From the NCBI RefSeq assembly GCF_002847825.1, contig NZ_PKIZ01000005.1, positions 55,597-119,596 on the forward strand: 64,000 bases of DNA. The letters are read 5' to 3'. The position numbers were made by a program, and so were the translations under genes. The DNA is from Kytococcus schroeteri (lineage in GTDB: Bacteria > Actinomycetota > Actinomycetes > Actinomycetales > Dermatophilaceae). The notes under the pieces were generated by a model that made no database searches, was not told where the DNA came from, and was given only the letters and a program-made list of their open reading frames with translations. Every line of letters begins with the position of its first letter. Within the stretch, counting starts at the first letter, position 1. This document shows, in pieces, positions 1 to 64,000 of the stretch.

Positions 1-403
1 CCTCGGCCTCGATGGTGTCGCCCAGGGCCTTGCGCACCGCCTCCTTGCTGGGGGCCGGGCCGGAGTTGTCCAGGTGCTCCACGACCGGCTTGCGCTCGGG
101 CAGGCCCTCGTCGATCTTCCTGACCTCCTCCTCGTCGGTGGGGCCGTCGACCACCGCGTTGGCGGCTCCCGGCGCCATCGCCTGGTCGAGCACCTCCACC
201 GGCTGGCCGGCGGCGGCCGCCTCGTCGGGGGACCCGGCACGTGCGGTGAGCAGGTCGGGCGAGCCGTTGTCCCCCTCGGAGGGGGCCGGCGCATTGGTGA
301 GCACTCCCGGCACCTTGTCGTAGACATCGGCCGTCACGTAGGCGCCCACGAGGGCCACCACCGTGGTCGAGGCGATGAGGGTGTTGCGGAGGGAGGACTT
401 CAC
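1..403 (-). CDS. dacB: D-alanyl-D-alanine carboxypeptidase (PBP4/DacB-like), N-terminal part
   Basis: Only the first 134 codons lie in the window; the gene runs off the left edge. It starts with GTG at 403, behind an AAAGGTG ribosome binding site. The N-terminus has one hydrophobic segment ([19 protein letters not shown]), followed by a conserved-looking YDKVPGVLT stretch and an acidic/proline linker. That pattern is typical of actinobacterial PBP4-type D,D-peptidases. Head-to-head placement with ppa matches the usual dacB/ppa arrangement. No SxxK or KTG motif is visible because the catalytic part is missing, so the call rests on the N-terminus and context. Confidence 0.65.
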
Positions 404-475
404 CGGGCACCTTTCGGACGCACGCACAGGATGGGGGAGACTGGCCCCAGCGTAGACGCCAACCAAGGAGGCTCC

Positions 476-1066
476 ATGGAATTCGACATGACCGTCGAGA
501 TCCCCGCCGGCAACAAGAACAAGTACGAGATCGACCACGAGACGGGCCGCATCCGCCTGGACCGCCTGCTCTTCACGGCGATGCGCTACCCGGCCGACTA
601 CGGCTACATCGAGGACACCCTGGGCGAGGACGGCGACCCGCTGGACGCGCTGGTGCTGCTGGACGAGCCGACCTTCCCCGGCTGCATCGTGCGTGTGCGC
701 CCGGTCGGCGTGTTCCACATGGTCGACGACGCCGGCGGTGACGACAAGGTGCTGTGCGTGGCCGCGGGCGACCCGCGCCGCGACGCCATCCAGGACACCT
801 CCGACGTGTCCGACTTCACCCTCGACGAGATCCGCCACTTCTTCGAGGTCTACAAGGCCCTGGAGCCGGGCAAGTACGTGGAGGAGGGCTCGCACTGGGG
901 TGACCGCGCGGCCGCCGAGAAGATCATCACCGAGGCGCTGGACCGCGCCAAGGCCGAGGGCATGACCACCGCCCGCTGGCCGCTGCCGGGCCACGACGCC
1001 GACGACACCGAGCGCTCGATCGACCGCGCCGAGGGCGGGTCGCAGGCCGACAAGCCGGAGGCCTGA
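476..1066 (+). CDS. ppa: Inorganic pyrophosphatase
   Basis: Soluble family I pyrophosphatase, which hydrolyses PPi to 2 Pi and pulls biosynthetic reactions forward. The 196-residue protein has the metal-binding signature [10 protein letters not shown] (Asp52, Asp54, Asp57) after [11 protein letters not shown], and KxxY-type substrate residues near the N-terminus (NKNKYEID). The chosen ATG at 476 has a strong AAGGAGG site; an open frame extends upstream but has no such support. The acidic C-terminal tail (after HDADD) is a small extension. It is divergent from dacB and followed by a strong hairpin terminator. Confidence 0.97.
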
Positions 1067-1086
1067 GCCACCGCGCGACGACGCCC

Positions 1087-1127
1087 GACGGGGCGGGTGC
1101 GACCGACGAGGTCGTGCCCGCCCCGTC
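1087..1127 (+). terminator. Hairpin terminator after ppa
   Basis: A 17-bp stem (two G-U wobbles) pairs 1087-1103 with 1111-1127 around a 7-nt loop, 20 bp after the ppa stop. There is no U-run, as is common in very GC-rich actinobacteria. Confidence 0.75.
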
Positions 1128-1211
1128 GTCGTGCACGGGACGCCCGCGGGCGAAAGCCCGGTGACAGTCCGCGCCCCTAGGGTCCGAGCACACACACCCC
1201 GAGGGAGTCCC

Positions 1212-2486
1212 ATGATCCGCATTACCCCGTCCCGCCTGGCTGCCCTGGCCGGCATCGGCCTGCTCAGCCTGACCGCCTGCTCCGGCGGCTCGCAGGAGAG
1301 CGCCCAGGAGCAACCGGCCGCACCGCCCAAGGTGTCCGACACCTCCACGGCCTCCCCTGCCCCGAGCAGCGAGAGCTCCGACAAGACGTCACCCGAGACC
1401 TCCCCCGAGGCCGCGGACGAGTCGCCCACGAGCCGGGTGAGCGACACCGCGTCCGACGCCGGCCCCACCGCATCGCCCAGCGCGTCACCGACGTCGCCGG
1501 GTGCCCGGCCGAGCCCCTCGGGGAGTCCCTCCCCGGCCGCCGCCCCGTCCACCCGCAGCGCCACGCCCACCGAGGACGCCTCGACCCCCTCGCCCAGCAC
1601 CGCCCCCGCGGCGCCGGGCGACGCGGAGGAGTGCGCCGGCGCGGGCGCCGAGAAGGCCCTGCACCACGGCCTGCGGAAGCTCAACGCCCGGGAGAGCGAC
1701 TGGACGTGGCACAGCAACGGCGCGGACACCTCGCTGTACGACCCGTGCGCAGACCTCTCCCCCATCGCCGTGACCGTCGAGTACGCCACCGGGAGCTCAC
1801 CCTGGATGATCATGCTCTTCCACCGGGGCGAGTACCTCGGAACCGCGACGGCACAGCCCGTGGGCATGGGGCAGCTCATGAGGAGGCGCGCGGACGACGT
1901 CATCGAGGTGACGTACCTGTACCCGAAGCCCGGGGAGTCGAACGCCGCGCGCTCCGGCAGGGCGGTCAGCACCTTCACGTGGGACGGGTCCGCGCAGAAG
2001 GTCGTGATGGCCGGCGACCTCCCGCCCACGGAGGAGGAGCTCCCCGAGCAGGGCAGGGAGAAGCCCACCGACCCGCCCGTGGACACCGGTGACACCCCGC
2101 CCCGTGGCGCGGCCCCCGAGGTCGTGCACCAGGGCGTGGCCCGCATCCTCACCCCGAGCGACAAGATCGGGTGCGAGCTGCACCGCACCTGGGCGGAGTG
2201 CGGCATCGAGTCCTATCTCGACTCCGAGCGCTACGGCACCGAGAACGACATGCCGCTCTGGTGGGCGACGCTGCCCGAGCAGGGCACGGCGGGGCTCTCC
2301 GCCAAGGGCGACGCCCCCAACTACCGCGGGGACAACGGCGGCCCGGCCGGCCAGGTGCTCGAGTACGGGGAGAGCGTGACCTTCGGCGACATCACGTGCG
2401 ACTCCGAGTCGACCGGCCTGACGTGCACCAACACCGCGAGCGGTCACTCGATGACGATGAACAAGCGCGAGTTCGTGACCCGCTGA
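1212..2486 (+). CDS. Secreted lipoprotein with long Ser/Thr/Pro/Ala-rich linker, function unknown
   Basis: The 424-residue protein starts at ATG 1212 behind GAGGGAG. It has a lipoprotein signal peptide with lipobox LTAC (lipidated Cys23). Residues ~25-140 are a low-complexity Ser/Thr/Pro/Glu linker that would span the cell wall. Two folded regions follow, separated by a second acidic/proline linker (~285-310); both contain Cys residues likely to form disulfides. The pattern resembles surface-exposed actinobacterial lipoproteins, but I recognise no enzymatic motif. It stands alone between two terminators. Confidence 0.85.
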   Translation: MIRITPSRLAALAGIGLLSLTACSGGSQESAQEQPAAPPKVSDTSTASPAPSSESSDKTSPETSPEAADESPTSRVSDTASDAGPTASPSASPTSPGARPSPSGSPSPAAAPSTRSATPTEDASTPSPSTAPAAPGDAEECAGAGAEKALHHGLRKLNARESDWTWHSNGADTSLYDPCADLSPIAVTVEYATGSSPWMIMLFHRGEYLGTATAQPVGMGQLMRRRADDVIEVTYLYPKPGESNAARSGRAVSTFTWDGSAQKVVMAGDLPPTEEELPEQGREKPTDPPVDTGDTPPRGAAPEVVHQGVARILTPSDKIGCELHRTWAECGIESYLDSERYGTENDMPLWWATLPEQGTAGLSAKGDAPNYRGDNGGPAGQVLEYGESVTFGDITCDSESTGLTCTNTASGHSMTMNKREFVTR

Positions 2487-2500
2487 CGCACCCGCACACG

Positions 2501-2532
2501 ACGGAGGCCCCACCTACTGGTGGGGCCTCCGT
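2501..2532. terminator. Bidirectional hairpin terminator
   Basis: A perfect 14-bp stem (2501-2514 with 2519-2532, TACT loop) lies just after the lipoprotein stop and just beyond the 3' end of the oppositely oriented tRNA, so it can serve both. Confidence 0.8.
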
Positions 2533-2539
2533 GCGCCGG

Positions 2540-2613
2540 AGCCGCCTATCGGAATCGAACCGATGACCTGTTCATTACGAGTGAACCGCTCTGGCCGACT
2601 GAGCTAAGGCGGC
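2540..2613 (-). tRNA. tRNA-Thr (anticodon CGT)
   Basis: Full cloverleaf on the minus strand: 7-bp acceptor stem GCCGCCT/AGGCGGC, D-loop, anticodon stem GTTCA/TGAAC with loop CTCGTAA (anticodon CGT, reads ACG), and T-arm with GGTTCGATTCC. A CCA end is not encoded (the discriminator is followed by CCG). Confidence 0.95.
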
Positions 2614-2705
2614 GGGTGCTCCACACGCTCCGGGCGCGTGATGCGAACGCCCACTATAGCGGTGCCCCGCCACGCGGCGGAAATCCGACGCGGCAGCACC
2701 TCCCC

Positions 2706-4271
2706 TCAGCAGCGCGCGGCGTCACCCTCGGGCACCGCGCCGGTGAGCAGGTAGCCCTCCACGGCGGAGTCCACGCACTGGCTGCCCCGGCGGTATGCGG
2801 TGTGCCCGTCGCCGTCGAGCGTCAGCAGGTGCCCGTTCTCGAAGTCCTTCGCCGCGCGCTGCGCCCACGCCAGCGGGGTCGCCGGGTCACGGGTGGTGCC
2901 CACCACGAGGATGGGGCCGCTGCCCTGGGCGACGGCGTCGAACGGCTGGGCGGGCTTCACCGGCCACCCCTCGCAAGCCGACCCCTCGCCCATGAGGAAG
3001 TCGCCCCACAACGGTGCCTCCCGGCGGAACGCGGCCCGCACCTGCGCCTCGGTGCGCCCGGTGGTGTCCTCGGCGCGGTCGTTGCACGAGTACACGGTGA
3101 AGGCCTCCATGAGGTTGGAGGCGTACTCCCCGTCGGCGGTGCGGTCGGCGTAGCCGTTGGCCAGCTCCAGCAGCCGCTGGCCGTCACCACGCTGCGCCGC
3201 CTCCAGGGCCTGGGCGAGGCTCTCCCAGCTGCCCTCGTCGTACATGGCGGCGGCCAGCCCGTAGGTGGCCCAGCCGACGGTCAGCTCCGTGACCCGCGGG
3301 TCGGACCCCACTGGCGGGGGCTCCTCGTCGATGCGGCGCAGCAGCTCCCGCAGGCCGGCGGTGGCCTCCTCGCGCGTACCGCCCAGCGGGCACCGGGAAC
3401 GCTCCTGGACGCACCAGTCCAGGAAGGCACCGGTGGCGGTCTCGAAACCCTTGGCCTGCCCGATGGCGATCTGCGTGGCATCCAGGTCCGTGGGCAGCAT
3501 GCCGTCCAGCACGAAGGCCCCCACACGGCGGGGGAACTCCTGGGCGTAGGTGGCGCCCAGCTGGGTGCCGTAGCTGAGCCCCAGGTAGTTCAGCCGCGCG
3601 TCCCCCAGGGCGGCGCGCAGCACGTCCATGTCGCGGGCAGCGTTGGACGTGGTGATCGAGCCCAGCCGGTGGCCAAGCTTCTCCCGGCAGCCCTGCGCGA
3701 AGGCCTTCTGCACTCGCGTCGCCTCCCGCTTCTCCGCGGCGTCGTCCGGGGAGGTGTCCAGGCCCAGCAGGGCGTCCAGCCCGGGGTCGTCCACGCAGTC
3801 CACGGCCTCGGAACGGGCCACACCGCGCGGGTCGAAGCCCACCACGTCGTACACGCGCCGCACCTTCGGACCCACCACTTGGTCGGCCGCCTGCGCGTAG
3901 TCCACGCCGCTGGCCCCGGGGCCACCGGGGTTGAGCACGAGCGACCCGATGCGGTGCTCGTCGTCGCCCGCCCGCACCCGGAAGAGGGCCAGCTGCATCG
4001 TCTCCCCGTCGGGCCGGTCGTAGTCCACCGGCACCTCCAGCTCCGCGCACTCCCCGCCGTCGCAGCGCTCCCACTCCAGCTGCTGCTCGTAGAAACGGGA
4101 CAGCTCGGCCGGCGGGGCGGGCAGGGACTCCTCGGCGCCCGGGCTGCGCAGGTCCTCCGGCAGCGGGCCACCGTCGGGGGTGCAGCCGGTCAGGCCCAGC
4201 CCGAGCACGGCGGCCCCGGCCAGCAGGGCGCGCGCACGGGAGGCGCGGTGTCGTGGGGTGCGGGTGGTCAT
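2706..4271 (-). CDS. Alpha/beta-hydrolase lipoprotein, tripeptidyl-aminopeptidase (S33) type
   Basis: Exported serine hydrolase, probably an aminopeptidase or esterase acting outside the membrane. The 521-residue protein has a lipobox LTGC (Cys30), the oxyanion-hole strand NPGGPGASG (~114-122), the nucleophile elbow GLSYGTQ (Ser233) and a C-terminal TAP-like domain. That domain contains ILVVGTTRDPATP and a late GDGHTAY carrying the probable catalytic His. Several Cys in the cap suggest disulfides. ATG at 4271 overlaps the holB stop (ATGA), so translation is coupled to the upstream genes. Confidence 0.9.
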   Translation of the reverse strand: MTTRTPRHRASRARALLAGAAVLGLGLTGCTPDGGPLPEDLRSPGAEESLPAPPAELSRFYEQQLEWERCDGGECAELEVPVDYDRPDGETMQLALFRVRAGDDEHRIGSLVLNPGGPGASGVDYAQAADQVVGPKVRRVYDVVGFDPRGVARSEAVDCVDDPGLDALLGLDTSPDDAAEKREATRVQKAFAQGCREKLGHRLGSITTSNAARDMDVLRAALGDARLNYLGLSYGTQLGATYAQEFPRRVGAFVLDGMLPTDLDATQIAIGQAKGFETATGAFLDWCVQERSRCPLGGTREEATAGLRELLRRIDEEPPPVGSDPRVTELTVGWATYGLAAAMYDEGSWESLAQALEAAQRGDGQRLLELANGYADRTADGEYASNLMEAFTVYSCNDRAEDTTGRTEAQVRAAFRREAPLWGDFLMGEGSACEGWPVKPAQPFDAVAQGSGPILVVGTTRDPATPLAWAQRAAKDFENGHLLTLDGDGHTAYRRGSQCVDSAVEGYLLTGAVPEGDAARC

Positions 4272-5452
4272 CGGGGACCCCTTCCGGTGCTCGTACGGGC
4301 CAGGTCCCCCTGCAGCTGGTGCAGGCCCACCAGCATCGCCTCCAGCGCCAGCAGGGGGGTCACGTTCTCCCCGATGCGGGTGCGCGCGGTGTCCACCTGC
4401 TCCAGGCAGAGCAGCAGCGCGTCGGCGCTCGTGGTGCCCGCCAACCGCTGCAGGTCCCCGGCGTCCTGCGGGTTCACCAAGTCGACCCCGCTGGCCCCGA
4501 CGGAGACCAGCAGCGCGTCGCGGTACACCGAGGCCAGGTCCACCAGCGTGCGGTCGATGACGTCACGCACCCGCCGCGTGGCCCGCGCCTTCTGCTCCTT
4601 GGCCAGCTGGTTGAGCTGCCCCCGGATCGCCGGGGGCTGCGCGCGCGCAGTGGGGTCCGCGCCGTTGAGGCGCAGCAGCTCCTCGCGCTCGGCCACGTCG
4701 CGCTGCTCGGCCTCGGCCGCCGCCTCACTGGTGGCCACCTCGTGCAGGGAGGCCGCCTTGCGCAGCGCCGAGCCGAGCCCCTCCAGCTCGAAGGGGATGC
4801 GGGTCACCGTGTGGCGCCGGGCACGCGCGGACTCGTCGCGGGCCAACCACCGCGCCACCCCGATGTGGGACTGCGCCGCTCGGGCCGCGTAGGCCGCCAT
4901 CGCCGCGTCCACCCCCTGCGACTCCAGCAGCGCCGCCACGGCCTCCACCGGCGGGGTGCGCAACGAGAGGTGCCGCGAGCGCGACCGGATGGTGACGATG
5001 ACGTCCTGCGGCGAGGGGGCGCACAGCATCCACACGGTGCGTGGGCTGGGCTCCTCCAGCGCCTTGAGCAGGGCGTCGGCGGCCTGCTCGGTGAGCCGGT
5101 CGGCGTCCTCGATGACGATGATGCGCCAGGCCCCCACGGACGGGTGGTGGGCCGCGGTCAGGGCCAGCTCGCGCGCCTGCTTCACCGGGATGCTCAGCCC
5201 CTCGGTGTTCACCACCTCCACGTCGGCGTGGCTGCCGTCCAGCGCGGTGCGGCACTCACGGCACTCCCCGCAGCCGCCGTCGGGGCAGAGCAGGGCGGCG
5301 GCGAAGGCGCGCGCCGCGGTGGACCGGCCGGACCCCGGAGGCCCGGTGAACAGGTAGGCGTGGGTCAGCCGCGCCGGGTCGGCCACCGCGGCGGCGAGCC
5401 CGGCGGCCAGCTCCTCCTGGCCCACCAGCGAACCCCAGACGCCGTCACGCAC
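4268..5452 (-). CDS. holB: DNA polymerase III delta-prime subunit
   Basis: Clamp-loader subunit of the replicative polymerase. The 394-residue AAA+ protein starts VRDGVWGSLVGQEELA. GTG at 5452 is chosen because GGGAGG precedes it and it overlaps the tmk stop by 8 bp; the frame stays open further upstream without support. The P-loop reads GPPGSGRST, with Arg in place of the Walker A Lys, fitting a delta-prime subunit that need not hydrolyse ATP. A four-cysteine zinc module (C-P-D-G-G-C-x2-C-x2-C) follows. The C-terminal collar helices are less conserved. The operon order marR-tmk-holB-hydrolase includes the tmk-holB pairing common in bacteria. Confidence 0.93.
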   Translation of the reverse strand: MRDGVWGSLVGQEELAAGLAAAVADPARLTHAYLFTGPPGSGRSTAARAFAAALLCPDGGCGECRECRTALDGSHADVEVVNTEGLSIPVKQARELALTAAHHPSVGAWRIIVIEDADRLTEQAADALLKALEEPSPRTVWMLCAPSPQDVIVTIRSRSRHLSLRTPPVEAVAALLESQGVDAAMAAYAARAAQSHIGVARWLARDESARARRHTVTRIPFELEGLGSALRKAASLHEVATSEAAAEAEQRDVAEREELLRLNGADPTARAQPPAIRGQLNQLAKEQKARATRRVRDVIDRTLVDLASVYRDALLVSVGASGVDLVNPQDAGDLQRLAGTTSADALLLCLEQVDTARTRIGENVTPLLALEAMLVGLHQLQGDLARTSTGRGPR

Positions 5453-6083
5453 CGGCGCCTCCCAGCAGGGCGTCCACGGCCCCGGCCACCTCGGCGGCCA
5501 GGTCGGCGGCCGGCCGGGCGGCGTCGAGCACCAGGTAGCGCTCCGGCGCGGCGGCGGCCAGGGCCAGGAAGTGCTCGCGCACCCGGGCGTGGAAGGCCGC
5601 GGACTCGGCCTCGAGGCGGTCGTCCCGGCCCCCACGGCGCCGTCGCCCCTCCTGCGGGTCCACGTCGAGCAGCACGGTCAGGTGCGGCACGAGGCCCTCG
5701 GTGGCCCAGCGGGAGATCGAGGCCACCTCAGTGGCGTCCAGGGCGCGCCCGGCGCCCTGATAGGCCACCGAGGAGTCCACGTAGCGGTCCCCCACCACCA
5801 CGGCCCCCCGCTCCAGGGCGGGGCGCACGAGGCTGGCGACGTGGTGGGCCCGGTCGGCGGCGAAGAGCAGCGCCTCGGCCCGCGGGGCCACGTGGTCACC
5901 GTGGAGCAGCAGCTCACGGATGCGGGCACCCAGGGGCGTGCCCCCGGGCTCCCGGGTCACCACCACCTCGCGTGCGGGGTGCGCGGCCCCCAGGTGCTCC
6001 ACGAGCCGCGCGATCTGCGTGCTCTTGCCGGCGCCATCACCCCCCTCGAGGACGACGAGGACGCCCGCCGGCGAGGCCGTCAC
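5445..6083 (-). CDS. tmk: Thymidylate kinase
   Basis: Phosphorylates dTMP to dTDP for DNA synthesis. The 212-residue protein has P-loop EGGDGAGKST, the TREPGGTPLG motif, and DRYVDSSVAYQG for nucleotide and substrate binding. A short basic lid (EGRRRRGGRDDR) follows. It starts with GTG at 6083, overlapping the marR stop by 4 bp (GTGA), and its own stop overlaps the holB start, so the three genes form one translationally coupled unit. Confidence 0.97.
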   Translation of the reverse strand: MTASPAGVLVVLEGGDGAGKSTQIARLVEHLGAAHPAREVVVTREPGGTPLGARIRELLLHGDHVAPRAEALLFAADRAHHVASLVRPALERGAVVVGDRYVDSSVAYQGAGRALDATEVASISRWATEGLVPHLTVLLDVDPQEGRRRRGGRDDRLEAESAAFHARVREHFLALAAAAPERYLVLDAARPAADLAAEVAGAVDALLGGAGA

Positions 6084-6625
6084 CGGCGCTCCCGCCGGGG
6101 CAGGGCACGGGTGTGCTCCTCCCCCGGGCGCACCCGCTCCACCATCCGGGTGGTGACGCGCTCCAGGGCCATGAACTCCTCGGAGCTCATCCCGTCGAGG
6201 AAGACCGCCCGCACGTCCCGCACGTGGCCGGGGGCGGCGGCCTCGAGGGCGGCCCGCCCCTCGGCGGTGAGCAGCACGTCGGCACCGCGGCCGTCCTCCG
6301 CGGTGGCCTCGCGTCGCACCAGACCGCGCTTCTCCATGCGGCTCACGTGGTGGCTCAGGCGGCTGCGCTCCCAGCCCATGCGGCGCGCCAGCTCGGTGAC
6401 GCGCAGGCGGTCGCCGTCATCGGAGAGCATCACCATGACCTCGTAGTCCGAGATGGACAGGTCAGCGTGCTCCTGCAGGCAACGGTTGAGGTGGGCCTGC
6501 ACGTCGGTGCACAGCGACACCCACCGGCGCCACAGCGCCTGCTCGTCGTCGGTCAACCACGGCACGGGCTCCCCCTGCGCCTCCGCGGTGCCGCCCGGAC
6601 CGCCCCTCGAACCGTCGCTCTGCAT
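6080..6625 (-). CDS. MarR-family transcriptional regulator
   Basis: The 181-residue winged-helix protein has the core LSISDYEVMVMLSD...LRVTELARRMGWERSRLSHHVSRMEKRGLVRREATAEDGRG, a textbook MarR recognition helix and wing. It is the first gene of the marR-tmk-holB-hydrolase operon. No ribosome binding site precedes ATG 6625, but TAGAGT lies 6 bp upstream, so the message is probably leaderless. Co-transcription with replication and nucleotide genes is unusual for a MarR protein; its ligand cannot be read from sequence. Confidence 0.9.
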   Translation of the reverse strand: MQSDGSRGGPGGTAEAQGEPVPWLTDDEQALWRRWVSLCTDVQAHLNRCLQEHADLSISDYEVMVMLSDDGDRLRVTELARRMGWERSRLSHHVSRMEKRGLVRREATAEDGRGADVLLTAEGRAALEAAAPGHVRDVRAVFLDGMSSEEFMALERVTTRMVERVRPGEEHTRALPRRERR

Positions 6626-6796
6626 GGGGCGACTCTAGTGGCGGGCACCGACGACCTCCCCGCCGCCTGTGGGTTCCGGCCGTCCGTCCACATCCACCCG
6701 TGGTGGGGGTCCCGCACGAGCCCCGCCGTGGCTAGCGTGGCCGCCGACAACCGCACGGCCCGGCCCACCGGCGCCGCCGACCCCAGGAGGAACCCA

Positions 6797-7519
6797 ATGG
6801 CCCTGCACGGCAAGCTGTTCGACCAGTACGAGGAAGTCTCCGGCAACGACCAGTTCATGCTGCAGAACAAGAAGCTCCTCAAGGTGCAGATGCAGTACGG
6901 CCCGGTCTGGGCGCTCACCGGGTCGATGGTGGCCTACCAGGGCGACATCCGCTTCAAGAACAAGGGCTCCGGCGGCCTGGGCAAGATGTTCAAGCAGGCC
7001 GTCACCGGCGAGGGCGTGGACATGATGGAGGCCACCGGCACCGGCGAGCTGTTCCTGGCCGACCAGGCCGCCGGCATCCAGGTGCTCTACATGGAGAACG
7101 ACGAGCTGAGCATCAACGGCCAGAACGTGCTGGCCTTCTCGGCCTCCATCGACTGGGACATCCACCGCATCCAGGCCCGTGGCGCCGCCATGACCGGTGG
7201 CCTCTACAACGTGGGCCTGCGCGGCACCGGCTACGTGGCCATCACCACCAAGGGCGAGCCGGTGGCCCTGGACGTCTCCGGCGGCAACACCTTCGTGGAC
7301 CCGCAGGCGGCCGTGATGTGGACCCGTGGCACCCGCATGGACGTGCGCGTGGACTCCGGCGGCCTCGGCTCGATGCTGCGCGGCGGCACCGGCGAGACCT
7401 TCCAGATGGCCTTCTCGGGCCAGGGCCACGTCATCGTGCAGCCCTCGGAGAACGTGCCGCACTCCGGCTCCTCCGGCGGCTCCAGCGGCGGCGGCGTCAT
7501 CGGCGAGCTCTTCAACTGA
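6797..7519 (+). CDS. AIM24-family protein
   Basis: A 240-residue soluble beta-rich protein of the AIM24 (DUF124) family, whose bacterial members have no settled function. Family features include repeated short strands with GDIRFKNKGSGGL, FLADQAAGIQVLYM, LYNVGLRGTGYVAI and a Gly/Ser-rich tail (SGSSGGSSGGG). It starts at ATG 6797 after a strong AGGAGG. TAGCGT at 6733-6738 is a plausible -10 box. It is divergent from the marR operon and followed by its own terminator. Confidence 0.88.
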   Translation: MALHGKLFDQYEEVSGNDQFMLQNKKLLKVQMQYGPVWALTGSMVAYQGDIRFKNKGSGGLGKMFKQAVTGEGVDMMEATGTGELFLADQAAGIQVLYMENDELSINGQNVLAFSASIDWDIHRIQARGAAMTGGLYNVGLRGTGYVAITTKGEPVALDVSGGNTFVDPQAAVMWTRGTRMDVRVDSGGLGSMLRGGTGETFQMAFSGQGHVIVQPSENVPHSGSSGGSSGGGVIGELFN

Positions 7520-7547
7520 GCCGACCCGCACCGCAGCACACCCGCAG

Positions 7548-7571
7548 ACCCCGCCGGCCACCCGGCGGGGT
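7548..7571 (+). terminator. Hairpin terminator
   Basis: A perfect 10-bp GC stem (7548-7557 with 7562-7571) with a 4-nt loop, 28 bp after the AIM24-family gene. Confidence 0.7.
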
Positions 7572-7617
7572 TCGCCGTACCCTGCGACCACCTCCCGCCC
7601 CACCACCAGGAGCCCCC

Positions 7618-8379
7618 ATGACCCCGCGTGCCGTCGTCCGCCGTCCCAGCCCCCGCCTCTCCGAGGGGCTGACCACCCACATCGAGCCGCGGCCGGTGGA
7701 CGCCGGGCTGGCGCTGCGCCAGTGGCAGGCCTACTGCGACGCGCTGCGCACCGCCGGCTGGGAGGTGGTGGAGGCCCCGCCCGCCGACGAGCACCCTGAC
7801 GGCGTGTTCGTGGAGGACGTGGCCGTGGCCTACGGCGACACGGTGGTCATCACCCGCCCCGGCGCCCCGGAGCGGGCCGGGGAGGTCGAGGGCATGGCCG
7901 AACTCTTCTCCGGCCTGGGCCGCCGCGTGGTGGACCTGCCCGCCGGGCACCTGGACGGCGGGGACGTGCTCAAGCACGACGACCTCGTGCGCGTGGGCCT
8001 GGGCGGACGCACCGACGAGGCCGGCGTCGACGCGCTGCGCACGGCGCTCGCCCCGCTGGGCGCCCGGGTGGAGGCGGTGCCGGTGGACCGCGCCCTGCAC
8101 CTGAAGTCCGCGGTGACCGCCCTGCCGGACGGCACCGTCATCGGGTGGGAGCCGGTGGCCCCGACCCACGAGGCCCTGGGCGAGGTGCTGGCGATGCCGG
8201 AGGAGGGCGGCGCGCACGTGGTGCTGCTGGGCAGCGACCGACTGCTCATGGCCGCCTCCGCACCGCGCTCGGCCGACCTGCTGCGCGAGCGCGGGTACGA
8301 GGTGGTGACCGTGGACGTCAGCGAGTTCGAGGCGATGGAGGGCTGCGTCACCTGCCTCTCGGTGCGCCTGCGCGACTGA
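7618..8379 (+). CDS. Dimethylarginine dimethylaminohydrolase / amidinotransferase-fold enzyme
   Basis: Predicted guanidine-modifying hydrolase that releases citrulline and a methylamine from methylated arginine, or acts on a related substrate. The 253-residue pentein-fold protein has FVEDVAV (acidic substrate contact), HLDGGDV, LHLKSAV (catalytic His) and the C-terminal nucleophile motif GCVTCLSVRL. Length and motif order fit bacterial DDAH. ATG 7618 follows CCAGGAGCC. An arginine deiminase is unlikely because the protein is too short and lacks its helical domain. Substrate identity is inferred. Confidence 0.87.
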   Translation: MTPRAVVRRPSPRLSEGLTTHIEPRPVDAGLALRQWQAYCDALRTAGWEVVEAPPADEHPDGVFVEDVAVAYGDTVVITRPGAPERAGEVEGMAELFSGLGRRVVDLPAGHLDGGDVLKHDDLVRVGLGGRTDEAGVDALRTALAPLGARVEAVPVDRALHLKSAVTALPDGTVIGWEPVAPTHEALGEVLAMPEEGGAHVVLLGSDRLLMAASAPRSADLLRERGYEVVTVDVSEFEAMEGCVTCLSVRLRD

Positions 8380-8434
8380 CCGGTCCCTCCGCGGACGGAC
8401 CGCAGTGCCGGCGGATCACTCCTACCGTGCGGGC

Positions 8435-9337
8435 ATGCGCCGACACCCCGCCCTGCTGCTCGCCCTGGCCGCCCCGATGGTGGTGGCGTCCCCCGCCGCC
8501 GCCCTCGACGTGCCGGCCCCGCCGGAGTCGGGCAACGTGGCCGACCACGCCGACCTGCTCACCGACGAGGAGGAGCGCGCGCTGAACGCCCGCATCGACG
8601 CGGGGAACCGCTCCACGGACTCTGCGCGCGTGGCCGTGCTCACCGTGGAGTCCCTGGAGGGCGAGGGTCTGGAGGACTTCTCGCGCCGCGTGGCCACCGA
8701 GTGGGGCGTGGGCGACGCCGGCAAGGACAACGGCGTGCTGGTGCTGCACTCCGAGGGCGACCGCGAGGTGCGCCTGGAGGTGGCCGACGGCGCCCGGCAG
8801 CGCATCGACGACGGGGACGCCGAGAAGGTGGTGGACCGCATGACCGACGCCTTCGGTGACGAGGACTTCGCGAAGGGGCACACCGAGGGCGTGGACACGC
8901 TCTACGAGCTGGCCCGGGGCGAGGAACCGTTCGCGTGGACGCCGGCCGAGAAGGCCGTGGCGTGGGCAGCCGGCATCGGCGGCGGGGTGCTCGCCCTGGT
9001 GCTCGGCACGCTGGGCGTGCGCTCCTACCGCCGCGTCAAGGCCGAGGACGACCGCGAGAAGGAGCTCACCCGCCGGCTGGTGCGCGAGGCCCGCGCGGCC
9101 GACCCGGAGCTGCCCGAGCCGGACGACGAGGAGTTCGCGGCGTTCGACCGCTACCGCCGCGAGCACGGCACCGACCCGCTGCCCAACGGTGCCGCGTTCA
9201 GCTACGGCGCGTGGCTGCCGTTGTACGCGGCCAACCCCACGAGCATGGGTGCCCCCGAGCCCACGAGCGGCTCCAGCACGAGCTCGTTCGGCGGGGGCAG
9301 CGGGTTCAGCGGTGGCGGGGCCAGCGGCAGCTACTGA
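8435..9337 (+). CDS. TPM-domain secreted membrane protein
   Basis: The 300-residue protein begins with a cleavable-looking signal peptide (to about SPAAA), followed by a TPM domain (residues ~35-160; NVADHADLLTDEEERALNARI, ...GVLVLHSEGDREVRLEVADG). One transmembrane helix follows (~175-197), then a charged cytoplasmic region and a Gly/Ser-rich tail (FGGGSGFSGGGASGSY). This layout matches TPM_phosphatase (YgcG-like) proteins, some linked to membrane maintenance. TACCGT lies 6 bp before ATG 8435, so it is probably leaderless. Confidence 0.85.
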   Translation: MRRHPALLLALAAPMVVASPAAALDVPAPPESGNVADHADLLTDEEERALNARIDAGNRSTDSARVAVLTVESLEGEGLEDFSRRVATEWGVGDAGKDNGVLVLHSEGDREVRLEVADGARQRIDDGDAEKVVDRMTDAFGDEDFAKGHTEGVDTLYELARGEEPFAWTPAEKAVAWAAGIGGGVLALVLGTLGVRSYRRVKAEDDREKELTRRLVREARAADPELPEPDDEEFAAFDRYRREHGTDPLPNGAAFSYGAWLPLYAANPTSMGAPEPTSGSSTSSFGGGSGFSGGGASGSY

Positions 9338-9376
9338 GCCAAGCGCCGCGGCCCGGGGCCACCGGGCCGACCCGGG

Positions 9377-10681
9377 TCACCAGCGGCCGCGGCCTCCCGG
9401 CGGCACCGTGCGCCAGGCCGCCAGACGCTGGGGGTCCTGCGCGTCGAGGAACTCCACCAGCTCGGCGAAGGACACGCAGTGCACCTCCTCGCGGGGGCAC
9501 TGCTCGCGGGTGAAGCGCTCCATGGCGTCCAGATAGGTGCCGTCGTCCCAGGCGGCCAGGTGGTTGCCCAGGACCAGGGGCGCCCGGTTGCCCTCCAGGG
9601 CCTGCTCGAGCTCGTGCTCGTAGGTCTTCTCCATGACCCGGCCGCGCTCGGCCTTGGACACCTCCGGCGCCCAGGTGTTGAAGGCCGACAGCCAGTTGTA
9701 GTCCATGGCCAGCACCGAGCGGCGCCCCATGGCGTCGCTGCCGTGGACCTGCACCGACGGGATCGGGAAGTTCCACACGCCGTTGGCCTTCTCCGGCCAG
9801 GTCACGGCACCCACGGTGGAGGAGTCGTAGGTCCACCCGTCCTCGGCCGCGGCCTTCTGCGCGTTCTCCGGCCCCTCCAGGCAGGGGGTGCGTCCGCCTT
9901 GGACCTTGCGGGCGATGCCCTTGGGCAGCGCCGTGCCGCCCTTGAGGGGCGTCTTGCCCTCCCACCGCTCCACGAAGCGGTACCACTCGTCCATCTCCTG
10001 GTGCCACTGGGCCACCGACCAGTCGGCGCCGCCCTGGGGGCCGCAGAAGTGGCCGTTGTAGTGGGTGCCGAGCTCGTGGCCGGCCTCGATGGCGGCGGCG
10101 AGCTCACGGGTCGTCTCCCGCACCATCTGGGCCGTGCGCGGCCGGATGTGCTGCATGCCCTTGGGGTGCATCGGCGGCCGGTAGGTCTCGGCCACCTCCT
10201 CGCCGGTGGCCAGGAACGGGCCGCTGAGGAAGAAGGTCATGTGCGCGTCGGACTCGTCCGCCGCGGTGCGGAAGCGCGAGACGCCCTTCTCGCGCGGTGT
10301 CTCCCCGGCGCCGTCCCAGGAGATCACCACGAACTGCGGCGGCTTCTCGCCGGCCGGCACCTTGCGGGCCAGGTCGGAGGGGGCCTTGGAGGGCGAGGGA
10401 GCCTCACCGTGCGTGTCGTCGCCGCTGCTGCTCGGGTCACCGGTGGCGTCGCCGCTCCCGCCGGACCCCTCGCCGGCGCTGCCGGACGGGGCTGCGCCCG
10501 GGTCGCTCGAGTCGCCCGAACCACCCGACGGCTCGTCCGTCGTCCCGCCCGCGGGGGTGCCGACGGCATCGGCCGGTGCCGAGCCCCCGCTCCCCTCCTC
10601 GCTGGGCTGGCCCGAGCAGGCCCCCAGCACCGTCGCGAGTCCCACCATCATCACGGCACCCCGGCCGAGTCGTCCCACCAT
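9377..10681 (-). CDS. Polysaccharide-deacetylase-like lipoprotein
   Basis: Predicted cell-surface carbohydrate esterase relative. The 434-residue protein has lipobox LGAC (Cys22), a Ser/Gly/Asp-rich linker to about residue 120, then a NodB-like fold. That fold starts FVVISWDGAGE, where deacetylases usually have TFDDG, and continues with AHMTFFLSG and the HELGTHYNGHFCG helix (metal-binding HxxxH). A late LVLGNHLAAWDDGTYL strand is also present. The first Asp pair of the metal site is altered, so activity may be changed. ATG 10681 is preceded by GGAAAG. Confidence 0.78.
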   Translation of the reverse strand: MVGRLGRGAVMMVGLATVLGACSGQPSEEGSGGSAPADAVGTPAGGTTDEPSGGSGDSSDPGAAPSGSAGEGSGGSGDATGDPSSSGDDTHGEAPSPSKAPSDLARKVPAGEKPPQFVVISWDGAGETPREKGVSRFRTAADESDAHMTFFLSGPFLATGEEVAETYRPPMHPKGMQHIRPRTAQMVRETTRELAAAIEAGHELGTHYNGHFCGPQGGADWSVAQWHQEMDEWYRFVERWEGKTPLKGGTALPKGIARKVQGGRTPCLEGPENAQKAAAEDGWTYDSSTVGAVTWPEKANGVWNFPIPSVQVHGSDAMGRRSVLAMDYNWLSAFNTWAPEVSKAERGRVMEKTYEHELEQALEGNRAPLVLGNHLAAWDDGTYLDAMERFTREQCPREEVHCVSFAELVEFLDAQDPQRLAAWRTVPPGGRGRW

Positions 10682-10912
10682 CGGTCTTTCCTGCACCTTG
10701 CGCTCGTCGGTCCCCTTGCCCCTGCACCGTAGGAAAGGGGTCGGGGCCGGGATGTCCGCCCACGGGGGGATCCCCCGTGCGCCCACCAGGTGACCGAGGG
10801 CGCGCCCGCCGGAGAGCGGAGGGACCCGCCGGAATCCCCCATCGGGACACCTCTACTGTGATGTAGCACACAGACCACGGCGCAGGCCGCCCACCGCTCG
10901 GAAGGACCCCCC
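10682..10912. promoter_or_regulatory. Divergent intergenic region
   Basis: This 231-bp gap separates the deacetylase-like gene (leftward) from the PLP enzyme (rightward) and must hold both promoters. TACTGT at 10854-10859 is a possible -10 for the rightward gene. It overlaps an imperfect palindrome CTGTG-N8-CACAG (10856-10873) that could be an operator. No other structure is clear. Confidence 0.3.
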
Positions 10913-12088
10913 ATGAGCACGCCCACCCCGGACACCCGCACCGTCGCCGTGCACGCCGGTCGCCACGACCTGACCGCGCTCGGGGTGCACGCCGCCCCCA
11001 TCGACCTCTCCAGCACCTCCCCCCTGCCCGACGTGGAGCACGGCGGCGAGGCCTACGAGCAGCTCGCCGGCGGCGGGCGCCCCGGCGAGGGGCACTCGCT
11101 GGTCTACCAGCGCCTGTGGAATCCCACCGTGGCGCGCTTCGAGGACGCCCTGGCCGAGCTCGAGCACACCGACGAGGCGGTGGCCTTCGCCTCCGGCATG
11201 GCCGCGGTGAGCGCCTCGCTGCTGGCCTGCGTGGCCGCTGGCACGCCCCACGTGGTGGCCGTGCGGCCGCTCTACGGCGGCACCGACCACGTCCTGGGCA
11301 CCGGCCTGCTGGGCACCGAGGTGACCTGGGCCGAGCCGCACGAGGTGGCCGAGGCCGTCACCGACCGCACCGGGCTGGTGATCTGCGAGACGCCCGGCAA
11401 CCCCACGCTCGACCTGGTGGACCTGCAGGCCGTGGTGGCCGCCGCCGGCGACGTGCCGGTGCTGGTGGACAACACCTTTGCCACCCCGGTGCTGCAGAAC
11501 CCCGCCGACCACGGCGTGACCCTGGTGCTGCACTCGCTCACCAAGGCCATCGGCGGCCACGGCGACCTGCTGGGCGGAGCCGTGGCGTGCACGTCCGAGT
11601 GGGCGGTCCGCCTGCGCCAGGTGCGCGCAGTGACCGGCGGGCTGCTGGCCCCGCAGGTGGCCTACACGGCGCACCGCGGGCTGCAGACGCTGCCGGTGCG
11701 TGTGGAGGCGGCGACCCGCACCGCGCAGGAGGTGGCCGCGTGGCTGGCCGGGCAGCCCCAGGTGGCCGAGGTGCTCTACCCGGGCCTGGCCACCGGTGCC
11801 GATGCCGAGCTGGTGGCCCGGCAGATGCGCGGCCCGGGTTCGATGATCGCCTTCCGCCTGGCCGGTGGGTACGCCGCCGCCTCGACGGTGGCGCAGGCCT
11901 GCCGGATGATCGTGCACGCCGTGAGCCTGGGCGGGGTGGACACGCTCATCCAGCACCCGGCCGCCCTGACGCACCGCCCCGTCCCGGCCGACGCCCGACC
12001 GGCAGCCGACGTGCTGCGGCTGTCGGTCGGGCTCGAGTCGGCCGGCGCGATCATCGCCGACCTGGAGCAGGCGCTGGCGCAGGCCTGA
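10913..12088 (+). CDS. Cys/Met-metabolism PLP enzyme (cystathionine gamma-synthase/lyase family)
   Basis: The 391-residue fold-type I PLP enzyme of the trans-sulfuration family has YQRLWNPT, AFASGMAA (phosphate-binding loop), ETPGNPTLDLVD, LVDNTFATP, and the Schiff-base motif HSLTKAIGGHGD. The C-terminal SVGLESA motif binds the substrate carboxylate. It could be cystathionine gamma-synthase, cystathionine gamma-lyase or methionine gamma-lyase; residues alone do not decide. Start ATG 10913 follows GGAAGGACC. It converges with the MerR gene, 3 bp apart. Confidence 0.88.
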   Translation: MSTPTPDTRTVAVHAGRHDLTALGVHAAPIDLSSTSPLPDVEHGGEAYEQLAGGGRPGEGHSLVYQRLWNPTVARFEDALAELEHTDEAVAFASGMAAVSASLLACVAAGTPHVVAVRPLYGGTDHVLGTGLLGTEVTWAEPHEVAEAVTDRTGLVICETPGNPTLDLVDLQAVVAAAGDVPVLVDNTFATPVLQNPADHGVTLVLHSLTKAIGGHGDLLGGAVACTSEWAVRLRQVRAVTGGLLAPQVAYTAHRGLQTLPVRVEAATRTAQEVAAWLAGQPQVAEVLYPGLATGADAELVARQMRGPGSMIAFRLAGGYAAASTVAQACRMIVHAVSLGGVDTLIQHPAALTHRPVPADARPAADVLRLSVGLESAGAIIADLEQALAQA

Positions 12089-12091
12089 GGC

Positions 12092-12895
12092 TCACGCCTC
12101 CAGCCGGTCGGCGTTGGCGGTGTGCGCGTCCCTGGCGTACGCCGCCAGGCCCTCGGCCACGTCCTCGTAGGTCTGCCGGAAGCGCGGGTCGCTGACGTAC
12201 AGCTCGCCCAGGCCGCGGTGAATCTGCGGGGTGCACTCGTAGAACCAGCGCGTGATGTGCTGGCGGTGGGCCTCGGCGGCGCCCATGGCGCGCTGCGAGG
12301 TGGCGGGCTCACCGGCCCGCATCACCGAGGCGAGGTCGGCCAGCAGCTGATCGGCCTCGGTCTTGATGGCCTCCCAGTCGGCCTTCTCGTAGCGCCGCGT
12401 GCGCTGCTGGGACTCGGCCCACTGCGGGCTGTCGCCCCAGCGCCGCTCGGACTCGGCCTGGTAGTCGTCCAGGTTGTCGGCGAAGGAGTCGCCGAAGATC
12501 TCGCGCTGCTCGGCCCGGCTGATGCGGTAGCCGTGGTTCTCGGTCTCCTGCGGGTGGGTGTTCATCTCGGCCTCCAGTGCCGTGTCGATGGCGTCGAGCA
12601 ACCCGGTCAGCTGCTCGACCTGTCGGATGACCGCCTCGCGACGCTCCCGCAGCCGGTCGGCGACGCCGCCCCCGTCGGCCACCTGCGCGATCTCCTCCAG
12701 GGAGAGGCCCAGGCGCCGCAGGAACACGACCCGCTCGAGGCGGGCCACGTCATCGGCCGTGTACAGCCGGTAGCCGGACCACGACCGGTGCGAGGCACCG
12801 GCGAGGCCCACCTGGTCGTAGTGGTGCAGGGTGCGCACCGTCACGCCGAGGTGCTCGGCCACCTGGCCGACCGTCAGGTCGTCGGAATCGGTCAT
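12092..12895 (-). CDS. MerR-family regulator with TipAS-type ligand domain
   Basis: The 267-residue protein has an N-terminal MerR winged helix (LTVGQVAEHLGVTVRTLHHYDQVGL...GYRLYTADD), a coiled-coil dimerisation helix (~80-115) and a C-terminal TipAS-like domain (~125-265). The latter includes FGDSFADNLDDYQAE, WYE-type aromatics and HITRWFYECTPQIHRGLGELY. TipA proteins bind thiopeptides and other multidrug ligands. ATG 12895 is preferred over GTG 12904 because the latter would overlap the predicted -10 box. Confidence 0.9.
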   Translation of the reverse strand: MTDSDDLTVGQVAEHLGVTVRTLHHYDQVGLAGASHRSWSGYRLYTADDVARLERVVFLRRLGLSLEEIAQVADGGGVADRLRERREAVIRQVEQLTGLLDAIDTALEAEMNTHPQETENHGYRISRAEQREIFGDSFADNLDDYQAESERRWGDSPQWAESQQRTRRYEKADWEAIKTEADQLLADLASVMRAGEPATSQRAMGAAEAHRQHITRWFYECTPQIHRGLGELYVSDPRFRQTYEDVAEGLAAYARDAHTANADRLEA

Positions 12896-12902
12896 GGCCA
12901 CC

Positions 12903-12933
12903 ACTGCACCGCCTCACGTCGCGTCAGGGTCAA
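12903..12933 (-). promoter_or_regulatory. MerR-type autoregulated promoter and operator
   Basis: On the minus strand, -35 TTGACC (12933-12928) and -10-like TGCAGT (12908-12903) are separated by 19 bp, the over-long spacing typical of MerR-activated promoters. A near-perfect inverted repeat CCTGACG-CGA-CGTGAGG (12912-12928, one mismatch) sits at the -35 edge and within the spacer, where MerR dimers bind. The start codon lies 8 bp after the -10, so the transcript is probably leaderless. Confidence 0.7.
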
Positions 12934-13002
12934 GTGTGGACCGGCGAGGGTCAGTCCGGAGGTGGCGGCAGGCCACCCGTCCCGGCGGCGGGGCGCGGGG
13001 CG

Positions 13003-13106
13003 GCACGGGAAACCGCCCGCCGCACGGGAAAGGTGCCGGCTGCACAGGAAATTTCCCGTGCGGCCAGCACCTTTCCCGTGCCCGGCGAGCCTTCCCGTGT
13101 GGGAAG
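13003..13106. repeat. Symmetric cluster of six 10-bp motifs (GCACGGGAAA / TTTCCCGTGC)
   Basis: Direct copies start at 13003, 13022 and 13042 (the last reads GCACAGGAAA). Inverted copies start at 13052 and 13072, and a partial inverted copy (TTCCCGTG) is at 13092. The array is nearly mirror-symmetric about 13051/13052, and same-strand copies are spaced 19-20 bp apart. Nested stems form: 13022-13036 pairs perfectly with 13067-13081 (15 bp), the inner 13042-13061 is a 20-bp palindrome with one mismatch, and CTTCCC-GTGT-GGGAAG closes the right end. It lies between the topA stop and the MerR promoter. It could be a factor-binding array, a mobile palindromic repeat or an elaborate terminator. Confidence 0.85.
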
Positions 13107-13150
13107 CCGGACTAGCGGGGCGGATGCGGGCAGGGAGCCCGCCCGGCCGG

Positions 13151-16024
13151 TCAGGACTTCTTGCGGGTGCCTGCCTTCACGGTGCGGGTGGTGGTGGAGG
13201 CCGGCTTCTTGCGCGCGGTCGACTTCCCGGACGACTTGGACGCCGCCTTGCGCACCGGCTTCTTCTTCGGCCCCTCGGCACGCTTCTGCGCGAGCAGCTC
13301 GAAGGCCTGCAGCTCCGAGACGTCCTCCGGCCGCATGGAACGCGGCACGGTGACGTTCGTCTCGCCGTCGGTGATGTACGGCCCGAAGCGCCCGTCCTTG
13401 ATGACGACCTTCTTGCCCGAGACCGGGTCCTCGGCGAACTCCGCGAGCGGCGGGTTGGCCGCCGAGCGCCCGCGCCGCTTGGGCTCGGCGTAGATCCTCA
13501 GCGCCTCCTCGAGGGTGACGGTGAAGATCTGCTCCTCGCTGGCCAGCGAGCGCGAGTCCGTGCCCTTCTTGAGGTACGGCCCGTAGCGCCCGTTCTGCGC
13601 GGTGATCTCCGTGCCCGTCTCCGGGTCGGCGCCCACCACGCGCGGCAGCGACAGGATCTTCAGCGCGTCCTCGATGGTCACGGTCCGCACGTCCATGCCC
13701 TGCAGCAGCGAGCCGGTGCGCGGCTTGACGACGTCCTTGCCCGTGCCGGTGGTCTTCTTGCCCTCGGCCTCGAACCGGGCGACGTCCTCGTCGGTGAAGA
13801 CCTCCATGACGTAGGGCCCGTAGCGGCCCGTCTTGGCCACCACGTCGCGACCCGTCTCCGGGTCCTGCCCGAGCACCCGCCCGTCGGAGGCCGCCTCGGA
13901 GAGGTACTGCCGCGCCATCTCGGGCGTCAGCTCGTCCGGCGCGATGTCGTCGGGGATGCTCGCGCGCAGCGGCTTGGCCTCCTCGCCGTCGGCAGCGGAT
14001 CCGGAGCCGGCCCGGGACACGACCTCGGCCCCCTCGGGCACCTCACCGGTGGCCGGGTCGGTGCCGGCCGGCGCGACCTCCTCGACGTACGGGCCGTAGC
14101 GGCCCACGCGCACGACGATGCCGTCACCGATCTCGATGGTGGACACACCCTTGGCGTCGATCTCCCCGAGGTCCTCGACAAGCGCCCGCAGCCCGGCCGC
14201 GTCGGTGGCCTCGTCGCCGAAGTAGAAGCGCTGGAGCCACGCCACCCGGTCCTCCTCGCCGGCGGCGATGCGGTCCAGCCCCTCCTCCATCGAGGCGGTG
14301 AAGTCGTAGTCCACCAGCGTCGGGAAGTGCTTCTCCAGCAGGGTGGTCACGGCGAACGCCAGCCAGGTGGGCACCAGCGCGCTGCCCTGCGTGCGCACGT
14401 AGCCGCGGTCCTGGATGGTGCCGACCGTCGCGGCGTAGGTGGACGGGCGGCCGATGCCCTTCTCCTCCAGCGCCTTCACCAGGGTGGCCTCGGTGTAGCG
14501 CGGCGGCGGAGAGGTCTCGTGGCCCAGCGCCTCCACGCGGGAGGCCTGCAGCGCCTGCCCGGCCGAGAGCTGCGGCAGGCGCGACTCCTTGCCCTTGCCC
14601 CCCTCGGCGGGGGTGGCGCCGTAGCGCTCGGCGTCGCGGCCCTCCTCGTAGGCCGCGAGGAAGCCCCGGAAGGTGATGACCGTGCCCGATGCGGTGAGCT
14701 CGGCGGCCCTCACGGCCTCGCCGCCCACCTGCACTCCGGCCAGCGGCGCGGCGATGCGCACGGTGGCCGTGGAGCCCTTGGCGTCGGCCATCTGCGAGGC
14801 GACCGTGCGCTTCCAGATGAGCTCGTACATGGCGTACTCGCTGCCGCGCAGCTCGCCGGCCACCTGGGCCGGGGTGCGGAAGGTGTCACCGGCCGGGCGG
14901 ATGGCCTCGTGGGCCTCCTGCGCGCCCTTGGCCTTCTTGCCGTACACGCGCGGGGAGTCCGGCACGTACTCGGCACCGTACAGGTCGCGGGCCTGCTGGC
15001 GGGCGGCGGTGATGGCCGACTGCGACAGCGTGGTCGAGTCGGTACGCATGTAGGTGATGTAGCCGTTCTCGTACAGGCGCTGCGCCACGCGCATGGCGTC
15101 CTTGGAGCCCAGGCGCAGCTTGCGGCTGGCCTCCTGCTGCAGCGTGGAGGTGATGAACGGCGCCGCGGGCCTGCGGGTGTACGGCTTCTCGCTGACGTCG
15201 CTGACGCTCACGTCCGCGGCCTCGATGCCGGTGGCGACGGCCTCGGCATCGGCCTGCTGCAGGTGGGTCACCTGCGTGCCGGACTTGAGCTGCCCGGCAT
15301 CGGTGAAGTCGCGGCCGGTGGCCACGCGGGTGCCGTCGAGGCTGGTGAGACGCGCGGTGAACTGGCGGTCGCCGGCGGGGGCGAGGTCGGCCTCGACGTC
15401 CCAGTAGGAGGCGATCTTGAAGGCCATGCGGGCGCGCTCGCGCTCCACCACCAGGCGGGTGGCCACGGACTGCACGCGACCGGCCGACAGGCCCTGCTTG
15501 ACCTTGCGCCACAGCACCGGAGAGACCTCGTAGCCGTAGAGGCGGTCGAGGATGCGGCGAGACTCCTGGGCGTCGACCATGCGGTCATCCAGGTCGCGGG
15601 TGTTGTTCACCGCGGCCTGGATGGCTTCCTTGGTGATCTCGTGGAAGACCATGCGCTTCACGGGCACCTTGGGCTTGAGCGCCTGCAGCAGGTGCCAGGC
15701 GATGGCCTCGCCCTCCCGGTCCTCGTCGGTGGCGAGGTAGAGCTCGTCGGCCTCCTTGAGGGCCTTGCGCAGCTCGGTGACCTTCTTCTTCTTGTCCGGG
15801 TCGACCACGTAGAAGGGGTCGAAGCCGTTGTCCACGTCCACGGCGAACTTGCCGTAGGGGCCCTTCTTCATGTCCGCGGGGAGCTCGCTGGGCGTCGGCA
15901 GGTCGCGGATGTGACCGACACTGGCCTCCACGCGGTACTCGTCTCCCAGGTACTGGCCGATGGACTTGACCTTGGTGGGCGACTCGACGATGACGAGCTT
16001 GCTGCCCTTGGCTGCCGGGGACAT
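13151..16024 (-). CDS. topA: DNA topoisomerase I
   Basis: Relaxes negative supercoils by single-strand passage. The 957-residue protein has the TOPRIM domain (KLVIVESPTKVKSIGQYLG; acidic triad region ATDEDREGEAIAWHL), the catalytic YMRTDS (Tyr325), and GLSAGRVQSVATRL. Zinc fingers are absent. Instead there are four actinobacterial-type C-terminal repeats, each with GR(Y/F)GPY, and a Lys/Ser/Thr-rich basic tail of about 40 residues that in relatives aids DNA binding. ATG 16024 lies behind AAGGAGTCGC. Confidence 0.97.
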   Translation of the reverse strand: MSPAAKGSKLVIVESPTKVKSIGQYLGDEYRVEASVGHIRDLPTPSELPADMKKGPYGKFAVDVDNGFDPFYVVDPDKKKKVTELRKALKEADELYLATDEDREGEAIAWHLLQALKPKVPVKRMVFHEITKEAIQAAVNNTRDLDDRMVDAQESRRILDRLYGYEVSPVLWRKVKQGLSAGRVQSVATRLVVERERARMAFKIASYWDVEADLAPAGDRQFTARLTSLDGTRVATGRDFTDAGQLKSGTQVTHLQQADAEAVATGIEAADVSVSDVSEKPYTRRPAAPFITSTLQQEASRKLRLGSKDAMRVAQRLYENGYITYMRTDSTTLSQSAITAARQQARDLYGAEYVPDSPRVYGKKAKGAQEAHEAIRPAGDTFRTPAQVAGELRGSEYAMYELIWKRTVASQMADAKGSTATVRIAAPLAGVQVGGEAVRAAELTASGTVITFRGFLAAYEEGRDAERYGATPAEGGKGKESRLPQLSAGQALQASRVEALGHETSPPPRYTEATLVKALEEKGIGRPSTYAATVGTIQDRGYVRTQGSALVPTWLAFAVTTLLEKHFPTLVDYDFTASMEEGLDRIAAGEEDRVAWLQRFYFGDEATDAAGLRALVEDLGEIDAKGVSTIEIGDGIVVRVGRYGPYVEEVAPAGTDPATGEVPEGAEVVSRAGSGSAADGEEAKPLRASIPDDIAPDELTPEMARQYLSEAASDGRVLGQDPETGRDVVAKTGRYGPYVMEVFTDEDVARFEAEGKKTTGTGKDVVKPRTGSLLQGMDVRTVTIEDALKILSLPRVVGADPETGTEITAQNGRYGPYLKKGTDSRSLASEEQIFTVTLEEALRIYAEPKRRGRSAANPPLAEFAEDPVSGKKVVIKDGRFGPYITDGETNVTVPRSMRPEDVSELQAFELLAQKRAEGPKKKPVRKAASKSSGKSTARKKPASTTTRTVKAGTRKKS

Positions 16025-16140
16025 GCGACTCCTTCTGCCGACCGGGCGTGCGCTGGAATCGTCAGCGCTCTGCGGCGCCGGGGTCGACGGCGGCCACCGT
16101 AGCCCACGACCGGGGGTAGTAGTGGCAGGCCCGGGACCGG

Positions 16141-16455
16141 CCCAGGGGCACCACGCGCGAGGGCCGGGACGCCTACGAGGTCGCCGCGTCGTCCCGCATT
16201 CAGCACCTGACCGCCAACACGTAGGCGATCATCTCGGCCGAGGTGGGCGACACCTCGCGGCGCAACGCCACGGAGATCGCACACAACACCACAGCGCTGG
16301 TGCAGGCCACCGACACCGAGGACGTCCCGGACGCCGCCGCCATCCTGCGGATGCACCGCACCCTGCTGCACGAGGTCGACCCGCGCGCCGGCCACTGGCG
16401 CACACGACCGGCTGCGGTCCGGAGATCCGGCCCAAACGGCGGACCTCCGGACTGA
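16141..16455 (+). pseudogene. Remnant of a Fic-family gene
   Basis: One frame encodes REGRDAYEVAASSRIQHLTAN, then TAG at 16222-16224. The same frame continues with EVGDTSRRNATEIAHNTTALVQATD and AAILRMHRTLLHE, and becomes non-homologous soon after GHWRT. These blocks match the N-terminal helices of Fic/DOC AMP-transferases (SSRIE motif, MH..LL....P, the R/GRWR strand). The catalytic HxFxxGNGR helix is absent. The internal stop, lost start and lost 3' half indicate a decayed gene, probably acquired horizontally. Confidence 0.65.
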
Positions 16456-16600
16456 AGACGGTCATCTGTGGCCCCGGGCATCACCCCGCCCCCTCGGGCT
16501 GAGGTGACCACTCGACTGGACGCGGACGCCTGGTCGAACCCCACCACAGCCTTGCGCTCCCCCGTGTGACGTGTTTCACTCGCGAGACGCGGTTCACTCC

Positions 16601-16636
16601 AGAGGCATGAGAGGCATGAGAGGCATGAGAGGCATG
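16601..16636 (+). repeat. Four perfect copies of a 9-bp tandem repeat (AGAGGCATG)
   Basis: Units at 16601, 16610, 16619 and 16628 are identical. Each carries an AGAGG Shine-Dalgarno-like stretch and an in-frame ATG, and encodes Arg-Gly-Met at the N-terminus of the secreted protease gene. Confidence 0.95.
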
Positions 16637-17140
16637 CTCGCAGTTGCCATCGCTGCGGGCAGCGTGAGTGTGACACCGCCCCCCACCACCAATTCCGCCT
16701 CCGCCTACGAACACACAGGCTGTTCTTTTCGCACCGACTACCGCTGGCACGTGGATTCTGTGAGTTCGGCCGACGAGCAAGCATGGCGTTCGGCGCTCGT
16801 GGACGTGGCCTCCACCGACGTGGACTTCCAACCCGCCCGAGCAGGCATCGAGACGACGGTCAATCTCTATACAAAGAACTATGGGACCACCTCGTGGGAC
16901 GGGTACGCGAAGTGGTTCAACTGCACCACCTCTGCGGTGGCCTACACGAACCGGGACCACACCCGGTCCTACTCGAACACCAAGAAGCAGGCCTTGGCGG
17001 CCCACGAGATCGGCCACACCGTCGGGCTCGATCACGAGACTGGGTGCGTCATCATGGTCGACAACACAGCAAAGCGCTCCGCCTGCGGCCTCGTGAAGCT
17101 CACCACCGACGACCGGAGGGGTATCAATGCGCTCTACTGA
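16607..17140 (+). CDS. Secreted metzincin zinc metalloprotease
   Basis: Predicted extracellular endopeptidase. From ATG 16607 it is 177 residues, with an N-terminal MRGMRGMRGM repeat, a signal peptide ending about SASA (residue 33), and a compact catalytic domain. That domain has the extended zinc motif HEIGHTVGLDH (His133, Glu134, His137, His143) and a Met-turn CVIM (Met150). It resembles matrixin-like M10/M12 proteases. Four cysteines could form disulfides. Codon usage is less GC-biased than neighbours, suggesting transfer. Any of four tandem ATGs could initiate. Confidence 0.85.
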   Translation: MRGMRGMRGMLAVAIAAGSVSVTPPPTTNSASAYEHTGCSFRTDYRWHVDSVSSADEQAWRSALVDVASTDVDFQPARAGIETTVNLYTKNYGTTSWDGYAKWFNCTTSAVAYTNRDHTRSYSNTKKQALAAHEIGHTVGLDHETGCVIMVDNTAKRSACGLVKLTTDDRRGINALY

Positions 17141-17711
17141 CACACGTCCTTGGACGGCCGTCGCTGCTGCCACCGCCATCGCTCTGTCCCTGGCTGGGTG
17201 CAACGACGCACAGGAGTCCGGCGGCATGGCGGCCGAGACGTCCCCACCCGCCTCCAGTGGAGAGGGAAACGTCGCGGTCAGCAAGGTCGATTCCGCGGAG
17301 AGCCTCGCCGACCTGCTCACGGAGTCGGACGCCGTCGTGCAGGCCACGGTGACCTCCACCGAGGACCTGTCCGTCAACGGTGTCGACTTCGTCCGCGCCG
17401 AGATGAGGGTCCAGCGCAGCTCCGACCCCACCCTCCGGGGCACGACCATCCACGTGCGCCAAACGGACTTCGGCAATCCGGCCCCGGAGAACATGCCGCG
17501 CCTCATGGAGCGGGGCAAGCCCTACCTTCTGGCGCTGCAAGACTTCCAGGGCCCGCAGGAGGTTGATGACGAGTACGTGATCACCTTCGACGAGGGCATC
17601 TGGGATGTCGGATCCGGCGCCCCGAAGAACATCGCCACCCAGGACGGCGCCCCCATCCCGGAGCTCGACATCACCGAGAAACAGGCCCAGGAACTCACCG
17701 CCCCGGAGTGA
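17127..17711 (+). CDS. Small lipoprotein, function unknown
   Basis: The 194-residue protein has lipobox LAGC (Cys25), a short Ser/Pro linker, and a domain of alternating strands (VVQATVTSTEDLSVNGVDFVRAEMRV, ...PYLLALQDF) that looks like a small beta-barrel. ATG 17127 has GGAGGGG upstream and overlaps the end of the metzincin gene by 14 bp, so the two are co-translated. It may be an inhibitor, chaperone or partner of the protease, but this is inferred from linkage only. Confidence 0.8.
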   Translation: MRSTDTRPWTAVAAATAIALSLAGCNDAQESGGMAAETSPPASSGEGNVAVSKVDSAESLADLLTESDAVVQATVTSTEDLSVNGVDFVRAEMRVQRSSDPTLRGTTIHVRQTDFGNPAPENMPRLMERGKPYLLALQDFQGPQEVDDEYVITFDEGIWDVGSGAPKNIATQDGAPIPELDITEKQAQELTAPE

Positions 17712-17758
17712 CCGCACCGCCGCCACAAGGGCACGCGGTCAGGTCGGGCACAGCCCTC

Positions 17759-19333
17759 TCAGGCGAGGACGAGCAGCCCGTCGGCCACCATGTCGCGGAT
17801 CACCGGGGCCACCTGCTCGGTGAGCAGCCCGGCATCGGCGTCCGTGAGTACCGCGATGCCGGCGATGCCCTGCCGCAGCGTGAGGTCGCCGTCGCACACC
17901 CCCACCAGGCCGGCCACCTCGGAGGAGACCTGGAACGCCCGCCGTAGCCCGCTGCCCTGGCGGATGAGCACCACCTGCGGGTCCGGGTCGCCGGGGTGGG
18001 CGAAGTGGTGCTCCACGGTCACGTCCGGCGCGTACTGCCAGTGCGCGTCCAGCAGCTCGTCGCGCGTGTGCTCGGCCAGCCAGGTGCGGGCGCGCACGCC
18101 GGCCAGCACCACCTCCCCCATCGCCGGGCCGGTGGTGCCGCGCGCCTCGGTGAGGTCGATCCACGGCGCGCGGTCGGTCTCGGGCCGGTGCAGCACGATG
18201 ACGCCGAACCCGATCTCCGCCGTGCCGCGGGCCGCGAAGTCCTCCAGCCACGCGGTGTACATCGCCTCGTACTCCTCCGTACCCGGCGTGTGGCCGCCGT
18301 CGCGGGCCCAGGTCTCGGCGTACTGGGCCGGGTCCTGCACCTCGCGCAGCACCACCCACGCATCCACACCTGCCGCCTCGAGCACAGGGCGCAGCCGGTC
18401 GCGCCAGCCCTGCCCCTCGCGCACCTCCCAGTTGCCCAGCATCGTGGCGATGCCGCCGGGCGCCAGGCGGTCCGCCACGTCACCGATCAACCCGGTGGTG
18501 ATGCCGTCGCCCTCGCCGCCGCCGTCGCGGTACTCGTAGACCGGCACACCATCAGTACGCGGGGTGATGACGAACGGCGGGTTGCTCACCACCAGGTCGA
18601 ACTGCTCGTCGGCCACGGGCTCGGTGAGCGACCCGAGGCGCAGGTCGAGATCCACCTCGTTGAGCGCGCAGGTGAACCGCGCGAACGCCAGGGCCCGTTC
18701 GGAGATGTCGGTGGCCACCACCTGCTCGGCATGGGGGCCCAGCAGCAGGGCCTGCACGCCGCAGCCGGTGCCCAGGTCCAGGGCGCGGCCCACCTGCGGA
18801 CGGGGCGTCCACGCGGCCAGGGTGCCACTCGCGCCGCCGATGCCGAGCACGTGGTCGGTCGGCAGCGGGCCACCACCGGCGAGCATCTCGGGCAGGTCCG
18901 AGGCCACCCACCAGGCGTGGCGCTCGGTGGCGTGCGGGCGCAGGTCGATGGCGGGCAGCACCGCATCGCCCTCGGTGCACAGCACTCCCAGGGCGAGCGC
19001 CCCCTCCAGCCCCAGCGTGGGCAGGGCGAGGGCGGCCTCGTCGGCGCTGAGCGGCAGGCCCAGGCCGAGCAGGCGGGTGAGCAGGGCGACGGGCTCCCGG
19101 CGACCGCGCGTGGCGAGGTCGGCGGGCAGCGGCTGCTCGCGCTCCAGGGCGTCGCTGGCCACCTCGCCGAGGCACGCGCGGATTCCCTCGATGGTGTAGC
19201 CGGCCGCGGTCAGGTCGTCGCGGAGCCGGGCCACCAGCGGGCGCAGGTCCGTGCCGTCGTCGGCCACCAGGCGCGGCGGCGGGACGGGCTGGCGGGTGGG
19301 GCTGGAGACGGGGCCGGTCTGCGAGGTGCTCAC
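17759..19333 (-). CDS. SAM-dependent class I methyltransferase with N-terminal accessory domain
   Basis: The 524-residue protein has an N-terminal helical domain (~25-150), a Rossmann methyltransferase domain with ALDLGTGCGVQALLL (SAM site), and SNPPFVI (the NPPF motif seen in enzymes methylating planar amino groups of adenine, guanine or glutamine). A C-terminal region of about 170 residues follows. Proteins of this build are commonly encoded next to topA in actinobacteria; here accessory genes separate them. The substrate is unknown, with nucleic acid or protein Gln likely. Start GTG 19333. Confidence 0.85.
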   Translation of the reverse strand: MSTSQTGPVSSPTRQPVPPPRLVADDGTDLRPLVARLRDDLTAAGYTIEGIRACLGEVASDALEREQPLPADLATRGRREPVALLTRLLGLGLPLSADEAALALPTLGLEGALALGVLCTEGDAVLPAIDLRPHATERHAWWVASDLPEMLAGGGPLPTDHVLGIGGASGTLAAWTPRPQVGRALDLGTGCGVQALLLGPHAEQVVATDISERALAFARFTCALNEVDLDLRLGSLTEPVADEQFDLVVSNPPFVITPRTDGVPVYEYRDGGGEGDGITTGLIGDVADRLAPGGIATMLGNWEVREGQGWRDRLRPVLEAAGVDAWVVLREVQDPAQYAETWARDGGHTPGTEEYEAMYTAWLEDFAARGTAEIGFGVIVLHRPETDRAPWIDLTEARGTTGPAMGEVVLAGVRARTWLAEHTRDELLDAHWQYAPDVTVEHHFAHPGDPDPQVVLIRQGSGLRRAFQVSSEVAGLVGVCDGDLTLRQGIAGIAVLTDADAGLLTEQVAPVIRDMVADGLLVLA

Positions 19334-19373
19334 GGCGTCATCGTGCCAGCCCGGCCGCCTGCCACCGCCTCGC

Positions 19374-19940
19374 TCAGGACGCCGTCGTCACGGCCAGGGC
19401 CCAGACGGTTCCCTCGGCGACCTGCACCGACACCGTTGGCCGACCCTCGAACTCCTGCCCGGAGATGCCGTACCCCGTGCGCGGTGCCGTGACCAGTTCG
19501 TCCGCGCACTGCATCGCCCCGACCTCCCGTCCACCGGAACGGAGCACCATCTGTCCCGTACCGACGCAGTCGATCTGCACCCCGTCCCCGTTCTCGAGAC
19601 GGATCGTGCGTGGCCCTGCCCCGGAGAAGGACCGTCCGACCGACACCACGGACGAGGACTGCTCCGCATCCTCACGAACCAGGGCCTCGAGCTGGCGGGG
19701 GCGGACCTGCTCGCCCGGAGTCGTGGAGGGCGGCTGGCTGGTCCCCTCGGACGAACTTCGCCCAGGGGATCGGGCGCCAGCCGTCTCCGAGGGACGCTGC
19801 TCGGCCGAAGGTGGCACCTGGCTGGAGGTGGGTGCCTGACCCTGCTTCGCAGCCTCCGGGGAATCCCCCTGAGTACACGCAGCAGCCACGAGGAGAGCAC
19901 TTGCCGCGAGACCGGCCGTCGCGACCCGCTTCACTTCCAC
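19374..19940 (-). CDS. Lipoprotein of accessory region, function unknown
   Basis: The 188-residue protein has signal peptide and lipobox AAAC (Cys22), a Ser/Pro/Gln-rich linker (residues ~25-80) and a small C-terminal beta-rich domain with two cysteines (QIDCVGTG, GAMQCADE). It starts GTG 19940, overlapping the stop of the preceding gene by 10 bp, with GGGGGTG upstream, so it is co-expressed with that secreted protein. No family is recognised. Confidence 0.8.
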   Translation of the reverse strand: MEVKRVATAGLAASALLVAAACTQGDSPEAAKQGQAPTSSQVPPSAEQRPSETAGARSPGRSSSEGTSQPPSTTPGEQVRPRQLEALVREDAEQSSSVVSVGRSFSGAGPRTIRLENGDGVQIDCVGTGQMVLRSGGREVGAMQCADELVTAPRTGYGISGQEFEGRPTVSVQVAEGTVWALAVTTAS

Positions 19941-20470
19941 GACCTGTTCACCCCCACCTCGTCACGCACCGGGCTGTGGGCCGTACCGGAGCCGGTGGTC
20001 CGCCACGTGCAGTCCCCGCCCTGGACCATGCGGCGCCAGGAGTACTTCTGCCCCCAGGACCCCCACTGCATCCAGCCGCCCCTCACGCCACGGGGCACAG
20101 TGTCGGACACCGAGAACGTGGTCTGGTTGACCATCTCGACAGCGATGTCGCTCCCATGGGACCGGTTGGCCTCGTAGGCCAGCACCTGGGCGTTGATACC
20201 GGCGCTCGAGCCGGACGATGTGCTGTGGCCCGTGGTGACGGCATCTCCCTTGTGCACGGTGATGGTGATCGTCTGCCCCAGCAGGCCCTTGACACGCTCT
20301 CCGGGGCCCGGCTTCCAGACCGGCCGAAAGTTGAAGGTGTCGACCTCATAGGTCGTGGGACAGCCCGTGGGCTTCTCATCGCTGGGCACGTGCGCAGCAG
20401 AGGCAGTGCCAGGCACCAAGCCCGCAACAAGCACAGCGGTGGCAGTAGTAACGCCGATGAAGGTCCTCAT
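19931..20470 (-). CDS. Secreted protein, function unknown
   Basis: The 179-residue protein starts at ATG 20470 (GGAGAATGCC upstream). It has a classical signal peptide ending TASA (residue ~24). The mature part is rich in Ser/Thr/Gly strands (TITITVHKGDAVTTGHS, then SDTVPRGVRGGWMQWGSWGQKYSW), with two cysteines. The strand-rich pattern loosely resembles small Streptomyces secreted proteins and pore-forming beta-proteins, but I cannot assign a family. First gene of a two-gene secreted/lipoprotein unit. Confidence 0.78.
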   Translation of the reverse strand: MRTFIGVTTATAVLVAGLVPGTASAAHVPSDEKPTGCPTTYEVDTFNFRPVWKPGPGERVKGLLGQTITITVHKGDAVTTGHSTSSGSSAGINAQVLAYEANRSHGSDIAVEMVNQTTFSVSDTVPRGVRGGWMQWGSWGQKYSWRRMVQGGDCTWRTTGSGTAHSPVRDEVGVNRSWK

Positions 20471-20701
20471 GGCATTCTCCTTCCCCCCCGGCCGGGGCCG
20501 GCGCCCTCGTGAAGCACGGGAGAGGATGTGCAAAGACCCTGCTCCCTCCTGCCACACCCGACAACCCCTTCAGGCGCATCTTGGGAAAGTTGTGACCAAC
20601 GGCGGCATGCGACACCGCGCACGCTGGAACAGGATCCGGCGCCAGAGCATGATGAGTGCCATGCCCAGCGACGCCCCGCACACCGAGAACCCGTGACTGG
20701 C
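20471..20701. other. Intergenic region, 231 bp
   Basis: Divergent space between the secreted-protein gene and the antitoxin-like gene. It must hold at least the leftward promoter; I see no convincing hairpin, repeat or gene. Confidence 0.4.
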
Positions 20702-20926
20702 ATGCCCGCCATCCGGCTCCACGGCGTCCCCGAGCAGCTGAGACAGACCCTCATCGCGAGGGCCACGACCCGGGGCCTATCCCTCAACGACTACCTCGTG
20801 GGTGAGTCGGGAAGGGTCTCCGAGCACCCTGCCCGGCAGGAGCTCCTGCGTCGCATCCGGGCACGCGGGACCCAACGCCTCCCTCCGGCAGCGGACCTCC
20901 TCGTCACCGAACGCCCACATCTGTGA
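20702..20926 (+). CDS. Ribbon-helix-helix antitoxin-like protein (VapB/FitA type), toxin missing
   Basis: The 74-residue protein MPAIRLHGVPEQLRQTLIARA...LSLNDYLVGE has the short strand plus two helices of a FitA/VapB ribbon-helix-helix domain. A basic tail (ELLRRIRARG) that normally wraps the VapC toxin follows. The expected PIN-domain toxin does not follow: the next real gene is on the other strand. ATG 20702 is used; GTG 20693 is an alternative. Neither has a good ribosome binding site. Confidence 0.6.
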   Translation: MPAIRLHGVPEQLRQTLIARATTRGLSLNDYLVGESGRVSEHPARQELLRRIRARGTQRLPPAADLLVTERPHL

Positions 20927-20982
20927 CGCCCGGCGTCGGGCTCACCGCACCGGACGTCGCCGTCCCCCCTGAGCCGGACGGC

Positions 20983-21804
20983 TCACTCCCACCAGCGCGC
21001 GGCCACCATGCCCGGCTCCCGCCCGGGCTCGATGTAGAACTCCGTGCCGAACCACGCCGCGAACGCCTCCTCGGGCAGCGCCAGCATGAACCCCACGTCG
21101 CTGGTCTGGCTGGCGTGGCACTCCAGCGCGGCGCGCTTCACCGGCAGCTGGTCGGTCACGTCGACCTCCCAGTGGATGAACGCCTCCGGCTCGCCGAACG
21201 GGTTGCCGTCGTCCGCCGGGGCGTCGGGGTCCATCGCCTCCAGCCCCAGCGCCTTGGCGCGCTCGGCACCGGCCCGCATGCGGTCGCGGTTCATGGTGCT
21301 CTCCAGCAGGCGCGGGCGGCGCTCGGCGGCGTCGGCCGCCAGGTGCGCCACCCGGTGGGCCTTCACGTGGTCGGGGTGGCCGTAGCCGCCGTGCCAGTCG
21401 TAGGTCACCAGCACGTCGGCGTCCTCCGCGTCGAGCACCGCGGCCAGCTTCAGGGCCGCTACGGCCGGGTCGGCGCTGTGGAAGGAGGTCTCGTGCGCGT
21501 TCTGCTCCCACCCGGTCATGCCCGAGTCGGTGTAGCCCAGCCAGTGCACGGCCTGCGCACCGGTCACCTCCGCGGACGCCTCGGCCTCGGCGCGGCGCCG
21601 GTCCACCACGGTCTCGCCGGGGGCCAGGTCGCCGGGGGCCACCCCGTGGTCGCCGTTGGTGCCGTAGACCACCACCACGCGGTGCCCGGCATCGGCCAGG
21701 AGGCGCATGGTGCCGGAGGTCTGGGAGGCCTCGTCGTCGGGGTGGGCGTGGAGGAAGACGACGGTCAGCGGGGCGCTCTGGCTCGATGCGGTCACACGCC
21801 CCAT
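20983..21804 (-). CDS. PIG-L (LmbE) family deacetylase
   Basis: Zinc-dependent N-acetylglucosaminyl deacetylase fold. The 273-residue protein has LHAHPDDEASQTSG (metal and catalytic Asp motif) and GYGHPDHVKAH (third metal ligand). The length and actinobacterial setting fit MshB (mycothiol synthesis) or Mca (mycothiol-conjugate amidase), which the motifs alone do not separate. ATG 21804 has a poor ribosome site; GTG 21795, nine bases inside with GGGG upstream, is a possible alternative. It follows the TetR gene by 16 bp and may be co-transcribed. Confidence 0.85.
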   Translation of the reverse strand: MGRVTASSQSAPLTVVFLHAHPDDEASQTSGTMRLLADAGHRVVVVYGTNGDHGVAPGDLAPGETVVDRRRAEAEASAEVTGAQAVHWLGYTDSGMTGWEQNAHETSFHSADPAVAALKLAAVLDAEDADVLVTYDWHGGYGHPDHVKAHRVAHLAADAAERRPRLLESTMNRDRMRAGAERAKALGLEAMDPDAPADDGNPFGEPEAFIHWEVDVTDQLPVKRAALECHASQTSDVGFMLALPEEAFAAWFGTEFYIEPGREPGMVAARWWE

Positions 21805-21820
21805 GGTCCCACGGGACACC

Positions 21821-22441
21821 TCACGCACCGGCCCGCGCGGCGACTCCCTCCAGCGCGCGGGCCAGCACGTCGCGCTGCACGGCGGCGTCCACCTCGCCCG
21901 GCACCAGAAAGCCGGCAATCGTGAGGCCGTCGACCACCGCGTGCACGCCCGGCACCTCCACCTCGGCGGTGGCGGGCAGGGCGGTGTCAGGGTCGGGCGG
22001 GGCGGGCAGGTCGAGCACGTCGGCCAGGGCCAGGCGCACCATCCACCGCTCGCCGCGCCAGGCGTCGGTGGCCGCCGGCGCCAACCGCTCGTCGGTGCGC
22101 CCGCCCGCCACGAACTCCAGGTAGGTGGCCACCTCCCGGCGCCGCTCGTCGTCCAGCGGGAGCAGCTGCTCGAGGGTGGCCCGCGCGCGCTCGGGCCCGG
22201 GCCTCTGCTCGGCACGCAGCTGCACCACCCGTGCGCCGATGCGGTCGCCCATCTCGGCCATGACGAACGCCAGCAGCTCGTGCTGGGCGGAGAAGTAGTG
22301 CCGCACCGCGCCGGGCGACCAGCCCACCTCCGCGGCGACGGCGCGCACCGAGGCGGCGTGCAGCCCCTCGCGGGCGACCAGCGCGTACACGGCGTCGGCC
22401 AGGGCGGCGCGGCGGGCGGCGTGGTCGGCGAGGCGGGGCAT
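21821..22441 (-). CDS. TetR-family transcriptional repressor
   Basis: The 206-residue protein has the N-terminal TetR helix-turn-helix (ALADAVYALVAREGLHAASVRAVAAEVGWSPGAVRHYF, residues ~10-45) and a helical ligand domain. It is divergent from a GAP-family membrane protein with two matching palindromes in the gap, so it very likely represses that gene and itself. ATG at 22441. Confidence 0.92.
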   Translation of the reverse strand: MPRLADHAARRAALADAVYALVAREGLHAASVRAVAAEVGWSPGAVRHYFSAQHELLAFVMAEMGDRIGARVVQLRAEQRPGPERARATLEQLLPLDDERRREVATYLEFVAGGRTDERLAPAATDAWRGERWMVRLALADVLDLPAPPDPDTALPATAEVEVPGVHAVVDGLTIAGFLVPGEVDAAVQRDVLARALEGVAARAGA

Positions 22442-22462
22442 GGCCCCATCGTGCCACGGAAA

Positions 22463-22527
22463 CAACACAGGTGTGTTGACAACGCCACGGACCCCACCCC
22501 AGACTGCATGGCAACACACCTGTACTT
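22463..22527. promoter_or_regulatory. Twin TetR operators and promoter for the GAP-family gene
   Basis: Palindrome CAACACA-GG-TGTGTTG (22463-22478) is repeated imperfectly as CAACACA-CC-TGTaCTT (22512-22527), centres 49 bp apart. A consensus -35 TTGACA (22476-22481) overlaps the right edge of the first site; a weak -10 (CAGACT, 22500-22505) lies 18 bp on. The second site sits after the predicted start. This is a clear repressor architecture serving both divergent genes. Confidence 0.75.
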
Positions 22528-22540
22528 CCAAGGAGTGATG

Positions 22541-23245
22541 ATGGACGCCGGCAGCCACCTGGCCCTCGCTGGGCTCGCCCTGCTCGACAGCACCAGCTTC
22601 GGCACCCTCGTGCTGCCCGTGATCGCCCTGCTCGCCCACCCCCGCGCCGGCGGCCGCGTCGTGGCCCACCTGGCAGTGATGGCCGTCTTCTACTGGCTGC
22701 TCGGCGTGGCCCTCCTGCTCGGCGGCCAGCAGGCCCTCGCGAGCCTCGGCGGCTGGCCCGACTGGACCCGGCACCCCGCCACGTGGGTGGCCGGCGGCAT
22801 CGCCCTGGTGGGCCTCAGCTACGTGCTCGACGGCACCGTCGCCCTCCCGGGCCCGTGGGCCGAGCGCGCCCGCCGCAGCAAGGAGTGGATGCGCCACGCC
22901 CTCGGACCCGATGCCGGGGCGCGCACCGTCGCGGGGATCGCCCTGGCCGCCGGGCTCGTGGAGGCCGCCTCGATGCTGCCCTACCTGGGCGCCCTCGGGA
23001 TGCTGCTCGGCTCGGACCTTCCCACCGTCGGCCGACTGGGAACCCTTGCCGCCTACTGCCTGGTGATGGTGGCACCCGGCCTGCTGCTGGTGGCGGCGCG
23101 CACGGCCCTCGGTCGCCGGGCCGACGGCCCGCTCGGGCGCATCGGCAGCTGGCTCGACCGCCGGGCCGGCACCGAGATGGCCTGGGTGGTGGGCATCATC
23201 GGCGTGGTGCTGGCCCTCAATGGGGCCGCGCACCTCATGGCCTGA
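22541..23245 (+). CDS. GAP/Sap-family integral membrane protein
   Basis: The 234-residue protein has six predicted transmembrane segments and the family signature LALLDSTSFGTLVLPV near the N-terminus. GAP/Sap proteins in mycobacteria address lipids (glycopeptidolipid, sulfolipid) to the surface and resemble LysE-type exporters. ATG 22541 has AAGGAG at good spacing; upstream ATGs 22538 and 22508 are less likely, the latter lying next to the operator. Expression is probably induced when the TetR ligand is present. Confidence 0.83.
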   Translation: MDAGSHLALAGLALLDSTSFGTLVLPVIALLAHPRAGGRVVAHLAVMAVFYWLLGVALLLGGQQALASLGGWPDWTRHPATWVAGGIALVGLSYVLDGTVALPGPWAERARRSKEWMRHALGPDAGARTVAGIALAAGLVEAASMLPYLGALGMLLGSDLPTVGRLGTLAAYCLVMVAPGLLLVAARTALGRRADGPLGRIGSWLDRRAGTEMAWVVGIIGVVLALNGAAHLMA

Positions 23246-23307
23246 GGCCGCGGGTCACCAGCCACCCCGAGCGACCGGCCGCGTGCGTGGACCCGTGGCG
23301 GGGTGCC

Positions 23308-23772
23308 TCACCGATCCAGGTCAGTGGGGTACGGCCGGTCGGCCACGAAGGTCTTGAGCACCAGGGTCGAGGTGAGGCGCTGCACCCCGGGCAGCGAGGA
23401 GAGCACGTCGTCCTGCAGGCGCGCGTAGGCGTCGAGGTCCTCGGTGCGGACCCGCAGCAGGTAGTCGGGGTCACCGAAGAGACGTTGGGCCTGCAGGACG
23501 TTGGGCATCTGCTCGACCTCCGCCTCGAAGGCCAGCAGCGTGGCCCGGTCCTCCTGCCCCATGGTGACGAAGACCAGGGCCTCGAAGCCGAGACCGAGCG
23601 CCCGCGGATCCACGGTCGCCCGGTACCCGGTGATGGCCCCGGACGCCTCCAGGTCCTTCAGCCGACGGTGCGTCGGGGAGACCGTGAGCCCCACCCGCTG
23701 GCCGAGCTCCGTGACGGTCAGGCGACCGTCCTGCTGGAGTTCGGCAAGGATCTTGCGGTCAAGGGCGTCCAT
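23308..23772 (-). CDS. Lrp/AsnC-family regulator
   Basis: The 154-residue protein has the helix-turn-helix MDALDRKILAELQQDGRLTVTELGQRVGLTVSPTHRRLKDLE and an effector (RAM) domain with the GDPDYLLRV strand. It is divergent from a LysE-type exporter, the classic regulator/exporter pairing in which Lrp-type proteins sense an amino acid and activate export. ATG 23772 with GGAAGGA upstream; an upstream in-frame start is less likely. Confidence 0.92.
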   Translation of the reverse strand: MDALDRKILAELQQDGRLTVTELGQRVGLTVSPTHRRLKDLEASGAITGYRATVDPRALGLGFEALVFVTMGQEDRATLLAFEAEVEQMPNVLQAQRLFGDPDYLLRVRTEDLDAYARLQDDVLSSLPGVQRLTSTLVLKTFVADRPYPTDLDR

Positions 23773-23883
23773 GGTGGGTGATCCTTCCACTACACACGCC
23801 GACCCAGGTCATTGCGGGCAGCACATTCCGGGTGTTTTTCCCTACTCTCCCCCTCCACTGGAGGGCACCGGAGGAGGACACTC

Positions 23884-24531
23884 GTGGACATCGGACTGCT
23901 GCTCGGCTTCGCGGCCATCACGTCGACCCTCATCGCGGTGCCCGGCCCGGACTGGGCGTACGTCCTCAGCGCCTCGCTGCGGGACCGCGTGGTGGCCCCC
24001 GCCGTGGGCGGCCTCGCGCTCGGCTACGTGCTGATCACCGCCGTCGTGGCCGTGGGGGTGGGCCCCCTCCTCGCCGAGGCGCCGGTGGTCCTGCTCGCCC
24101 TCACCGTCGGCGGCGCCGGGTACCTCGTCGTGCTCGGCGCCCGCACTCTGCGCAGCACGACGGGCCCCGCAGGACCGGAGGGGCAGGTGATGGCCACCGG
24201 CCCCCTCGGTTACATCTCGCGCGGCATGGCCGTGAGCGGCCTCAACCCCAAGGCCATGCTGCTGTTCCTGTCGATCCTCCCCCAGTTCACCAACCCGGCA
24301 CAGTCCTGGTCGCTCCCCGCACAGCTGGCCGCCCTGGGCCTGGTGCACGTGGTCATCAGCGGGGTGTTCTACCTCGCCCTCGGCTCGGCCGCGGGGCGCG
24401 TGCTGGGTTCCCGCCCCGGTGCCGCCCAGGCCACCACCCGGTTGGCCGGGATCGCCATGATCGCCCTGGGCATCGGTCTGCTCGGCGAGCGCCTCCTGGA
24501 GGCCGTCCGCGCCGGGGGCGTCGTCGTCTGA
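23884..24531 (+). CDS. LysE/RhtB-family amino-acid exporter
   Basis: The 215-residue membrane protein has about six helices and the family motif AVPGPDWAYVLSASLRDR at the N-terminus (usually PGP..). SGLNPKAMLLFLSILPQF is the conserved NPK loop. GTG 23884 has a strong GGAGGA. TACTCT at 23843-23848 is a likely -10. Regulation by the divergent Lrp protein is inferred from position. Confidence 0.9.
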   Translation: MDIGLLLGFAAITSTLIAVPGPDWAYVLSASLRDRVVAPAVGGLALGYVLITAVVAVGVGPLLAEAPVVLLALTVGGAGYLVVLGARTLRSTTGPAGPEGQVMATGPLGYISRGMAVSGLNPKAMLLFLSILPQFTNPAQSWSLPAQLAALGLVHVVISGVFYLALGSAAGRVLGSRPGAAQATTRLAGIAMIALGIGLLGERLLEAVRAGGVVV

Positions 24532-24547
24532 GGCGGCCGGTCCCCCC

Positions 24548-25819
24548 TCAGCGGCGCGAGCTCAGCGCCTGTCGGGCGAGCTGCAGGACGACCAACCCGC
24601 CGGCCACCACGATGAGGACCTTGGGCCCCAGGGCGAACCCACCCTCGTCGCTGAAGACCGGCACGCGCCCGCTGGAGACGAAGAGGACCCACCCGGCGAA
24701 GAGCACCACCGGGATGAGGGCCCCCAGCCGGGAGAGCCCGCCACGGCGACGCGGCGCCACGGCCTCCGGCTCGGTCGACAGGCCCGAGGTGACCGTCATC
24801 GGCTGCGCGGAGCCGACGGATGCCGCCTCCTGGGCGCCCTGGCCACCGGCCACCTCCTCCGGCCACGCGCCGGCCACGCCCGCCACCTGCAGCACGTCGT
24901 TGAGCTCGCCGGCGATGCGCTCCAGGTCCTGGCGCACCTCGGCCCGGGAGTCCAGGTCCAGGTCGAACAGGTCGCGCTGCAGGTCCAGCGCCAGGAAGAG
25001 CTGGCCGTCCACCGCCCGGAGGGCGAGGTCACCCTGGTGGCGGTGGGCCAGAGCCGCCAGGTGCTGCTGCACCGTGGGTGTGAGCAGGTAGTAGGCCTGC
25101 TGGGGGTCGGTGGCCTCCACACGGAACCAGTCGGAGAACGCGGGGTTCTCCATCACCAGGCCCCGGCCCCCGAGGAGGCGACTGCCCCCGGTGAAGCCCG
25201 CCCGCGAGTGCGGTGAGACCCGCACCTCGCCGCGGACCGCGCGGGCCAGCGGCAGCCAGGCCACGAGACCCCGGAAGATCTGCACGGTCTCGCGGTCCTC
25301 CCCCGACCCCTGCTGCTCGGTGATGCGGTACTCGCACACGGCGAGCGACCTGCCGGCCACCACGCCGGTGACCGACTCGCCGCAGTGCACGGAGTCGCCG
25401 GTGTCCACGATGCCGGCGTCGCGGAGCAGCCGCTCGTCGGCCGCCCCGAGCTGGAGGTGGCCCCCGGTGGTGCCGTGGAGGCGGTCCACCTCGCGCGCCC
25501 AGGAGGACAGCACCGGCTGCACCAGCTCGGCATCGGCCCGCTCACGGAACGGCCGTGCCCGGCGGGACCGGACCGCGTTGAACAGGAACGCCGCACCCAC
25601 CAGGGCCACCACGGCCGCGATGAAGAGGGGCACCGAGGTGCTCATGGGCACCACGCCGAGTATCCCCAGCAGGTGCACCACGATCACCGGGACCATCACC
25701 AGGGGCAGCCACCGCTTGACCAGCGCGGTCGACCGGCCGAGGCGGTCACGCTCCTCCCGGAAGGCCTCGGGGTCCACCCCGGCGGTGTCGACGACGGTGG
25801 CGGGGTCGGGTTGGCGCAC
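24548..25819 (-). CDS. DUF3137-type membrane protein
   Basis: The 423-residue protein has two N-terminal transmembrane helices (~37-57, 62-80) and a soluble domain with ENPAFSDWFRVEATDPQQAYYLLTP, characteristic of DUF3137. A C-terminal linker and a final pair of hydrophobic segments (~355-415) follow. It lies directly downstream of lemA, a pairing seen widely and thought to act at the membrane. GTG 25819 with GGAGGAGC. Biochemical role unknown. Confidence 0.8.
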   Translation of the reverse strand: MRQPDPATVVDTAGVDPEAFREERDRLGRSTALVKRWLPLVMVPVIVVHLLGILGVVPMSTSVPLFIAAVVALVGAAFLFNAVRSRRARPFRERADAELVQPVLSSWAREVDRLHGTTGGHLQLGAADERLLRDAGIVDTGDSVHCGESVTGVVAGRSLAVCEYRITEQQGSGEDRETVQIFRGLVAWLPLARAVRGEVRVSPHSRAGFTGGSRLLGGRGLVMENPAFSDWFRVEATDPQQAYYLLTPTVQQHLAALAHRHQGDLALRAVDGQLFLALDLQRDLFDLDLDSRAEVRQDLERIAGELNDVLQVAGVAGAWPEEVAGGQGAQEAASVGSAQPMTVTSGLSTEPEAVAPRRRGGLSRLGALIPVVLFAGWVLFVSSGRVPVFSDEGGFALGPKVLIVVAGGLVVLQLARQALSSRR

Positions 25820-25852
25820 GGTGCTCCTCCCTCAGGTGGGTCGGTGGGTGGG

Positions 25853-26467
25853 TCAGGAGAGCGACGCGGGCCGGGCCCGGCCCGCGTCCCCACCGGTCAG
25901 GTCGGCCAGGCCTGAGAGGTCCACGTCGGCACGCTCGGTCTCGCTCGCGCGGAACATCGGCTCGGTGCCGAAGCCGAACACGGCCGCCACGAGGTTGGAC
26001 GGGAACATCTCGCGCCGGTCGTCCAGGCGCGCCACCGCGGCGTTGTAGCTGCGGCGGGCGGCGCTGAGCTGCTCCTCGGTGTAGGCAGCCGACTTCTGCA
26101 GCTCCACGAACGAGGCGTTGGCGCGGAACTCCGGGTACGCCTCGGCGGTGACGTTCACCGCCGACTGGGCGCGGTCCATGGCCCGGTCGGCCTCCTCCAG
26201 CTGCGGCACCGACATCTGCTCGACCGGCTGGGCGCGGCGCATCTCGAGCACGCGCTCCTGGAAGGCGGTCTCGGCCTGCACCGCGGCGGGCACCACCTGC
26301 ATCTGCTTGGTGAGCAGGTCGTGGCGCTGGGTCAGGGCCACCTCGATGCCGTGCCTGGCCTGGCGCATGGCGTTGCGGGCCCGCACGAGGGCGTTGTAGA
26401 GCACCACCACGGCGATGACCACCAGCAGCAGCAACAACAGCAGCACGATCCAGATCCCGAGGTCCAT
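25853..26467 (-). CDS. LemA-family protein
   Basis: The 204-residue protein has an N-terminal transmembrane helix (IWIVLLLLLLLVVIAVVVLYNALV) followed by a helical bundle including YPEFRANASFVELQ and RRSYNAAVARLDDRREMFPSNLVA, the LemA signature. Topology would place the short N-terminus outside. ATG 26467 with GGGAGAGAG; first gene of the lemA-DUF3137 operon. Confidence 0.95.
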   Translation of the reverse strand: MDLGIWIVLLLLLLLVVIAVVVLYNALVRARNAMRQARHGIEVALTQRHDLLTKQMQVVPAAVQAETAFQERVLEMRRAQPVEQMSVPQLEEADRAMDRAQSAVNVTAEAYPEFRANASFVELQKSAAYTEEQLSAARRSYNAAVARLDDRREMFPSNLVAAVFGFGTEPMFRASETERADVDLSGLADLTGGDAGRARPASLS

Positions 26468-26626
26468 CTCTCTCCCGTCCGTCGGGCCCGCGTGGCCCGG
26501 CCTCGGACGGCGACGCTAACCGAGCGACCCGGCCGCCGGCGTGGCCCCGTGGTCGGGGCCACCCCCTGCCACGGACGCACGCACGCCGCCCACCAGAGCC
26601 CGGACCTCCTGCGTGAGAATGGCCCC

Positions 26627-28963
26627 ATGCCCGCTGACGCCACCGCCCCCGTGGAGGGCGGGCCCGCGCCGGACCCGGCGGACTGGGTGCGGCTGCTCAC
26701 CGCCGGTGGACTGGCCGACCGGCTGGTGCACACCGAGACCCGTCCCGCCCGCGATGCGGTGACCGCACCCCTGCCGGAGTGGCTCAACCCGCAGGTCGAG
26801 GCGGCGCTGCGAGGTGCCGGCATCGAGCAGCTGTGGAGCCACCAGGCCGAGTTCGCCGAGCACGCCCACGCCGGACGCCACGCCGTGGTGGCCACCGGCA
26901 CCGCATCGGGCAAGTCGCTGGCCTACCTGCTGCCGGTGCTCTCGGCGCTGGCCGACGGCTCCCACCACGTGACCGGCCGCGGCGCCAACGCCCTCTACCT
27001 GGCCCCCACCAAGGCCCTGGCCCAGGACCAGCTGGCCGCCGTGGAGGCGTGGATGGTGCCCGGTGTGCGCCCCGCGGTGGTGGACGGCGACACCCCGCCC
27101 GACGCCCGCACCTGGGCCCGCCAGCACGCCACCTACGTACTGAGCAATCCCGACCTGCTGCACCACTCGCTGCTGCCCGGCCACGAGCGGTGGCGGGCCT
27201 TCCTGCGCCGCCTGCGCTACGTGGTGGTGGACGAGTGCCACACCCACCGCGGTGTGCCGGGCGCCCACGTGGCCCTCGTGCTGCGCCGGTTGCTGCGCAT
27301 CGCCCGGCGCTACGGCGCCGAACCCACGGTGCTGCTCGCCTCGGCCACCGTGGCCGACCCGGCCGAGCACGCCAGCCGCCTGCTCGACGCGCCGGTGCAG
27401 TCCGTCACCGAGGACGGCTCCCCGCGCGGCCCCATGACCTACGCCCTGTGGGACCCCCAGCCCGATGCGGCCGACGGCGGCGAGCGCCCGTCCACCCTCA
27501 CCGAGGCCGCGCGCACGACGGCACGCCTCGTGGCCGGGGGGCGCCAGGTGCTCACGTTCACCACCTCGCGCGTCGGTGCCGAGGTGGCCGCCCGGGCCGT
27601 CGCGGACCAGCTCGGGTTCGCCGGAGCCGGTCACCTCGGTGACGCCGTGGCGGCCTACCGCGGCGGGTACCTGCCCGAGGAGCGCCGCGGCATCGAACGG
27701 CGCCTGCGCGAGGGTGGGCTGCGGGCCGTGGCCGCGACCACCGCCCTGGAGCTGGGCATCGACGTCTCCGGCCTCGACGCCGTGGTGATGGCCGGGTGGC
27801 CGGGGCGGCGGGCGAGCTTCTGGCAGCAGGCCGGCCGGGCGGGGCGCTCCGGGCAGCCGGCGCTGGCCGTGCTGGTGGCCGGCGACAACCCGCTGGACGG
27901 CTACCTGGTGCACCACCCGGAGGCGATCTTCGACAGCGGCGTGGAGGCCACGGTGGTGGACCCCACCAACCCACGGGTGCTGGCCGAGCACCTGGCCTGC
28001 GCCGCGGCGGAGATCCCGTTGACCGAGGCCGACTCCCTGTGGTTCGGGCCGGGCACGACCACGGTGCGCGAGTCGTTGGTGCGCGCCGGCATGCTGCGGC
28101 AGCGGCCGACCGGCTGGTACTGGGCGGGGTCGCAGCGCCCGCACGACCTGGTGGACCTGCGCGGCATGGCCGGCACGCTGCAGCTGGTGGAGGGGCGCAC
28201 CGGGCGGGTGCTGGGCACCATCGACGCGGGGCGGGCGGACTCCACGGTGCACACCGGCGCGGTCTACCTGCACGCCGGTGTGACGCACGTGGTGACCGAC
28301 CTGGACCTCGAGGAGGGCGTGGCCACGGTGGCCGTCGGCGACCCGGGGTGGACCACCCGGGCGGTCACCGAGGAGGCCTTCGACGTCACCGCCGTGCGCG
28401 ACGAGGCCCCCGCCGAGGGGGTCACCTGGTGCGTGGGCGACGTCCTGGTGCGCACCCGGGTGACGGCCTTCCGCCGGATGCTGCCCAGCGGTGAGGTGCT
28501 CGGGCAGCATCCGCTGGACCTGCCCGAGCGCACGATGCCGACCCGCTCGGTGTGGTTCACCCTCGCCCCCGAGGTACTCGAGGCGGCGGGCGTGGACGAC
28601 CTGGAGCTGGCCGGCGCCCTGCATGCCACGGAGCACGCCCTCATCGGAATGCTGGGCCTGGTGGCCACCTGCGACCGGTGGGACGTCGGCGGGGTCTCCA
28701 CCGTGCTGCACTCGGACACGGGCCTGCCCACGGTGATGGTGCACGACGCGCACCCGGGTGGGGCCGGCTTCGCCGACCGGGGCTTCGCGGCGCGCCGTCC
28801 GTGGGTGGAGGCCACGCTGGCCGCGGTGGAGGGCTGCCCCTGCGAGGCCGGGTGCCCGGGGTGCGTGCAGTCACCCAAGTGCGGCAACAACAACGAGCCG
28901 CTGTCCAAGGCCGGGGCGGTGGCGGTGCTGCGACTCCTCACCGGGCAGTGGTCGGCGCAGTAG
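26627..28963 (+). CDS. DEAD/DEAH-box helicase of the MrfA/SftH type with C-terminal cysteine cluster
   Basis: The 778-residue superfamily 2 DNA helicase has Walker A ATGTASGKS (from residue 89), the DECH box (202-205), SAT, and QQAGRAGRSGQ (motif VI). Its C-terminal DUF1998 domain carries a four-cysteine cluster (CPCEAGCPGC...CG). MrfA helicases unwind DNA in a nucleotide-excision-type repair pathway for crosslinks. The orthologous position next to the Tad locus is conserved in actinobacteria. ATG 26627 has no ribosome site and GAGAAT 7 bp upstream, suggesting a leaderless start. Confidence 0.92.
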   Translation: MPADATAPVEGGPAPDPADWVRLLTAGGLADRLVHTETRPARDAVTAPLPEWLNPQVEAALRGAGIEQLWSHQAEFAEHAHAGRHAVVATGTASGKSLAYLLPVLSALADGSHHVTGRGANALYLAPTKALAQDQLAAVEAWMVPGVRPAVVDGDTPPDARTWARQHATYVLSNPDLLHHSLLPGHERWRAFLRRLRYVVVDECHTHRGVPGAHVALVLRRLLRIARRYGAEPTVLLASATVADPAEHASRLLDAPVQSVTEDGSPRGPMTYALWDPQPDAADGGERPSTLTEAARTTARLVAGGRQVLTFTTSRVGAEVAARAVADQLGFAGAGHLGDAVAAYRGGYLPEERRGIERRLREGGLRAVAATTALELGIDVSGLDAVVMAGWPGRRASFWQQAGRAGRSGQPALAVLVAGDNPLDGYLVHHPEAIFDSGVEATVVDPTNPRVLAEHLACAAAEIPLTEADSLWFGPGTTTVRESLVRAGMLRQRPTGWYWAGSQRPHDLVDLRGMAGTLQLVEGRTGRVLGTIDAGRADSTVHTGAVYLHAGVTHVVTDLDLEEGVATVAVGDPGWTTRAVTEEAFDVTAVRDEAPAEGVTWCVGDVLVRTRVTAFRRMLPSGEVLGQHPLDLPERTMPTRSVWFTLAPEVLEAAGVDDLELAGALHATEHALIGMLGLVATCDRWDVGGVSTVLHSDTGLPTVMVHDAHPGGAGFADRGFAARRPWVEATLAAVEGCPCEAGCPGCVQSPKCGNNNEPLSKAGAVAVLRLLTGQWSAQ

Positions 28964-29005
28964 CCTGAGCGCGCACCGTCCCCCACCCTCCTCGAAGGCG
29001 GCTCC

Positions 29006-29473
29006 ATGCTCCTCATCGGCCTGCTGATCCTGCTCGTCGCCGTGCTGTTCATCCTCTACGTGGTGACCGGCGCGGACGGCTCCACCACGCTGGAGGCGTT
29101 CAACGTCAGCACCACGATGCCGGCGCTCACCCTGTTCCTCAGCGGCATGGTCTCGCTCCTGGCCATCGGCCTGGGCCTGTGGCTCATGACGGCCGGGGCC
29201 CGCCGGAACGCGCGCCGCCGCAAGGAGCACAAGGTGTTGGAGCGCGACGCCCGCGAGGCACGCACCCTCCGCGAGAAGGGCACGACCCGCCGCGAGGACG
29301 TGGACGGCCGCACAGTCCGGGACGACCTGCGCGAGCGGGGTGCCGACGACCTCCGCGACCACCGCGCCCCCGAGACCGAGGTGCCCTACGGGGAGTACCA
29401 GGAGGATCGCCCGCTGCGCTCCGGCGAGCGCCTGGACGGCGGGGACACGACCTCCCCGCGCCGCGACGCCTGA
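29006..29473 (+). CDS. Small membrane protein with charged tail, function unknown
   Basis: The 155-residue protein has two transmembrane helices (~2-22 and ~40-62) and a long, highly charged Arg/Glu/Asp C-terminal half, probably cytoplasmic and disordered. AAGGCGG precedes ATG 29006. No family is recognised. It sits 42 bp after the helicase gene and ends at a strong terminator. Confidence 0.7.
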   Translation: MLLIGLLILLVAVLFILYVVTGADGSTTLEAFNVSTTMPALTLFLSGMVSLLAIGLGLWLMTAGARRNARRRKEHKVLERDAREARTLREKGTTRREDVDGRTVRDDLRERGADDLRDHRAPETEVPYGEYQEDRPLRSGERLDGGDTTSPRRDA

Positions 29474-29492
29474 GCCCCACCACCGCAGCCCT

Positions 29493-29531
29493 GCGCCGTG
29501 GGCGCCCCCAGCCAGGGGGCGCCCACGGCGC
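29493..29531. terminator. Strong bidirectional hairpin terminator
   Basis: A perfect 17-bp stem (29493-29509 with 29515-29531) with a 5-nt loop lies between convergent genes and can end both the helicase transcript and the Tad operon. Confidence 0.85.
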
Positions 29532-29541
29532 GTTCCCAGCC

Positions 29542-30042
29542 TCACCGTCCCCGGGGAGGGGTCGGCGGGAGGGGTGGTGGTGACGGGGCGGGCGGACGCC
29601 CCCGACGCTTCCGGGGCCCGTCCTGCGGACGGGGGCCGGCGGTGGCCGTGACCGTGGCCGCCCCGAAGGGCGTCCCGGAGTCCACCCGCACCACGACGGT
29701 GACGTCGAAGTCCTTCACCCGACAGCCCACCAGCTGGGCCCCGTTGCGCGTGGCCACCTCGGCGGCGGCCACGCACGGGGGCACCGGCAGCAGGGCCGTG
29801 GGCGAGGTGGCCCCCGAGCCCGCGAGGGCCGCCAGGTCGGCGGCCGTGCGGGCCCGGGAGGCCGCCCTCCACGTCTGCCCGGCGGTGACCCCCGCGGCCA
29901 GCAGGGCGAGCACCGCCACACCGACCAGCAGGGCCACCATCGAGCCCGAGCCCCGTTCGCCGTCCCGCCACCACCGGGTGGCGGTCCAGCGCCGGCGACC
30001 CGGCGAGCCGGTCCTGCGGCCCGCCGGGGTGGGTGTGCTCAT
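29542..30042 (-). CDS. TadG-like pseudopilin/helical secretion protein (Rv3654c type)
   Basis: The 166-residue protein has GERGSGSMVALLVGVAVLALLAAGVTAGQTWRAASRARTAADLAALAGS, a prepilin-like helix then an alanine-rich amphipathic stretch as in TadG/Rv3654c. The C-terminus ends in a Pro/Arg-rich tail. ATG 30042 overlaps the tadE stop (ATGA). Last gene of the Tad operon; probably a minor pilin or secretion-linked protein. Confidence 0.75.
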   Translation of the reverse strand: MSTPTPAGRRTGSPGRRRWTATRWWRDGERGSGSMVALLVGVAVLALLAAGVTAGQTWRAASRARTAADLAALAGSGATSPTALLPVPPCVAAAEVATRNGAQLVGCRVKDFDVTVVVRVDSGTPFGAATVTATAGPRPQDGPRKRRGRPPAPSPPPLPPTPPRGR

Positions 30043-30434
30043 CGCACACCCGGTTCCATGAGCGCGGTGGCCGAGGACTCCGGGTGGAGCCCGGGGAACC
30101 ACTCGGCCGGACCGCGTGCCCGGGCCTTGACCGTGACGGTGACCGACCTGCCGGTGCGCCGCTGGTGCACCGTGGCCCCCTGGGGGGCGAGGCGCTCCAC
30201 CTGGTGCCGCACCTCGATGCGGGAGTCGCCACGGGACGCGGCCCGGGCACCCACCCGGGCCGCGTCCGTGACCTGCAGCAGGTCCACCACCAGCACCATC
30301 GCGGTCAACGCCATGCCCAGCACCAGCACCACCACCGGCATGGCCATGGCCAGCTCCACCGAGGTGAAGCCTCCCTCGCCGTCACGGGGGCGACCCGCGC
30401 CCACCGGGCGGAGACCTCGACGGTGCCGGGTCAT
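30039..30434 (-). CDS. TadE-like minor pseudopilin
   Basis: The 131-residue protein has the TadE signature GEGGFTSVELAMAMPVVVLVLGMALTAMVLV (prepilin-type cleavage before a hydrophobic helix with Glu five residues in), followed by TDAARVGARAASRGD. ATG 30434 overlaps the flp stop (TGATG). Confidence 0.88.
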   Translation of the reverse strand: MTRHRRGLRPVGAGRPRDGEGGFTSVELAMAMPVVVLVLGMALTAMVLVVDLLQVTDAARVGARAASRGDSRIEVRHQVERLAPQGATVHQRRTGRSVTVTVKARARGPAEWFPGLHPESSATALMEPGVR

Positions 30435-30637
30435 CACTTGAAGGCGTCGAAGGCGGCCTTGATGACCTCCCCCATGAGCGTGGGCACCAGGTCCTTCATC
30501 ATGTTCATGCCCAGCAGCACCACGGCGGCGATGACGAAGATGCCGATGGCGTACTCGGCCACCGCCATGCCCTTCTCGTTCGCGGCGCGCATGCCCTCGA
30601 TGCGGGGCTGGACGAAGCGCTGGATCTTGTTCTGCAT
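30434..30637 (-). CDS. Flp-type major pilin (DUF4244)
   Basis: The 67-residue protein has RAANEKGMAVAEYAIGIFVIAAVVLLGMNMM: Gly then a hydrophobic helix containing the conserved Glu-Tyr pair of Flp pilins. ATG 30637 has a strong AAAGGGAAG, stronger than other genes in the operon, fitting a highly translated structural subunit. A 57-bp gap to tadC is the only real break in the cluster. Confidence 0.9.
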   Translation of the reverse strand: MQNKIQRFVQPRIEGMRAANEKGMAVAEYAIGIFVIAAVVLLGMNMMKDLVPTLMGEVIKAAFDAFK

Positions 30638-30694
30638 GGGACTTCCCTTTCTGTTGTGGACCCACCCCTGTGGTGGGCCCCCCTTTCCACCGGG

Positions 30695-31294
30695 TCAGGC
30701 CTGACCCAGGGTCTGTGTCGCCATCGCCACCACCAGCGGCACCACCGCGATGAGGACGAAGGCAGGCATGAAGACGGTGCCCAGTGGGACCACCAGGAGC
30801 ACCGGGAGACGGGCCGCAGCCCGCTCGAGGGCAGCAGCGCGGTCGCGGCGGAGGTCCACCGCGGCCCGGCGCACCGTGTCGGCCGGTGGGGCGCCCGCCA
30901 GGTGCGCGAGCGTGAGCGCCTGCGCGACCGGGGTCCACGGCGCCGGGAGGCCCTCCCAGGCAAGGGCGCCCGTGACACCCCACCGCCGCGCGGCCACCAC
31001 CTGCCGCAGCTGGCCGGCGAGCGGTTCGCGGACCTCGTCGGCCACCACCTCCAGGGCGTCGGTGACGGCGCACCCGGAGTCCAGGGCCAGCGCGAGCATG
31101 TCGAGCACCGCGGCCAGGTCGTCGACGTCGGCCACCGGCTCCTCCCGCCGGGCGGGCAGAAGGCCGAACAGCCGCCGACCGCTGCGTTCCCGACGCCGCC
31201 CGCCCTCGCCACCGTCCGCGGCGGGAGACGTCGGCCACCAGAGGGCCACCGCGCTCGCGGACAGCAGGGCGACGAGCAGCACCGCGGGGTTCAC
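30695..31294 (-). CDS. TadC-like inner-membrane platform protein
   Basis: The 199-residue GspF-type protein has a single N-terminal hydrophobic segment, a cytoplasmic helical domain (DLAAVLDMLALALDSGCAVTDALEVVADEV) and a C-terminal membrane hairpin (LPVLLVVPLGTVFMPAFVLIAVVPLVVAM). GTG 31294 overlaps the tadB stop (GTGA). Confidence 0.87.
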   Translation of the reverse strand: MNPAVLLVALLSASAVALWWPTSPAADGGEGGRRRERSGRRLFGLLPARREEPVADVDDLAAVLDMLALALDSGCAVTDALEVVADEVREPLAGQLRQVVAARRWGVTGALAWEGLPAPWTPVAQALTLAHLAGAPPADTVRRAAVDLRRDRAAALERAAARLPVLLVVPLGTVFMPAFVLIAVVPLVVAMATQTLGQA

Positions 31295-32085
31295 CGGACC
31301 ACCTGCCCACGCAGGGCGCGGCGCACCAGCCGACGCGAGACGGCCCACCCGACCACCAGCAGCACCACTCCCAGCACCGCGCTGGCCAGGCCGAGCGGCT
31401 GCTCGAGGTACAGCTCCCGGGGCGACCAGCCGAGCACCGAGGAGCCGGCCAGGCCCACCAGGGGCAGCAGCGAGAGCATGTACATGGAGGCCATCGCGCC
31501 CGAGGCCGCCGCCTGCGCCGTCTGCCGGCTCTCCCGGCTGCGCCGCACCGTGTCGGCTGCCGTGGCCACCGCCGGGGCGAGGGCCGCACCGGACCGTTCC
31601 GAGAGCGCCCACGCGCTGGCCACGTGCCGCAGGGCCGGACTCTCGTGCTGCGTGGCCAGCTCCTTCCACGCCGGCCCCAGCTGCGAGCCCGCCGCAGCGG
31701 CACGGCGCACCGGGTCCAGCCAGGGCACCTGCGGCCCCGCGGAGGCGACGACCTCCAGCGCCGCGTGCGGGGGCAGGCCCGCCGAGAGCGCGCTGGACAG
31801 CCCGTCGAGCAGCCGGAGCACGGCGTCGTCGGTCACCCGCACCGTGCCGAACCGGGCCCGTGCCCGCCCGAGCAGTCCCCGCACCCCGGTGCCGGTGGCC
31901 GCCACCGGGTCCACCGCAAGCAGCCCACGCACCGAGGCCACCGTGGCCTGCTGCCGCGCGGCCCGCTCCCGGCGCCCAGCCAGATCGCTGAGGCCCAGGA
32001 CCACCTCGTGGCGGGCCCGCACCGGCCACAGGACCCCGGCGCCCAGCACCAGCAACGCCACCAGCACCCCGGTCACGACGACCAC
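31291..32085 (-). CDS. TadB-like inner-membrane platform protein
   Basis: The 264-residue GspF/TadB-type protein has an N-terminal helix, the cytoplasmic domain LLDGLSSALSAGLPPHAALEVVA, a second helical repeat and two C-terminal membrane segments. GTG 32085 overlaps the end of tadA by 13 bp. With TadC it would form the platform contacted by the TadA motor. Confidence 0.88.
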   Translation of the reverse strand: MVVVTGVLVALLVLGAGVLWPVRARHEVVLGLSDLAGRRERAARQQATVASVRGLLAVDPVAATGTGVRGLLGRARARFGTVRVTDDAVLRLLDGLSSALSAGLPPHAALEVVASAGPQVPWLDPVRRAAAAGSQLGPAWKELATQHESPALRHVASAWALSERSGAALAPAVATAADTVRRSRESRQTAQAAASGAMASMYMLSLLPLVGLAGSSVLGWSPRELYLEQPLGLASAVLGVVLLVVGWAVSRRLVRRALRGQVVR

Positions 32086-33209
32086 CCCAGCAGGGCCTCG
32101 AGGCGCTCCCAGGCGGCCGCGGGCCGCAGCGCCCCGTCGCGGAAGTCCATCGCCGGCAGGCAGCGCACCCGGCCGTCGTCACCGGTCACGAGCACCCCCA
32201 CCTGGGCCAGCACCCGCCGCTCGGGGAGCCGCCGCACGTGCAGCACGCAGTCCAGTGCGCTGCCCAGCTGGGCGTGCACCGCCTGCGGCGTCATGTCCGC
32301 CAGGGCGCCCAGGGCCTCGAAGCGCGCCACCACGTCCTCGATGGCGTTGGCGTGCACCGTGCCGCACCCACCCTCGTGCCCGGTGTTGAGCGCCGCGAGC
32401 AGCTCGCGCATCTCCGGACCGCGCACCTCACCCACCACCACCCGGTCGGGTCGCATGCGCAGGGACTGCTTGACCAGGTGCGTCATGTCGATGGCGCCGC
32501 GCCCCTCCACGTTGGCCGAGCGGGACTGCATGCGCACCACGTGCGGGTGCTGCACCGCCAGTTCCCGGACGTCCTCGACCACGAGGATGCGGTCGGCGGG
32601 GTCCACCAGGCTGAGCAGGGTGGCCAGCAGCGTCGTCTTGCCGCTGCCGGTCCCGCCGGAGACCACGAACGCCAGCCGTCGGGCCACGAGGTCGCGCACC
32701 ACCCGGGCTCCGAGCTCGTCGAGCGTCCCCAGCCGCAGCATCTCCTCGACGCTGGGCACCACCTCCCGGGGAACACGCAACGAGAGGTGCGCCGCCCCGT
32801 CCACCAGCGGGGGCAGCACCGCGTGCAGCCGGATGCCCCCGGGCAGTAGCCCGTCCACGCATGGTGCGGTGTCGTCCAGGCGCCGCCCGGCCAGGCCGGC
32901 CAGGCGCACCGCCAGCTGGCGCAGGTCCTCGGCCGAGCCCATCGGTGTGGCGTCGCGCTCCAGGCCCCGGCCGCGGTCCACCCAGACCCCGTCAGTGCCG
33001 TTGACCAGTACGTCGGTCACCCCGGGCTCGGCCAGCACGGGCTCCAACGGCCCGGCCCCCAGCACGCTGCGGCCCAACCGCTGGGACCGCTCGCGCACTC
33101 CTCGGTCCCCCAGACGCAGCCGCTGCGCCCCGGCCACCTCACCGACGGTGCGCTCGCTGGGAGCCCGCCCGCGGGAGATCTGCTCACGGATGCTCGACGG
33201 AGCGCTCAC
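32073..33209 (-). CDS. TadA/CpaF-type secretion ATPase
   Basis: The 378-residue type II/IV secretion motor has Walker A SGGTGSGKTTLLATLL, RILVVEDVRELAVQHPHVV (Asp box), LRMRPDRVVVGEVRGPEM (Walker B) and TGHEGGCGTVHANA (His box). It powers pilin assembly. GTG 33209 overlaps the cpaE stop (GTGA). The name is distinct from the tRNA deaminase tadA near 59.5 kb. Confidence 0.95.
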   Translation of the reverse strand: MSAPSSIREQISRGRAPSERTVGEVAGAQRLRLGDRGVRERSQRLGRSVLGAGPLEPVLAEPGVTDVLVNGTDGVWVDRGRGLERDATPMGSAEDLRQLAVRLAGLAGRRLDDTAPCVDGLLPGGIRLHAVLPPLVDGAAHLSLRVPREVVPSVEEMLRLGTLDELGARVVRDLVARRLAFVVSGGTGSGKTTLLATLLSLVDPADRILVVEDVRELAVQHPHVVRMQSRSANVEGRGAIDMTHLVKQSLRMRPDRVVVGEVRGPEMRELLAALNTGHEGGCGTVHANAIEDVVARFEALGALADMTPQAVHAQLGSALDCVLHVRRLPERRVLAQVGVLVTGDDGRVRCLPAMDFRDGALRPAAAWERLEALLGWSS

Positions 33210-33928
33210 GACACACCCTCCACCGCACCGAGCAGCAGGGTGTCGGCCGCCTCGCGCACCGGCCCGTCGAACGCCCCGACGGGCCGCCCCTCCCGCTCGC
33301 ACCGCCCCACGGTCGGGTCGTCGGCCAGCACGCCCTGCACCGGCAGCCCCGTGAGGTCCTCCACCGCGGGCACCAAGGCCCCGCCGGGGCGGTCCGTGCC
33401 ACGCACCAGCAGGGACGCGTCCCCGGGCAGGGCGCCCAGCGTGCCGCGCAGGGCCGGCGCGACGGCCACCGTGGTGGGGCTCGACCCCACGAGCACCCAC
33501 ACGCCGTGGCACCAGCTGGCCCACCCGAGGAACTCCCCGGACCCCACCGGCGGCAGGTCCACCAGCACGAGGTCAGCGACGCCGGCCACCGCCCGGCGCG
33601 CGTGGTGCACCACGTGGCGGGGCAGGTCGGTCCACACCCCGGACCCGATGCCGTCGCGCGCCAGCAGGGCCACGCCGTGCGCCCTGGGCAGGGCGCCCAC
33701 GAGCTCCTCGCCGGGCAACGCCCCGTCGCTGCGCACCAGGTCGTCCCAGTGCAGGCCGGGCGCGGACTCCATGCCGAGGGCGATGGCCAGCGCCGTGCCC
33801 CAGCGGGAGGTGTCCACGGCCACGGTGCGCAGTCCCGCCGAGGCCGCCCGCAGGGCCACGGCCGCGGTGAGGGTGGAGACCCCCAGCCCGCCGGTGGCCC
33901 CGCCGATCCCGATCACGTGTGTCGTCAT
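33206..33928 (-). CDS. CpaE-like septum-site/localisation protein (Rv3660c type)
   Basis: The 240-residue MinD/ParA-like protein heads the Tad operon. Its nucleotide loop reads GIGGATGGLGVSTL, so the deviant Walker A lysines are missing, and LVLVDLPPVGSGEF stands for the Walker B region. This suggests a non-hydrolysing positional adaptor for the pilus machine. ATG 33928. No terminator or gene intervenes before the 289-bp upstream gap. Confidence 0.85.
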   Translation of the reverse strand: MTTHVIGIGGATGGLGVSTLTAAVALRAASAGLRTVAVDTSRWGTALAIALGMESAPGLHWDDLVRSDGALPGEELVGALPRAHGVALLARDGIGSGVWTDLPRHVVHHARRAVAGVADLVLVDLPPVGSGEFLGWASWCHGVWVLVGSSPTTVAVAPALRGTLGALPGDASLLVRGTDRPGGALVPAVEDLTGLPVQGVLADDPTVGRCEREGRPVGAFDGPVREAADTLLLGAVEGVS

Positions 33929-34217
33929 GGCCAGAACGATGCGGCCGCGCGGCACCCCCGCGCCGAGCCCTCGCCCCGACCCTGTGGACCAGCGCCCACA
34001 CCCCTCCTCAGCACGCCCCCGAGTCTGTGGAGAACGAGAAGGGCCCCGGGCACGGCGAAGGCCCCAGCCGGGGGGGCAGCTGGGGCCTTCTGGCGCGCCA
34101 TGCCCTGGGGGGGAAAGGCAGGTGCGCCGCGCGCTCAACCCGAAGGGAGCGCGTTGCAACCATGATGCACCCCGCTCGGGGCGAAATGCAAGACGGAACC
34201 GGACCACCCGGCCCCCG
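33929..34217 (-). promoter_or_regulatory. Upstream region of the Tad operon
   Basis: This 289-bp gap holds the terminator at 34057-34090 and the presumed Tad promoter between it and 33928. I cannot pick a -10/-35 pair with confidence. Confidence 0.4.
34057..34090 (-). terminator. Hairpin terminator
   Basis: A perfect 12-bp stem (34057-34068 with 34079-34090) with a G-rich loop, 127 bp downstream of the Fic-like gene on the minus strand. It separates that gene from the Tad operon. Confidence 0.7.
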
Positions 34218-35081
34218 TCACACCCCCGGGAGCCGCCCGACCCGCACCGCGTCGCAGATCCGCTCCCCCGCCCGCGCCCCGCCGACGACTGCGTCACACA
34301 CGTGCCGCACCCACAGTGCCACGCCCTCCGGGGTCCCCGTGGCGTAGGCCGCAGCGGCCCCCAGGTACTCCACCCCGCCGCCCGGGCGGTGCCCCGCCTC
34401 GACCACCGCCACCCCCATCGGGTCGAGCCCGCGGGAACGCACCACGGCCCGTTGCACCGCCCGCGCCACCACGCCGTTGCCACGCACGAAGGGACGCACC
34501 GCCAGCACCTCGGCGTGGGCCACGGCCGCCACCACCACCGCCGGCACCTCGGGGGGCGCGGTGAGCACCTCGCGCAGCCCAGCCAGCCGCTGCTGCACCT
34601 GCCGCACGTCCGGCGCCGGACCCATCTCCGTGAGCTCCCGCACCTGCTCCCCCTCGGCGCGGGGACGCCCCAGCTGGTCGTCGGCCACCAGCCCCCGGGC
34701 CGCGGCGGTGTGCAGGCGCGCCAGCACCTGGCTCGGCGAGGAACCCACCAACCCCTCCAGGTGCACCGCCTCCTCGGTGGCCCGCACCGCGCCCCGCACC
34801 ACCGCCTCCACCGGGTCGGGCTCCGCCGACCAGGCGCGCGCCCCCACCATCGCCTCGCGCACCCAGTCCACGGGCAGCTCGGCCCCCTCCAACGATGCCG
34901 ACGCCCACGCCCCGTGCACCCGCGCCTCGGTGGCGCACTCGGCGGAGCGCCGGCGCAGCGCCTCGTGCCAGCGCAGGGCGGTGCAGGCGTCGCGCGCCGC
35001 GTCGGCCGCCTCCCGCACGCCGGGCAGCTCCGCCACGCGCAGCAGGGGGTGGGCGGAGGACGACGTGGGGGGCTGGACCAT
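34218..35081 (-). CDS. Fic-like protein with degenerate active-site motif
   Basis: The 287-residue all-helical protein has the SASLEGAELP inhibitory-type or linker motif and, near residue 200, VRPFVRGNGVVARAV. This aligns with the Fic motif HPFxxGNGR but replaces the catalytic His with Arg and the final Arg with Val, so AMP transfer is unlikely. Equivalent genes occur near Tad loci in other actinobacteria. TACGCT lies 6 bp before ATG 35081 (leaderless). Confidence 0.65.
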   Translation of the reverse strand: MVQPPTSSSAHPLLRVAELPGVREAADAARDACTALRWHEALRRRSAECATEARVHGAWASASLEGAELPVDWVREAMVGARAWSAEPDPVEAVVRGAVRATEEAVHLEGLVGSSPSQVLARLHTAAARGLVADDQLGRPRAEGEQVRELTEMGPAPDVRQVQQRLAGLREVLTAPPEVPAVVVAAVAHAEVLAVRPFVRGNGVVARAVQRAVVRSRGLDPMGVAVVEAGHRPGGGVEYLGAAAAYATGTPEGVALWVRHVCDAVVGGARAGERICDAVRVGRLPGV

Positions 35082-35216
35082 GCGCACAGCGTAGGGACCG
35101 GTCCCGGCGTGAGACGCGGCACTGTGCGGGGTGTGGACTGGCGCCCCGGCACGGCGGGGCGCACAATCGGGAGAAGACTCACTAGCATTGCCGCAGAACC
35201 GACGACGGGAGTAGTC

Positions 35217-35690
35217 ATGGCCATCCCGGCCTCCAAGACCAACGTTTCCACCACCGGCCGCACCTCCGCGTCCGTGACCGAGCGCGCGAACGAGCGGTCC
35301 CTCGGCCAGATCGTCAGCGATGCCGCCGCCAACGCCCAGTCCCTGGTCCGCGACGAGATCGCCCTGGCCAAGGCCGAGATCAACCAGGACGTCCAGAAGG
35401 GCATCAAGACCGGCGCCGGCTTCGGCATCGCCGCCGTGCTCGCCGCCTACGGCTTCGGCATCCTGCTCATCGCCGCCGCCCTGGCGCTGGCCCTGGTGCT
35501 GCCGCACTGGGCCGCCTTCCTCATCGTGGCCGCCGTGCTCTTCGTCTTCGCCGGCATCGGCGCCCTGTTCGGCCTTTCGCAGATGAAGAAGATCAAGGGC
35601 AAGCCGGAGCGCGCCATCAAGGCCGCCGACCGCACCCAGAAGACGCTCAAGGCCGCGGCCGACCCCAACACCACCACGCCGCGCTCCTGA
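35217..35690 (+). CDS. Holin-like membrane protein (DUF1469, Phage_holin_3_6 family)
   Basis: The 157-residue protein has an amphipathic region (GQIVSDAAANAQSLVRDEIALAKAEINQDV), two transmembrane helices (~68-90, ~95-118) and a Lys-rich cytoplasmic tail. Despite the family name, it is a chromosomal membrane protein conserved near nth/crp in actinobacteria. ATG 35217 with GGGAG; TAGCAT (35183-35188) is a plausible -10. Confidence 0.88.
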   Translation: MAIPASKTNVSTTGRTSASVTERANERSLGQIVSDAAANAQSLVRDEIALAKAEINQDVQKGIKTGAGFGIAAVLAAYGFGILLIAAALALALVLPHWAAFLIVAAVLFVFAGIGALFGLSQMKKIKGKPERAIKAADRTQKTLKAAADPNTTTPRS

Positions 35691-35715
35691 GGTCCCGCCG
35701 GGACTGCGACGCACC

Positions 35716-35752
35716 GCGACGGCGGTCACCCCACCGGGGTGGCCGCCGTCGC
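35716..35752. terminator. Bidirectional hairpin terminator
   Basis: A 17-bp stem with one wobble (35716-35732 with 35736-35752) between convergent genes, tight 3-nt loop. Confidence 0.8.
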
Positions 35753-35778
35753 CGCGTCCGGGGCCGGTTCCGGCTCCC

Positions 35779-36474
35779 TCAGCGGTAGCCGTCCGGCACG
35801 TCGCGCACGTCGCGCGGGTCCCACGGCCGGTCGAGCCCACCGAGGCGCAGCACGGTGGAGAGCAGCCACCCCGTGTACCCCCAGACGAACAGTCCGTCCA
35901 CGTCGAAACCCGGCGTCGTGCGCCCCACCCCGGGTAGCCGGGCGGTGAAGCGCCGCGCCGGGTCCACCAGGTGGCCCAGCGGCACCACGTGGATGCTGGC
36001 GACCTCCAGCTCGCTGCCCACGGACAGGGCGTGCGGCCGCTCCCACCAACCCACCACCGGGGTCACCGGGCGGAAGCTGGGCGCCACGGGCAACCGCGGC
36101 AGGCGGGCCACCATCTGCACCGATGCGGGGTCGAGGCACACCTCCTCGGTCCCCTCGCGGAGGGCGGCCTGCTCTGCGGTCTCACCGGCGTCCACCCCGC
36201 CACCGGGGAAGGACACCTGGCCGGCGTGGTGCGCCAGACTCGACCCACGGCGGGTGAGCACCACCCCCTCGGGCCCCACGAGCACGAGGACGGCCGCGTC
36301 ACGGCGAGCAGGCACCCCCTGCGCCGGCGGCGTGGCCAGCGGGCGGGCGAGGCGCTCCATCGGCGCGGCGTCGACGCGGGCCTGCAGGCCGGCGAGCCAG
36401 CGCGGCACCTGCAGCGGGTCGCCCGCGGCGGGCTCGTCGAACACCCAGGAGCGATCGGCCTCCGACGGGCTCAC
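35779..36474 (-). CDS. NUDIX hydrolase, probable CoA pyrophosphatase (NudL type)
   Basis: The 231-residue protein has the CoA-pyrophosphatase signature [21 protein letters not shown] directly before the Nudix box. That box reads [18 protein letters not shown], with Cys at the position usually Gly. Predicted to cleave CoA to phosphopantetheine and 3',5'-ADP. GTG 36474 overlaps the nth stop (GTGA). Confidence 0.87.
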
Positions 36475-37274
36475 AGCACCACCCGTCCGTCCACCGGCTC
36501 CAGGCCGCGCGCCCGGGGCGGGAGCACGGCCTCGTCCTCGGGCAGGAACTCCACCGGCACCACGCCCTTGACCATCCCCCACGCCTGCCGGGGCGTGGTC
36601 ACGCCGGTCTCGGAGGAGGGGCACCAGCGGGCCACGGGGCAGGCGCCGCAGGCGGGCCGGCGGGAGTGGCAGACGCGCCGACCGTGGAAGATCAGGGTGT
36701 GCGAGAGGTCGGTCCAGTCGCGGCGGGGGAACAGCTCGGCGACGGCGTGCTCCACCTTCACCGGGTCCTCCAGCGCGGTCCAGCCCATGCGCCGCACGAG
36801 CCGGCCGAAGTGCGTGTCCACCGTGAGGCCGGGGGTGTCGAAGGCGTTGCCCAGCACCACGTTGGCGGTCTTGCGCCCCACGCCCGGCAGGGTCACCAGA
36901 TCGCGCAGCCGGCCGGGCACCTCGCCGTCGTAGCGCTCCACGAGCGCCTGCGCCAGCCCGATGACCGAGCGCGTCTTGGCCCGGTAGAAGCCGGTGCGGC
37001 GGATGAGCTGCTCCACCTCGGCGGGGTCGGCGGCGGCCAGCGCCACGGCATCGGGGTAGCGGGCGAAGAGCCCGGGGGTGACGGCGTTGACGGCCACGTC
37101 CGTGGTCTGGGCCGACATGACGGTGGCCACGAGCAGCTCGAAGGGATTGCGAAAGTCCAGCTCGCACTCGGCGTCCGGGTGGCGCGCGGCGAGCACCCGG
37201 TACATGCGGCGGGCACGTCGCGTGCGGGCCAGGTCGGTCTCGTCGGGGAGCGGGTCGGCCGCGGGCGCACTCAC
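36471..37274 (-). CDS. nth: Endonuclease III
   Basis: Base-excision repair glycosylase/AP lyase for oxidised pyrimidines. The 267-residue protein has the HhH motif [14 protein letters not shown] (catalytic Lys135), TVDTHFGRL (Asp153), and the iron-sulfur loop C-x6-C-x2-C-x5-C. Both ends are longer than in E. coli. GTG 37274 lies 7 bp after TATCGT (37287-37282), so the message is probably leaderless. It is divergent from crp. Confidence 0.96.
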
Positions 37275-37346
37275 CGGCCCCACGATAGGCCGCCCCCTCC
37301 CGCCCCGATCCGCGGGTTCGGCTCTGTGGCGTGGCACACTGCAGGC

Positions 37347-38024
37347 GTGGACCTCGACATCGTGACCCGTTCGCCCCTGTTCTCCGGCCTGGACGAGGCC
37401 GCCGCCTCCGCCCTGCTCGAGCTCACCGAGCGCGGCACCTTCAAGCGGGGGCAGGTCATCTTCACCGAGGGCGACCCGGGCGACAAGCTCTACGTCGTCA
37501 CCTCCGGCAAGATCAAGCTCTCCCGTACCAGCCACGACGGCCGCGAGAACCTGCTGGCCGTGCTCGGCCCGGGCGAGATCATCGGCGAGATCAGCTTCTT
37601 CGACCCGGGTCCCCGCACCGCATCGGCCATCACCGTGAGCGAGACCGAGGTGCTCTCCCTGGCCCACGCCCACCTGGGCCTCTTCCTGGAGCAGAACAGC
37701 GGTGCCTCGGTGGCCATGCTCGGCGCCCTGGCCCACCGCCTGCGCCGCACCAACGACTCCGTGGCCGACCTGGTGTTCACCGACGTGCCCGGCCGCGTGG
37801 CCAAGGCCCTGCTCGACCTCGCCGAGCGCTTCGGCACCGAGGACGGGTCCGGCATGCTGGTGCAGCACGAGCTCACCCAGGAGGAGCTGGCCCAGCTGGT
37901 CGGCGCCAGCCGCGAGACCGTCAACAAGGCCCTGGCGGACTTCGCCTCCCGCGGGTGGCTGCGCCTGGAGGCACGCGCCGTGCGCCTGCTCGAGGTGGAG
38001 CGCCTGCGCAAGCGCGCCCGCTGA
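37347..38024 (+). CDS. crp: Crp/Fnr-family regulator (GlxR/Crp type)
   Basis: The 225-residue protein has a cyclic-nucleotide domain ([24 protein letters not shown]; phosphate cassette [19 protein letters not shown]) and a C-terminal winged helix ([30 protein letters not shown]). It matches the global cAMP-responsive regulator found next to nth in actinobacteria. GTG 37347 is chosen because the GlxR-type N-terminus begins there. The 72-bp gap to nth holds both promoters. Confidence 0.94.
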
Positions 38025-38038
38025 CCCCCCCCACCCCA

Positions 38039-38083
38039 CCCCATGACCCCCTGTGCCCGTCCCGGGCCCAGGGGGTCATGGGG
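38039..38083. terminator. Bidirectional hairpin terminator
   Basis: A perfect 15-bp stem (38039-38053 with 38069-38083) with a 15-nt loop between convergent crp and the MBL-fold gene. Confidence 0.85.
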
Positions 38084-38101
38084 TGCAGCAGGGTGCGCCG
38101 C

Positions 38102-38938
38102 TCAGGCGTGGGCGCGCAGGTACTCCAGCTGCGCCAGCACCGTGAGGCGGGCCGCCGGCCACACCTCGCGCGGCACGTCGGCGTACACGGTGCGCACCAC
38201 CGCGTCGGCCAGGTCCTCCCCCGGCCCCGGCTGCACCCGCCCCGCCGCGGCGGCGACCTGCTCCAGGCGCTCCCGCCGGTGCTGCTGGTACCAGCCCACC
38301 ACCCCGGCGGCGTCGGCCACGGACGGGCCGTGCCCCGGCAGCAGCGAGGTCACCTCGCCCGATGCCGTGAGCCGCTCGATGCGCTCCAGCGACCCCAGGT
38401 AGGCCTCCAGGTCGCCGTCCGGGTGGGCCACCACGGTGGACCCGCGGCCCAGCACGGTGTCACCGGTGAGCAGGTGGTTCTCGGCCGGCAGCACGAACGA
38501 GACGGAGTCCGCGGTGTGGCCGGGCGTGGGCACCACCACCAGGTCGAGCCCGCCCACGCTGAGGTGGTCGCCGGCCACGAGGTCGTCCTCCCCGCCCCGC
38601 ACCACGGCACGCCGCACGGGCGCCCCGGTGAGGCGGTGGAAGGTGTCGGCCCCCTCGGCGTGGTCGCTGTGCCCGTGGGTGAGCAGGGTGAGTGCCACGC
38701 GCGCGCCCCGGGCCTCCACCGCGTCCACCACGGCGCGCAGGTGCTCGGGGTGCTCCGGGCCGGGGTCCACCACGACCACCTCGTCGCTGCCGGGCTCGGC
38801 CAGCAGCCAGGTGTTGGTGCCGTCCAGCGTCATCGGCGAGGGGTTGGGGCACAGCAGGCAGGTGGCGCGCTCGCCCACCGGGCCGCCGGTCCAGTCGGAC
38901 CCGTCGGGCAGGTGGCTCGTGGAGGAGCGCACGCTCAC
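38102..38938 (-). CDS. MBL-fold metallohydrolase (LACTB2-like, Rv3677c type)
   Basis: The 278-residue protein has the two-metal motif THGHSDHAEG, PTPGHTADS, LTGDTVLG and LLPGHGP, plus a C-terminal winged-helix-like tail (VRTVYADVP...). LACTB2-like members can be nucleases. GTG 38938 overlaps the preceding stop (GTGA). Part of the DUF4177-ridA-NUDIX-MBL operon upstream-to-downstream. Confidence 0.9.
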   Translation of the reverse strand: MSVRSSTSHLPDGSDWTGGPVGERATCLLCPNPSPMTLDGTNTWLLAEPGSDEVVVVDPGPEHPEHLRAVVDAVEARGARVALTLLTHGHSDHAEGADTFHRLTGAPVRRAVVRGGEDDLVAGDHLSVGGLDLVVVPTPGHTADSVSFVLPAENHLLTGDTVLGRGSTVVAHPDGDLEAYLGSLERIERLTASGEVTSLLPGHGPSVADAAGVVGWYQQHRRERLEQVAAAAGRVQPGPGEDLADAVVRTVYADVPREVWPAARLTVLAQLEYLRAHA

Positions 38939-39807
38939 CGCCTCCAGGGGGTGCGCATGACCAGACCGTCGGGGGCGTCCGGCCCCACCGGCACCTCCTC
39001 GGGCCAGGGCATCACCTCGGGCACCTCGTGGCGGTCGGCCAGCACCTCGGCGGCACTGCCCGCAGCCCGCAGGTCCTCCAGCGCGGCGATGGTGGGCGGC
39101 AGCATCAGCCCCGCGTCACCGGCAGCGCGCTCCAGCACCGCTGCAGGACGCTCCCAGCTGGCCGACACGGCCTCGCTCGTGCCGTCGTCGGGCTCCTGCC
39201 CCTCGGGGATGCGGGCGGCGAAGAACCACGTGTCGTAGCGGCGCGGCTCGCACTCGGGGGTGGTCCAGTGGTCCCGGACGCTGAGGCACTCGGTGCGCAC
39301 AGTCAGCCCGAGCTCGGTCAGCAGGTCGCTGAACGCCACCTCGCGGGCCTCCACGCGGCGGCGTCCCTCCACGGCGGCCGGGGCACTCGCCTCGGCCTCG
39401 CTCACGGGACGTCCGTCGGGGTGGGCGGCCAACAGCACGCCGGTCTCCTCGAACACCTCGCGCGCGGCGGCCAGCACCAGCTGCTGCGCCGATGCCGGCG
39501 TGGTGCCGGGCATGCGGGCCGACCACTCCTGCGGCGTGGGCCCCGACCAGGCGGCGTCGGTGACCTCGTCGCGCGGGTCCACCCCGCCTCCGGGGAAGAC
39601 CATCATGCCCGGCGCGAAGGCCATCGAGGCCGCGCGCGTCTGCATGAACACCTCGACGCCCTGTGCGCCGTCGCGCACCACCATCACGGTGGCCGCGGCG
39701 CGGGGCGCCACCGGGGCGGGGCGGTCCGCCTCCGGGGTGTCCAGCCAGGCACGCACCGCCGGCACGAGGGCCGGCGGCATCGGGAAGTCGCGGTGCGGGG
39801 TGGTCAC
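38935..39807 (-). CDS. NUDIX hydrolase (large, NUDT19-like)
   Basis: The 290-residue protein has MAFAPGMMVFPGGGVD and, after an insertion of about 40 residues, AAREVFEETGVLLA: a split Nudix box as in NUDT19-type enzymes. GTG 39807 follows GAGGGCC, 8 bp after ridA. The substrate is probably a CoA ester or nucleotide. Confidence 0.85.
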   Translation of the reverse strand: MTTPHRDFPMPPALVPAVRAWLDTPEADRPAPVAPRAAATVMVVRDGAQGVEVFMQTRAASMAFAPGMMVFPGGGVDPRDEVTDAAWSGPTPQEWSARMPGTTPASAQQLVLAAAREVFEETGVLLAAHPDGRPVSEAEASAPAAVEGRRRVEAREVAFSDLLTELGLTVRTECLSVRDHWTTPECEPRRYDTWFFAARIPEGQEPDDGTSEAVSASWERPAAVLERAAGDAGLMLPPTIAALEDLRAAGSAAEVLADRHEVPEVMPWPEEVPVGPDAPDGLVMRTPWRR

Positions 39808-39815
39808 GCGGGCCC

Positions 39816-40289
39816 TCAGGACCGGACGGCCAGGACGACCTCGACCTCGACGGGCGCGCCGAGCGGCAGCGCCGCCACGCCCACGGCCGAGCGGGCGTGC
39901 TCGCCGGCCTCGCCGAAGGCGGTGCCCATGAGCTCGCTCGCCCCGTTGACCACGGCCGGCTGGCCGGTGAAGCCGGGCTGGCTGGCCACGAAGCCCACCA
40001 CCTTGACCACGCGCTCGATGCGGTCCAGGTCGCCCACCACGGACTTGGCGGCGGCCAGCGCGTTGACGGCGCAGATGCGGGCCAGCTCGGCGGCGCGCTC
40101 AGGCGTCACGTCGCCGTCACCCTCGCCCACCACGCCGGTGCCGGCCAGGGTGCCGTCGACCACCGGCAGCTGGCCGGAGGTGTAGACCAGCCCGGCGTGC
40201 TCCGTGGCGGGCACGTACACGGCCACCGGCTGGGGTGCCGGCGGCAGCTCGACGCCGGCCTCGGCCAGGCGCTGCTCGACGGCCCCCAT
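39816..40289 (-). CDS. RidA (YjgF/UK114) family protein
   Basis: The 157-residue protein has AGLVYTSGQLPVVDG, ICAVNALAAAKSVVGDLDRIERVVKVVGFV and PVEVEVVLAV, typical of RidA enamine/imine deaminases, although the actinobacterial branch here is divergent. ATG 40289 overlaps the DUF4177 stop (TGATG). Confidence 0.9.
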   Translation of the reverse strand: MGAVEQRLAEAGVELPPAPQPVAVYVPATEHAGLVYTSGQLPVVDGTLAGTGVVGEGDGDVTPERAAELARICAVNALAAAKSVVGDLDRIERVVKVVGFVASQPGFTGQPAVVNGASELMGTAFGEAGEHARSAVGVAALPLGAPVEVEVVLAVRS

Positions 40290-40447
40290 CAGGCGCTCTT
40301 CTCGCGCTTCAGGTAGGCCACCGGGTTGGAGCCCTCGGGCCCCGGGATCACGGTGACGAGCTCCCAGCCGTCCTCGCCCCACTGGTCGAGGATCTGCTTG
40401 GTCGCGTGGACGATCAACGGAACGGTGGCGTACTCCCATGTGCGCAT
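40289..40447 (-). CDS. DUF4177 small protein
   Basis: The 52-residue protein MRTWEYATVPLIVHATKQIL...WGEDGWELVTVIPG has the DUF4177 signature (WExxxV...LNxxGxxGWElv). First gene of the ridA operon. TAGGCT 7 bp before ATG 40447 indicates a leaderless transcript. Function unknown; conserved at this place in actinobacteria. Confidence 0.88.
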   Translation of the reverse strand: MRTWEYATVPLIVHATKQILDQWGEDGWELVTVIPGPEGSNPVAYLKREKSA

Positions 40448-40489
40448 GGATCGGAGCCTATAGCGGATGCGGAAAGTACCCTTGGGCGC

Positions 40490-42943
40490 ATGTCCCAGCC
40501 CTCCCCCCGGCGCACCTCCCCGTTCCTCGCGCTGTCGGCGTTCGTCGTGGCCTGCCTGCTGGCGGGCCTGCTGGCGGCCGTGCTGCTGGTCCCCGTCACC
40601 ATCGGGGTGGGCCGTGCCACGCAGGCTGGCACGACCTACTTCGACGAGCTGCCGAGTGACTTCGGCGACGACGGCGTGACCCAGCAGACCCGCATCCTCA
40701 CCGCCGACGGCAAGCAGATCGCCGCCCCCTTCGGCGAGAACCGGGTGGTCGTGGGCTCCAAGGACATCTCGCCGTGGATGAAGAAGGCGCAGGTGGCCAT
40801 CGAGGACGAGCGCTTCTTCGACCACAACGGCGCCGACCTCACCGGCATCGGCCGCGCCCTGTTCAACAACTTCGGGGGCGGGGGCACCCAGGGCGGGTCG
40901 ACGCTCACCCAGCAGTACGTGAAGGTCTCCCTGCAGGACCGCGCCCTGCGCGACGGCGACCTCGAGGCCGCCCGCCGCGCCACCACCCAGAACGGCGCCG
41001 CGGGCTACGCCCGCAAGCTGCGCGAGATCAAGTACGCCGTCTCGCTGGAGAAGACCCACAGCAAGGACGAGATCCTCACCGACTACCTCAACCTCGTCTA
41101 CTACGGCGACCGCGCCTACGGGGTGGAGGCCGCCGCGCAGCACTACTTCAGCGTGCCGGCCAAGGAACTCACGATCGCCCAGGCGGCCACGCTCGCCGGC
41201 ATCGTGAAGGCCCCCGGGTCCAGCGACCCGGTGCGCCACCCGGAGAAGGCCCGCGACCGCCGCGACGTGGTGCTGTTCAAGATGCACCAGCTGGGGCAGA
41301 TCACCGACGAGCAGTACGAGGAGGCCCGCAAGAGCGACCTCGGCCTGAAGGTCTCCTACACCCGCCGGTCGTGCGCCACCAGCGAGTACCCCTTCGTGTG
41401 CACCTACGTGGTGGAGTGGCTGCTGCGCCAGCCCGCGCTGGGCGAGTCCGAGAACGACCGCCGCACCCGGCTGGACCGTGGCGGCCTGACCATCCGCACC
41501 ACCTTCGACAGCAAGCTGCTGGACCACGCCGCCCGCGAGCTGCGCGACAAGGTGCCGGCCAAGAACGACGACGCCGTGGCCGCCGCGGCCGCCGTGGTGG
41601 AGCCCGGCACCGGCAAGGTGCGCGCCATCGCGCAGAACCGGCCCTACGGCCTGAACAGCGGCAAGGGCGAGACCGCGGTCGGCTACGCGGTGGACCGGCC
41701 GTTCACCTCCAGCGGAGGCTTCGCCATCGGTTCCACGGCCAAGCTCTACTCGGCCATCACGGCAGTGCGCGACGGCTTCCCGGTGGACGGCAGGATCGGC
41801 CTGCGCGAGACGGTGGACCTCACCGCGCTCAACTCCCGCGGCGAGGAGCGCACCGTGCCCAAGGCCGTGTTCCGTCCGCAGGAGTTCGACCCCTGCGCTG
41901 AGGTCAAGGACGGCGAGCTGTGGGCCGTGCAGAACGACCACGGCAGCTTCCGCGACGCGATCCCGTTCAAGGAGGCCACCGAGGAGTCCGTGAACACCGC
42001 GTACTCCGAGCTGACCACCGCCCTGAACCCCTGCCGCGTGCGCGACACGATGACGCAGATGGGCCTGCACCGCTCCCAGCTGGACGACCAGGGCCAGTAC
42101 GTGCCCTTCTCCACCAAGCCCGGCTCGGTGGCCCTGGGCGCCGACGAGGCCAGCCCGCTGACGGTGGCCAACTCGTTCGCCACCCTGGCCTCCGGCGGCA
42201 TGCGCTGCGATCCCTACCCGGTGGAGAAGATCACCGACTTCGAGGGCCGCGAGGTGGAGCTGGACGCCGAGCACTGCGAGCGCGTGCTCGAGGAGGGTGA
42301 GGCCGCGGCGGTGACCGACGTGTTCCGCTCGGTGCCCGAGACCACCTCCGGTGGCGCCTCCCGCGCCCGCCTCTCCGGGGGCCGCGTGTCGGCCGGCAAG
42401 ACCGGCACGGCCGACGGCTCGGACGAGACCTGGTACACCGGCTACACCCCGCAGCTCGCGGCCTCGGTGTGGGTCGGCACGCCCGACAGTCTGGGCAACC
42501 TGCGCGACATCGAGCTGGGTGGCCGGGCCTACCCGGGCTGGCTGTACGGCTCCAGCCTGGCCGCGCCCACCTTCCGGTCGATCATGGACTTCGCCCACCG
42601 CGACATGCCGGTGGAGCAGTTCCCGACCCCGCCGGCCGAGCTGACGAAGGGCCACCTGGTGGACGTGCCGGACGTCAGCGACAAGACCGTGCTGGAGGCC
42701 CGTGAGGAACTGCGCAAGGCCGGCATCCTGGCGCTCAACACCAAGCCGTGGGCCCCGGGTGACGCCACCATCGAGAGCATCGAGACCACCAACGGCTCCC
42801 AGCAGGACACGGCCCAGTTCGTGAAGCTCACGCCGCGGACCGACGCCGAGCAGCCGAGCCCGGACCAGATCCGCAAGGAGCTGGAGGCCCAGGGCGACGG
42901 CACGCAGGGCTCGGTGGCCGACGGGAACACCGGCGAGAACTGA
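40490..42943 (+). CDS. Bifunctional class A penicillin-binding protein with PASTA domain (PonA2-like)
   Basis: Peptidoglycan synthase of 817 residues: N-terminal transmembrane anchor (~12-38), GT51 glycosyltransferase (EDERFFDHNG, catalytic Glu105) and transpeptidase with STAK (Ser415), SVN (Ser500) and KTGT (Lys637). One C-terminal PASTA domain (~725-780) and a polar tail follow. TACCCT lies 7 bp before ATG 40490, so it is probably leaderless. Divergent from the DUF4177 gene. It matches M. tuberculosis PonA2 (Rv3682) in position. Confidence 0.95.
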   Translation: MSQPSPRRTSPFLALSAFVVACLLAGLLAAVLLVPVTIGVGRATQAGTTYFDELPSDFGDDGVTQQTRILTADGKQIAAPFGENRVVVGSKDISPWMKKAQVAIEDERFFDHNGADLTGIGRALFNNFGGGGTQGGSTLTQQYVKVSLQDRALRDGDLEAARRATTQNGAAGYARKLREIKYAVSLEKTHSKDEILTDYLNLVYYGDRAYGVEAAAQHYFSVPAKELTIAQAATLAGIVKAPGSSDPVRHPEKARDRRDVVLFKMHQLGQITDEQYEEARKSDLGLKVSYTRRSCATSEYPFVCTYVVEWLLRQPALGESENDRRTRLDRGGLTIRTTFDSKLLDHAARELRDKVPAKNDDAVAAAAAVVEPGTGKVRAIAQNRPYGLNSGKGETAVGYAVDRPFTSSGGFAIGSTAKLYSAITAVRDGFPVDGRIGLRETVDLTALNSRGEERTVPKAVFRPQEFDPCAEVKDGELWAVQNDHGSFRDAIPFKEATEESVNTAYSELTTALNPCRVRDTMTQMGLHRSQLDDQGQYVPFSTKPGSVALGADEASPLTVANSFATLASGGMRCDPYPVEKITDFEGREVELDAEHCERVLEEGEAAAVTDVFRSVPETTSGGASRARLSGGRVSAGKTGTADGSDETWYTGYTPQLAASVWVGTPDSLGNLRDIELGGRAYPGWLYGSSLAAPTFRSIMDFAHRDMPVEQFPTPPAELTKGHLVDVPDVSDKTVLEAREELRKAGILALNTKPWAPGDATIESIETTNGSQQDTAQFVKLTPRTDAEQPSPDQIRKELEAQGDGTQGSVADGNTGEN

Positions 42944-42961
42944 CCGGTCGCCCCCGGCACA

Positions 42962-43006
42962 CGCAGGGAGGGCGGGCACCCCATCGGGGTGCCCGCCCTC
43001 CCTGCG
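42962..43006. terminator. Very strong bidirectional terminator
   Basis: A perfect 21-bp stem (42962-42982 with 42986-43006) with a 3-nt loop between convergent genes. Confidence 0.9.
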
Positions 43007-43032
43007 CGAGGTGGCCCGTCGCGGGCCGGGGC

Positions 43033-43485
43033 TCAGCCCAGGTGCTTCTTCACCGCGGCGGCCACGCGGCCGCCCTCGGCGCGGCCGGCGACCTTGGCCT
43101 GCGCGGCCTTCATGGCCTGACCCATCTGGGACGTCTCGGTGACGCCGGCCTCGGCGACGGCCTCGGCCACCAGCGCCTCGAGCTCCTCGTCGGAGAGCTG
43201 CTTCGGCAGGTAGCCCTCGATGACCTCGAGCTCGGCCTTCTCGGACTCGGCCAGCTCCGGGCGGCCGGCCTTCTCGTACTCGGCGATGGCGTCGCGGCGC
43301 TTCTTGCCCTCCTTGGTGATGACGGCCAGCACCTCCTCGTCGGTCAGCTCCTTGGCCTCGCTGCCGGCCACCTCGGCGTTCTGGATGGCGGTGCGCACCA
43401 TGCGCAGGGTGGAGGAGGTCACCTTGTCGCGGGCCTTCATGGCAGTGGTGAGGTCGGCGGTGATCTGCTGCTTGAGGTCGCTCAT
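43033..43485 (-). CDS. GatB/YqeY-domain protein
   Basis: The 150-residue protein has LKQQITADLTTAMKARDKVTSSTLRMVRTAI, YEKAGRPELAESEKAELEVIEGYLPKQLS and MGQAMKAAQAKVAGRAEGGRVAAAVKKHL, the full YqeY signature related to the tail of the GatB amidotransferase. ATG 43485. Role unproven, perhaps tRNA-linked. Confidence 0.93.
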   Translation of the reverse strand: MSDLKQQITADLTTAMKARDKVTSSTLRMVRTAIQNAEVAGSEAKELTDEEVLAVITKEGKKRRDAIAEYEKAGRPELAESEKAELEVIEGYLPKQLSDEELEALVAEAVAEAGVTETSQMGQAMKAAQAKVAGRAEGGRVAAAVKKHLG

Positions 43486-43541
43486 GGGCAGATCATCCCA
43501 CCGGCCGGGGCCGCTACCCTCCCCGGTGCGATGATGGCGCC

Positions 43542-44567
43542 GTGGACACCCGACGCCTGCTGACCCGCCTGCGCGACCGCGAACCCCGCCCCGGGGCGCT
43601 CGCCGGGGTGGGACGCGGCGCCGCGCTGGGGGCGGCCGCCGTGGCCGGCGCCGGGGCCGCGTGCGTGGCCTGGGGCCACTTCGTGGAGCGCCACCTGTAC
43701 ACCCTGCGCCGCTTCACGGTGCCGGTGCTGCCCGAGGGGGCGCTGCCGCTGCGGGTGCTGCACGTCAGCGACCTGCACCTGGTGCCCGGCCAGCGGCGCC
43801 GCATGCAGTGGGTGCACGACCTGGCCGCCCTGGAGCCGGACCTCGTGGTGAACACCGGCGACAACATGTCGTCCACGGCCGCGGTGCCGTGGGTGATGGC
43901 CACCTTCGACGACCTGCTGGCCACGCCCGGGGTGTTCGTGCGCGGATCCAATGACTACTTCTCCCCCCGCCCGGTGGACCCACTGAAGTACGTCACCCAG
44001 GGCCGGAGCCGCTACGGCGGGCGCACCCAGCGTGACATGCCCTGGCGGGAGCTCGTGGCCGGCTTCGAGGAGCGCGGCTGGGTGGACCTCACGCACCGCC
44101 GCCACCGCATCGAGGTGGAGGGGGTGCGCCTGGAGTTCGTGGGCGTGGACGACCCGCACCTGGAGCTGGACGACTACGCCAGCGTGGCCGGGCCGGCCGC
44201 CCGCGACGCGGACCTCACCATCGGCGTCACCCACGCCCCCTACCAGCGGGTGCTGGACGCGATGGTGGCCGACGGCGCCGGGCTGGTGATCGCCGGCCAC
44301 ACCCACGGCGGGCAGGTGTGCCTGCCCGGCATCGGGGCGCTGACCACCAACTGCGACCTGGACCCCGGGCGTGTCAAGGGCGTCTCCCGCTGGTGGCCCG
44401 GGGCCGGCTCGCGCCCGTCGGCGGCCGCCCCGGACGACGCCGCGTGGATGCACGTCTCGGCGGGTCTGGGTCACTCCCCGATGGCGCCCTACCGGTTCGC
44501 CTGCCGCCCGGAGGCGACGCTGCTCACCCTCGTGCCGCGGGGCTCCTCCTCGCCGTCCGCGGACTGA
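43542..44567 (+). CDS. Membrane-anchored metallophosphoesterase (YkuE/Rv3683 type)
   Basis: The 341-residue protein has an N-terminal hydrophobic segment (~28-45) and the metal motifs VSDLHL, NTGDNM, GSND, GVTHAP and AGHTHGGQV of calcineurin-like phosphoesterases. It probably acts on lipid or nucleotide phosphoesters at the membrane. GTG 43542; divergent from yqeY. Confidence 0.9.
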   Translation: MDTRRLLTRLRDREPRPGALAGVGRGAALGAAAVAGAGAACVAWGHFVERHLYTLRRFTVPVLPEGALPLRVLHVSDLHLVPGQRRRMQWVHDLAALEPDLVVNTGDNMSSTAAVPWVMATFDDLLATPGVFVRGSNDYFSPRPVDPLKYVTQGRSRYGGRTQRDMPWRELVAGFEERGWVDLTHRRHRIEVEGVRLEFVGVDDPHLELDDYASVAGPAARDADLTIGVTHAPYQRVLDAMVADGAGLVIAGHTHGGQVCLPGIGALTTNCDLDPGRVKGVSRWWPGAGSRPSAAAPDDAAWMHVSAGLGHSPMAPYRFACRPEATLLTLVPRGSSSPSAD

Positions 44568-44637
44568 GCCCCACGCCGCCCGACCCGACGACGCACCTGC
44601 CCCGACCCGACGACCCGACCTCACCCCGGAGGCCCCC

Positions 44638-45462
44638 ATGACCGGAACCCTGAACGGCCGCACCATCCTCATGTCCGGCGGGAGCCGCGGCATCGGCCTG
44701 GCCATCGCCCTGCGGGCCGCCCAGGACGGCGCCAACGTGGCGCTGCTGGCCAAGACCGACACGCCCCACCCGGCGCTGGAGGGCACCATCCACACCGCCG
44801 CCGAGCAGATCGAGGCCGCCGGCGGGCAGGCCCTGGCCGTGGTGGGCGACGTGCGCTCCGAGGAGTCCGTCCGCGAGGCCGTGGCCGCCACCGTGGAGCG
44901 CTTCGGGGGCATCGACGTGGTGGTCAACAACGCCAGCGCCGTGGACGTCTCGCCGGCCCGCGAGCTGCCCATGAAGAAGTACGACCTCATGCAGGAGGTC
45001 AACACCCGCGGCACCTACCTGCTCACCAGCGCCGCCATCGAGCACCTGGAGCGCTCGGACAACCCGCACGTGCTCACCATGTCGCCGCCGCTGACCATGG
45101 ACCCGAAGTGGTTCGGCCCGCACACGGCGTACACCATCAGCAAGTACGGCATGAGCATGGTGACGCTCGGCCTGGCCGAGGAGCTGCGGGAGGCCGGCAT
45201 CGCGGTGAACAGCCTGTGGCCGCGCACCATCATCGCCACGGCGGCCATCCGCAACGTGCTGGGCGGTGAGGCCGCCATGGCCCGCGCCCGCGACCCGCGC
45301 ATCATGGGCGATGCCGCGCACGCCGTGCTGGTGCGCGACGCCCGCGAGCGGACCGGCCAGTTCCTCGTGGACGACGAGGTGCTGGCCGAGGCGGGCGTCA
45401 CCGACCTGAGCGTCTACGGTGGCTCGCCCGACACGCTGCAGCCCGACATCTTCCTGCCCTGA
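44638..45462 (+). CDS. Short-chain dehydrogenase/reductase
   Basis: The 274-residue NAD(P)-dependent oxidoreductase has the nucleotide motif SGGSRGIG, VNNAS, and active site YTISK with an upstream TMSPPL Ser. The PPLTMDPKWFGPHTAYT segment is like HSDL2/citronellol-dehydrogenase relatives. ATG 44638 follows CCGGAGGCC. Substrate unknown, possibly a fatty acyl or terpenoid alcohol. Confidence 0.88.
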   Translation: MTGTLNGRTILMSGGSRGIGLAIALRAAQDGANVALLAKTDTPHPALEGTIHTAAEQIEAAGGQALAVVGDVRSEESVREAVAATVERFGGIDVVVNNASAVDVSPARELPMKKYDLMQEVNTRGTYLLTSAAIEHLERSDNPHVLTMSPPLTMDPKWFGPHTAYTISKYGMSMVTLGLAEELREAGIAVNSLWPRTIIATAAIRNVLGGEAAMARARDPRIMGDAAHAVLVRDARERTGQFLVDDEVLAEAGVTDLSVYGGSPDTLQPDIFLP

Positions 45463-45503
45463 CCCCCTCCGGGTACGCCCGGACCGCCCCGCCTGGAGCC
45501 CCG

Positions 45504-46856
45504 ATGTCCCTCGTCATGAAGTTCGGCGGTTCCTCCGTCGCCGATGCCGCGCGCCTCGCCCAGGTGGGTGAGCTGGTGACCGCCGCGATGCCGCGCCGCC
45601 CGCTGGTGGTGCTCTCGGCCACGGGCAAGACCACCAACGCGCTCGTGGCGGCCGCGGAGGCGGCGGAGGCCGGCCGCACCGAGGAGGCGCTGGGGCTCAG
45701 CGCGCAGGTGCGGCGCGCGCACGAGGCCATCGCGCACGAGCTGCTGGGCGGCGTCTCCCCGGAGCTGGAGTCGGCCTTCGACGCACTGTTCGGCGACCTG
45801 GACAGCCTGCTGCGGGCGGTGGCGATCCTCGCCGAGCTCTCCCCGCGCAGCCGCGACGCCATCCTCTCCACCGGCGAGCGCCTCTCCACCCGTCTGCTCT
45901 CGGACCACCTGGGCGTGCCGCTGCTGGACGCCCGCCAGCTGGTGCACACCGACTCGCGCCACGGCGCGGCCCGCCCGGACACCGAGGCCATCGCCCGCTC
46001 GGTGCAGCGCCGGGCCGTTCCGGCCCTGGAGGAGGCCGGCGCGGCGGTGACGCAGGGTTTCATCGGCAGCGACGCGCACGGCACCACCACCACGCTGGGC
46101 CGCGGTGGCAGCGACTACTCGGCCTCCCTGCTGGGGGCCGCGCTCGGCGCCGAGGAGGTGCAGATCTGGACCGACGTGGAGGGGCTGCTCACGTGCGACC
46201 CGCGCGTCGTGCCGGCCGCGCACTCGGTGCCGGAGGTGTCAGCCGCCGAGGCCGCGGAGCTCGCCGCGTTCGGCGCCAACGTGCTCCACCCGGCCACCAT
46301 CGCGCCGGCCATGGAGGCGGGCGCGATGGTGACGGTGCGCCACACCCAGCGCCCCGAGGGCGACTTCACCACCATCCGCCCCGGCGAGGTGGGCACGCAG
46401 TCCGCCACCGCCATCGCGGCGCGGGGGCCGGTGACGCTGCTCAACATCACCTCCCCGCGGATGCTGGAGCACGCCGGGTTCATGCAGCGGCTGTTCGACG
46501 TGTTCGGCCGCCACGGCGTGGTGGTGGGGCTCATCTCCACCGCCGAGGTGAGCGTCTCGGTGACCGTGGAGGGCGAGGTCGACCTCGATGCGGTGGTGCG
46601 GGAGATCGGCGGGTTCGCCACCGTGGAGGTGGCGCGCGACCGCGTCATCGTGGCCGTGGTGGGCGACCGGCTGCGGGCCACGCGCGGGCTGGCGGCACGG
46701 GTGTTCGCCAGCCTGGCACCGGTGGCCAACATCGAGATGATCAGCCAGGGGTCCAACGAGATCAACCTCTCGGTGGTCATCCGCGCCGACGAGCGCGACG
46801 ACGCCCTGCGCGCCCTGCACGCAGGCCTGTTCGAGGGGGACCAGCCCACCGTCTGA
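45504..46856 (+). CDS. Aspartate kinase (monofunctional, LysC type with ACT domains)
   Basis: First step of Lys/Thr/Met synthesis. The 450-residue protein has MKFGGSSV, STGERLSTRLL, GRGGSDYSASLLG and ANVLHPATI, and two C-terminal ACT domains (LLNITSPRMLEH..., VIVAVVGDRL...SNEINLSVV) for feedback control. Its length and sequence resemble E. coli LysC-III more than the usual ~420-residue actinobacterial Ask, which sits with asd. No asd is nearby. Confidence 0.92.
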   Translation: MSLVMKFGGSSVADAARLAQVGELVTAAMPRRPLVVLSATGKTTNALVAAAEAAEAGRTEEALGLSAQVRRAHEAIAHELLGGVSPELESAFDALFGDLDSLLRAVAILAELSPRSRDAILSTGERLSTRLLSDHLGVPLLDARQLVHTDSRHGAARPDTEAIARSVQRRAVPALEEAGAAVTQGFIGSDAHGTTTTLGRGGSDYSASLLGAALGAEEVQIWTDVEGLLTCDPRVVPAAHSVPEVSAAEAAELAAFGANVLHPATIAPAMEAGAMVTVRHTQRPEGDFTTIRPGEVGTQSATAIAARGPVTLLNITSPRMLEHAGFMQRLFDVFGRHGVVVGLISTAEVSVSVTVEGEVDLDAVVREIGGFATVEVARDRVIVAVVGDRLRATRGLAARVFASLAPVANIEMISQGSNEINLSVVIRADERDDALRALHAGLFEGDQPTV

Positions 46857-46878
46857 GGGCGGAGCGCACCACCACCAG

Positions 46879-46921
46879 TTGACACGGTGATGCGTCACGC
46901 TTATGTTGGTGACAGATCACC
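46879..46921 (+). promoter_or_regulatory. YceI promoter with two GGTGA-N4-TCACC operators
   Basis: A consensus-like promoter (-35 TTGACA 46879-46884; -10 TATGTT 46902-46907; 17-bp spacer) carries inverted repeats GGTGA-TGCG-TCACg (46886-46899, inside the spacer) and GGTGA-CAGA-TCACC (46908-46921, just after the -10). Their centres are 22 bp apart (two helical turns). A repressor dimer at either site would block polymerase. Confidence 0.75.
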
Positions 46922-46940
46922 TACCAATGGAGGAGTCACC

Positions 46941-47486
46941 ATGACCACGCTCGAGCAGCTCACCGGTACGTACACCATCGACCCGACCCACTCGCGCATC
47001 GGCTTCGTGACCCGCCACGCCATGGTCACCAAGGTGCGCGGCAGCTTCAACGACTTCGAGGGCACCGCCACCACCGGCGCCGACCTCGCCGACACCTCCA
47101 TCGATCTGACCGCCCAGGTGGCCAGCATCGACACCCGCAACGCCGACCGCGACCAGCACCTCAAGGCCGGGGACTTCTTCGGCGCCGACGAGTTCCCCAC
47201 CCTCACCTTCCGCTCCACCCAGGTGACCGCCACCGACGCCGACACCCTGCGCGTCACCGGCGACCTCACCATCAAGGGCACCACCCGCCCCGTGACCGTC
47301 GACTTCGACTTCGAGGGCGCCGCCACCGACCCCTTCGGCAACGAGCGCATCGGCTTCGAGGGCCGCACCAGCATCAACCGCAGCGACTTCGGCCTGACCT
47401 TCAACGCCGCCCTGGAGACCGGTGGCGTGCTGGTCTCCGAGAAGGTGGAGCTGGAGTTCGAGGTGTCGGCCATCAAGAACGCCTGA
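46941..47486 (+). CDS. YceI-family lipocalin-like protein
   Basis: The 181-residue protein has TYTIDPTHSRIGFVTRHAMVTKVRGSFNDFEG, DFFGADEFPTLTF and LTIKGTTRPVTVDF, the YceI beta-barrel signature for binding isoprenoid-type lipids. There is no signal peptide, so it is cytoplasmic. ATG 46941 with GGAGGAG. Controlled by the strongest-looking promoter in the window. Confidence 0.95.
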   Translation: MTTLEQLTGTYTIDPTHSRIGFVTRHAMVTKVRGSFNDFEGTATTGADLADTSIDLTAQVASIDTRNADRDQHLKAGDFFGADEFPTLTFRSTQVTATDADTLRVTGDLTIKGTTRPVTVDFDFEGAATDPFGNERIGFEGRTSINRSDFGLTFNAALETGGVLVSEKVELEFEVSAIKNA

Positions 47487-47521
47487 TCCCATCCCACCCG
47501 CGGCACCCCCGCACTCGATGC

Positions 47522-47554
47522 CGTGAGGCCCGCCCCGGCGGGGCGGGCCTCACG
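47522..47554 (+). terminator. Hairpin terminator
   Basis: A perfect 15-bp stem (47522-47536 with 47540-47554) with a 3-nt loop, 36 bp after yceI. Confidence 0.85.
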
Positions 47555-47602
47555 CGTGCCCGGGCCTTGTGGGGCGACGGGCCGGCTGGGAGCGTGGTGG
47601 GC

Positions 47603-47986
47603 ATGGAGATGACGCGCAGAATCATCGTGCTGGACGCCGCCGACCTCGAGGCCGTGTCCACCTTCTGGGCCGGCCTGCTGGACGGCACCGTGGAACGCCA
47701 GGACGACGACTGGCACCGCGTGCTGATCGACGGGGACTGGGAGTTCTGCGTGCAGCTCGCCCCGGACCACGTGCCCCCGCAGTGGCCCGACGGGCAGCCG
47801 CAACAGGTGCACCTGGACCTCTACCCGTCCGACCTCGAGGCCGCGCACGCCAAGGCCTTGGAGCTCGGCGCGACGCTGCTGCAGACCCAGGACGTGGACC
47901 CCAACGGCCGCGGCGGCTTCCGCGTGTACGCCGACCCGGCCGGGCACCCCTTCTGCCTTTGCTGGGAGGGCTCCCCCGGGGAATGA
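47603..47986 (+). CDS. VOC (glyoxalase-fold) family protein
   Basis: The 127-residue protein has two beta-alpha-beta-beta-beta modules (RIIVLDAADLEAVSTFWAGLLDG..., VHLDLYPSDLEAAHAKALELGATLL...VYADPAGHPFCLCW). It matches the Glyoxalase_6 type common in actinobacteria. Metal ligands are not complete, so its activity is unclear. ATG 47603; MT at 47609 is an alternative start. Confidence 0.85.
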   Translation: MEMTRRIIVLDAADLEAVSTFWAGLLDGTVERQDDDWHRVLIDGDWEFCVQLAPDHVPPQWPDGQPQQVHLDLYPSDLEAAHAKALELGATLLQTQDVDPNGRGGFRVYADPAGHPFCLCWEGSPGE

Positions 47987-48091
47987 GGGTCCCCAGCCGA
48001 GGGCGCGCAGGCCGCCCGGACCCCGTCCGGTCCGGTGCGGTCACCGGCTCATGCCCTGCCCGTCGCGGGGGAACGGGGGCTAGAGTGTGCC

Positions 48092-48246
48092 GGTCGGTTG
48101 CACCCCGGTCGGGGTGCGAGGGAACCCGGTGAGAGGCCGGGACTGACGCGCAGCGGTATGGGCTGTGCGCGGGGACACAGTGCCACTGGCCACAGGCCGG
48201 GAAGGCGTCCTCGCGTGGGAGCCCGAGTCCGAAGACCTGCCGACGC
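48092..48246 (+). ncRNA. Cobalamin (AdoCbl) riboswitch
   Basis: Conserved blocks appear in order: a P2-like hairpin (gcaccccggtcggggtgc), GGGAACCCGGTGAGAGGCCGGGACTG (broken here by its own stem), ACGCGCAGCGGTA (B12 box region), GCCACTGG, GGGAAGGCG and CGAAGACCTGCC. TAGAGT at 48081-48086 is a likely -10. The element sits 43 bp before the permease gene of an ABC system and should repress it when B12 is abundant. Confidence 0.93.
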
Positions 48247-48289
48247 TGTTCACCGTCCGCGGGCCTCGCGACTTGGGCCCCGATGAGAG

Positions 48290-49350
48290 ATGTGGGTCAC
48301 TCCCTTGCCTGATGCTGCCCGATCCCGGCCGCCCACCGCGGTCCTGATGGTCCTGCTCACCCTGGTGCTGCTGGCCAGCATGCTCGCCTCGCTCGCAGTG
48401 GGCGCCGTCTCCCTGCCCGTGGCCACCGTGTGGAGCGTCGTTCAGGCGCACCTGGGTGGCCAGCCCGCCGACCCGACCTGGGACGCCATCGTGTGGGACC
48501 TGCGCGCCCCGCGCACCCTGCTCGCCGCCGTCGCCGGCGCGGGGCTGGCCGTGGCCGGGGCCGGGATGCAGACCCTGGTGCGCAACCCGCTGGCCGATCC
48601 CTACCTGCTGGGCGTCTCCTCGGGCGCCGGGGTGGGGGCGACGGCCGTCATCACCACCGGCGCCCTGTCCGGACTGGGCGTCTGGGCCCTCTCCGGCGGG
48701 GCGCTGCTGGGCGCCCTGGCCGCCGCAGCCCTGGTGTTCGGGGTCGCGATGCTGCAGGGCGGCCTGACGCCGCTGCGGCTCGTGCTCACCGGGGTGGTGC
48801 TGTCGTCGGCGTTCAGCGCCGTCTCCAGCTTCCTGGTCTTCCGTTCCGGTGACCCGAGGGCGGCCCAGTCGGTGCTCTTCTGGCTGCTGGGAAGCGTCAG
48901 CGGTGCGAGCTGGCAGGTGCTGCTGCCCGCCACGGTCACGACCGTGGTCGCCGTGCTGGTGATGGTGGCCTTCTCCCGCTGGCTCGACGCGCTGTCCGCC
49001 GGCCCCGACCTCGCCGCCTCCCTCGGGATCCCGGTCAAGGGCCTGCGAGTGGCCCTGTTCGTCGGCCTCGCCGCGCTGGTCGGGGTGCTCGTGGCCGTCT
49101 CCGGCGGCATCGGGTTCGTCGGGCTCGTCGTACCCCACCTGGTCCGCATGGTGGTCGGCGCCCGCCATCGGGCCGTCGTCCCCGTGGCCGCCCTGAGCGG
49201 CGCCGTCTTCCTGGTGTGGGTCGACATGGCCGCCCGGGTCAGCGTCCGCCCCCAGGAGATCCCGCTGTCGGTGGTCACCGGCATCGTGGGAGCACCGGTG
49301 TTCCTCGTGCTCGTCGGTCGCCGCCACTACCGCTACAACGGAGCCGACTG

Positions 49351-49351
<1 letters not shown>
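48290..49351 (+). CDS. btuC: FecCD/BtuC-family ABC permease (cobalamin uptake)
   Basis: The 353-residue protein has about ten transmembrane helices with WDLRAPRTLLAAVAGAGLAVAGAGMQTLVRNPLADPYLLGVSSGAG, the hallmark of FecCD permeases, and GFVGLVVPHLVRMVVGARHR (ATPase coupling loop). The cobalamin riboswitch upstream indicates B12 or a precursor as substrate. ATG 48290 has only a weak AGAG site; ATG 48347 is a fallback. Confidence 0.88.
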
Positions 49352-50138
<787 letters not shown>

Positions 50139-50142
<4 letters not shown>

Positions 50143-51206
50143 CCACCCGCACGCTCACCACGGCGGCGCTCGTCGCCGTCATCGGCCTCGGCGCCGCCGG
50201 CTGCTCCGGCCCGTCCGGCGCGGATTCCGGCGCCGGCGCGTCCTCGGCCTCGTCCGAGACGGTGACCGTGACCAACTGCGGCCAGGAGGTCACCTTCCCG
50301 TCCCCGGTCCAACGCATGCTCGTCAACGACTCCAACATGATCGCCACCACCCTGGCGGTCGGGGCGGCCGACCAGATCGTGGCGGTGACCGGCCTGGAGA
50401 AGGACAAGGCGGTCCTCGAGGAGGTCTACGGGGCGGAGGAGGTCGCCGGGCTCAAGGAGCTCGGTGAGGTCGGCATCGGCCTCGAGCCCATCCTCGCCCA
50501 GCGGCCCGACATGGTGTTCGCCGGCTACAACTACGGCTTCGGCGAGGGGCGCAACCTGATGCCCGACGACCTCGCCCAGCGCGGCATCGCGCCCTACGTG
50601 CTCACCGAGAGCTGTCGCCGTTCCCCCGACCAGGAGGAGCGCGGCGAGATGGACCCCTGGAAGGCGTTGGCCGCCGACCTGACCAACATCGGCACGGTGA
50701 CCGGCCACGAGGACCGGGCGAAGGAGGTCCAGGCGGACATCGACACCCGTCTGGCCAAGCTCCGCAAGGCCCCCCAGGCGCAGCGGAAGCCGGTGGTGTT
50801 CCTCTTCGACAGCGGCACCGACGCCCCCTTCTCCAGCGGCGTGTACGGCGGACCCCAGGGCATCATCGAGGCCGCCGGGGCCACCAACCTGGCCGAGGAC
50901 GTCAAGGACACCTGGACGGCCATCTCGTGGGAGAAGGTCGCGGCCGGCAAGCCGGACTACATCGCGATCGTCGACTACCCCGGGGAGAGCGTCGCCGACA
51001 AGGTCCGCACCCTGCGCACCAACCCCGCCACCAAGGACTTGCCCGCGGTGAAGCAGGGGCGCATCGTCGCCCTGCCCTACGTGGCGTGGACGAGCAGCCC
51101 ACTCAACATCGATGCGGCCGAGTCCCTCCGGAAGGCCCTCGAGGAGGCCGACCTCGTGCCGGCCAGCGGCATCACGCCCACCCACGACCTGCGCGTCCAC
51201 CCCTGA
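50139..51206 (+). CDS. btuF: ABC transporter substrate-binding lipoprotein (BtuF/FepB-like)
   Basis: The 355-residue protein has lipobox AAGC (Cys22) and a class III binding-protein fold (VQRMLVNDSNMIATTLAVGAADQIVAVTG, ...LEPILAQRPDMVFAG). ATG 50139 overlaps the ATPase stop (ATGA) with GGAGGAAGC. The fold also serves ferric siderophores; the riboswitch favours cobalamin. Confidence 0.88.
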
Positions 51207-51213
51207 GCCGGGT

Positions 51214-51250
51214 GCCTCCTGGCGGGCACTGTTCCAGCCCGCCGGGAGGC
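51214..51250 (+). terminator. Hairpin terminator
   Basis: A 14-bp stem with one wobble (51214-51227 with 51237-51250), 8 bp after the uptake operon. Confidence 0.8.
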
Positions 51251-51333
51251 CCCGTCATGGCCCGACCATGGCAGACCGGGCAAAAACGAATCGGCCCTGG
51301 CCGCGGATTCCGCTGACCAGAGCCGATTCTGTG

Positions 51334-51410
<77 letters not shown>

Positions 51411-51445
51411 AAGGCCTGCCGCCCTCATCGGGCAACCCCGGCATC

Positions 51446-51910
51446 CTACATCATGTGCGGGGTGAGTTCAGAATCCTCCACCAGCCGCCGCACGTGACCC
51501 GCCGGGACCGGCGCCGCCCGCCCCACCACGGTGAGCGCCAGCCCGCCCAGCATGAGCCCCACCGGCCAGGCGGTGTCGGCCGGGTCGGTGATGGTCTGGC
51601 TCGTGCCGTCCGCGAAGTCGCAGGTCAGCGAGACGGGCAGCAGCGTGCGCTCCACACGCAGCGGCTCGGCCGCCTCCACGGACTGCCCGCGCAGGCTGGC
51701 GCACGCCTCGTAGGCGTCCACGGGGCCGAAGACGTTGACGATGAGCACCACCAGCCCGGCCAGCACCAGCAGCGGCGCCAGGGCCAGGGCCGCCAGACGC
51801 AGGGCGCCCTTCCAGCCCGACCGCAGCTCCTCGGCATCGGGCGCGCTGGGGAACCGGCGCGAGGGCTTGCTGGCCGGCGGCTGCGCCACCACCAACCGGG
51901 TGGCGCTCAC
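51446..51910 (-). CDS. Small membrane protein downstream of recR, function unknown
   Basis: The 154-residue protein has two transmembrane helices (~38-60 and ~117-135) with an extracytoplasmic loop between them containing two cysteines (ACASL, LTCDF). GTG 51910 overlaps the recR stop (GTGA), so it is translationally coupled to dnaX-recR. No family is recognised. Confidence 0.75.
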
Positions 51911-52521
51911 GCCGCACCCCCGGGCCGGGCGACCACCCGGCGCCCCTCGAAGGCACGCCCCAGGGTCACCTCGTCGGCGTACTCCAGGTCGCCGCCCACC
52001 GGCAGTCCGGAGGCCAGGCGGCTCACCTTGACGTCCAGCACCTGCAGCAGGCGCGAGATGTACGTGGCCGTCGCCTCGCCCTCCATGTTGGGGTCCGTGG
52101 CGATGATCACCTCGGTCACCTCGCCGTCCCCCAGCCGCTGCATGAGCTGGGCGATGCGCAGGTCGTCCGGGCCGATGCCGTCCAGCGGGCTGATGGCGCC
52201 GCCCAGCACGTGGTAGCGCCCCCGGAACTCGCGCGTGCGCTCGATGGCCTGCACGTCGCGGGGCTCCTCCACCACGCAAATGGCCGTGCCGTCGCGCTGC
52301 GGGTCCAGGCAGATGCGGCACTCCTCGGCCTCGGCGACGTTGCCGCACGTGGCGCAGAAGCGCACCTTCTCCTTGACCACCTGCAGGGCCGTGGCCAGCC
52401 GCTGCACGTCCTCGGGGTCGGCCGCCAGCACGTGGAAGGCGATGCGCTGGGCACTCTTGGGACCCACCCCGGGGAGGCGGTTGAGCTCGTCGATCAGGTC
52501 CTGGACCGCGCCTTCGTACAC
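51907..52521 (-). CDS. recR: Recombination mediator RecR
   Basis: The 204-residue protein has Hh[21 protein letters not shown], the zinc finger [16 protein letters not shown], and a TOPRIM domain ([29 protein letters not shown]). Works with RecF/RecO to load RecA at gaps. GTG 52521 begins 10 bp after the dnaX stop; the usual ybaB (ebfC) between them is missing. Confidence 0.96.
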
Positions 52522-52531
52522 AGGCCGAACC

Positions 52532-54931
52532 CTATGCCTGGTCCGTGTGTTCCTCGATCACGGTTCCACCGAGGATCTTCTCGATGGCGGCCGTGCCGAT
52601 GACGCCCACGGACTCCACGGTCTCGTCGTCCAGGTCGGGCGTGAAGTCGTCCTCCGGCGGCGGCTCCTCCTCGGGCGGGGGCTCGTCGCCGCCCACCGGG
52701 CCGGGGGGCGTCGGCGCACCGCCCTCCCTCGATGCCGGGGGCCCGGCCTGGTTGCCCGGGCCGCCGCTGCCCGATGCGGTGGGCCCGCCACCGGGTGCCG
52801 AGGGGGCCACCTGCGGGGCCGGGGCGTCCGCCGTGGCCCAGTCCGGGGCGGCGTCGCTGCGCTGCCCCCACTCGGGGGAACCCACCGGCCCCGCGGCACC
52901 GCCGGATCGACCCGCCGGACCGCCGGTGAAGCCACCCCCGCCGCCGGGGGCCACCTGGGCCGCCACGGACGGCGCGGACGGAGCGGACGGAGCGGCAGGT
53001 CCCCCCATCGGGCCGGGGGCACCGGCGCCCGGGCCACCGGCGGCACCGGGACCACCCGCAGCACCCCGGCCGCCGACCACGCAGCGGACCCGCGGGGTGA
53101 ACCCGAGCGCCTCCTGCACGGCCGCCGCCACGCGCTGGGCGTTGTCGCCGCGGTTGAAGCGCTCGGCGATCGGCGGCACCTCGGTGCTCAGCGTGAGGCC
53201 CTCGGCGCTCAGCTCGACCACCTGCATGGACTGCGACACCATCGCCCAGGTCACGCGACTGATGCCCTTGAGGCGGTCCAGCACCTGCGGCCACTCGTGG
53301 CGCAGCGTCTCCACCGGCACCGGGGCGACACCGGGGGCGTCGCCTCTCGCTGCCGCCGGCTCCTGTGCCGCCGACGCCCCCACCGTTGAGTCGTCGCTCG
53401 TCGGGGTCGACGGACGCTCCTGACCCCCAGAAGCGACGACTCGTTGAGGCTGACGCCCCTCAGTCGCCGGGGCCTCCTGCTGCGCAGCCTCCAGGCGGGC
53501 TCCCTGCTGCGGGGCAGCGGCATCCTGTCGCGGGACAGCGGCCTCCCGCACCGGCTCCGACCGCTGCGGCGCGGGGCTCTCCTGCACGGGCGCGGCCGCG
53601 GGCGCCTCCGCCCCCGTCTCCCGCACCGTTGAGTCGTCGCTCGTCGGGGTCGACGGACGCTCCTGACCCCCAGAAGCGACGACTCGTTGCACCGGCGCCT
53701 CCTGCTGCACCGGTGCCCCCTGGGCCGGGGCACCCTGCTGCGAGGTCTGCTGAACCGGCGCCGCGTCGCCTCGGAAGGCCATCCACCGCTCCACCTTCTC
53801 CAGCCGCGCGGCGAACCCGCCCTCGCCCGCGGCCCGCGGCAGCAGCAGCCGCGCCATGATGATCTCCAGCTGCAGCCGCGGCGAGGTCGCCCCCGTCATC
53901 TCCGCCAGGCCGCGGAAGAGCACGTCCGAGGCCCGCGAGAGCTCGGCCGCCCCCAACCCGCTGGCCTGCTGGCGCAGCCGCTCCAGCTGGTCGTCCGGCA
54001 CCCCGGGCAGCACCGCCTCGGTGCCGGTGGGCACGGCGTCCACGAGGATGAGGTCACGCATCCGCTCGGAGAGGTCCTCCACGAAACGGCGCGGGTCCTG
54101 CCCGGAGCCCACCACCCGCTCCACGGTGGTGAACAGCGACGCCCCGTCGCCGGCGGCGTAGGCGTCCACCACCCCGTCCAGCAGCTCAGTGTCGGTGAAG
54201 CCCAGCAGCGCCGTGGTGCCGGCCAGGGTGATGCCCTCGTCCCCGGACCCGGCGATGAGCTGGTCGAGCACCGACATCGAGTCACGCACCGACCCCCCGC
54301 CGGCGCGCACCACGTACGAGAGCACCCCCGGCTCCACGGCGATGCCCTCGCGCCCGCACACCTCGCCCAGGTACTCCTGCAGCACGGTGGGCGGCACCAG
54401 CCGGAAGGGGTAGTGGTGCGTGCGCGACCGGATGGTGCCGATGACCTTCTCCGGCTCCGTGGTGGCGAAGATGAAGAGCACGTGCTCCGGCGGCTCCTCC
54501 ACGATCTTGAGCAGCGCGTTGAAGCCCGCCGAGGTCACCATGTGCGCCTCGTCGATGATGTAGACCTTGTAGCGCGAGTTCGCCGGCCCGAAGGACGCCT
54601 TCTCACGCAGGTCGCGGGCGTCGTCCACGCCACCGTGGCTCGCCGCGTCGATCTCGATGACGTCCACCGAGCCCGCGCCGCCGGTGGCCAGGTCACGACA
54701 GGACCGGCACTCGCCGCAGGGGGTGTCCGTGGGGCCCTTCTCGCAGTTGAGGCAGCGCGCCAGGATGCGGGCGCTCGTGGTCTTGCCGCAGCCGCGCGGG
54801 CCGGAGAAGAGGTAGGCGTGGTTGACCCGCCCGGTGGCCAGGGCCCGCTGCAGCGGGACGGTCACGTGCTCCTGACCCACCACCTCGGCGAAGGTCTGCG
54901 GGCGGTAGCGGCGGTACAGGGCGGTGCTCAC
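52532..54931 (-). CDS. dnaX: DNA polymerase III gamma/tau subunit
   Basis: The 799-residue clamp-loader ATPase has [18 protein letters not shown], Walker [11 protein letters not shown], zinc module (C-LNC-EKG...CGECRSC), YIIDEAHM and sensor [11 protein letters not shown]. Domains I-III end about residue 375. A linker of about 170 residues rich in Ala/Pro/Gln contains two identical 22-residue segments. A tau-specific domain (~545-620, [18 protein letters not shown]) and a Gly/Pro-rich acidic tail follow. GTG 54931. The region upstream carries the SRP RNA gene. Confidence 0.96.
53381..53446. repeat. 66-bp in-frame hairpin repeat in dnaX, copy A
   Basis: Exactly 22 codons, identical in all 66 bases to copy B. 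The core 53388-53442 folds as an 11-bp stem (GAGTCGTCGCT/AGCGACGACTC), a 4x4 internal loop, a 6-bp stem (GGGGTC/GACCCC) and a 13-nt loop. It encodes a segment beginning [10 protein letters not shown] and ending TSDDSTV. Confidence 0.95.
53624..53689. repeat. 66-bp in-frame hairpin repeat in dnaX, copy B
   Basis: Second identical copy, offset by exactly 243 bp (81 codons); hairpin core 53631-53685. Flanking sequences of the two copies are unrelated. Confidence 0.95.
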
Positions 54932-55033
54932 GCCCCAGACCCTAGCCGCGACCCCCGACAGCACGGCCACCGCCGACCACGGGACCGGAGCGCCCACCCG
55001 ACCCCCGCGGCGGCCCCGCAGCCCCCGGACGCA

Positions 55034-55124
55034 GAGGACCTCCCACGCACCTGGAAGAGCTCTCCTACCCTTGCTGCATTCCTGCCCTGGGGGAGTTCGG
55101 AGAGGTACCACCGCGTGGGAGGCC
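55034..55124 (-). ncRNA. ffs: Signal recognition particle RNA (4.5S-like)
   Basis: The minus strand gives a long hairpin closed by GGCCTCCCACGC/GCGTGGGAGGTCC. It has the conserved domain IV: AACTCCCCCAGGGCA, GGAA tetraloop closed by GCA/TGC, AGCAAGGGTA and GAGCTCTTCC. Length about 91 nt. TAGACT (55137-55132) fits a -10 just before it. Location upstream of dnaX is usual for actinobacteria. Confidence 0.88.
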
Positions 55125-55268
55125 GGCGCACAGTCTACGCGACGCCCTCGGGACGGCCCCCGCCCGGTGCCCCGGGGCCCCGCGGAGCCCCCGCCGGACA
55201 CCGCACCACCCGGCACGCCGGGACACCGGGATTTCACTCCGGCTTCACCGACGTGTATCCTCTCCGGC

Positions 55269-55353
55269 GGAGGATTCGCATAGCGGCCTAGTGCGCACGA
55301 TTGGAAATCGTGTTGGGATAAAACCCTCGGGGGTTCAAATCCCCCATCCTCCG
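55269..55353 (+). tRNA. tRNA-Ser (anticodon GGA)
   Basis: Acceptor GGAGGAT/ATCCTCC, anticodon loop TTGGAAA (GGA), long variable arm, T-arm GGTTCAAATCC, discriminator G. CCA is not encoded. Confidence 0.95.
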
Positions 55354-55358
55354 CCGAT

Positions 55359-55390
55359 CGAAGGCCCCCCTCGCACGAGGGGGGCCTTCG
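55359..55390 (+). terminator. Hairpin terminator after tRNA-Ser
   Basis: A 15-bp stem (55359-55373 with 55376-55390), with the terminal bases forming a small loop, directly after the tRNA. Confidence 0.8.
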
Positions 55391-55480
55391 TCACGTCCGG
55401 CGCGGATCGGCGCCCGGCCCCCTGGCATGTGAGACATTCGGACCCCGCCCACCGGGCCACCCTCTCGGGGAAGGAACGCC

Positions 55481-56281
55481 GTGCACCACGCCCGCCTGGC
55501 CGCCATCACGACCGCCGTCCTGCTGGCCGCCACCACCCTGAGCTCCTGCCGCAGCCTCGGCAACGAGGCGAAGTACCCGCAGGACCCGATCCCCGGCCAC
55601 TGCGACGACTGGGGTGAGCTGCACGCCCCCGACCACGCCGCGGTGCAGGTCAGCGTGCTCAACAACGGTGCCGGCGCGGGCGCCGCCGCCACCGCCGCCC
55701 GCGAGTTCGAGGCCCGCGGCTTCACGGTGCTCACCACCGGCAACGAGTCCGACGACGCCCCCCGCGACGCCACGGTGGTGCGCTACGGCCCGATGGGGCT
55801 CACCGCGGCCCGCACGGTGGCCCAGCAGATCGAGGGAGCCCGCATGCTGCGCGACGAGCGCCGCAACCCCTCGGTGGACGTGGTGCTGGGCAACTCCTTC
55901 GAGCAGCTGGCCCGCCAGCCCGCCGCGGCACCGGACCAGGTGCGCATGAACGTCTACAACACCACCTCGGCCGTGGGGCGCGCCGCCGAGACCGCGCAGG
56001 CCCTGCGCGACCGCGGCTTCACCGTGGACAAGGTCGGCAACGACCCCGAGAAGAAGTGGTATCCGGACGACACCGCGATCATCCGCCACGGCGCGGCCAG
56101 CGAGCCGGTGGCCCGCACCGTGGCCGCCCAGGTGCCCGGCGCCCGCCTCAGCGACGACGGCCGCACCGACCGCACGGTCGACCTCGTGCTCGGGGCGAAG
56201 TTCGAGAAGGTGACCGACGACTACACCGAGCCCGAGGCCGTGCCGGAGGTCAAGGAGGGGGCGCGCATCGGCTGCGACTGA
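55481..56281 (+). CDS. Lipoprotein with two LytR_C domains
   Basis: The 266-residue protein has lipobox LSSC (Cys23), then two related ~85-residue modules: VQVSVLNNGAGAGAAATAAREFEARGFTVLTTGNE and VRMNVYNTTSAVGRAAETAQALRDRGFTVDKVGND. Each continues with a strand of the type VVRYGP/IIRHGA and ends in VDVVLG/VDLVLG. These match the LytR_C domain normally attached to LCP wall-polymer ligases, but no LCP catalytic domain is present. GTG 55481 with GGGGAAGGA. Confidence 0.85.
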   Translation: MHHARLAAITTAVLLAATTLSSCRSLGNEAKYPQDPIPGHCDDWGELHAPDHAAVQVSVLNNGAGAGAAATAAREFEARGFTVLTTGNESDDAPRDATVVRYGPMGLTAARTVAQQIEGARMLRDERRNPSVDVVLGNSFEQLARQPAAAPDQVRMNVYNTTSAVGRAAETAQALRDRGFTVDKVGNDPEKKWYPDDTAIIRHGAASEPVARTVAAQVPGARLSDDGRTDRTVDLVLGAKFEKVTDDYTEPEAVPEVKEGARIGCD

Positions 56282-56284
56282 GGC

Positions 56285-57880
56285 TCAGCGTCGGCGCGTG
56301 CCGAACAGGCTGCGCACCAACTCACGCCCCACGGCCGTGCCCGCCGAGCGCATCGCCGACGAGACGGCCCGGTTGCCCAGGATCTGGCCGAGCACCCCCT
56401 GGTCGGCCTCCTCGACGCGACAGGTACGCCGCACGTCGTCCTCCTCGCGGGGCTCCGGCGCCCGCTCCCGCGGCGCGTCCGCGTCGCGCACGTCCCGCGG
56501 CGAGGCGGAGGCCTCCATCGTGCCCATGAGCTTCTCGTAGGCCGACTCGGGGTCGAGCCGCTGGCCGTACCGCGCACGCAGCGGCGAGGCGTCCACCACC
56601 TCGTCCATCCGCGGCTGCCCGCACGGCGCCATGAGCGACTGCGGCGCCCGCAGGCGGGTGTGCGCCACGGGCGTGGGCACGCCGTCGTCCGAGAGCACGG
56701 TCACCACCGCCTCACCGGTGCCCAGCGTGGTGAGCAGTTCCTCGAGGTCGTAGTCGGTGTGCGGGTAGGTGCGCACCGTCTGGCGCAGGGCCTTCTCGTC
56801 GTTGGGGGTGAAGGCGCGCAGTGCGTGCTGCACGCGGTTGCCCAGCTGACCCAGCACCGCCTCGGGCAGGTCGGTGGGCGACTGGGTCACGAAGAACACG
56901 CCCACCCCCTTGGAGCGGATGAGGCGCACCGTGTTCTCGATCGACTCGCGGAAGGCCTTGCTCGCGTCCTTGAACAGCAGGTGGGCCTCGTCGAGGAAGA
57001 ACACCAGCGAGGGCTTCTCCGGGTCGCCCACCTCGGGGAGGTCGTTGAACAGGTCGGCCAGCAGCCACATGAGGAAGGTGGAGAACAGCTGCGGGTTCCC
57101 CTGCACGCTGGGCAGCTCCAGGCAGCTGATGACGCCGCGCCCGTCCTCGGTGGTGCGCAGCAGGTCGGAGGTGTCGAACTCCGGCTCGCCGAAGAACTGC
57201 TCGGCCGTGGCGGCAAAGGTCACCAGCTCGCGCAGGATGACGCCGGCGGGCGCCTTGGAGAGCGCACCGAGCCCCTCCAGCTCCTGCTTGCCCTCGGCGG
57301 AGGTCAGGAACTGCACCACGGCCCGCAGGTCGCCCAGGTCCACCAGCGGCAGGCCGTGGGTGTCGGCGTAGTGGAAGACCAGGCCGAGGCTGGACTCCTG
57401 CACCTCGGTGAGGCCGAGCACCTTGCTCAGCAGGGTGGGGCCGAAGGAGGTGACGGTGGCGCGGACGGGCACGCCCGTGCCGCTCTCGCCCAGGCGGAGG
57501 AACTCCACCGGGCTCGCCGTGGGCGCCCAGTCCTGCCCCACCGACGCGGCCCGCTCGCGGACCCCCTCGGAGTCCTCGCCCGCTGCGGCCAGGCCCGAGA
57601 GGTCACCCTTGACGTCCGCCAGGAAGACCGGGACGCCGGCCGCGGACAGTTGCTCGGCCATGAGCTGCAGCGTCTTGGTCTTGCCCGTGCCGGTGGCACC
57701 GGCCACCAGGCCGTGCCGGTTCAGCGAGCGCAGCGGCAACCCCACCTGCACGTCGGCGTGGACCTCGTCGCCGGCCACGGCGGCACCGAGCGCCAGGGCC
57801 GGACCGTCGAAGGCGTACCCGGCGCGCACCTCCTCGAGCAGCTCGGACGGTGCGGGGGTGTCGGACGACGGTCGGGCCAC
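56285..57880 (-). CDS. HerA-like ATPase (DUF853 family)
   Basis: The 531-residue P-loop ATPase has VAGATGTGKTKTLQLMAEQL, PVFLADVKGDLSGLA (the DUF853 DVKGDL motif), PSLVFFLDEAHLLF (Walker B) and FFVTQSPTDLPEAVLGQLGNRVQHALRAF. Related to FtsK/HerA DNA translocases; role unproven. GTG 57880 with AGGAGGAACC. Confidence 0.9.
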   Translation of the reverse strand: MARPSSDTPAPSELLEEVRAGYAFDGPALALGAAVAGDEVHADVQVGLPLRSLNRHGLVAGATGTGKTKTLQLMAEQLSAAGVPVFLADVKGDLSGLAAAGEDSEGVRERAASVGQDWAPTASPVEFLRLGESGTGVPVRATVTSFGPTLLSKVLGLTEVQESSLGLVFHYADTHGLPLVDLGDLRAVVQFLTSAEGKQELEGLGALSKAPAGVILRELVTFAATAEQFFGEPEFDTSDLLRTTEDGRGVISCLELPSVQGNPQLFSTFLMWLLADLFNDLPEVGDPEKPSLVFFLDEAHLLFKDASKAFRESIENTVRLIRSKGVGVFFVTQSPTDLPEAVLGQLGNRVQHALRAFTPNDEKALRQTVRTYPHTDYDLEELLTTLGTGEAVVTVLSDDGVPTPVAHTRLRAPQSLMAPCGQPRMDEVVDASPLRARYGQRLDPESAYEKLMGTMEASASPRDVRDADAPRERAPEPREEDDVRRTCRVEEADQGVLGQILGNRAVSSAMRSAGTAVGRELVRSLFGTRRR

Positions 57881-58027
57881 GGTTCCTCCTCGGTCGGGCG
57901 GGCACGCCGGCGGGCGCCACCTCGCAGCGACAGTACAAGCCCCCCCCCACCCACCGGGAGCGTCACAGGCGCCACGGCCCCGCGCGCCCGCGCCGGCGGG
58001 AGGCCCCGCGTCTGCCACAGTTGGCCC

Positions 58028-58567
58028 GTGCACGATGCCGAGATCCACGACCCCTACGACCCGCGGACCGGGTGGACCCGCCCCGCCCCGTCGCAGGAGC
58101 CCCCGCGCCGTCCGGAGCGCACGTGGTCCGACATCGCCTTCTGGAGCGTCCTGTCGGTGCTGGCCCTGGCCGGCATCTACGGGCTCTCGCTCGTGCTGGG
58201 CCTGTGGCCCGAGCCGGAGACCACCGCCGCCAACTGCCAGACCGACATCGACGCCCCGCGGGTGTACGTGGCCGACGCGGGAGCCGGCGACACCGCCGTG
58301 CGCCGCATCAGCGAGCAGCTGCGCAACCGGGGGGCCGTGGTCATCGGCACCGCGGAGTCCACCGGCACCCAGGGCGGCGCCACCCGCATCCTCAGCGGCC
58401 CCGACAGCAAGCCGGCCGCGGAGGCGCTCGCGGAGTGGTTCCCGAAGGCCAAGCAGGTCGACGACGCCCGCGACGGGTTCGTCGCCACCATCGCGCTGGG
58501 CCCCCACACCAGGACGGTCGAGTCGTCGGTGTCGGTCGGCCCGGCCACCCAGCCCTGCACCGACTGA
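58028..58567 (+). CDS. Membrane-anchored single LytR_C protein
   Basis: The 179-residue protein has a basic N-terminus, one transmembrane helix (~38-60), then a LytR_C-like module (APRVYVADAGAGDTAVRRISEQLRNRGAVVIGTAE, ending SVSVGPATQPC). It is the second LytR_C protein without a catalytic partner within 2.6 kb. GTG 58028; no good ribosome site. Confidence 0.75.
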   Translation: MHDAEIHDPYDPRTGWTRPAPSQEPPRRPERTWSDIAFWSVLSVLALAGIYGLSLVLGLWPEPETTAANCQTDIDAPRVYVADAGAGDTAVRRISEQLRNRGAVVIGTAESTGTQGGATRILSGPDSKPAAEALAEWFPKAKQVDDARDGFVATIALGPHTRTVESSVSVGPATQPCTD

Positions 58568-58598
58568 CCGCCACCCCACCACCCACCGGGAGAACCCC

Positions 58599-59054
58599 GT
58601 GCGCCTGTCCGAGTCCGTCACCGTCCACGCCCCCCTGCACGAGGTGTTCGAGCGCCTCCGGGAACTCGACCAGGCCCAGCAGCACGTCCAGGGCATCGAG
58701 TCCATCGAGGTCCTCCACGGCCCGGCCCGCATGGAGGTGGGCACCCGCTGGCGCGAGACCCGCCGCATGTGGGGCCAGGACGCCACCGAGGAGATGGAGG
58801 TGGTGGAGCTGGTGGAGGGCAGCCACTACGTCACCGAGGCCGTCCACGAGGGGATGCGGTACACCAGCGGGTTCCGGGTGACCCCCGTGGGCACCGGCCG
58901 CGGGGAGGCCACGCGCGTGACCATGGACTTCGCCGCCGAGGCGCTCACCCGCCGGTCGCGCGTGGCCGCGGCGATGATGCGCCCGATGGCGCGGGTGGTG
59001 GCCAAGGAGTGCCGCAAGGACCTGCTGGACGTCAAGGCCTCGTTCGAGGGCTGA
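58599..59054 (+). CDS. SRPBCC (START-like) family protein
   Basis: The 151-residue protein VRLSESVTVHAPLHEVFERLRELDQ... shows the polyketide-cyclase/START helix-grip pattern (strand, VxAPxxxVFE, long C-terminal helix RVVAKECRKDLLDVKASFEG). GTG 58599 with CGGGAGAACC, 31 bp after the LytR_C gene, probably co-transcribed. Ligand unknown. Confidence 0.82.
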   Translation: MRLSESVTVHAPLHEVFERLRELDQAQQHVQGIESIEVLHGPARMEVGTRWRETRRMWGQDATEEMEVVELVEGSHYVTEAVHEGMRYTSGFRVTPVGTGRGEATRVTMDFAAEALTRRSRVAAAMMRPMARVVAKECRKDLLDVKASFEG

Positions 59055-59100
59055 TCCCGCTGGGGCCGCGGCACCGGCTGCCCCTCCCACCCCGGACACA

Positions 59101-59136
59101 CGCGAGGGCGGCCCCGGCATCGGGGCCGCCCTCGCG
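59101..59136. terminator. Hairpin terminator
   Basis: A perfect 15-bp stem (59101-59115 with 59122-59136) between the SRPBCC gene and the convergent tRNA. Confidence 0.85.
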
Positions 59137-59143
59137 GTGACAA

Positions 59144-59233
59144 TGGCGGTGACGGTGGGATTTGAACCCACGAATGGCGTCAACCATTACTCGCTTTCGA
59201 GGCGAGCTCCTTCGGCCGCTCGGACACGTCACC
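59144..59233 (-). tRNA. tRNA-Ser (anticodon CGA)
   Basis: Acceptor GGTGACG/CGTCACC, anticodon stem CTCGC/GCGAG with loop CTCGAAA (CGA), long variable arm with a clear stem, and T-arm GGTTCAAATCC. Discriminator G and CCA are encoded (59147-59144). Confidence 0.96.
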
Positions 59234-59246
59234 GCCCGGTAGGGTA

Positions 59247-59726
59247 CTAGACCCTGCGCGTCACGAAAAACTCACCCAGGGTTCGCCGGCAGTCCGCCTC
59301 CCGGACACCTGCGCGCACCTCGGCCCGGTGGAGGGCCGCGCGGTCACGCAGCACGTCCCAGACCGAGCCGCACGCGCCCGCCTTGTCGTCCCACGCCCCG
59401 AACACCACCAGCGGGATCCGCGCCTGCCCGATGGCCCCGGCACACATGAGGCAGGGCTCCAGCGTCACCGCGAGGGCACAGTCCTGCAGGCGCCACCCAC
59501 CCCGCGCCCGGGCGGCCTGGCGCATCGCCACCACCTCGGCGTGGGCCAGCGGGTCCCCCTCGGCCTCGCGCCGGTTCCACCCCCGCCCCAGCACCTGCCC
59601 GTCCGGCCCGATGACGACGGCCCCCACCGGCACGTCCCCGCTGGCCAGGGCGTGCTCGCCGGCCTCGAGGGCCCATCCGACCCACTCCTCCTGGGTCGGC
59701 CGGTCGGGGTTGTGCACGGTGCTCAT
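59247..59726 (-). CDS. tadA: tRNA-specific adenosine deaminase
   Basis: Converts A34 to inosine in tRNA-Arg(ACG). The 159-residue protein has PLAHAEVVAM (zinc His and catalytic Glu) and EPCLMCAGAI (zinc Cys pair), plus GAWDDKAGACGS. ATG 59726 is only 17 bp from the divergent upp start. Confidence 0.93.
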   Translation of the reverse strand: MSTVHNPDRPTQEEWVGWALEAGEHALASGDVPVGAVVIGPDGQVLGRGWNRREAEGDPLAHAEVVAMRQAARARGGWRLQDCALAVTLEPCLMCAGAIGQARIPLVVFGAWDDKAGACGSVWDVLRDRAALHRAEVRAGVREADCRRTLGEFFVTRRV

Positions 59727-59743
59727 TGACGTAAGTTTTCCCC

Positions 59744-60382
59744 ATGCGCGTCCACGTCGCCGACCACCCGCTGATCGCCCACAAGCTCACCCGACTGCGT
59801 GACGACCGCACCGACTCGCCCACCTTCCGCCGCCTGGCCGACGAGCTGGTGACCCTGCTGGCCTACGAGGCCACCCGCGAGGTCCGCGTGCAGGAGTGCG
59901 AGGTCGTCACCCCCGTGGCCACCACCCGGGGCGTGGAGCTGGCCACCCCCAAGCCGCTCGTCGTGCCCATCCTGCGCGCCGGCCTCGGCATGCTCGACGG
60001 CATGGTGCGCCTCCTGCCCACCGCGGAGGTGGGCTTCCTGGGCATGGTCCGCAACGAGGAGACGCTCGAGGCGCACACCTACGCCAACCGCCTGCCCGCC
60101 GACCTCGACCGCCGCCAGTGCTACGTGGTGGACCCGATGCTGGCCACCGGCGGCACGCTCGTGGACGCCGTCCGCTACCTGGTGGACCTCGGCGCCGACG
60201 ACATCACCGCCATCGTGCTCATCGCGGCCCCGGAGGGCATCGCGCGCGTGGAGGAGGCTCTGGCCGACCTGCAGGTGCCAGTCACCCTGGTCACCGGCGC
60301 CATCGACGAGAGGCTCGACGAGAACGGCTACATCGTGCCCGGGCTCGGCGACGCCGGCGACCGCCTGTACGGCGTGGTCTGA
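59744..60382 (+). CDS. upp: Uracil phosphoribosyltransferase
   Basis: Salvages uracil to UMP. The 212-residue protein has [25 protein letters not shown] (PRPP loop) and GDAGDRLYG (uracil-binding C-terminus). TAAGTT (59732-59737) lies 6 bp before ATG 59744, so it is probably leaderless. Confidence 0.97.
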
Positions 60383-60442
60383 GGCCGCGAGGGTCGCCGT
60401 CTGGCACGATGCCGGGAGACCCCGCCGAGACGAAGAGGACCC

Positions 60443-60622
60443 ATGAGCGTGCAAGACCGATTCAAGAAGCTGCTGTGGTGGCTGCTCCTGCTCTTCATCG
60501 TCTACGCGATCTTCACCAGCCCGGACCGCACCGGCGACATCTTCCGGGCCATCGGCGACATCATCGTGCAGGCCTTCCGCAGCCTGGGCGACTTCTACAA
60601 CAGCGTCCTGGATGGGAACTGA
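60443..60622 (+). CDS. Small membrane protein upstream of PH-domain gene
   Basis: A 59-residue protein, MSVQDRFKKLLWWLLLLFIV..., with one strongly hydrophobic helix (~8-26) and an amphipathic C-terminal half (IFRAIGDIIVQAFRSLGDFYNSV). AAGAGGACCC gives a good ribosome site for ATG 60443. The end overlaps the PH-domain gene by 11 bp, so the two are co-translated. No family is recognised. Confidence 0.8.
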   Translation: MSVQDRFKKLLWWLLLLFIVYAIFTSPDRTGDIFRAIGDIIVQAFRSLGDFYNSVLDGN

Positions 60623-61304
60623 CCCACAGATCGACCTCGACCTGGTGGCCCGTTACCTGGTGACGGGTGAACGGGTCGTCATCGCGGTCCGGCGCCACTG
60701 GGTGACCGTCGTGGAACCCGTCGGCTCCGCCGTGGCCGGCCTGGTCCTGGTGCTGTGGGTGGGCAGCACCGCCCCGCAGGACCTCGTGGTGGTGGCTGAC
60801 TTCCTGTGGTGGGTGTGGTTCGCCGTGCTCGGCCGCGCCCTGTTCCTGCTCTGGGAGTGGCGCCGCACCTGGTTCGTGGGCACCGACCGGCGCCTGCTGC
60901 TCACCTACGGCGTGGTGGTGCGCCGCGTGGCGATGATGCCGCTGTCCAAGGTGACGGACATGAACTACGGCCGCACGCTGCTGGGGCGCCTGCTGGGCTA
61001 CGGCACGTTCACGATGGAGTCCGCCGGCCAGAACCAGGCCCTGTCGGAGATCGAGTACGTGCCGAGACCCGACCACCACTACCGGGCGCTGGTGGCCCAG
61101 ATCTTCGGCGGAGAGCAGGGCGAGGGCGACCCCCTCATGCAGGACGAGGTCGACGACGACGCCCCGCAGTGGGACGACGAGCTGCCGGACACCGGGGAAC
61201 CCGACGAGGCGTGGGACGACCCGGAGCGCGCGGACGGAGACGACGCCCTCGACGCCTGGGACGAGCTCTGGGACGAGGACCCCCGCGACCGCCGCAGGAC
61301 CTAG
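60612..61304 (+). CDS. PH-domain membrane protein (bPH2, YdbS-like)
   Basis: The 230-residue protein has two transmembrane helices (~35-55, ~62-85), then RTWFVGTDRRLLLTYGVVVRRVAMMPLSKVTDMNY..., the bPH2 strand pattern. An acidic Asp/Glu/Trp-rich C-terminal tail of about 60 residues follows. ATG 60612 lies within the end of the upstream small gene. Confidence 0.86.
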   Translation: MGTDPQIDLDLVARYLVTGERVVIAVRRHWVTVVEPVGSAVAGLVLVLWVGSTAPQDLVVVADFLWWVWFAVLGRALFLLWEWRRTWFVGTDRRLLLTYGVVVRRVAMMPLSKVTDMNYGRTLLGRLLGYGTFTMESAGQNQALSEIEYVPRPDHHYRALVAQIFGGEQGEGDPLMQDEVDDDAPQWDDELPDTGEPDEAWDDPERADGDDALDAWDELWDEDPRDRRRT

Positions 61305-61361
61305 ACTCACGGCCCGGGTCCCGCACCCACCCCGCCGTCACCGCCGTCCCGAGGAGCACCC

Positions 61362-61940
61362 GTGGCCGTCCGCCCCATCACCGTCATCGGACACAAGGCC
61401 CTGCACCAGCCCACCAAGAAGGTGCAGGAGGTGACCGACGAGATCCGCACCCTGGTGGACGACATGTTCGACACCATGGAGGCCGCCGAGGGCGTGGGTC
61501 TGGCTGCCAACCAGGTGGGTGTGCGCTGGCGCATCTTCGTCTTCGACTGCAGCCACGACCCCGAGGCCGGCGCCGACGCCCGCGGCGTGGTGATCAACCC
61601 GGTGCTCGAGAAGCACCACGTCTCCCCGCTGGCCGCCGACCCCGACGAGGACCACGAGGGCTGCCTCTCGGTGCCCGGCGAGAGCTTCCCGACCGCCCGT
61701 TCGGACTGGGCGCGCGTCACCGGCACGGACCTCGACGGCAACGAGGTCGTGGTGGAGGGGACCGGCCTGCTCGGCCGCTGCCTGCAGCACGAGACCGACC
61801 ACCTGGACGGGCACCTCTACGTGGAGCGCCTCTCGCCGGAGGACAAGCGCCGGGCCCGCGAGGCCGTCAAGGGCCGCGGGTGGGAGGCCCGCGGCATCAC
61901 CAAGTGGGACCCCACCACCCAGACGGCCGAGAAGGTCTGA
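61362..61940 (+). CDS. def: Peptide deformylase
   Basis: Removes the N-formyl group from nascent proteins. The 192-residue protein has all three motifs: GVGLAANQVG, EGCLSVPGE (metal Cys) and QHETDHLDG (HExxH). GTG 61362 follows GAGGAGCACC. The sequence is type I/III-like. Confidence 0.96.
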   Translation: MAVRPITVIGHKALHQPTKKVQEVTDEIRTLVDDMFDTMEAAEGVGLAANQVGVRWRIFVFDCSHDPEAGADARGVVINPVLEKHHVSPLAADPDEDHEGCLSVPGESFPTARSDWARVTGTDLDGNEVVVEGTGLLGRCLQHETDHLDGHLYVERLSPEDKRRAREAVKGRGWEARGITKWDPTTQTAEKV

Positions 61941-61962
61941 CAGGCATCGACCCCGGGGCCGC

Positions 61963-63870
61963 TCAGAGCCCCTGGACCTCCCACTGCAGCTGGTCGGCCC
62001 GGGCCTGGCTCACCTGCGCACCGGCGAGGTCGCCTGCCGCCTTCTGTGCCCGCGCCAGCATGCGCCAGGCCGAGAACAGCTCGGGATTGCGGTGCACGTG
62101 CTCCCGAGCCCCCAGGACGGCCAGGTCCGGCCGCCCCAGGGCCAGCAGCGCGCCCTGCTGGGCGGTGCGCGACGCGTGGTCGTCCGGCCCCATCGCCAGC
62201 GCCCGCAGGGCGAGCGCCAGCCCGGTGTCGGCGTCCCCGGTCTGCACGGCCGCCATCGACTGCCACACGAGGCACCGCTGGTCGGGCCCGATGCCGGGGC
62301 ACCGGCGGGTGAGGGCCTCGTACTGCGGCCGGGACGAGGCACCGAAGTCGGGATTCCACGGCGTGCGACCGGCCGCCAGCGCCGTGGCCCGGCCCGCCAG
62401 CAGCACCTCCGGGTTGGGGTCCCACGGCGCGGCCCGGTGGGTGCGCTCCAGCCCCGCGGCGGCACCGGCCGGCCCGGCGGCCACGGTGCTGCCGGCGTGG
62501 CGGTGGGCGTCCCACACCATCAGGCTGCCCACGAGCGAGACGGCCGCGGCCACCGACACCGCGGCGGCCGCCCCGCGCCGCAGCCGCCCGGCCCGGGCGC
62601 GCTCCGCCGCGGACCACCGCCGGGGCACGCGCACCAGCGGCTCGTCGTCCCGGCACGCGGCGGCGAGCCCCCCGCCCACCAGGGCGGCCCCGGGCACCAC
62701 GAAGACCGGCTCGGTGTACGCGAACATCAGCGCCACGCAGAACCCCACGCCCACCACCAGCGCCGCCGGCGACCACGCGCTGCGCGGCCCCTCCCCCGGA
62801 CCCGTGGTCCGCACCGCGCGCCAGAGCACCTGGCCGCACGCCACCGCCAGCGCAGTGACCGCGAGCAGCCCGACCACGCCGAGGGTGGAGGCGGTCTGGA
62901 GCACCACGTTGTGCACGGCGTCGAGCGTGACGCCGGGCCCGGCCTCGGCCTGCCAGGCCGGACCGTAGCCATCGGCCACGGAGGCCACCCAGCGCGACGG
63001 CCCCACCCCCTCGGGGTGCTCGAGCACCAGCCGGGCCGTCCGGCGCCACATCATGAGCCGCACGGTGATGTTGGTACCGGCCCCCTCCTGCTCCAGGAAG
63101 ATGCGGTCGCGCGTGATGGGCAGTGCCAGCACGGCCACGACCCCGGCCACGATGACCCCGGCAGGGGCGACGACGCGGCGCACCCCCTCCGTGCGTGCCA
63201 CGAGCACCAGCGAGAGGGCCGCGCCCACGAACAGCCCGAGCAGCGCCCCGCGCGAGGCGCCGAGCACCAGCAGGGCCCCACCGGCCACCGCGCCCGCCAG
63301 CGCCACGCGGGAGCGCTCACGCCACGTGACCCACCCCAGCCAGGCGGCCAGCATGAGACCCCAGAAGCCCACCGTGGAGGCGTTGCCCAGGGCGGTGACG
63401 ACGCGGCCGGCACTCCCGCCCGTCGCATCGCGCACCCCCATCCACACCAGCACCCAGCCCGATGCGGTGGCGGTCCAGACCGCCCACCGGCGCCCCGCCT
63501 GGTGCGCGAACAGCAGCGCCCCCGCCGGCAGGGCCGCCAGGTACGCCCCGATCATCACCAGTCCCTCGTTGCGCGGGTAGCGCCCCACCACCGAGAGCCA
63601 CGAGTTGGTGGAGAGCCAGGTGGCCAGCACCGCAGCCAGGCCCACCGCCCCCATCGCCCACCACACCGGACGCGGCAGCCGCGGGTCCTCCCGCTCCACC
63701 CACCAGAGCCCGGCGGTGCAGGTCATGACGGCGGCGATGACCACCCGACGGACCGGCTCACGGACGTCCAGGGCACCGGGGGTGGAGACCAGCGGCAGCA
63801 CGCCCAGGAGCAGCACGACGGCCGCCAGGCGCAGGACGGTGGCGAGGGTCTCGCGACGCACGGGGTTCAT
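61963..63870 (-). CDS. O-antigen ligase (Wzy/WaaL)-family membrane protein with C-terminal TPR-like region
   Basis: The 635-residue protein has about 11 transmembrane helices with a large loop including GVGPSRWV and HNVVLQTASTLGVVG, the WaaL/Wzy pattern. The C-terminal part has helical repeats (~510-620, ALALRALAMGPDDHASRTAQQGALLALGRPDLA) resembling TPRs. It probably joins or polymerises a surface glycan or glycosylates proteins. ATG 63870 with GGAGCCCG. No glycan cluster is visible in the window. Confidence 0.85.
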   Translation of the reverse strand: MNPVRRETLATVLRLAAVVLLLGVLPLVSTPGALDVREPVRRVVIAAVMTCTAGLWWVEREDPRLPRPVWWAMGAVGLAAVLATWLSTNSWLSVVGRYPRNEGLVMIGAYLAALPAGALLFAHQAGRRWAVWTATASGWVLVWMGVRDATGGSAGRVVTALGNASTVGFWGLMLAAWLGWVTWRERSRVALAGAVAGGALLVLGASRGALLGLFVGAALSLVLVARTEGVRRVVAPAGVIVAGVVAVLALPITRDRIFLEQEGAGTNITVRLMMWRRTARLVLEHPEGVGPSRWVASVADGYGPAWQAEAGPGVTLDAVHNVVLQTASTLGVVGLLAVTALAVACGQVLWRAVRTTGPGEGPRSAWSPAALVVGVGFCVALMFAYTEPVFVVPGAALVGGGLAAACRDDEPLVRVPRRWSAAERARAGRLRRGAAAAVSVAAAVSLVGSLMVWDAHRHAGSTVAAGPAGAAAGLERTHRAAPWDPNPEVLLAGRATALAAGRTPWNPDFGASSRPQYEALTRRCPGIGPDQRCLVWQSMAAVQTGDADTGLALALRALAMGPDDHASRTAQQGALLALGRPDLAVLGAREHVHRNPELFSAWRMLARAQKAAGDLAGAQVSQARADQLQWEVQGL

Positions 63871-64000
63871 CGGGCTCCATGTCGGTGGGCTGGTGGCGCC
63901 GTCAGGCTAGCTGTGATGTCCAGGGACGTTGTTGCGTGACTCGCTGACAGGTGAAGGCCTCCTGTTGCGAGAGTGGAGCTGTCTAAGAACCGCTGCACGC
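63871..64000. other. Right-edge non-coding sequence
   Basis: The upstream region of the ligase gene. It should hold the leftward promoter, for which TAGCCT on the minus strand near 63907 is a candidate -10. No gene or repeat is visible before the window ends. Confidence 0.35.

Follow-up and report, generated by a model that had tools for sequence, protein, structure and literature searches.

A 66-bp palindromic repeat present twice in frame in the dnaX linker of a Kytococcus-like actinobacterium

The dnaX gene and its paired 66-bp repeat

The window (the whole stretch of DNA that was analysed, 64 kb) carries on its minus strand a dnaX gene, within whose linker lie two copies of a 66-bp repeat. 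The features of the locus are as follows.

52532..54931, minus strand: dnaX, DNA polymerase III gamma/tau subunit, GTG start, 799 residues, named from Pfam and Kytococcus relatives
53294..53836, minus strand: linker joining domain III to the C-terminal tau part, fast-evolving and Q/A/P/E-rich, approximately 181 residues
53624..53689, minus strand: 66-bp repeat, copy 1 in gene order, codons 415-436, encoding a 22-residue peptide
53381..53446, minus strand: 66-bp repeat, copy 2 in gene order, codons 496-517, same peptide as copy 1
53631..53685, no strand assigned: 55-bp hairpin core of the copy at 53624, stem-loop as in the other copy
53388..53442, no strand assigned: 55-bp hairpin core of the copy at 53381, stem-loop as in the other copy
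53591..53623, minus strand: 33 nt on the 3′ side (gene sense) of the copy at 53624, 73% identical to 53348-53380
53348..53380, minus strand: 33 nt on the 3′ side (gene sense) of the copy at 53381, a possible trace of a longer duplication

The dnaX product matches the Pfam families DNA_pol3_delta2 (8e-41) and DNA_pol3_gamma3 (1.3e-14). Among the matches listed its best relatives are Kytococcus proteins, and none of the 120 matches listed is a near-identical DnaX. Whole-protein alignment reveals 73 to 77% identity to five Kytococcus-type DnaX proteins (P0002 to P0006), and over the first 409 residues identity to the K. sedentarius protein (G219) is 91%. The neighbouring LytR_C protein is 92% identical to a metagenome protein (P0122) and 75% to that of K. 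sedentarius. Judged by sequence, the host of the window is Kytococcus-like.

The borders of the linker were set from motifs in an alignment of eight DnaX proteins and are approximate. Blastn similarity to K. sedentarius ends at 53335 and restarts at 53754, leaving a gap from 53336 to 53753. DnaX linkers are hypervariable and do not align with one another, so that an empty insertion site for the 66-mer is not demonstrable. The linker of the window has 181 residues, versus 180 in K. sedentarius, which places it at the 72nd percentile of the 121 measurable linkers among the 133 described below. Its composition suggests that it is disordered.

The earlier note on this DNA described the two copies as identical and as beginning and ending on codon boundaries, and both statements hold: the copies agree in 66/66 bp with no extension of the match on either side, and each occupies 22 codons of dnaX in frame. 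The pair is the only exact direct repeat of at least 24 bp in the 64 kb besides a 27-bp tandem stretch at 16601. Four of the six reading frames of the 66-mer are open, including all three on the coding strand and one on the other. The repeat peptide is absent from the five Kytococcus-type DnaX proteins. The codons TCT, TCA, and GCT had been noted as rare; this is true of the first two, which, like CAA, have no occurrence in the remainder of dnaX, whereas GCT is only uncommon (six in the remainder). Codons ending in A or T make up 7/22 of the 66-mer versus 53/756 in the rest of dnaX (binomial p 6e-4) and 17/175 in the remaining linker.

Each copy folds as originally claimed, with an 11-bp stem, a 4x4 internal loop, a 6-bp stem, and a 13-nt loop. 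The fold energy is below that of all 200 shuffles (z of -4.1 and -4.4 for the two strands), and the stem has an energy of approximately -38 kcal/mol on the coding strand. The unpaired ends of the 66-mer on this strand are CAAC and AACGGTG; these 11 bases outside the hairpin have also been copied, and the repeated unit is thus more than the palindrome alone. The pentamer CAACG occurs on both sides of the hairpin and is the same in both copies, which seems unlike two independent target-site duplications; local copying of one insertion could also yield this arrangement. The bases just outside the 66-mer differ immediately between the copies.

The flanks had been called unrelated. This stands for the upstream side, where identity is 40 to 55% (p 0.08 to 0.57), and is doubtful for the downstream side, where 24/33 nt are identical. 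Such a value is attained by 0.05% of in-frame linker pairs (p 0.0005), with the flank length of 33 nt chosen post hoc and p ranging from 0.002 to 0.046 at other lengths. The downstream likeness hints at a longer, older duplication, of which 66 bp might have been kept identical by conversion.

Searches for further copies

No third copy of the 66-mer was found in the 64-kb window, plasmids, phages, viral contigs, a collection of 84,980 species, or 186 genomes of the family. The earlier note had seen in the 66-mer an element that spread, for which these searches provide no support so far. It had also named occurrence nowhere else as one half of what would speak against its own interpretation, and nowhere else is indeed where the 66-mer occurs within everything searched. 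As far as searched, then, the 66-mer is found in this dnaX only. Some tens of copies may still be compatible with this result, since the window covers 64 kb of a genome of perhaps 2.4 to 2.8 Mb, as in relatives.

A blast-type search of the 186 family genomes with the 66-mer gave partial matches only, the best being 80% identical over positions 2-50. Matches at E up to 1 were present in 185/186 of these genomes, which is the background level; the best values in K. sedentarius (E 0.086) and K. aerolatus (E 0.04) are not better than this background. Matches to the repeat peptide at E up to 1 occurred in 54/186 genomes, none of them better than 0.05. Plasmid and phage records yielded fragments of the 66-mer only (best E 2 and 0.5). 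Comparison of the four open frames at the protein level, for which the candidates were proteins of approximately 142 to 451 residues only, gave no hit at E 10 among 7997 scored candidates.

Several candidates were discarded. A pattern of 20 fixed bases had one match among the 84,980 species, located in a Solirubrobacterales bin (L001); it is without the second arm and is regarded as chance. The second arm is also missing from a viral contig (L248) retrieved with a looser half pattern. A pattern comprising the arms only matched in 11 of 396 genomes of the order, at one place each, and its reversed control in three genomes; the inner GGGGTC arm is present in 0/11 of these matches, and four have near-identical sequence between the arms. 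A linker peptide in SucA of some relatives, GGLERPSAQTADDATV, was considered as a relative of the element peptide and set aside at chance level (E 0.095, one of 186 genomes). The proteins in question (L055 and L041) are, by eye, 2-oxoglutarate dehydrogenase E1; the linker GGLERPSAQTADDATV of one relative resembles the repeat peptide.

dnaX linkers across the Dermatophilaceae

Matches to dnaX at the search cut-off were present in 176/186 family genomes. The gene was collected from 132 of the 186, some genes being cut by contig ends, and the addition of the window gave 133. Each linker was characterized by its longest exact direct repeat, with L116 left out where it has a run of N. This repeat measures 10 to 19 bp in 105/133 linkers, and exact internal repeats of at least 20 bp are found in 24/133 (the window counted, the N-run left out). 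Repeats of at least 42 bp occur in four linkers: L133 (147 bp), L032 (76 bp), the window (66 bp), and L167 (42 bp), the N-run of L116 being excluded.

The linkers of L133, L032, and L167 share a single palindromic repeat as their building block, with GGTCGAGTAG at one end and CTCGATACC, or a sequence close to it, at the other. Four 9-base motifs taken from it are found in 7/133 linkers (L032, L034, L107, L133, L155, L167, and L169), versus 1/133 for the letter-reversed control. They are present in 0/133 of the N-terminal parts of dnaX, where the reversed control is uninformative because of a conserved string common to 78/133 genes. The GGTCGAGTA end of the repeat lies in the same reading frame in 6/7 linkers, and the linker of L133 additionally has the repeat in the opposite orientation. 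Of the seven carrier genomes, five are near relatives of one another (87 to 94% in N-terminal dnaX DNA), so that independent captures of the repeat number perhaps three. None of the four motifs occurs in the linker of the window, and a sequence shared with the GGTCGAGTAG repeat was thus not found there.

The stretches derived from the repeat are rich in A/T third positions, at 22/32 in L032 versus 98/653 elsewhere in the gene and 34/58 in L133 versus 74/652. The excess is clear in 5/6 of the dnaX genes tested, with p 0.06 for L169, bearing in mind that repeated copies within a gene are not independent in these tests.

At genome scale, six of the carrier genomes contain 1, 7, 12, 21, 35, and 57 places that match a half-element pattern of GGTCGAGTAG, some of the 35 overlapping one another. 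These six were selected because their dnaX carries the repeat, so that no hotspot rate is derivable from the counts. The pattern has 0 places in the K. sedentarius and K. aerolatus genomes, and its reversed form 0 places in all eight genomes searched. Thirty places were taken as loci, and 15 of these are without a coding-like frame as judged by third-position G+C. The repeat is in frame in 6/8 of the reading frames then inspected, L217 and L225 being uncounted. Among the six loci concerned (L208, L212, L213, L226, L229, and L237), one encodes an alpha/beta hydrolase in which insert copies follow one another in a run, another an S9 peptidase that has three of them, and another an AftD-like protein with a Pfam match at the cut-off and a second match below it. 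The remaining three products, two of which are alike, have no Pfam family. The GGTCGAGTAG...CTCGATACC palindrome is dispersed in its carrier genomes and lies in frame in DnaX linkers, often as several local copies.

Two other features of dnaX were encountered in this collection. The 3′ part of the gene of another relative (L037:3565-3753) contains tandem 21-bp repeats, CGCGAAACGTCACCAAATCCT. The open frames that span dnaX in L144 (G273) and L158 (G295) reach 1613 and 1786 codons, approximately twice the usual length.

Origin of the 66-mer and comparison with known elements

We lean, without much assurance, toward the reading that the 66-mer is a short palindromic repeat that the presumably disordered DnaX linker acquired in frame and that was then copied locally. 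A hairpin element resembling REPs or RPEs would have entered the linker in this Kytococcus lineage after the split from K. sedentarius and K. aerolatus; an unstructured linker, together with an element that is open in the frame used, would explain why it is tolerated. The additional copy would be recent and of short range, having arisen via hairpin-assisted template switching, gene conversion, or a second insertion. In-frame capture is plausible because four of the six frames are open and the linker, by its composition, seems unstructured. The reading draws on the 66-bp identity with its sharp ends, the hairpin beyond that of shuffled sequences, the A/T third positions, the four open frames, and the absence of the peptide from P0002 to P0006. 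It also draws on the GGTCGAGTAG palindrome, which provides a parallel in the same linker that is in frame, dispersed, and similarly rich in A/T third positions. Membership of the 66-mer in a family dispersed in its own genome, its mode of movement, and its lack of function in DnaX are what we infer. The palindromic-element interpretation of the earlier note is hence upheld in part, by the palindrome, the unusual codons, the frame, the linker site, and the absence above background from two Kytococcus genomes, and not with respect to spread.

Several observations argue against capture. There is no third copy in anything searched, the downstream flanks are more alike than expected by chance, the linker does not exceed its K. 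sedentarius counterpart in length, and the repeated unit extends beyond the palindrome. The GGTCGAGTAG family, moreover, is unrelated in sequence and was not found in two Kytococcus genomes, and it likewise yielded no empty site. The main rival is a local event in which a native linker stretch, palindromic by chance, was part of a block of approximately 100 bp that was duplicated, with 66 bp conserved by conversion or template switching and no mobile family involved. We consider this rather unlikely, though well worth weighing. It accounts for the lack of copies outside dnaX in any collection searched and for the 73% identity of the downstream 33 nt, and it is congruent with the unchanged linker length relative to K. 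sedentarius and with the finding that exact internal repeats of at least 20 bp are not rare in DnaX linkers (24/133). It does not account for the strong hairpin with rare codons, since a 55-bp hairpin beyond all shuffles is unexpected in the linker of a gene with 74% G+C. It would, furthermore, require a sharp-edged conversion to leave the 66 bp without a difference next to 33 nt that differ at 9 positions, and the longest repeats of the other linkers are captured palindromes.

Hairpins that act in frameshifting are known from dnaX of other bacteria, and a stem of approximately -38 kcal/mol on the coding strand would suit an mRNA structure that stimulates frameshifting to the short gamma form. 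No heptamer of the type X XXY YYZ is found in frame between 120 nt before copy 1 and 54 nt past copy 2, however, and a selected function appears improbable. The same applies to the variant in which the 66 bp encode a duplicated binding peptide: this peptide is missing from the five other Kytococcus-type DnaX proteins, and selection on a peptide would not be expected to produce exact synonymous identity. The perfect identity of the copies might also be taken as an assembly or library artefact that pasted 66 bp twice. We regard this as the most improbable explanation, for the frame is kept in both copies, the surrounding sequence diverges at once on either side, and we know of no adaptor sequence that the 66-mer matches.

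If capture is the correct reading, the 66-mer would work like RPE, REP, or MITE elements. RPEs are dispersed in Rickettsia genomes (PMC2694212), where many genes contain one in frame (PMC10969869, PMC2229807). The likeness consists in palindromic repeats that lie in frame in genes for conserved proteins and add a peptide (PMC10969869, PMC2229807, PMC3733652), as the 66-mer would on the capture reading; the 66-mer, too, is palindromic with a stable stem-loop. Two reviews give the length of RPEs as 105-146 bp or approximately 150 bp (PMC10969869, PMC2229807). The 66-mer is below this range of 105-150 bp, but its 22 residues are close to the intragenic inserts of 20 to 30 residues (dimers or groups) that have been equated with RPE-4 and RPE-6 (PMC3733652). 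RPEs further comprise several dispersed families in many unrelated genes, whereas the 66-mer has two known copies in one actinobacterial gene.

Intragenic REPs occur in species of several phyla; many are in replication and repair genes, some open reading frames have two inserts, the encoded segments are often 20 to 30 residues long, and flexible linkers have been proposed as neutral sites for them (PMC3733652). The 66-mer resembles these GTAG- or CGTC-tagged REPs as a hairpin repeat in the coding region of a replication gene, with two copies in the open reading frame and a linker as its site. A single REP measures 20-40 bp and has one of its ends marked by an unpaired GTAG or CGTC tag (PMC3733652); the 66-mer, at 66 bp and with neither tag at its ends, differs from them. 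Its size fits a REP dimer (22 versus 20-30 residues) and its arms are inverted, but no tagged unit was identified. Neither dnaX nor the word Actinobacteria appears in the main text of PMC3733652. Untagged REP-like families of M. tuberculosis are mentioned there, however, so that the phylum is already known to contain palindromic repeats in general (PMC3733652). Bacterial MITEs (ERIC, Correia, and RUP) are likewise short, have inverted repeats, and in some cases are fused in frame with genes (PMC2229807). They mostly possess terminal inverted repeats, target-site duplications, and TA ends (PMC2229807), whereas the CAACG of the 66-mer is the same in both copies.

The GGTCGAGTAG...CTCGATACC repeat of Dermatophilaceae shares with the 66-mer the DnaX linker, the reading in frame, the A/T third positions, and local multiplication. 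It differs in its unrelated sequence, its shorter unit (approximately 45 bp in L155), and its dispersal in its genomes. Searches of the open-licence literature turned up no account of the 66-mer or the GGTCGAGTAG repeat, and none of palindromes within dnaX.

Rickettsia provides known cases of palindromes in protein genes, and so do intragenic REPs, which strikingly often affect replication and repair genes (PMC3733652). The same seems to occur in actinobacteria, with at least two unrelated palindromes in one defined clamp-loader linker. Such linkers form a natural series for asking how elements of this type enter, keep the frame, and multiply, and they raise the question of whether replication genes are targeted through tolerance or through a gain to the elements. 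As a tentative proposal, to which we give somewhat less than even credence, the DnaX linker of Dermatophilaceae-type actinobacteria may be a recurrent sink for unrelated palindrome families, with entry in frame and local multiplication, the 66-mer being Kytococcus's own undescribed protein-invading palindrome. Were the linker such a sink, an essential replication protein would carry selfish DNA in its sequence in several lineages.

Other repeats and stems are present in the window. At 16601-16636 there are four exact repeats of a 9-bp tandem unit, AGAGGCATG. A stem of 21 bp with a 3-nt loop, perfect and terminator-like, is located at 42962-43006 and is the longest perfect stem listed (stems of at least 10 bp, loops up to approximately 60). 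At 13003-13081, units of the GCACGGGAAA type face inverted units and form a perfect 15-bp stem; this region lies between genes named by eye as a MerR-like regulator (12092-12904, minus strand) and a topA-like gene (13151-16024, minus strand).
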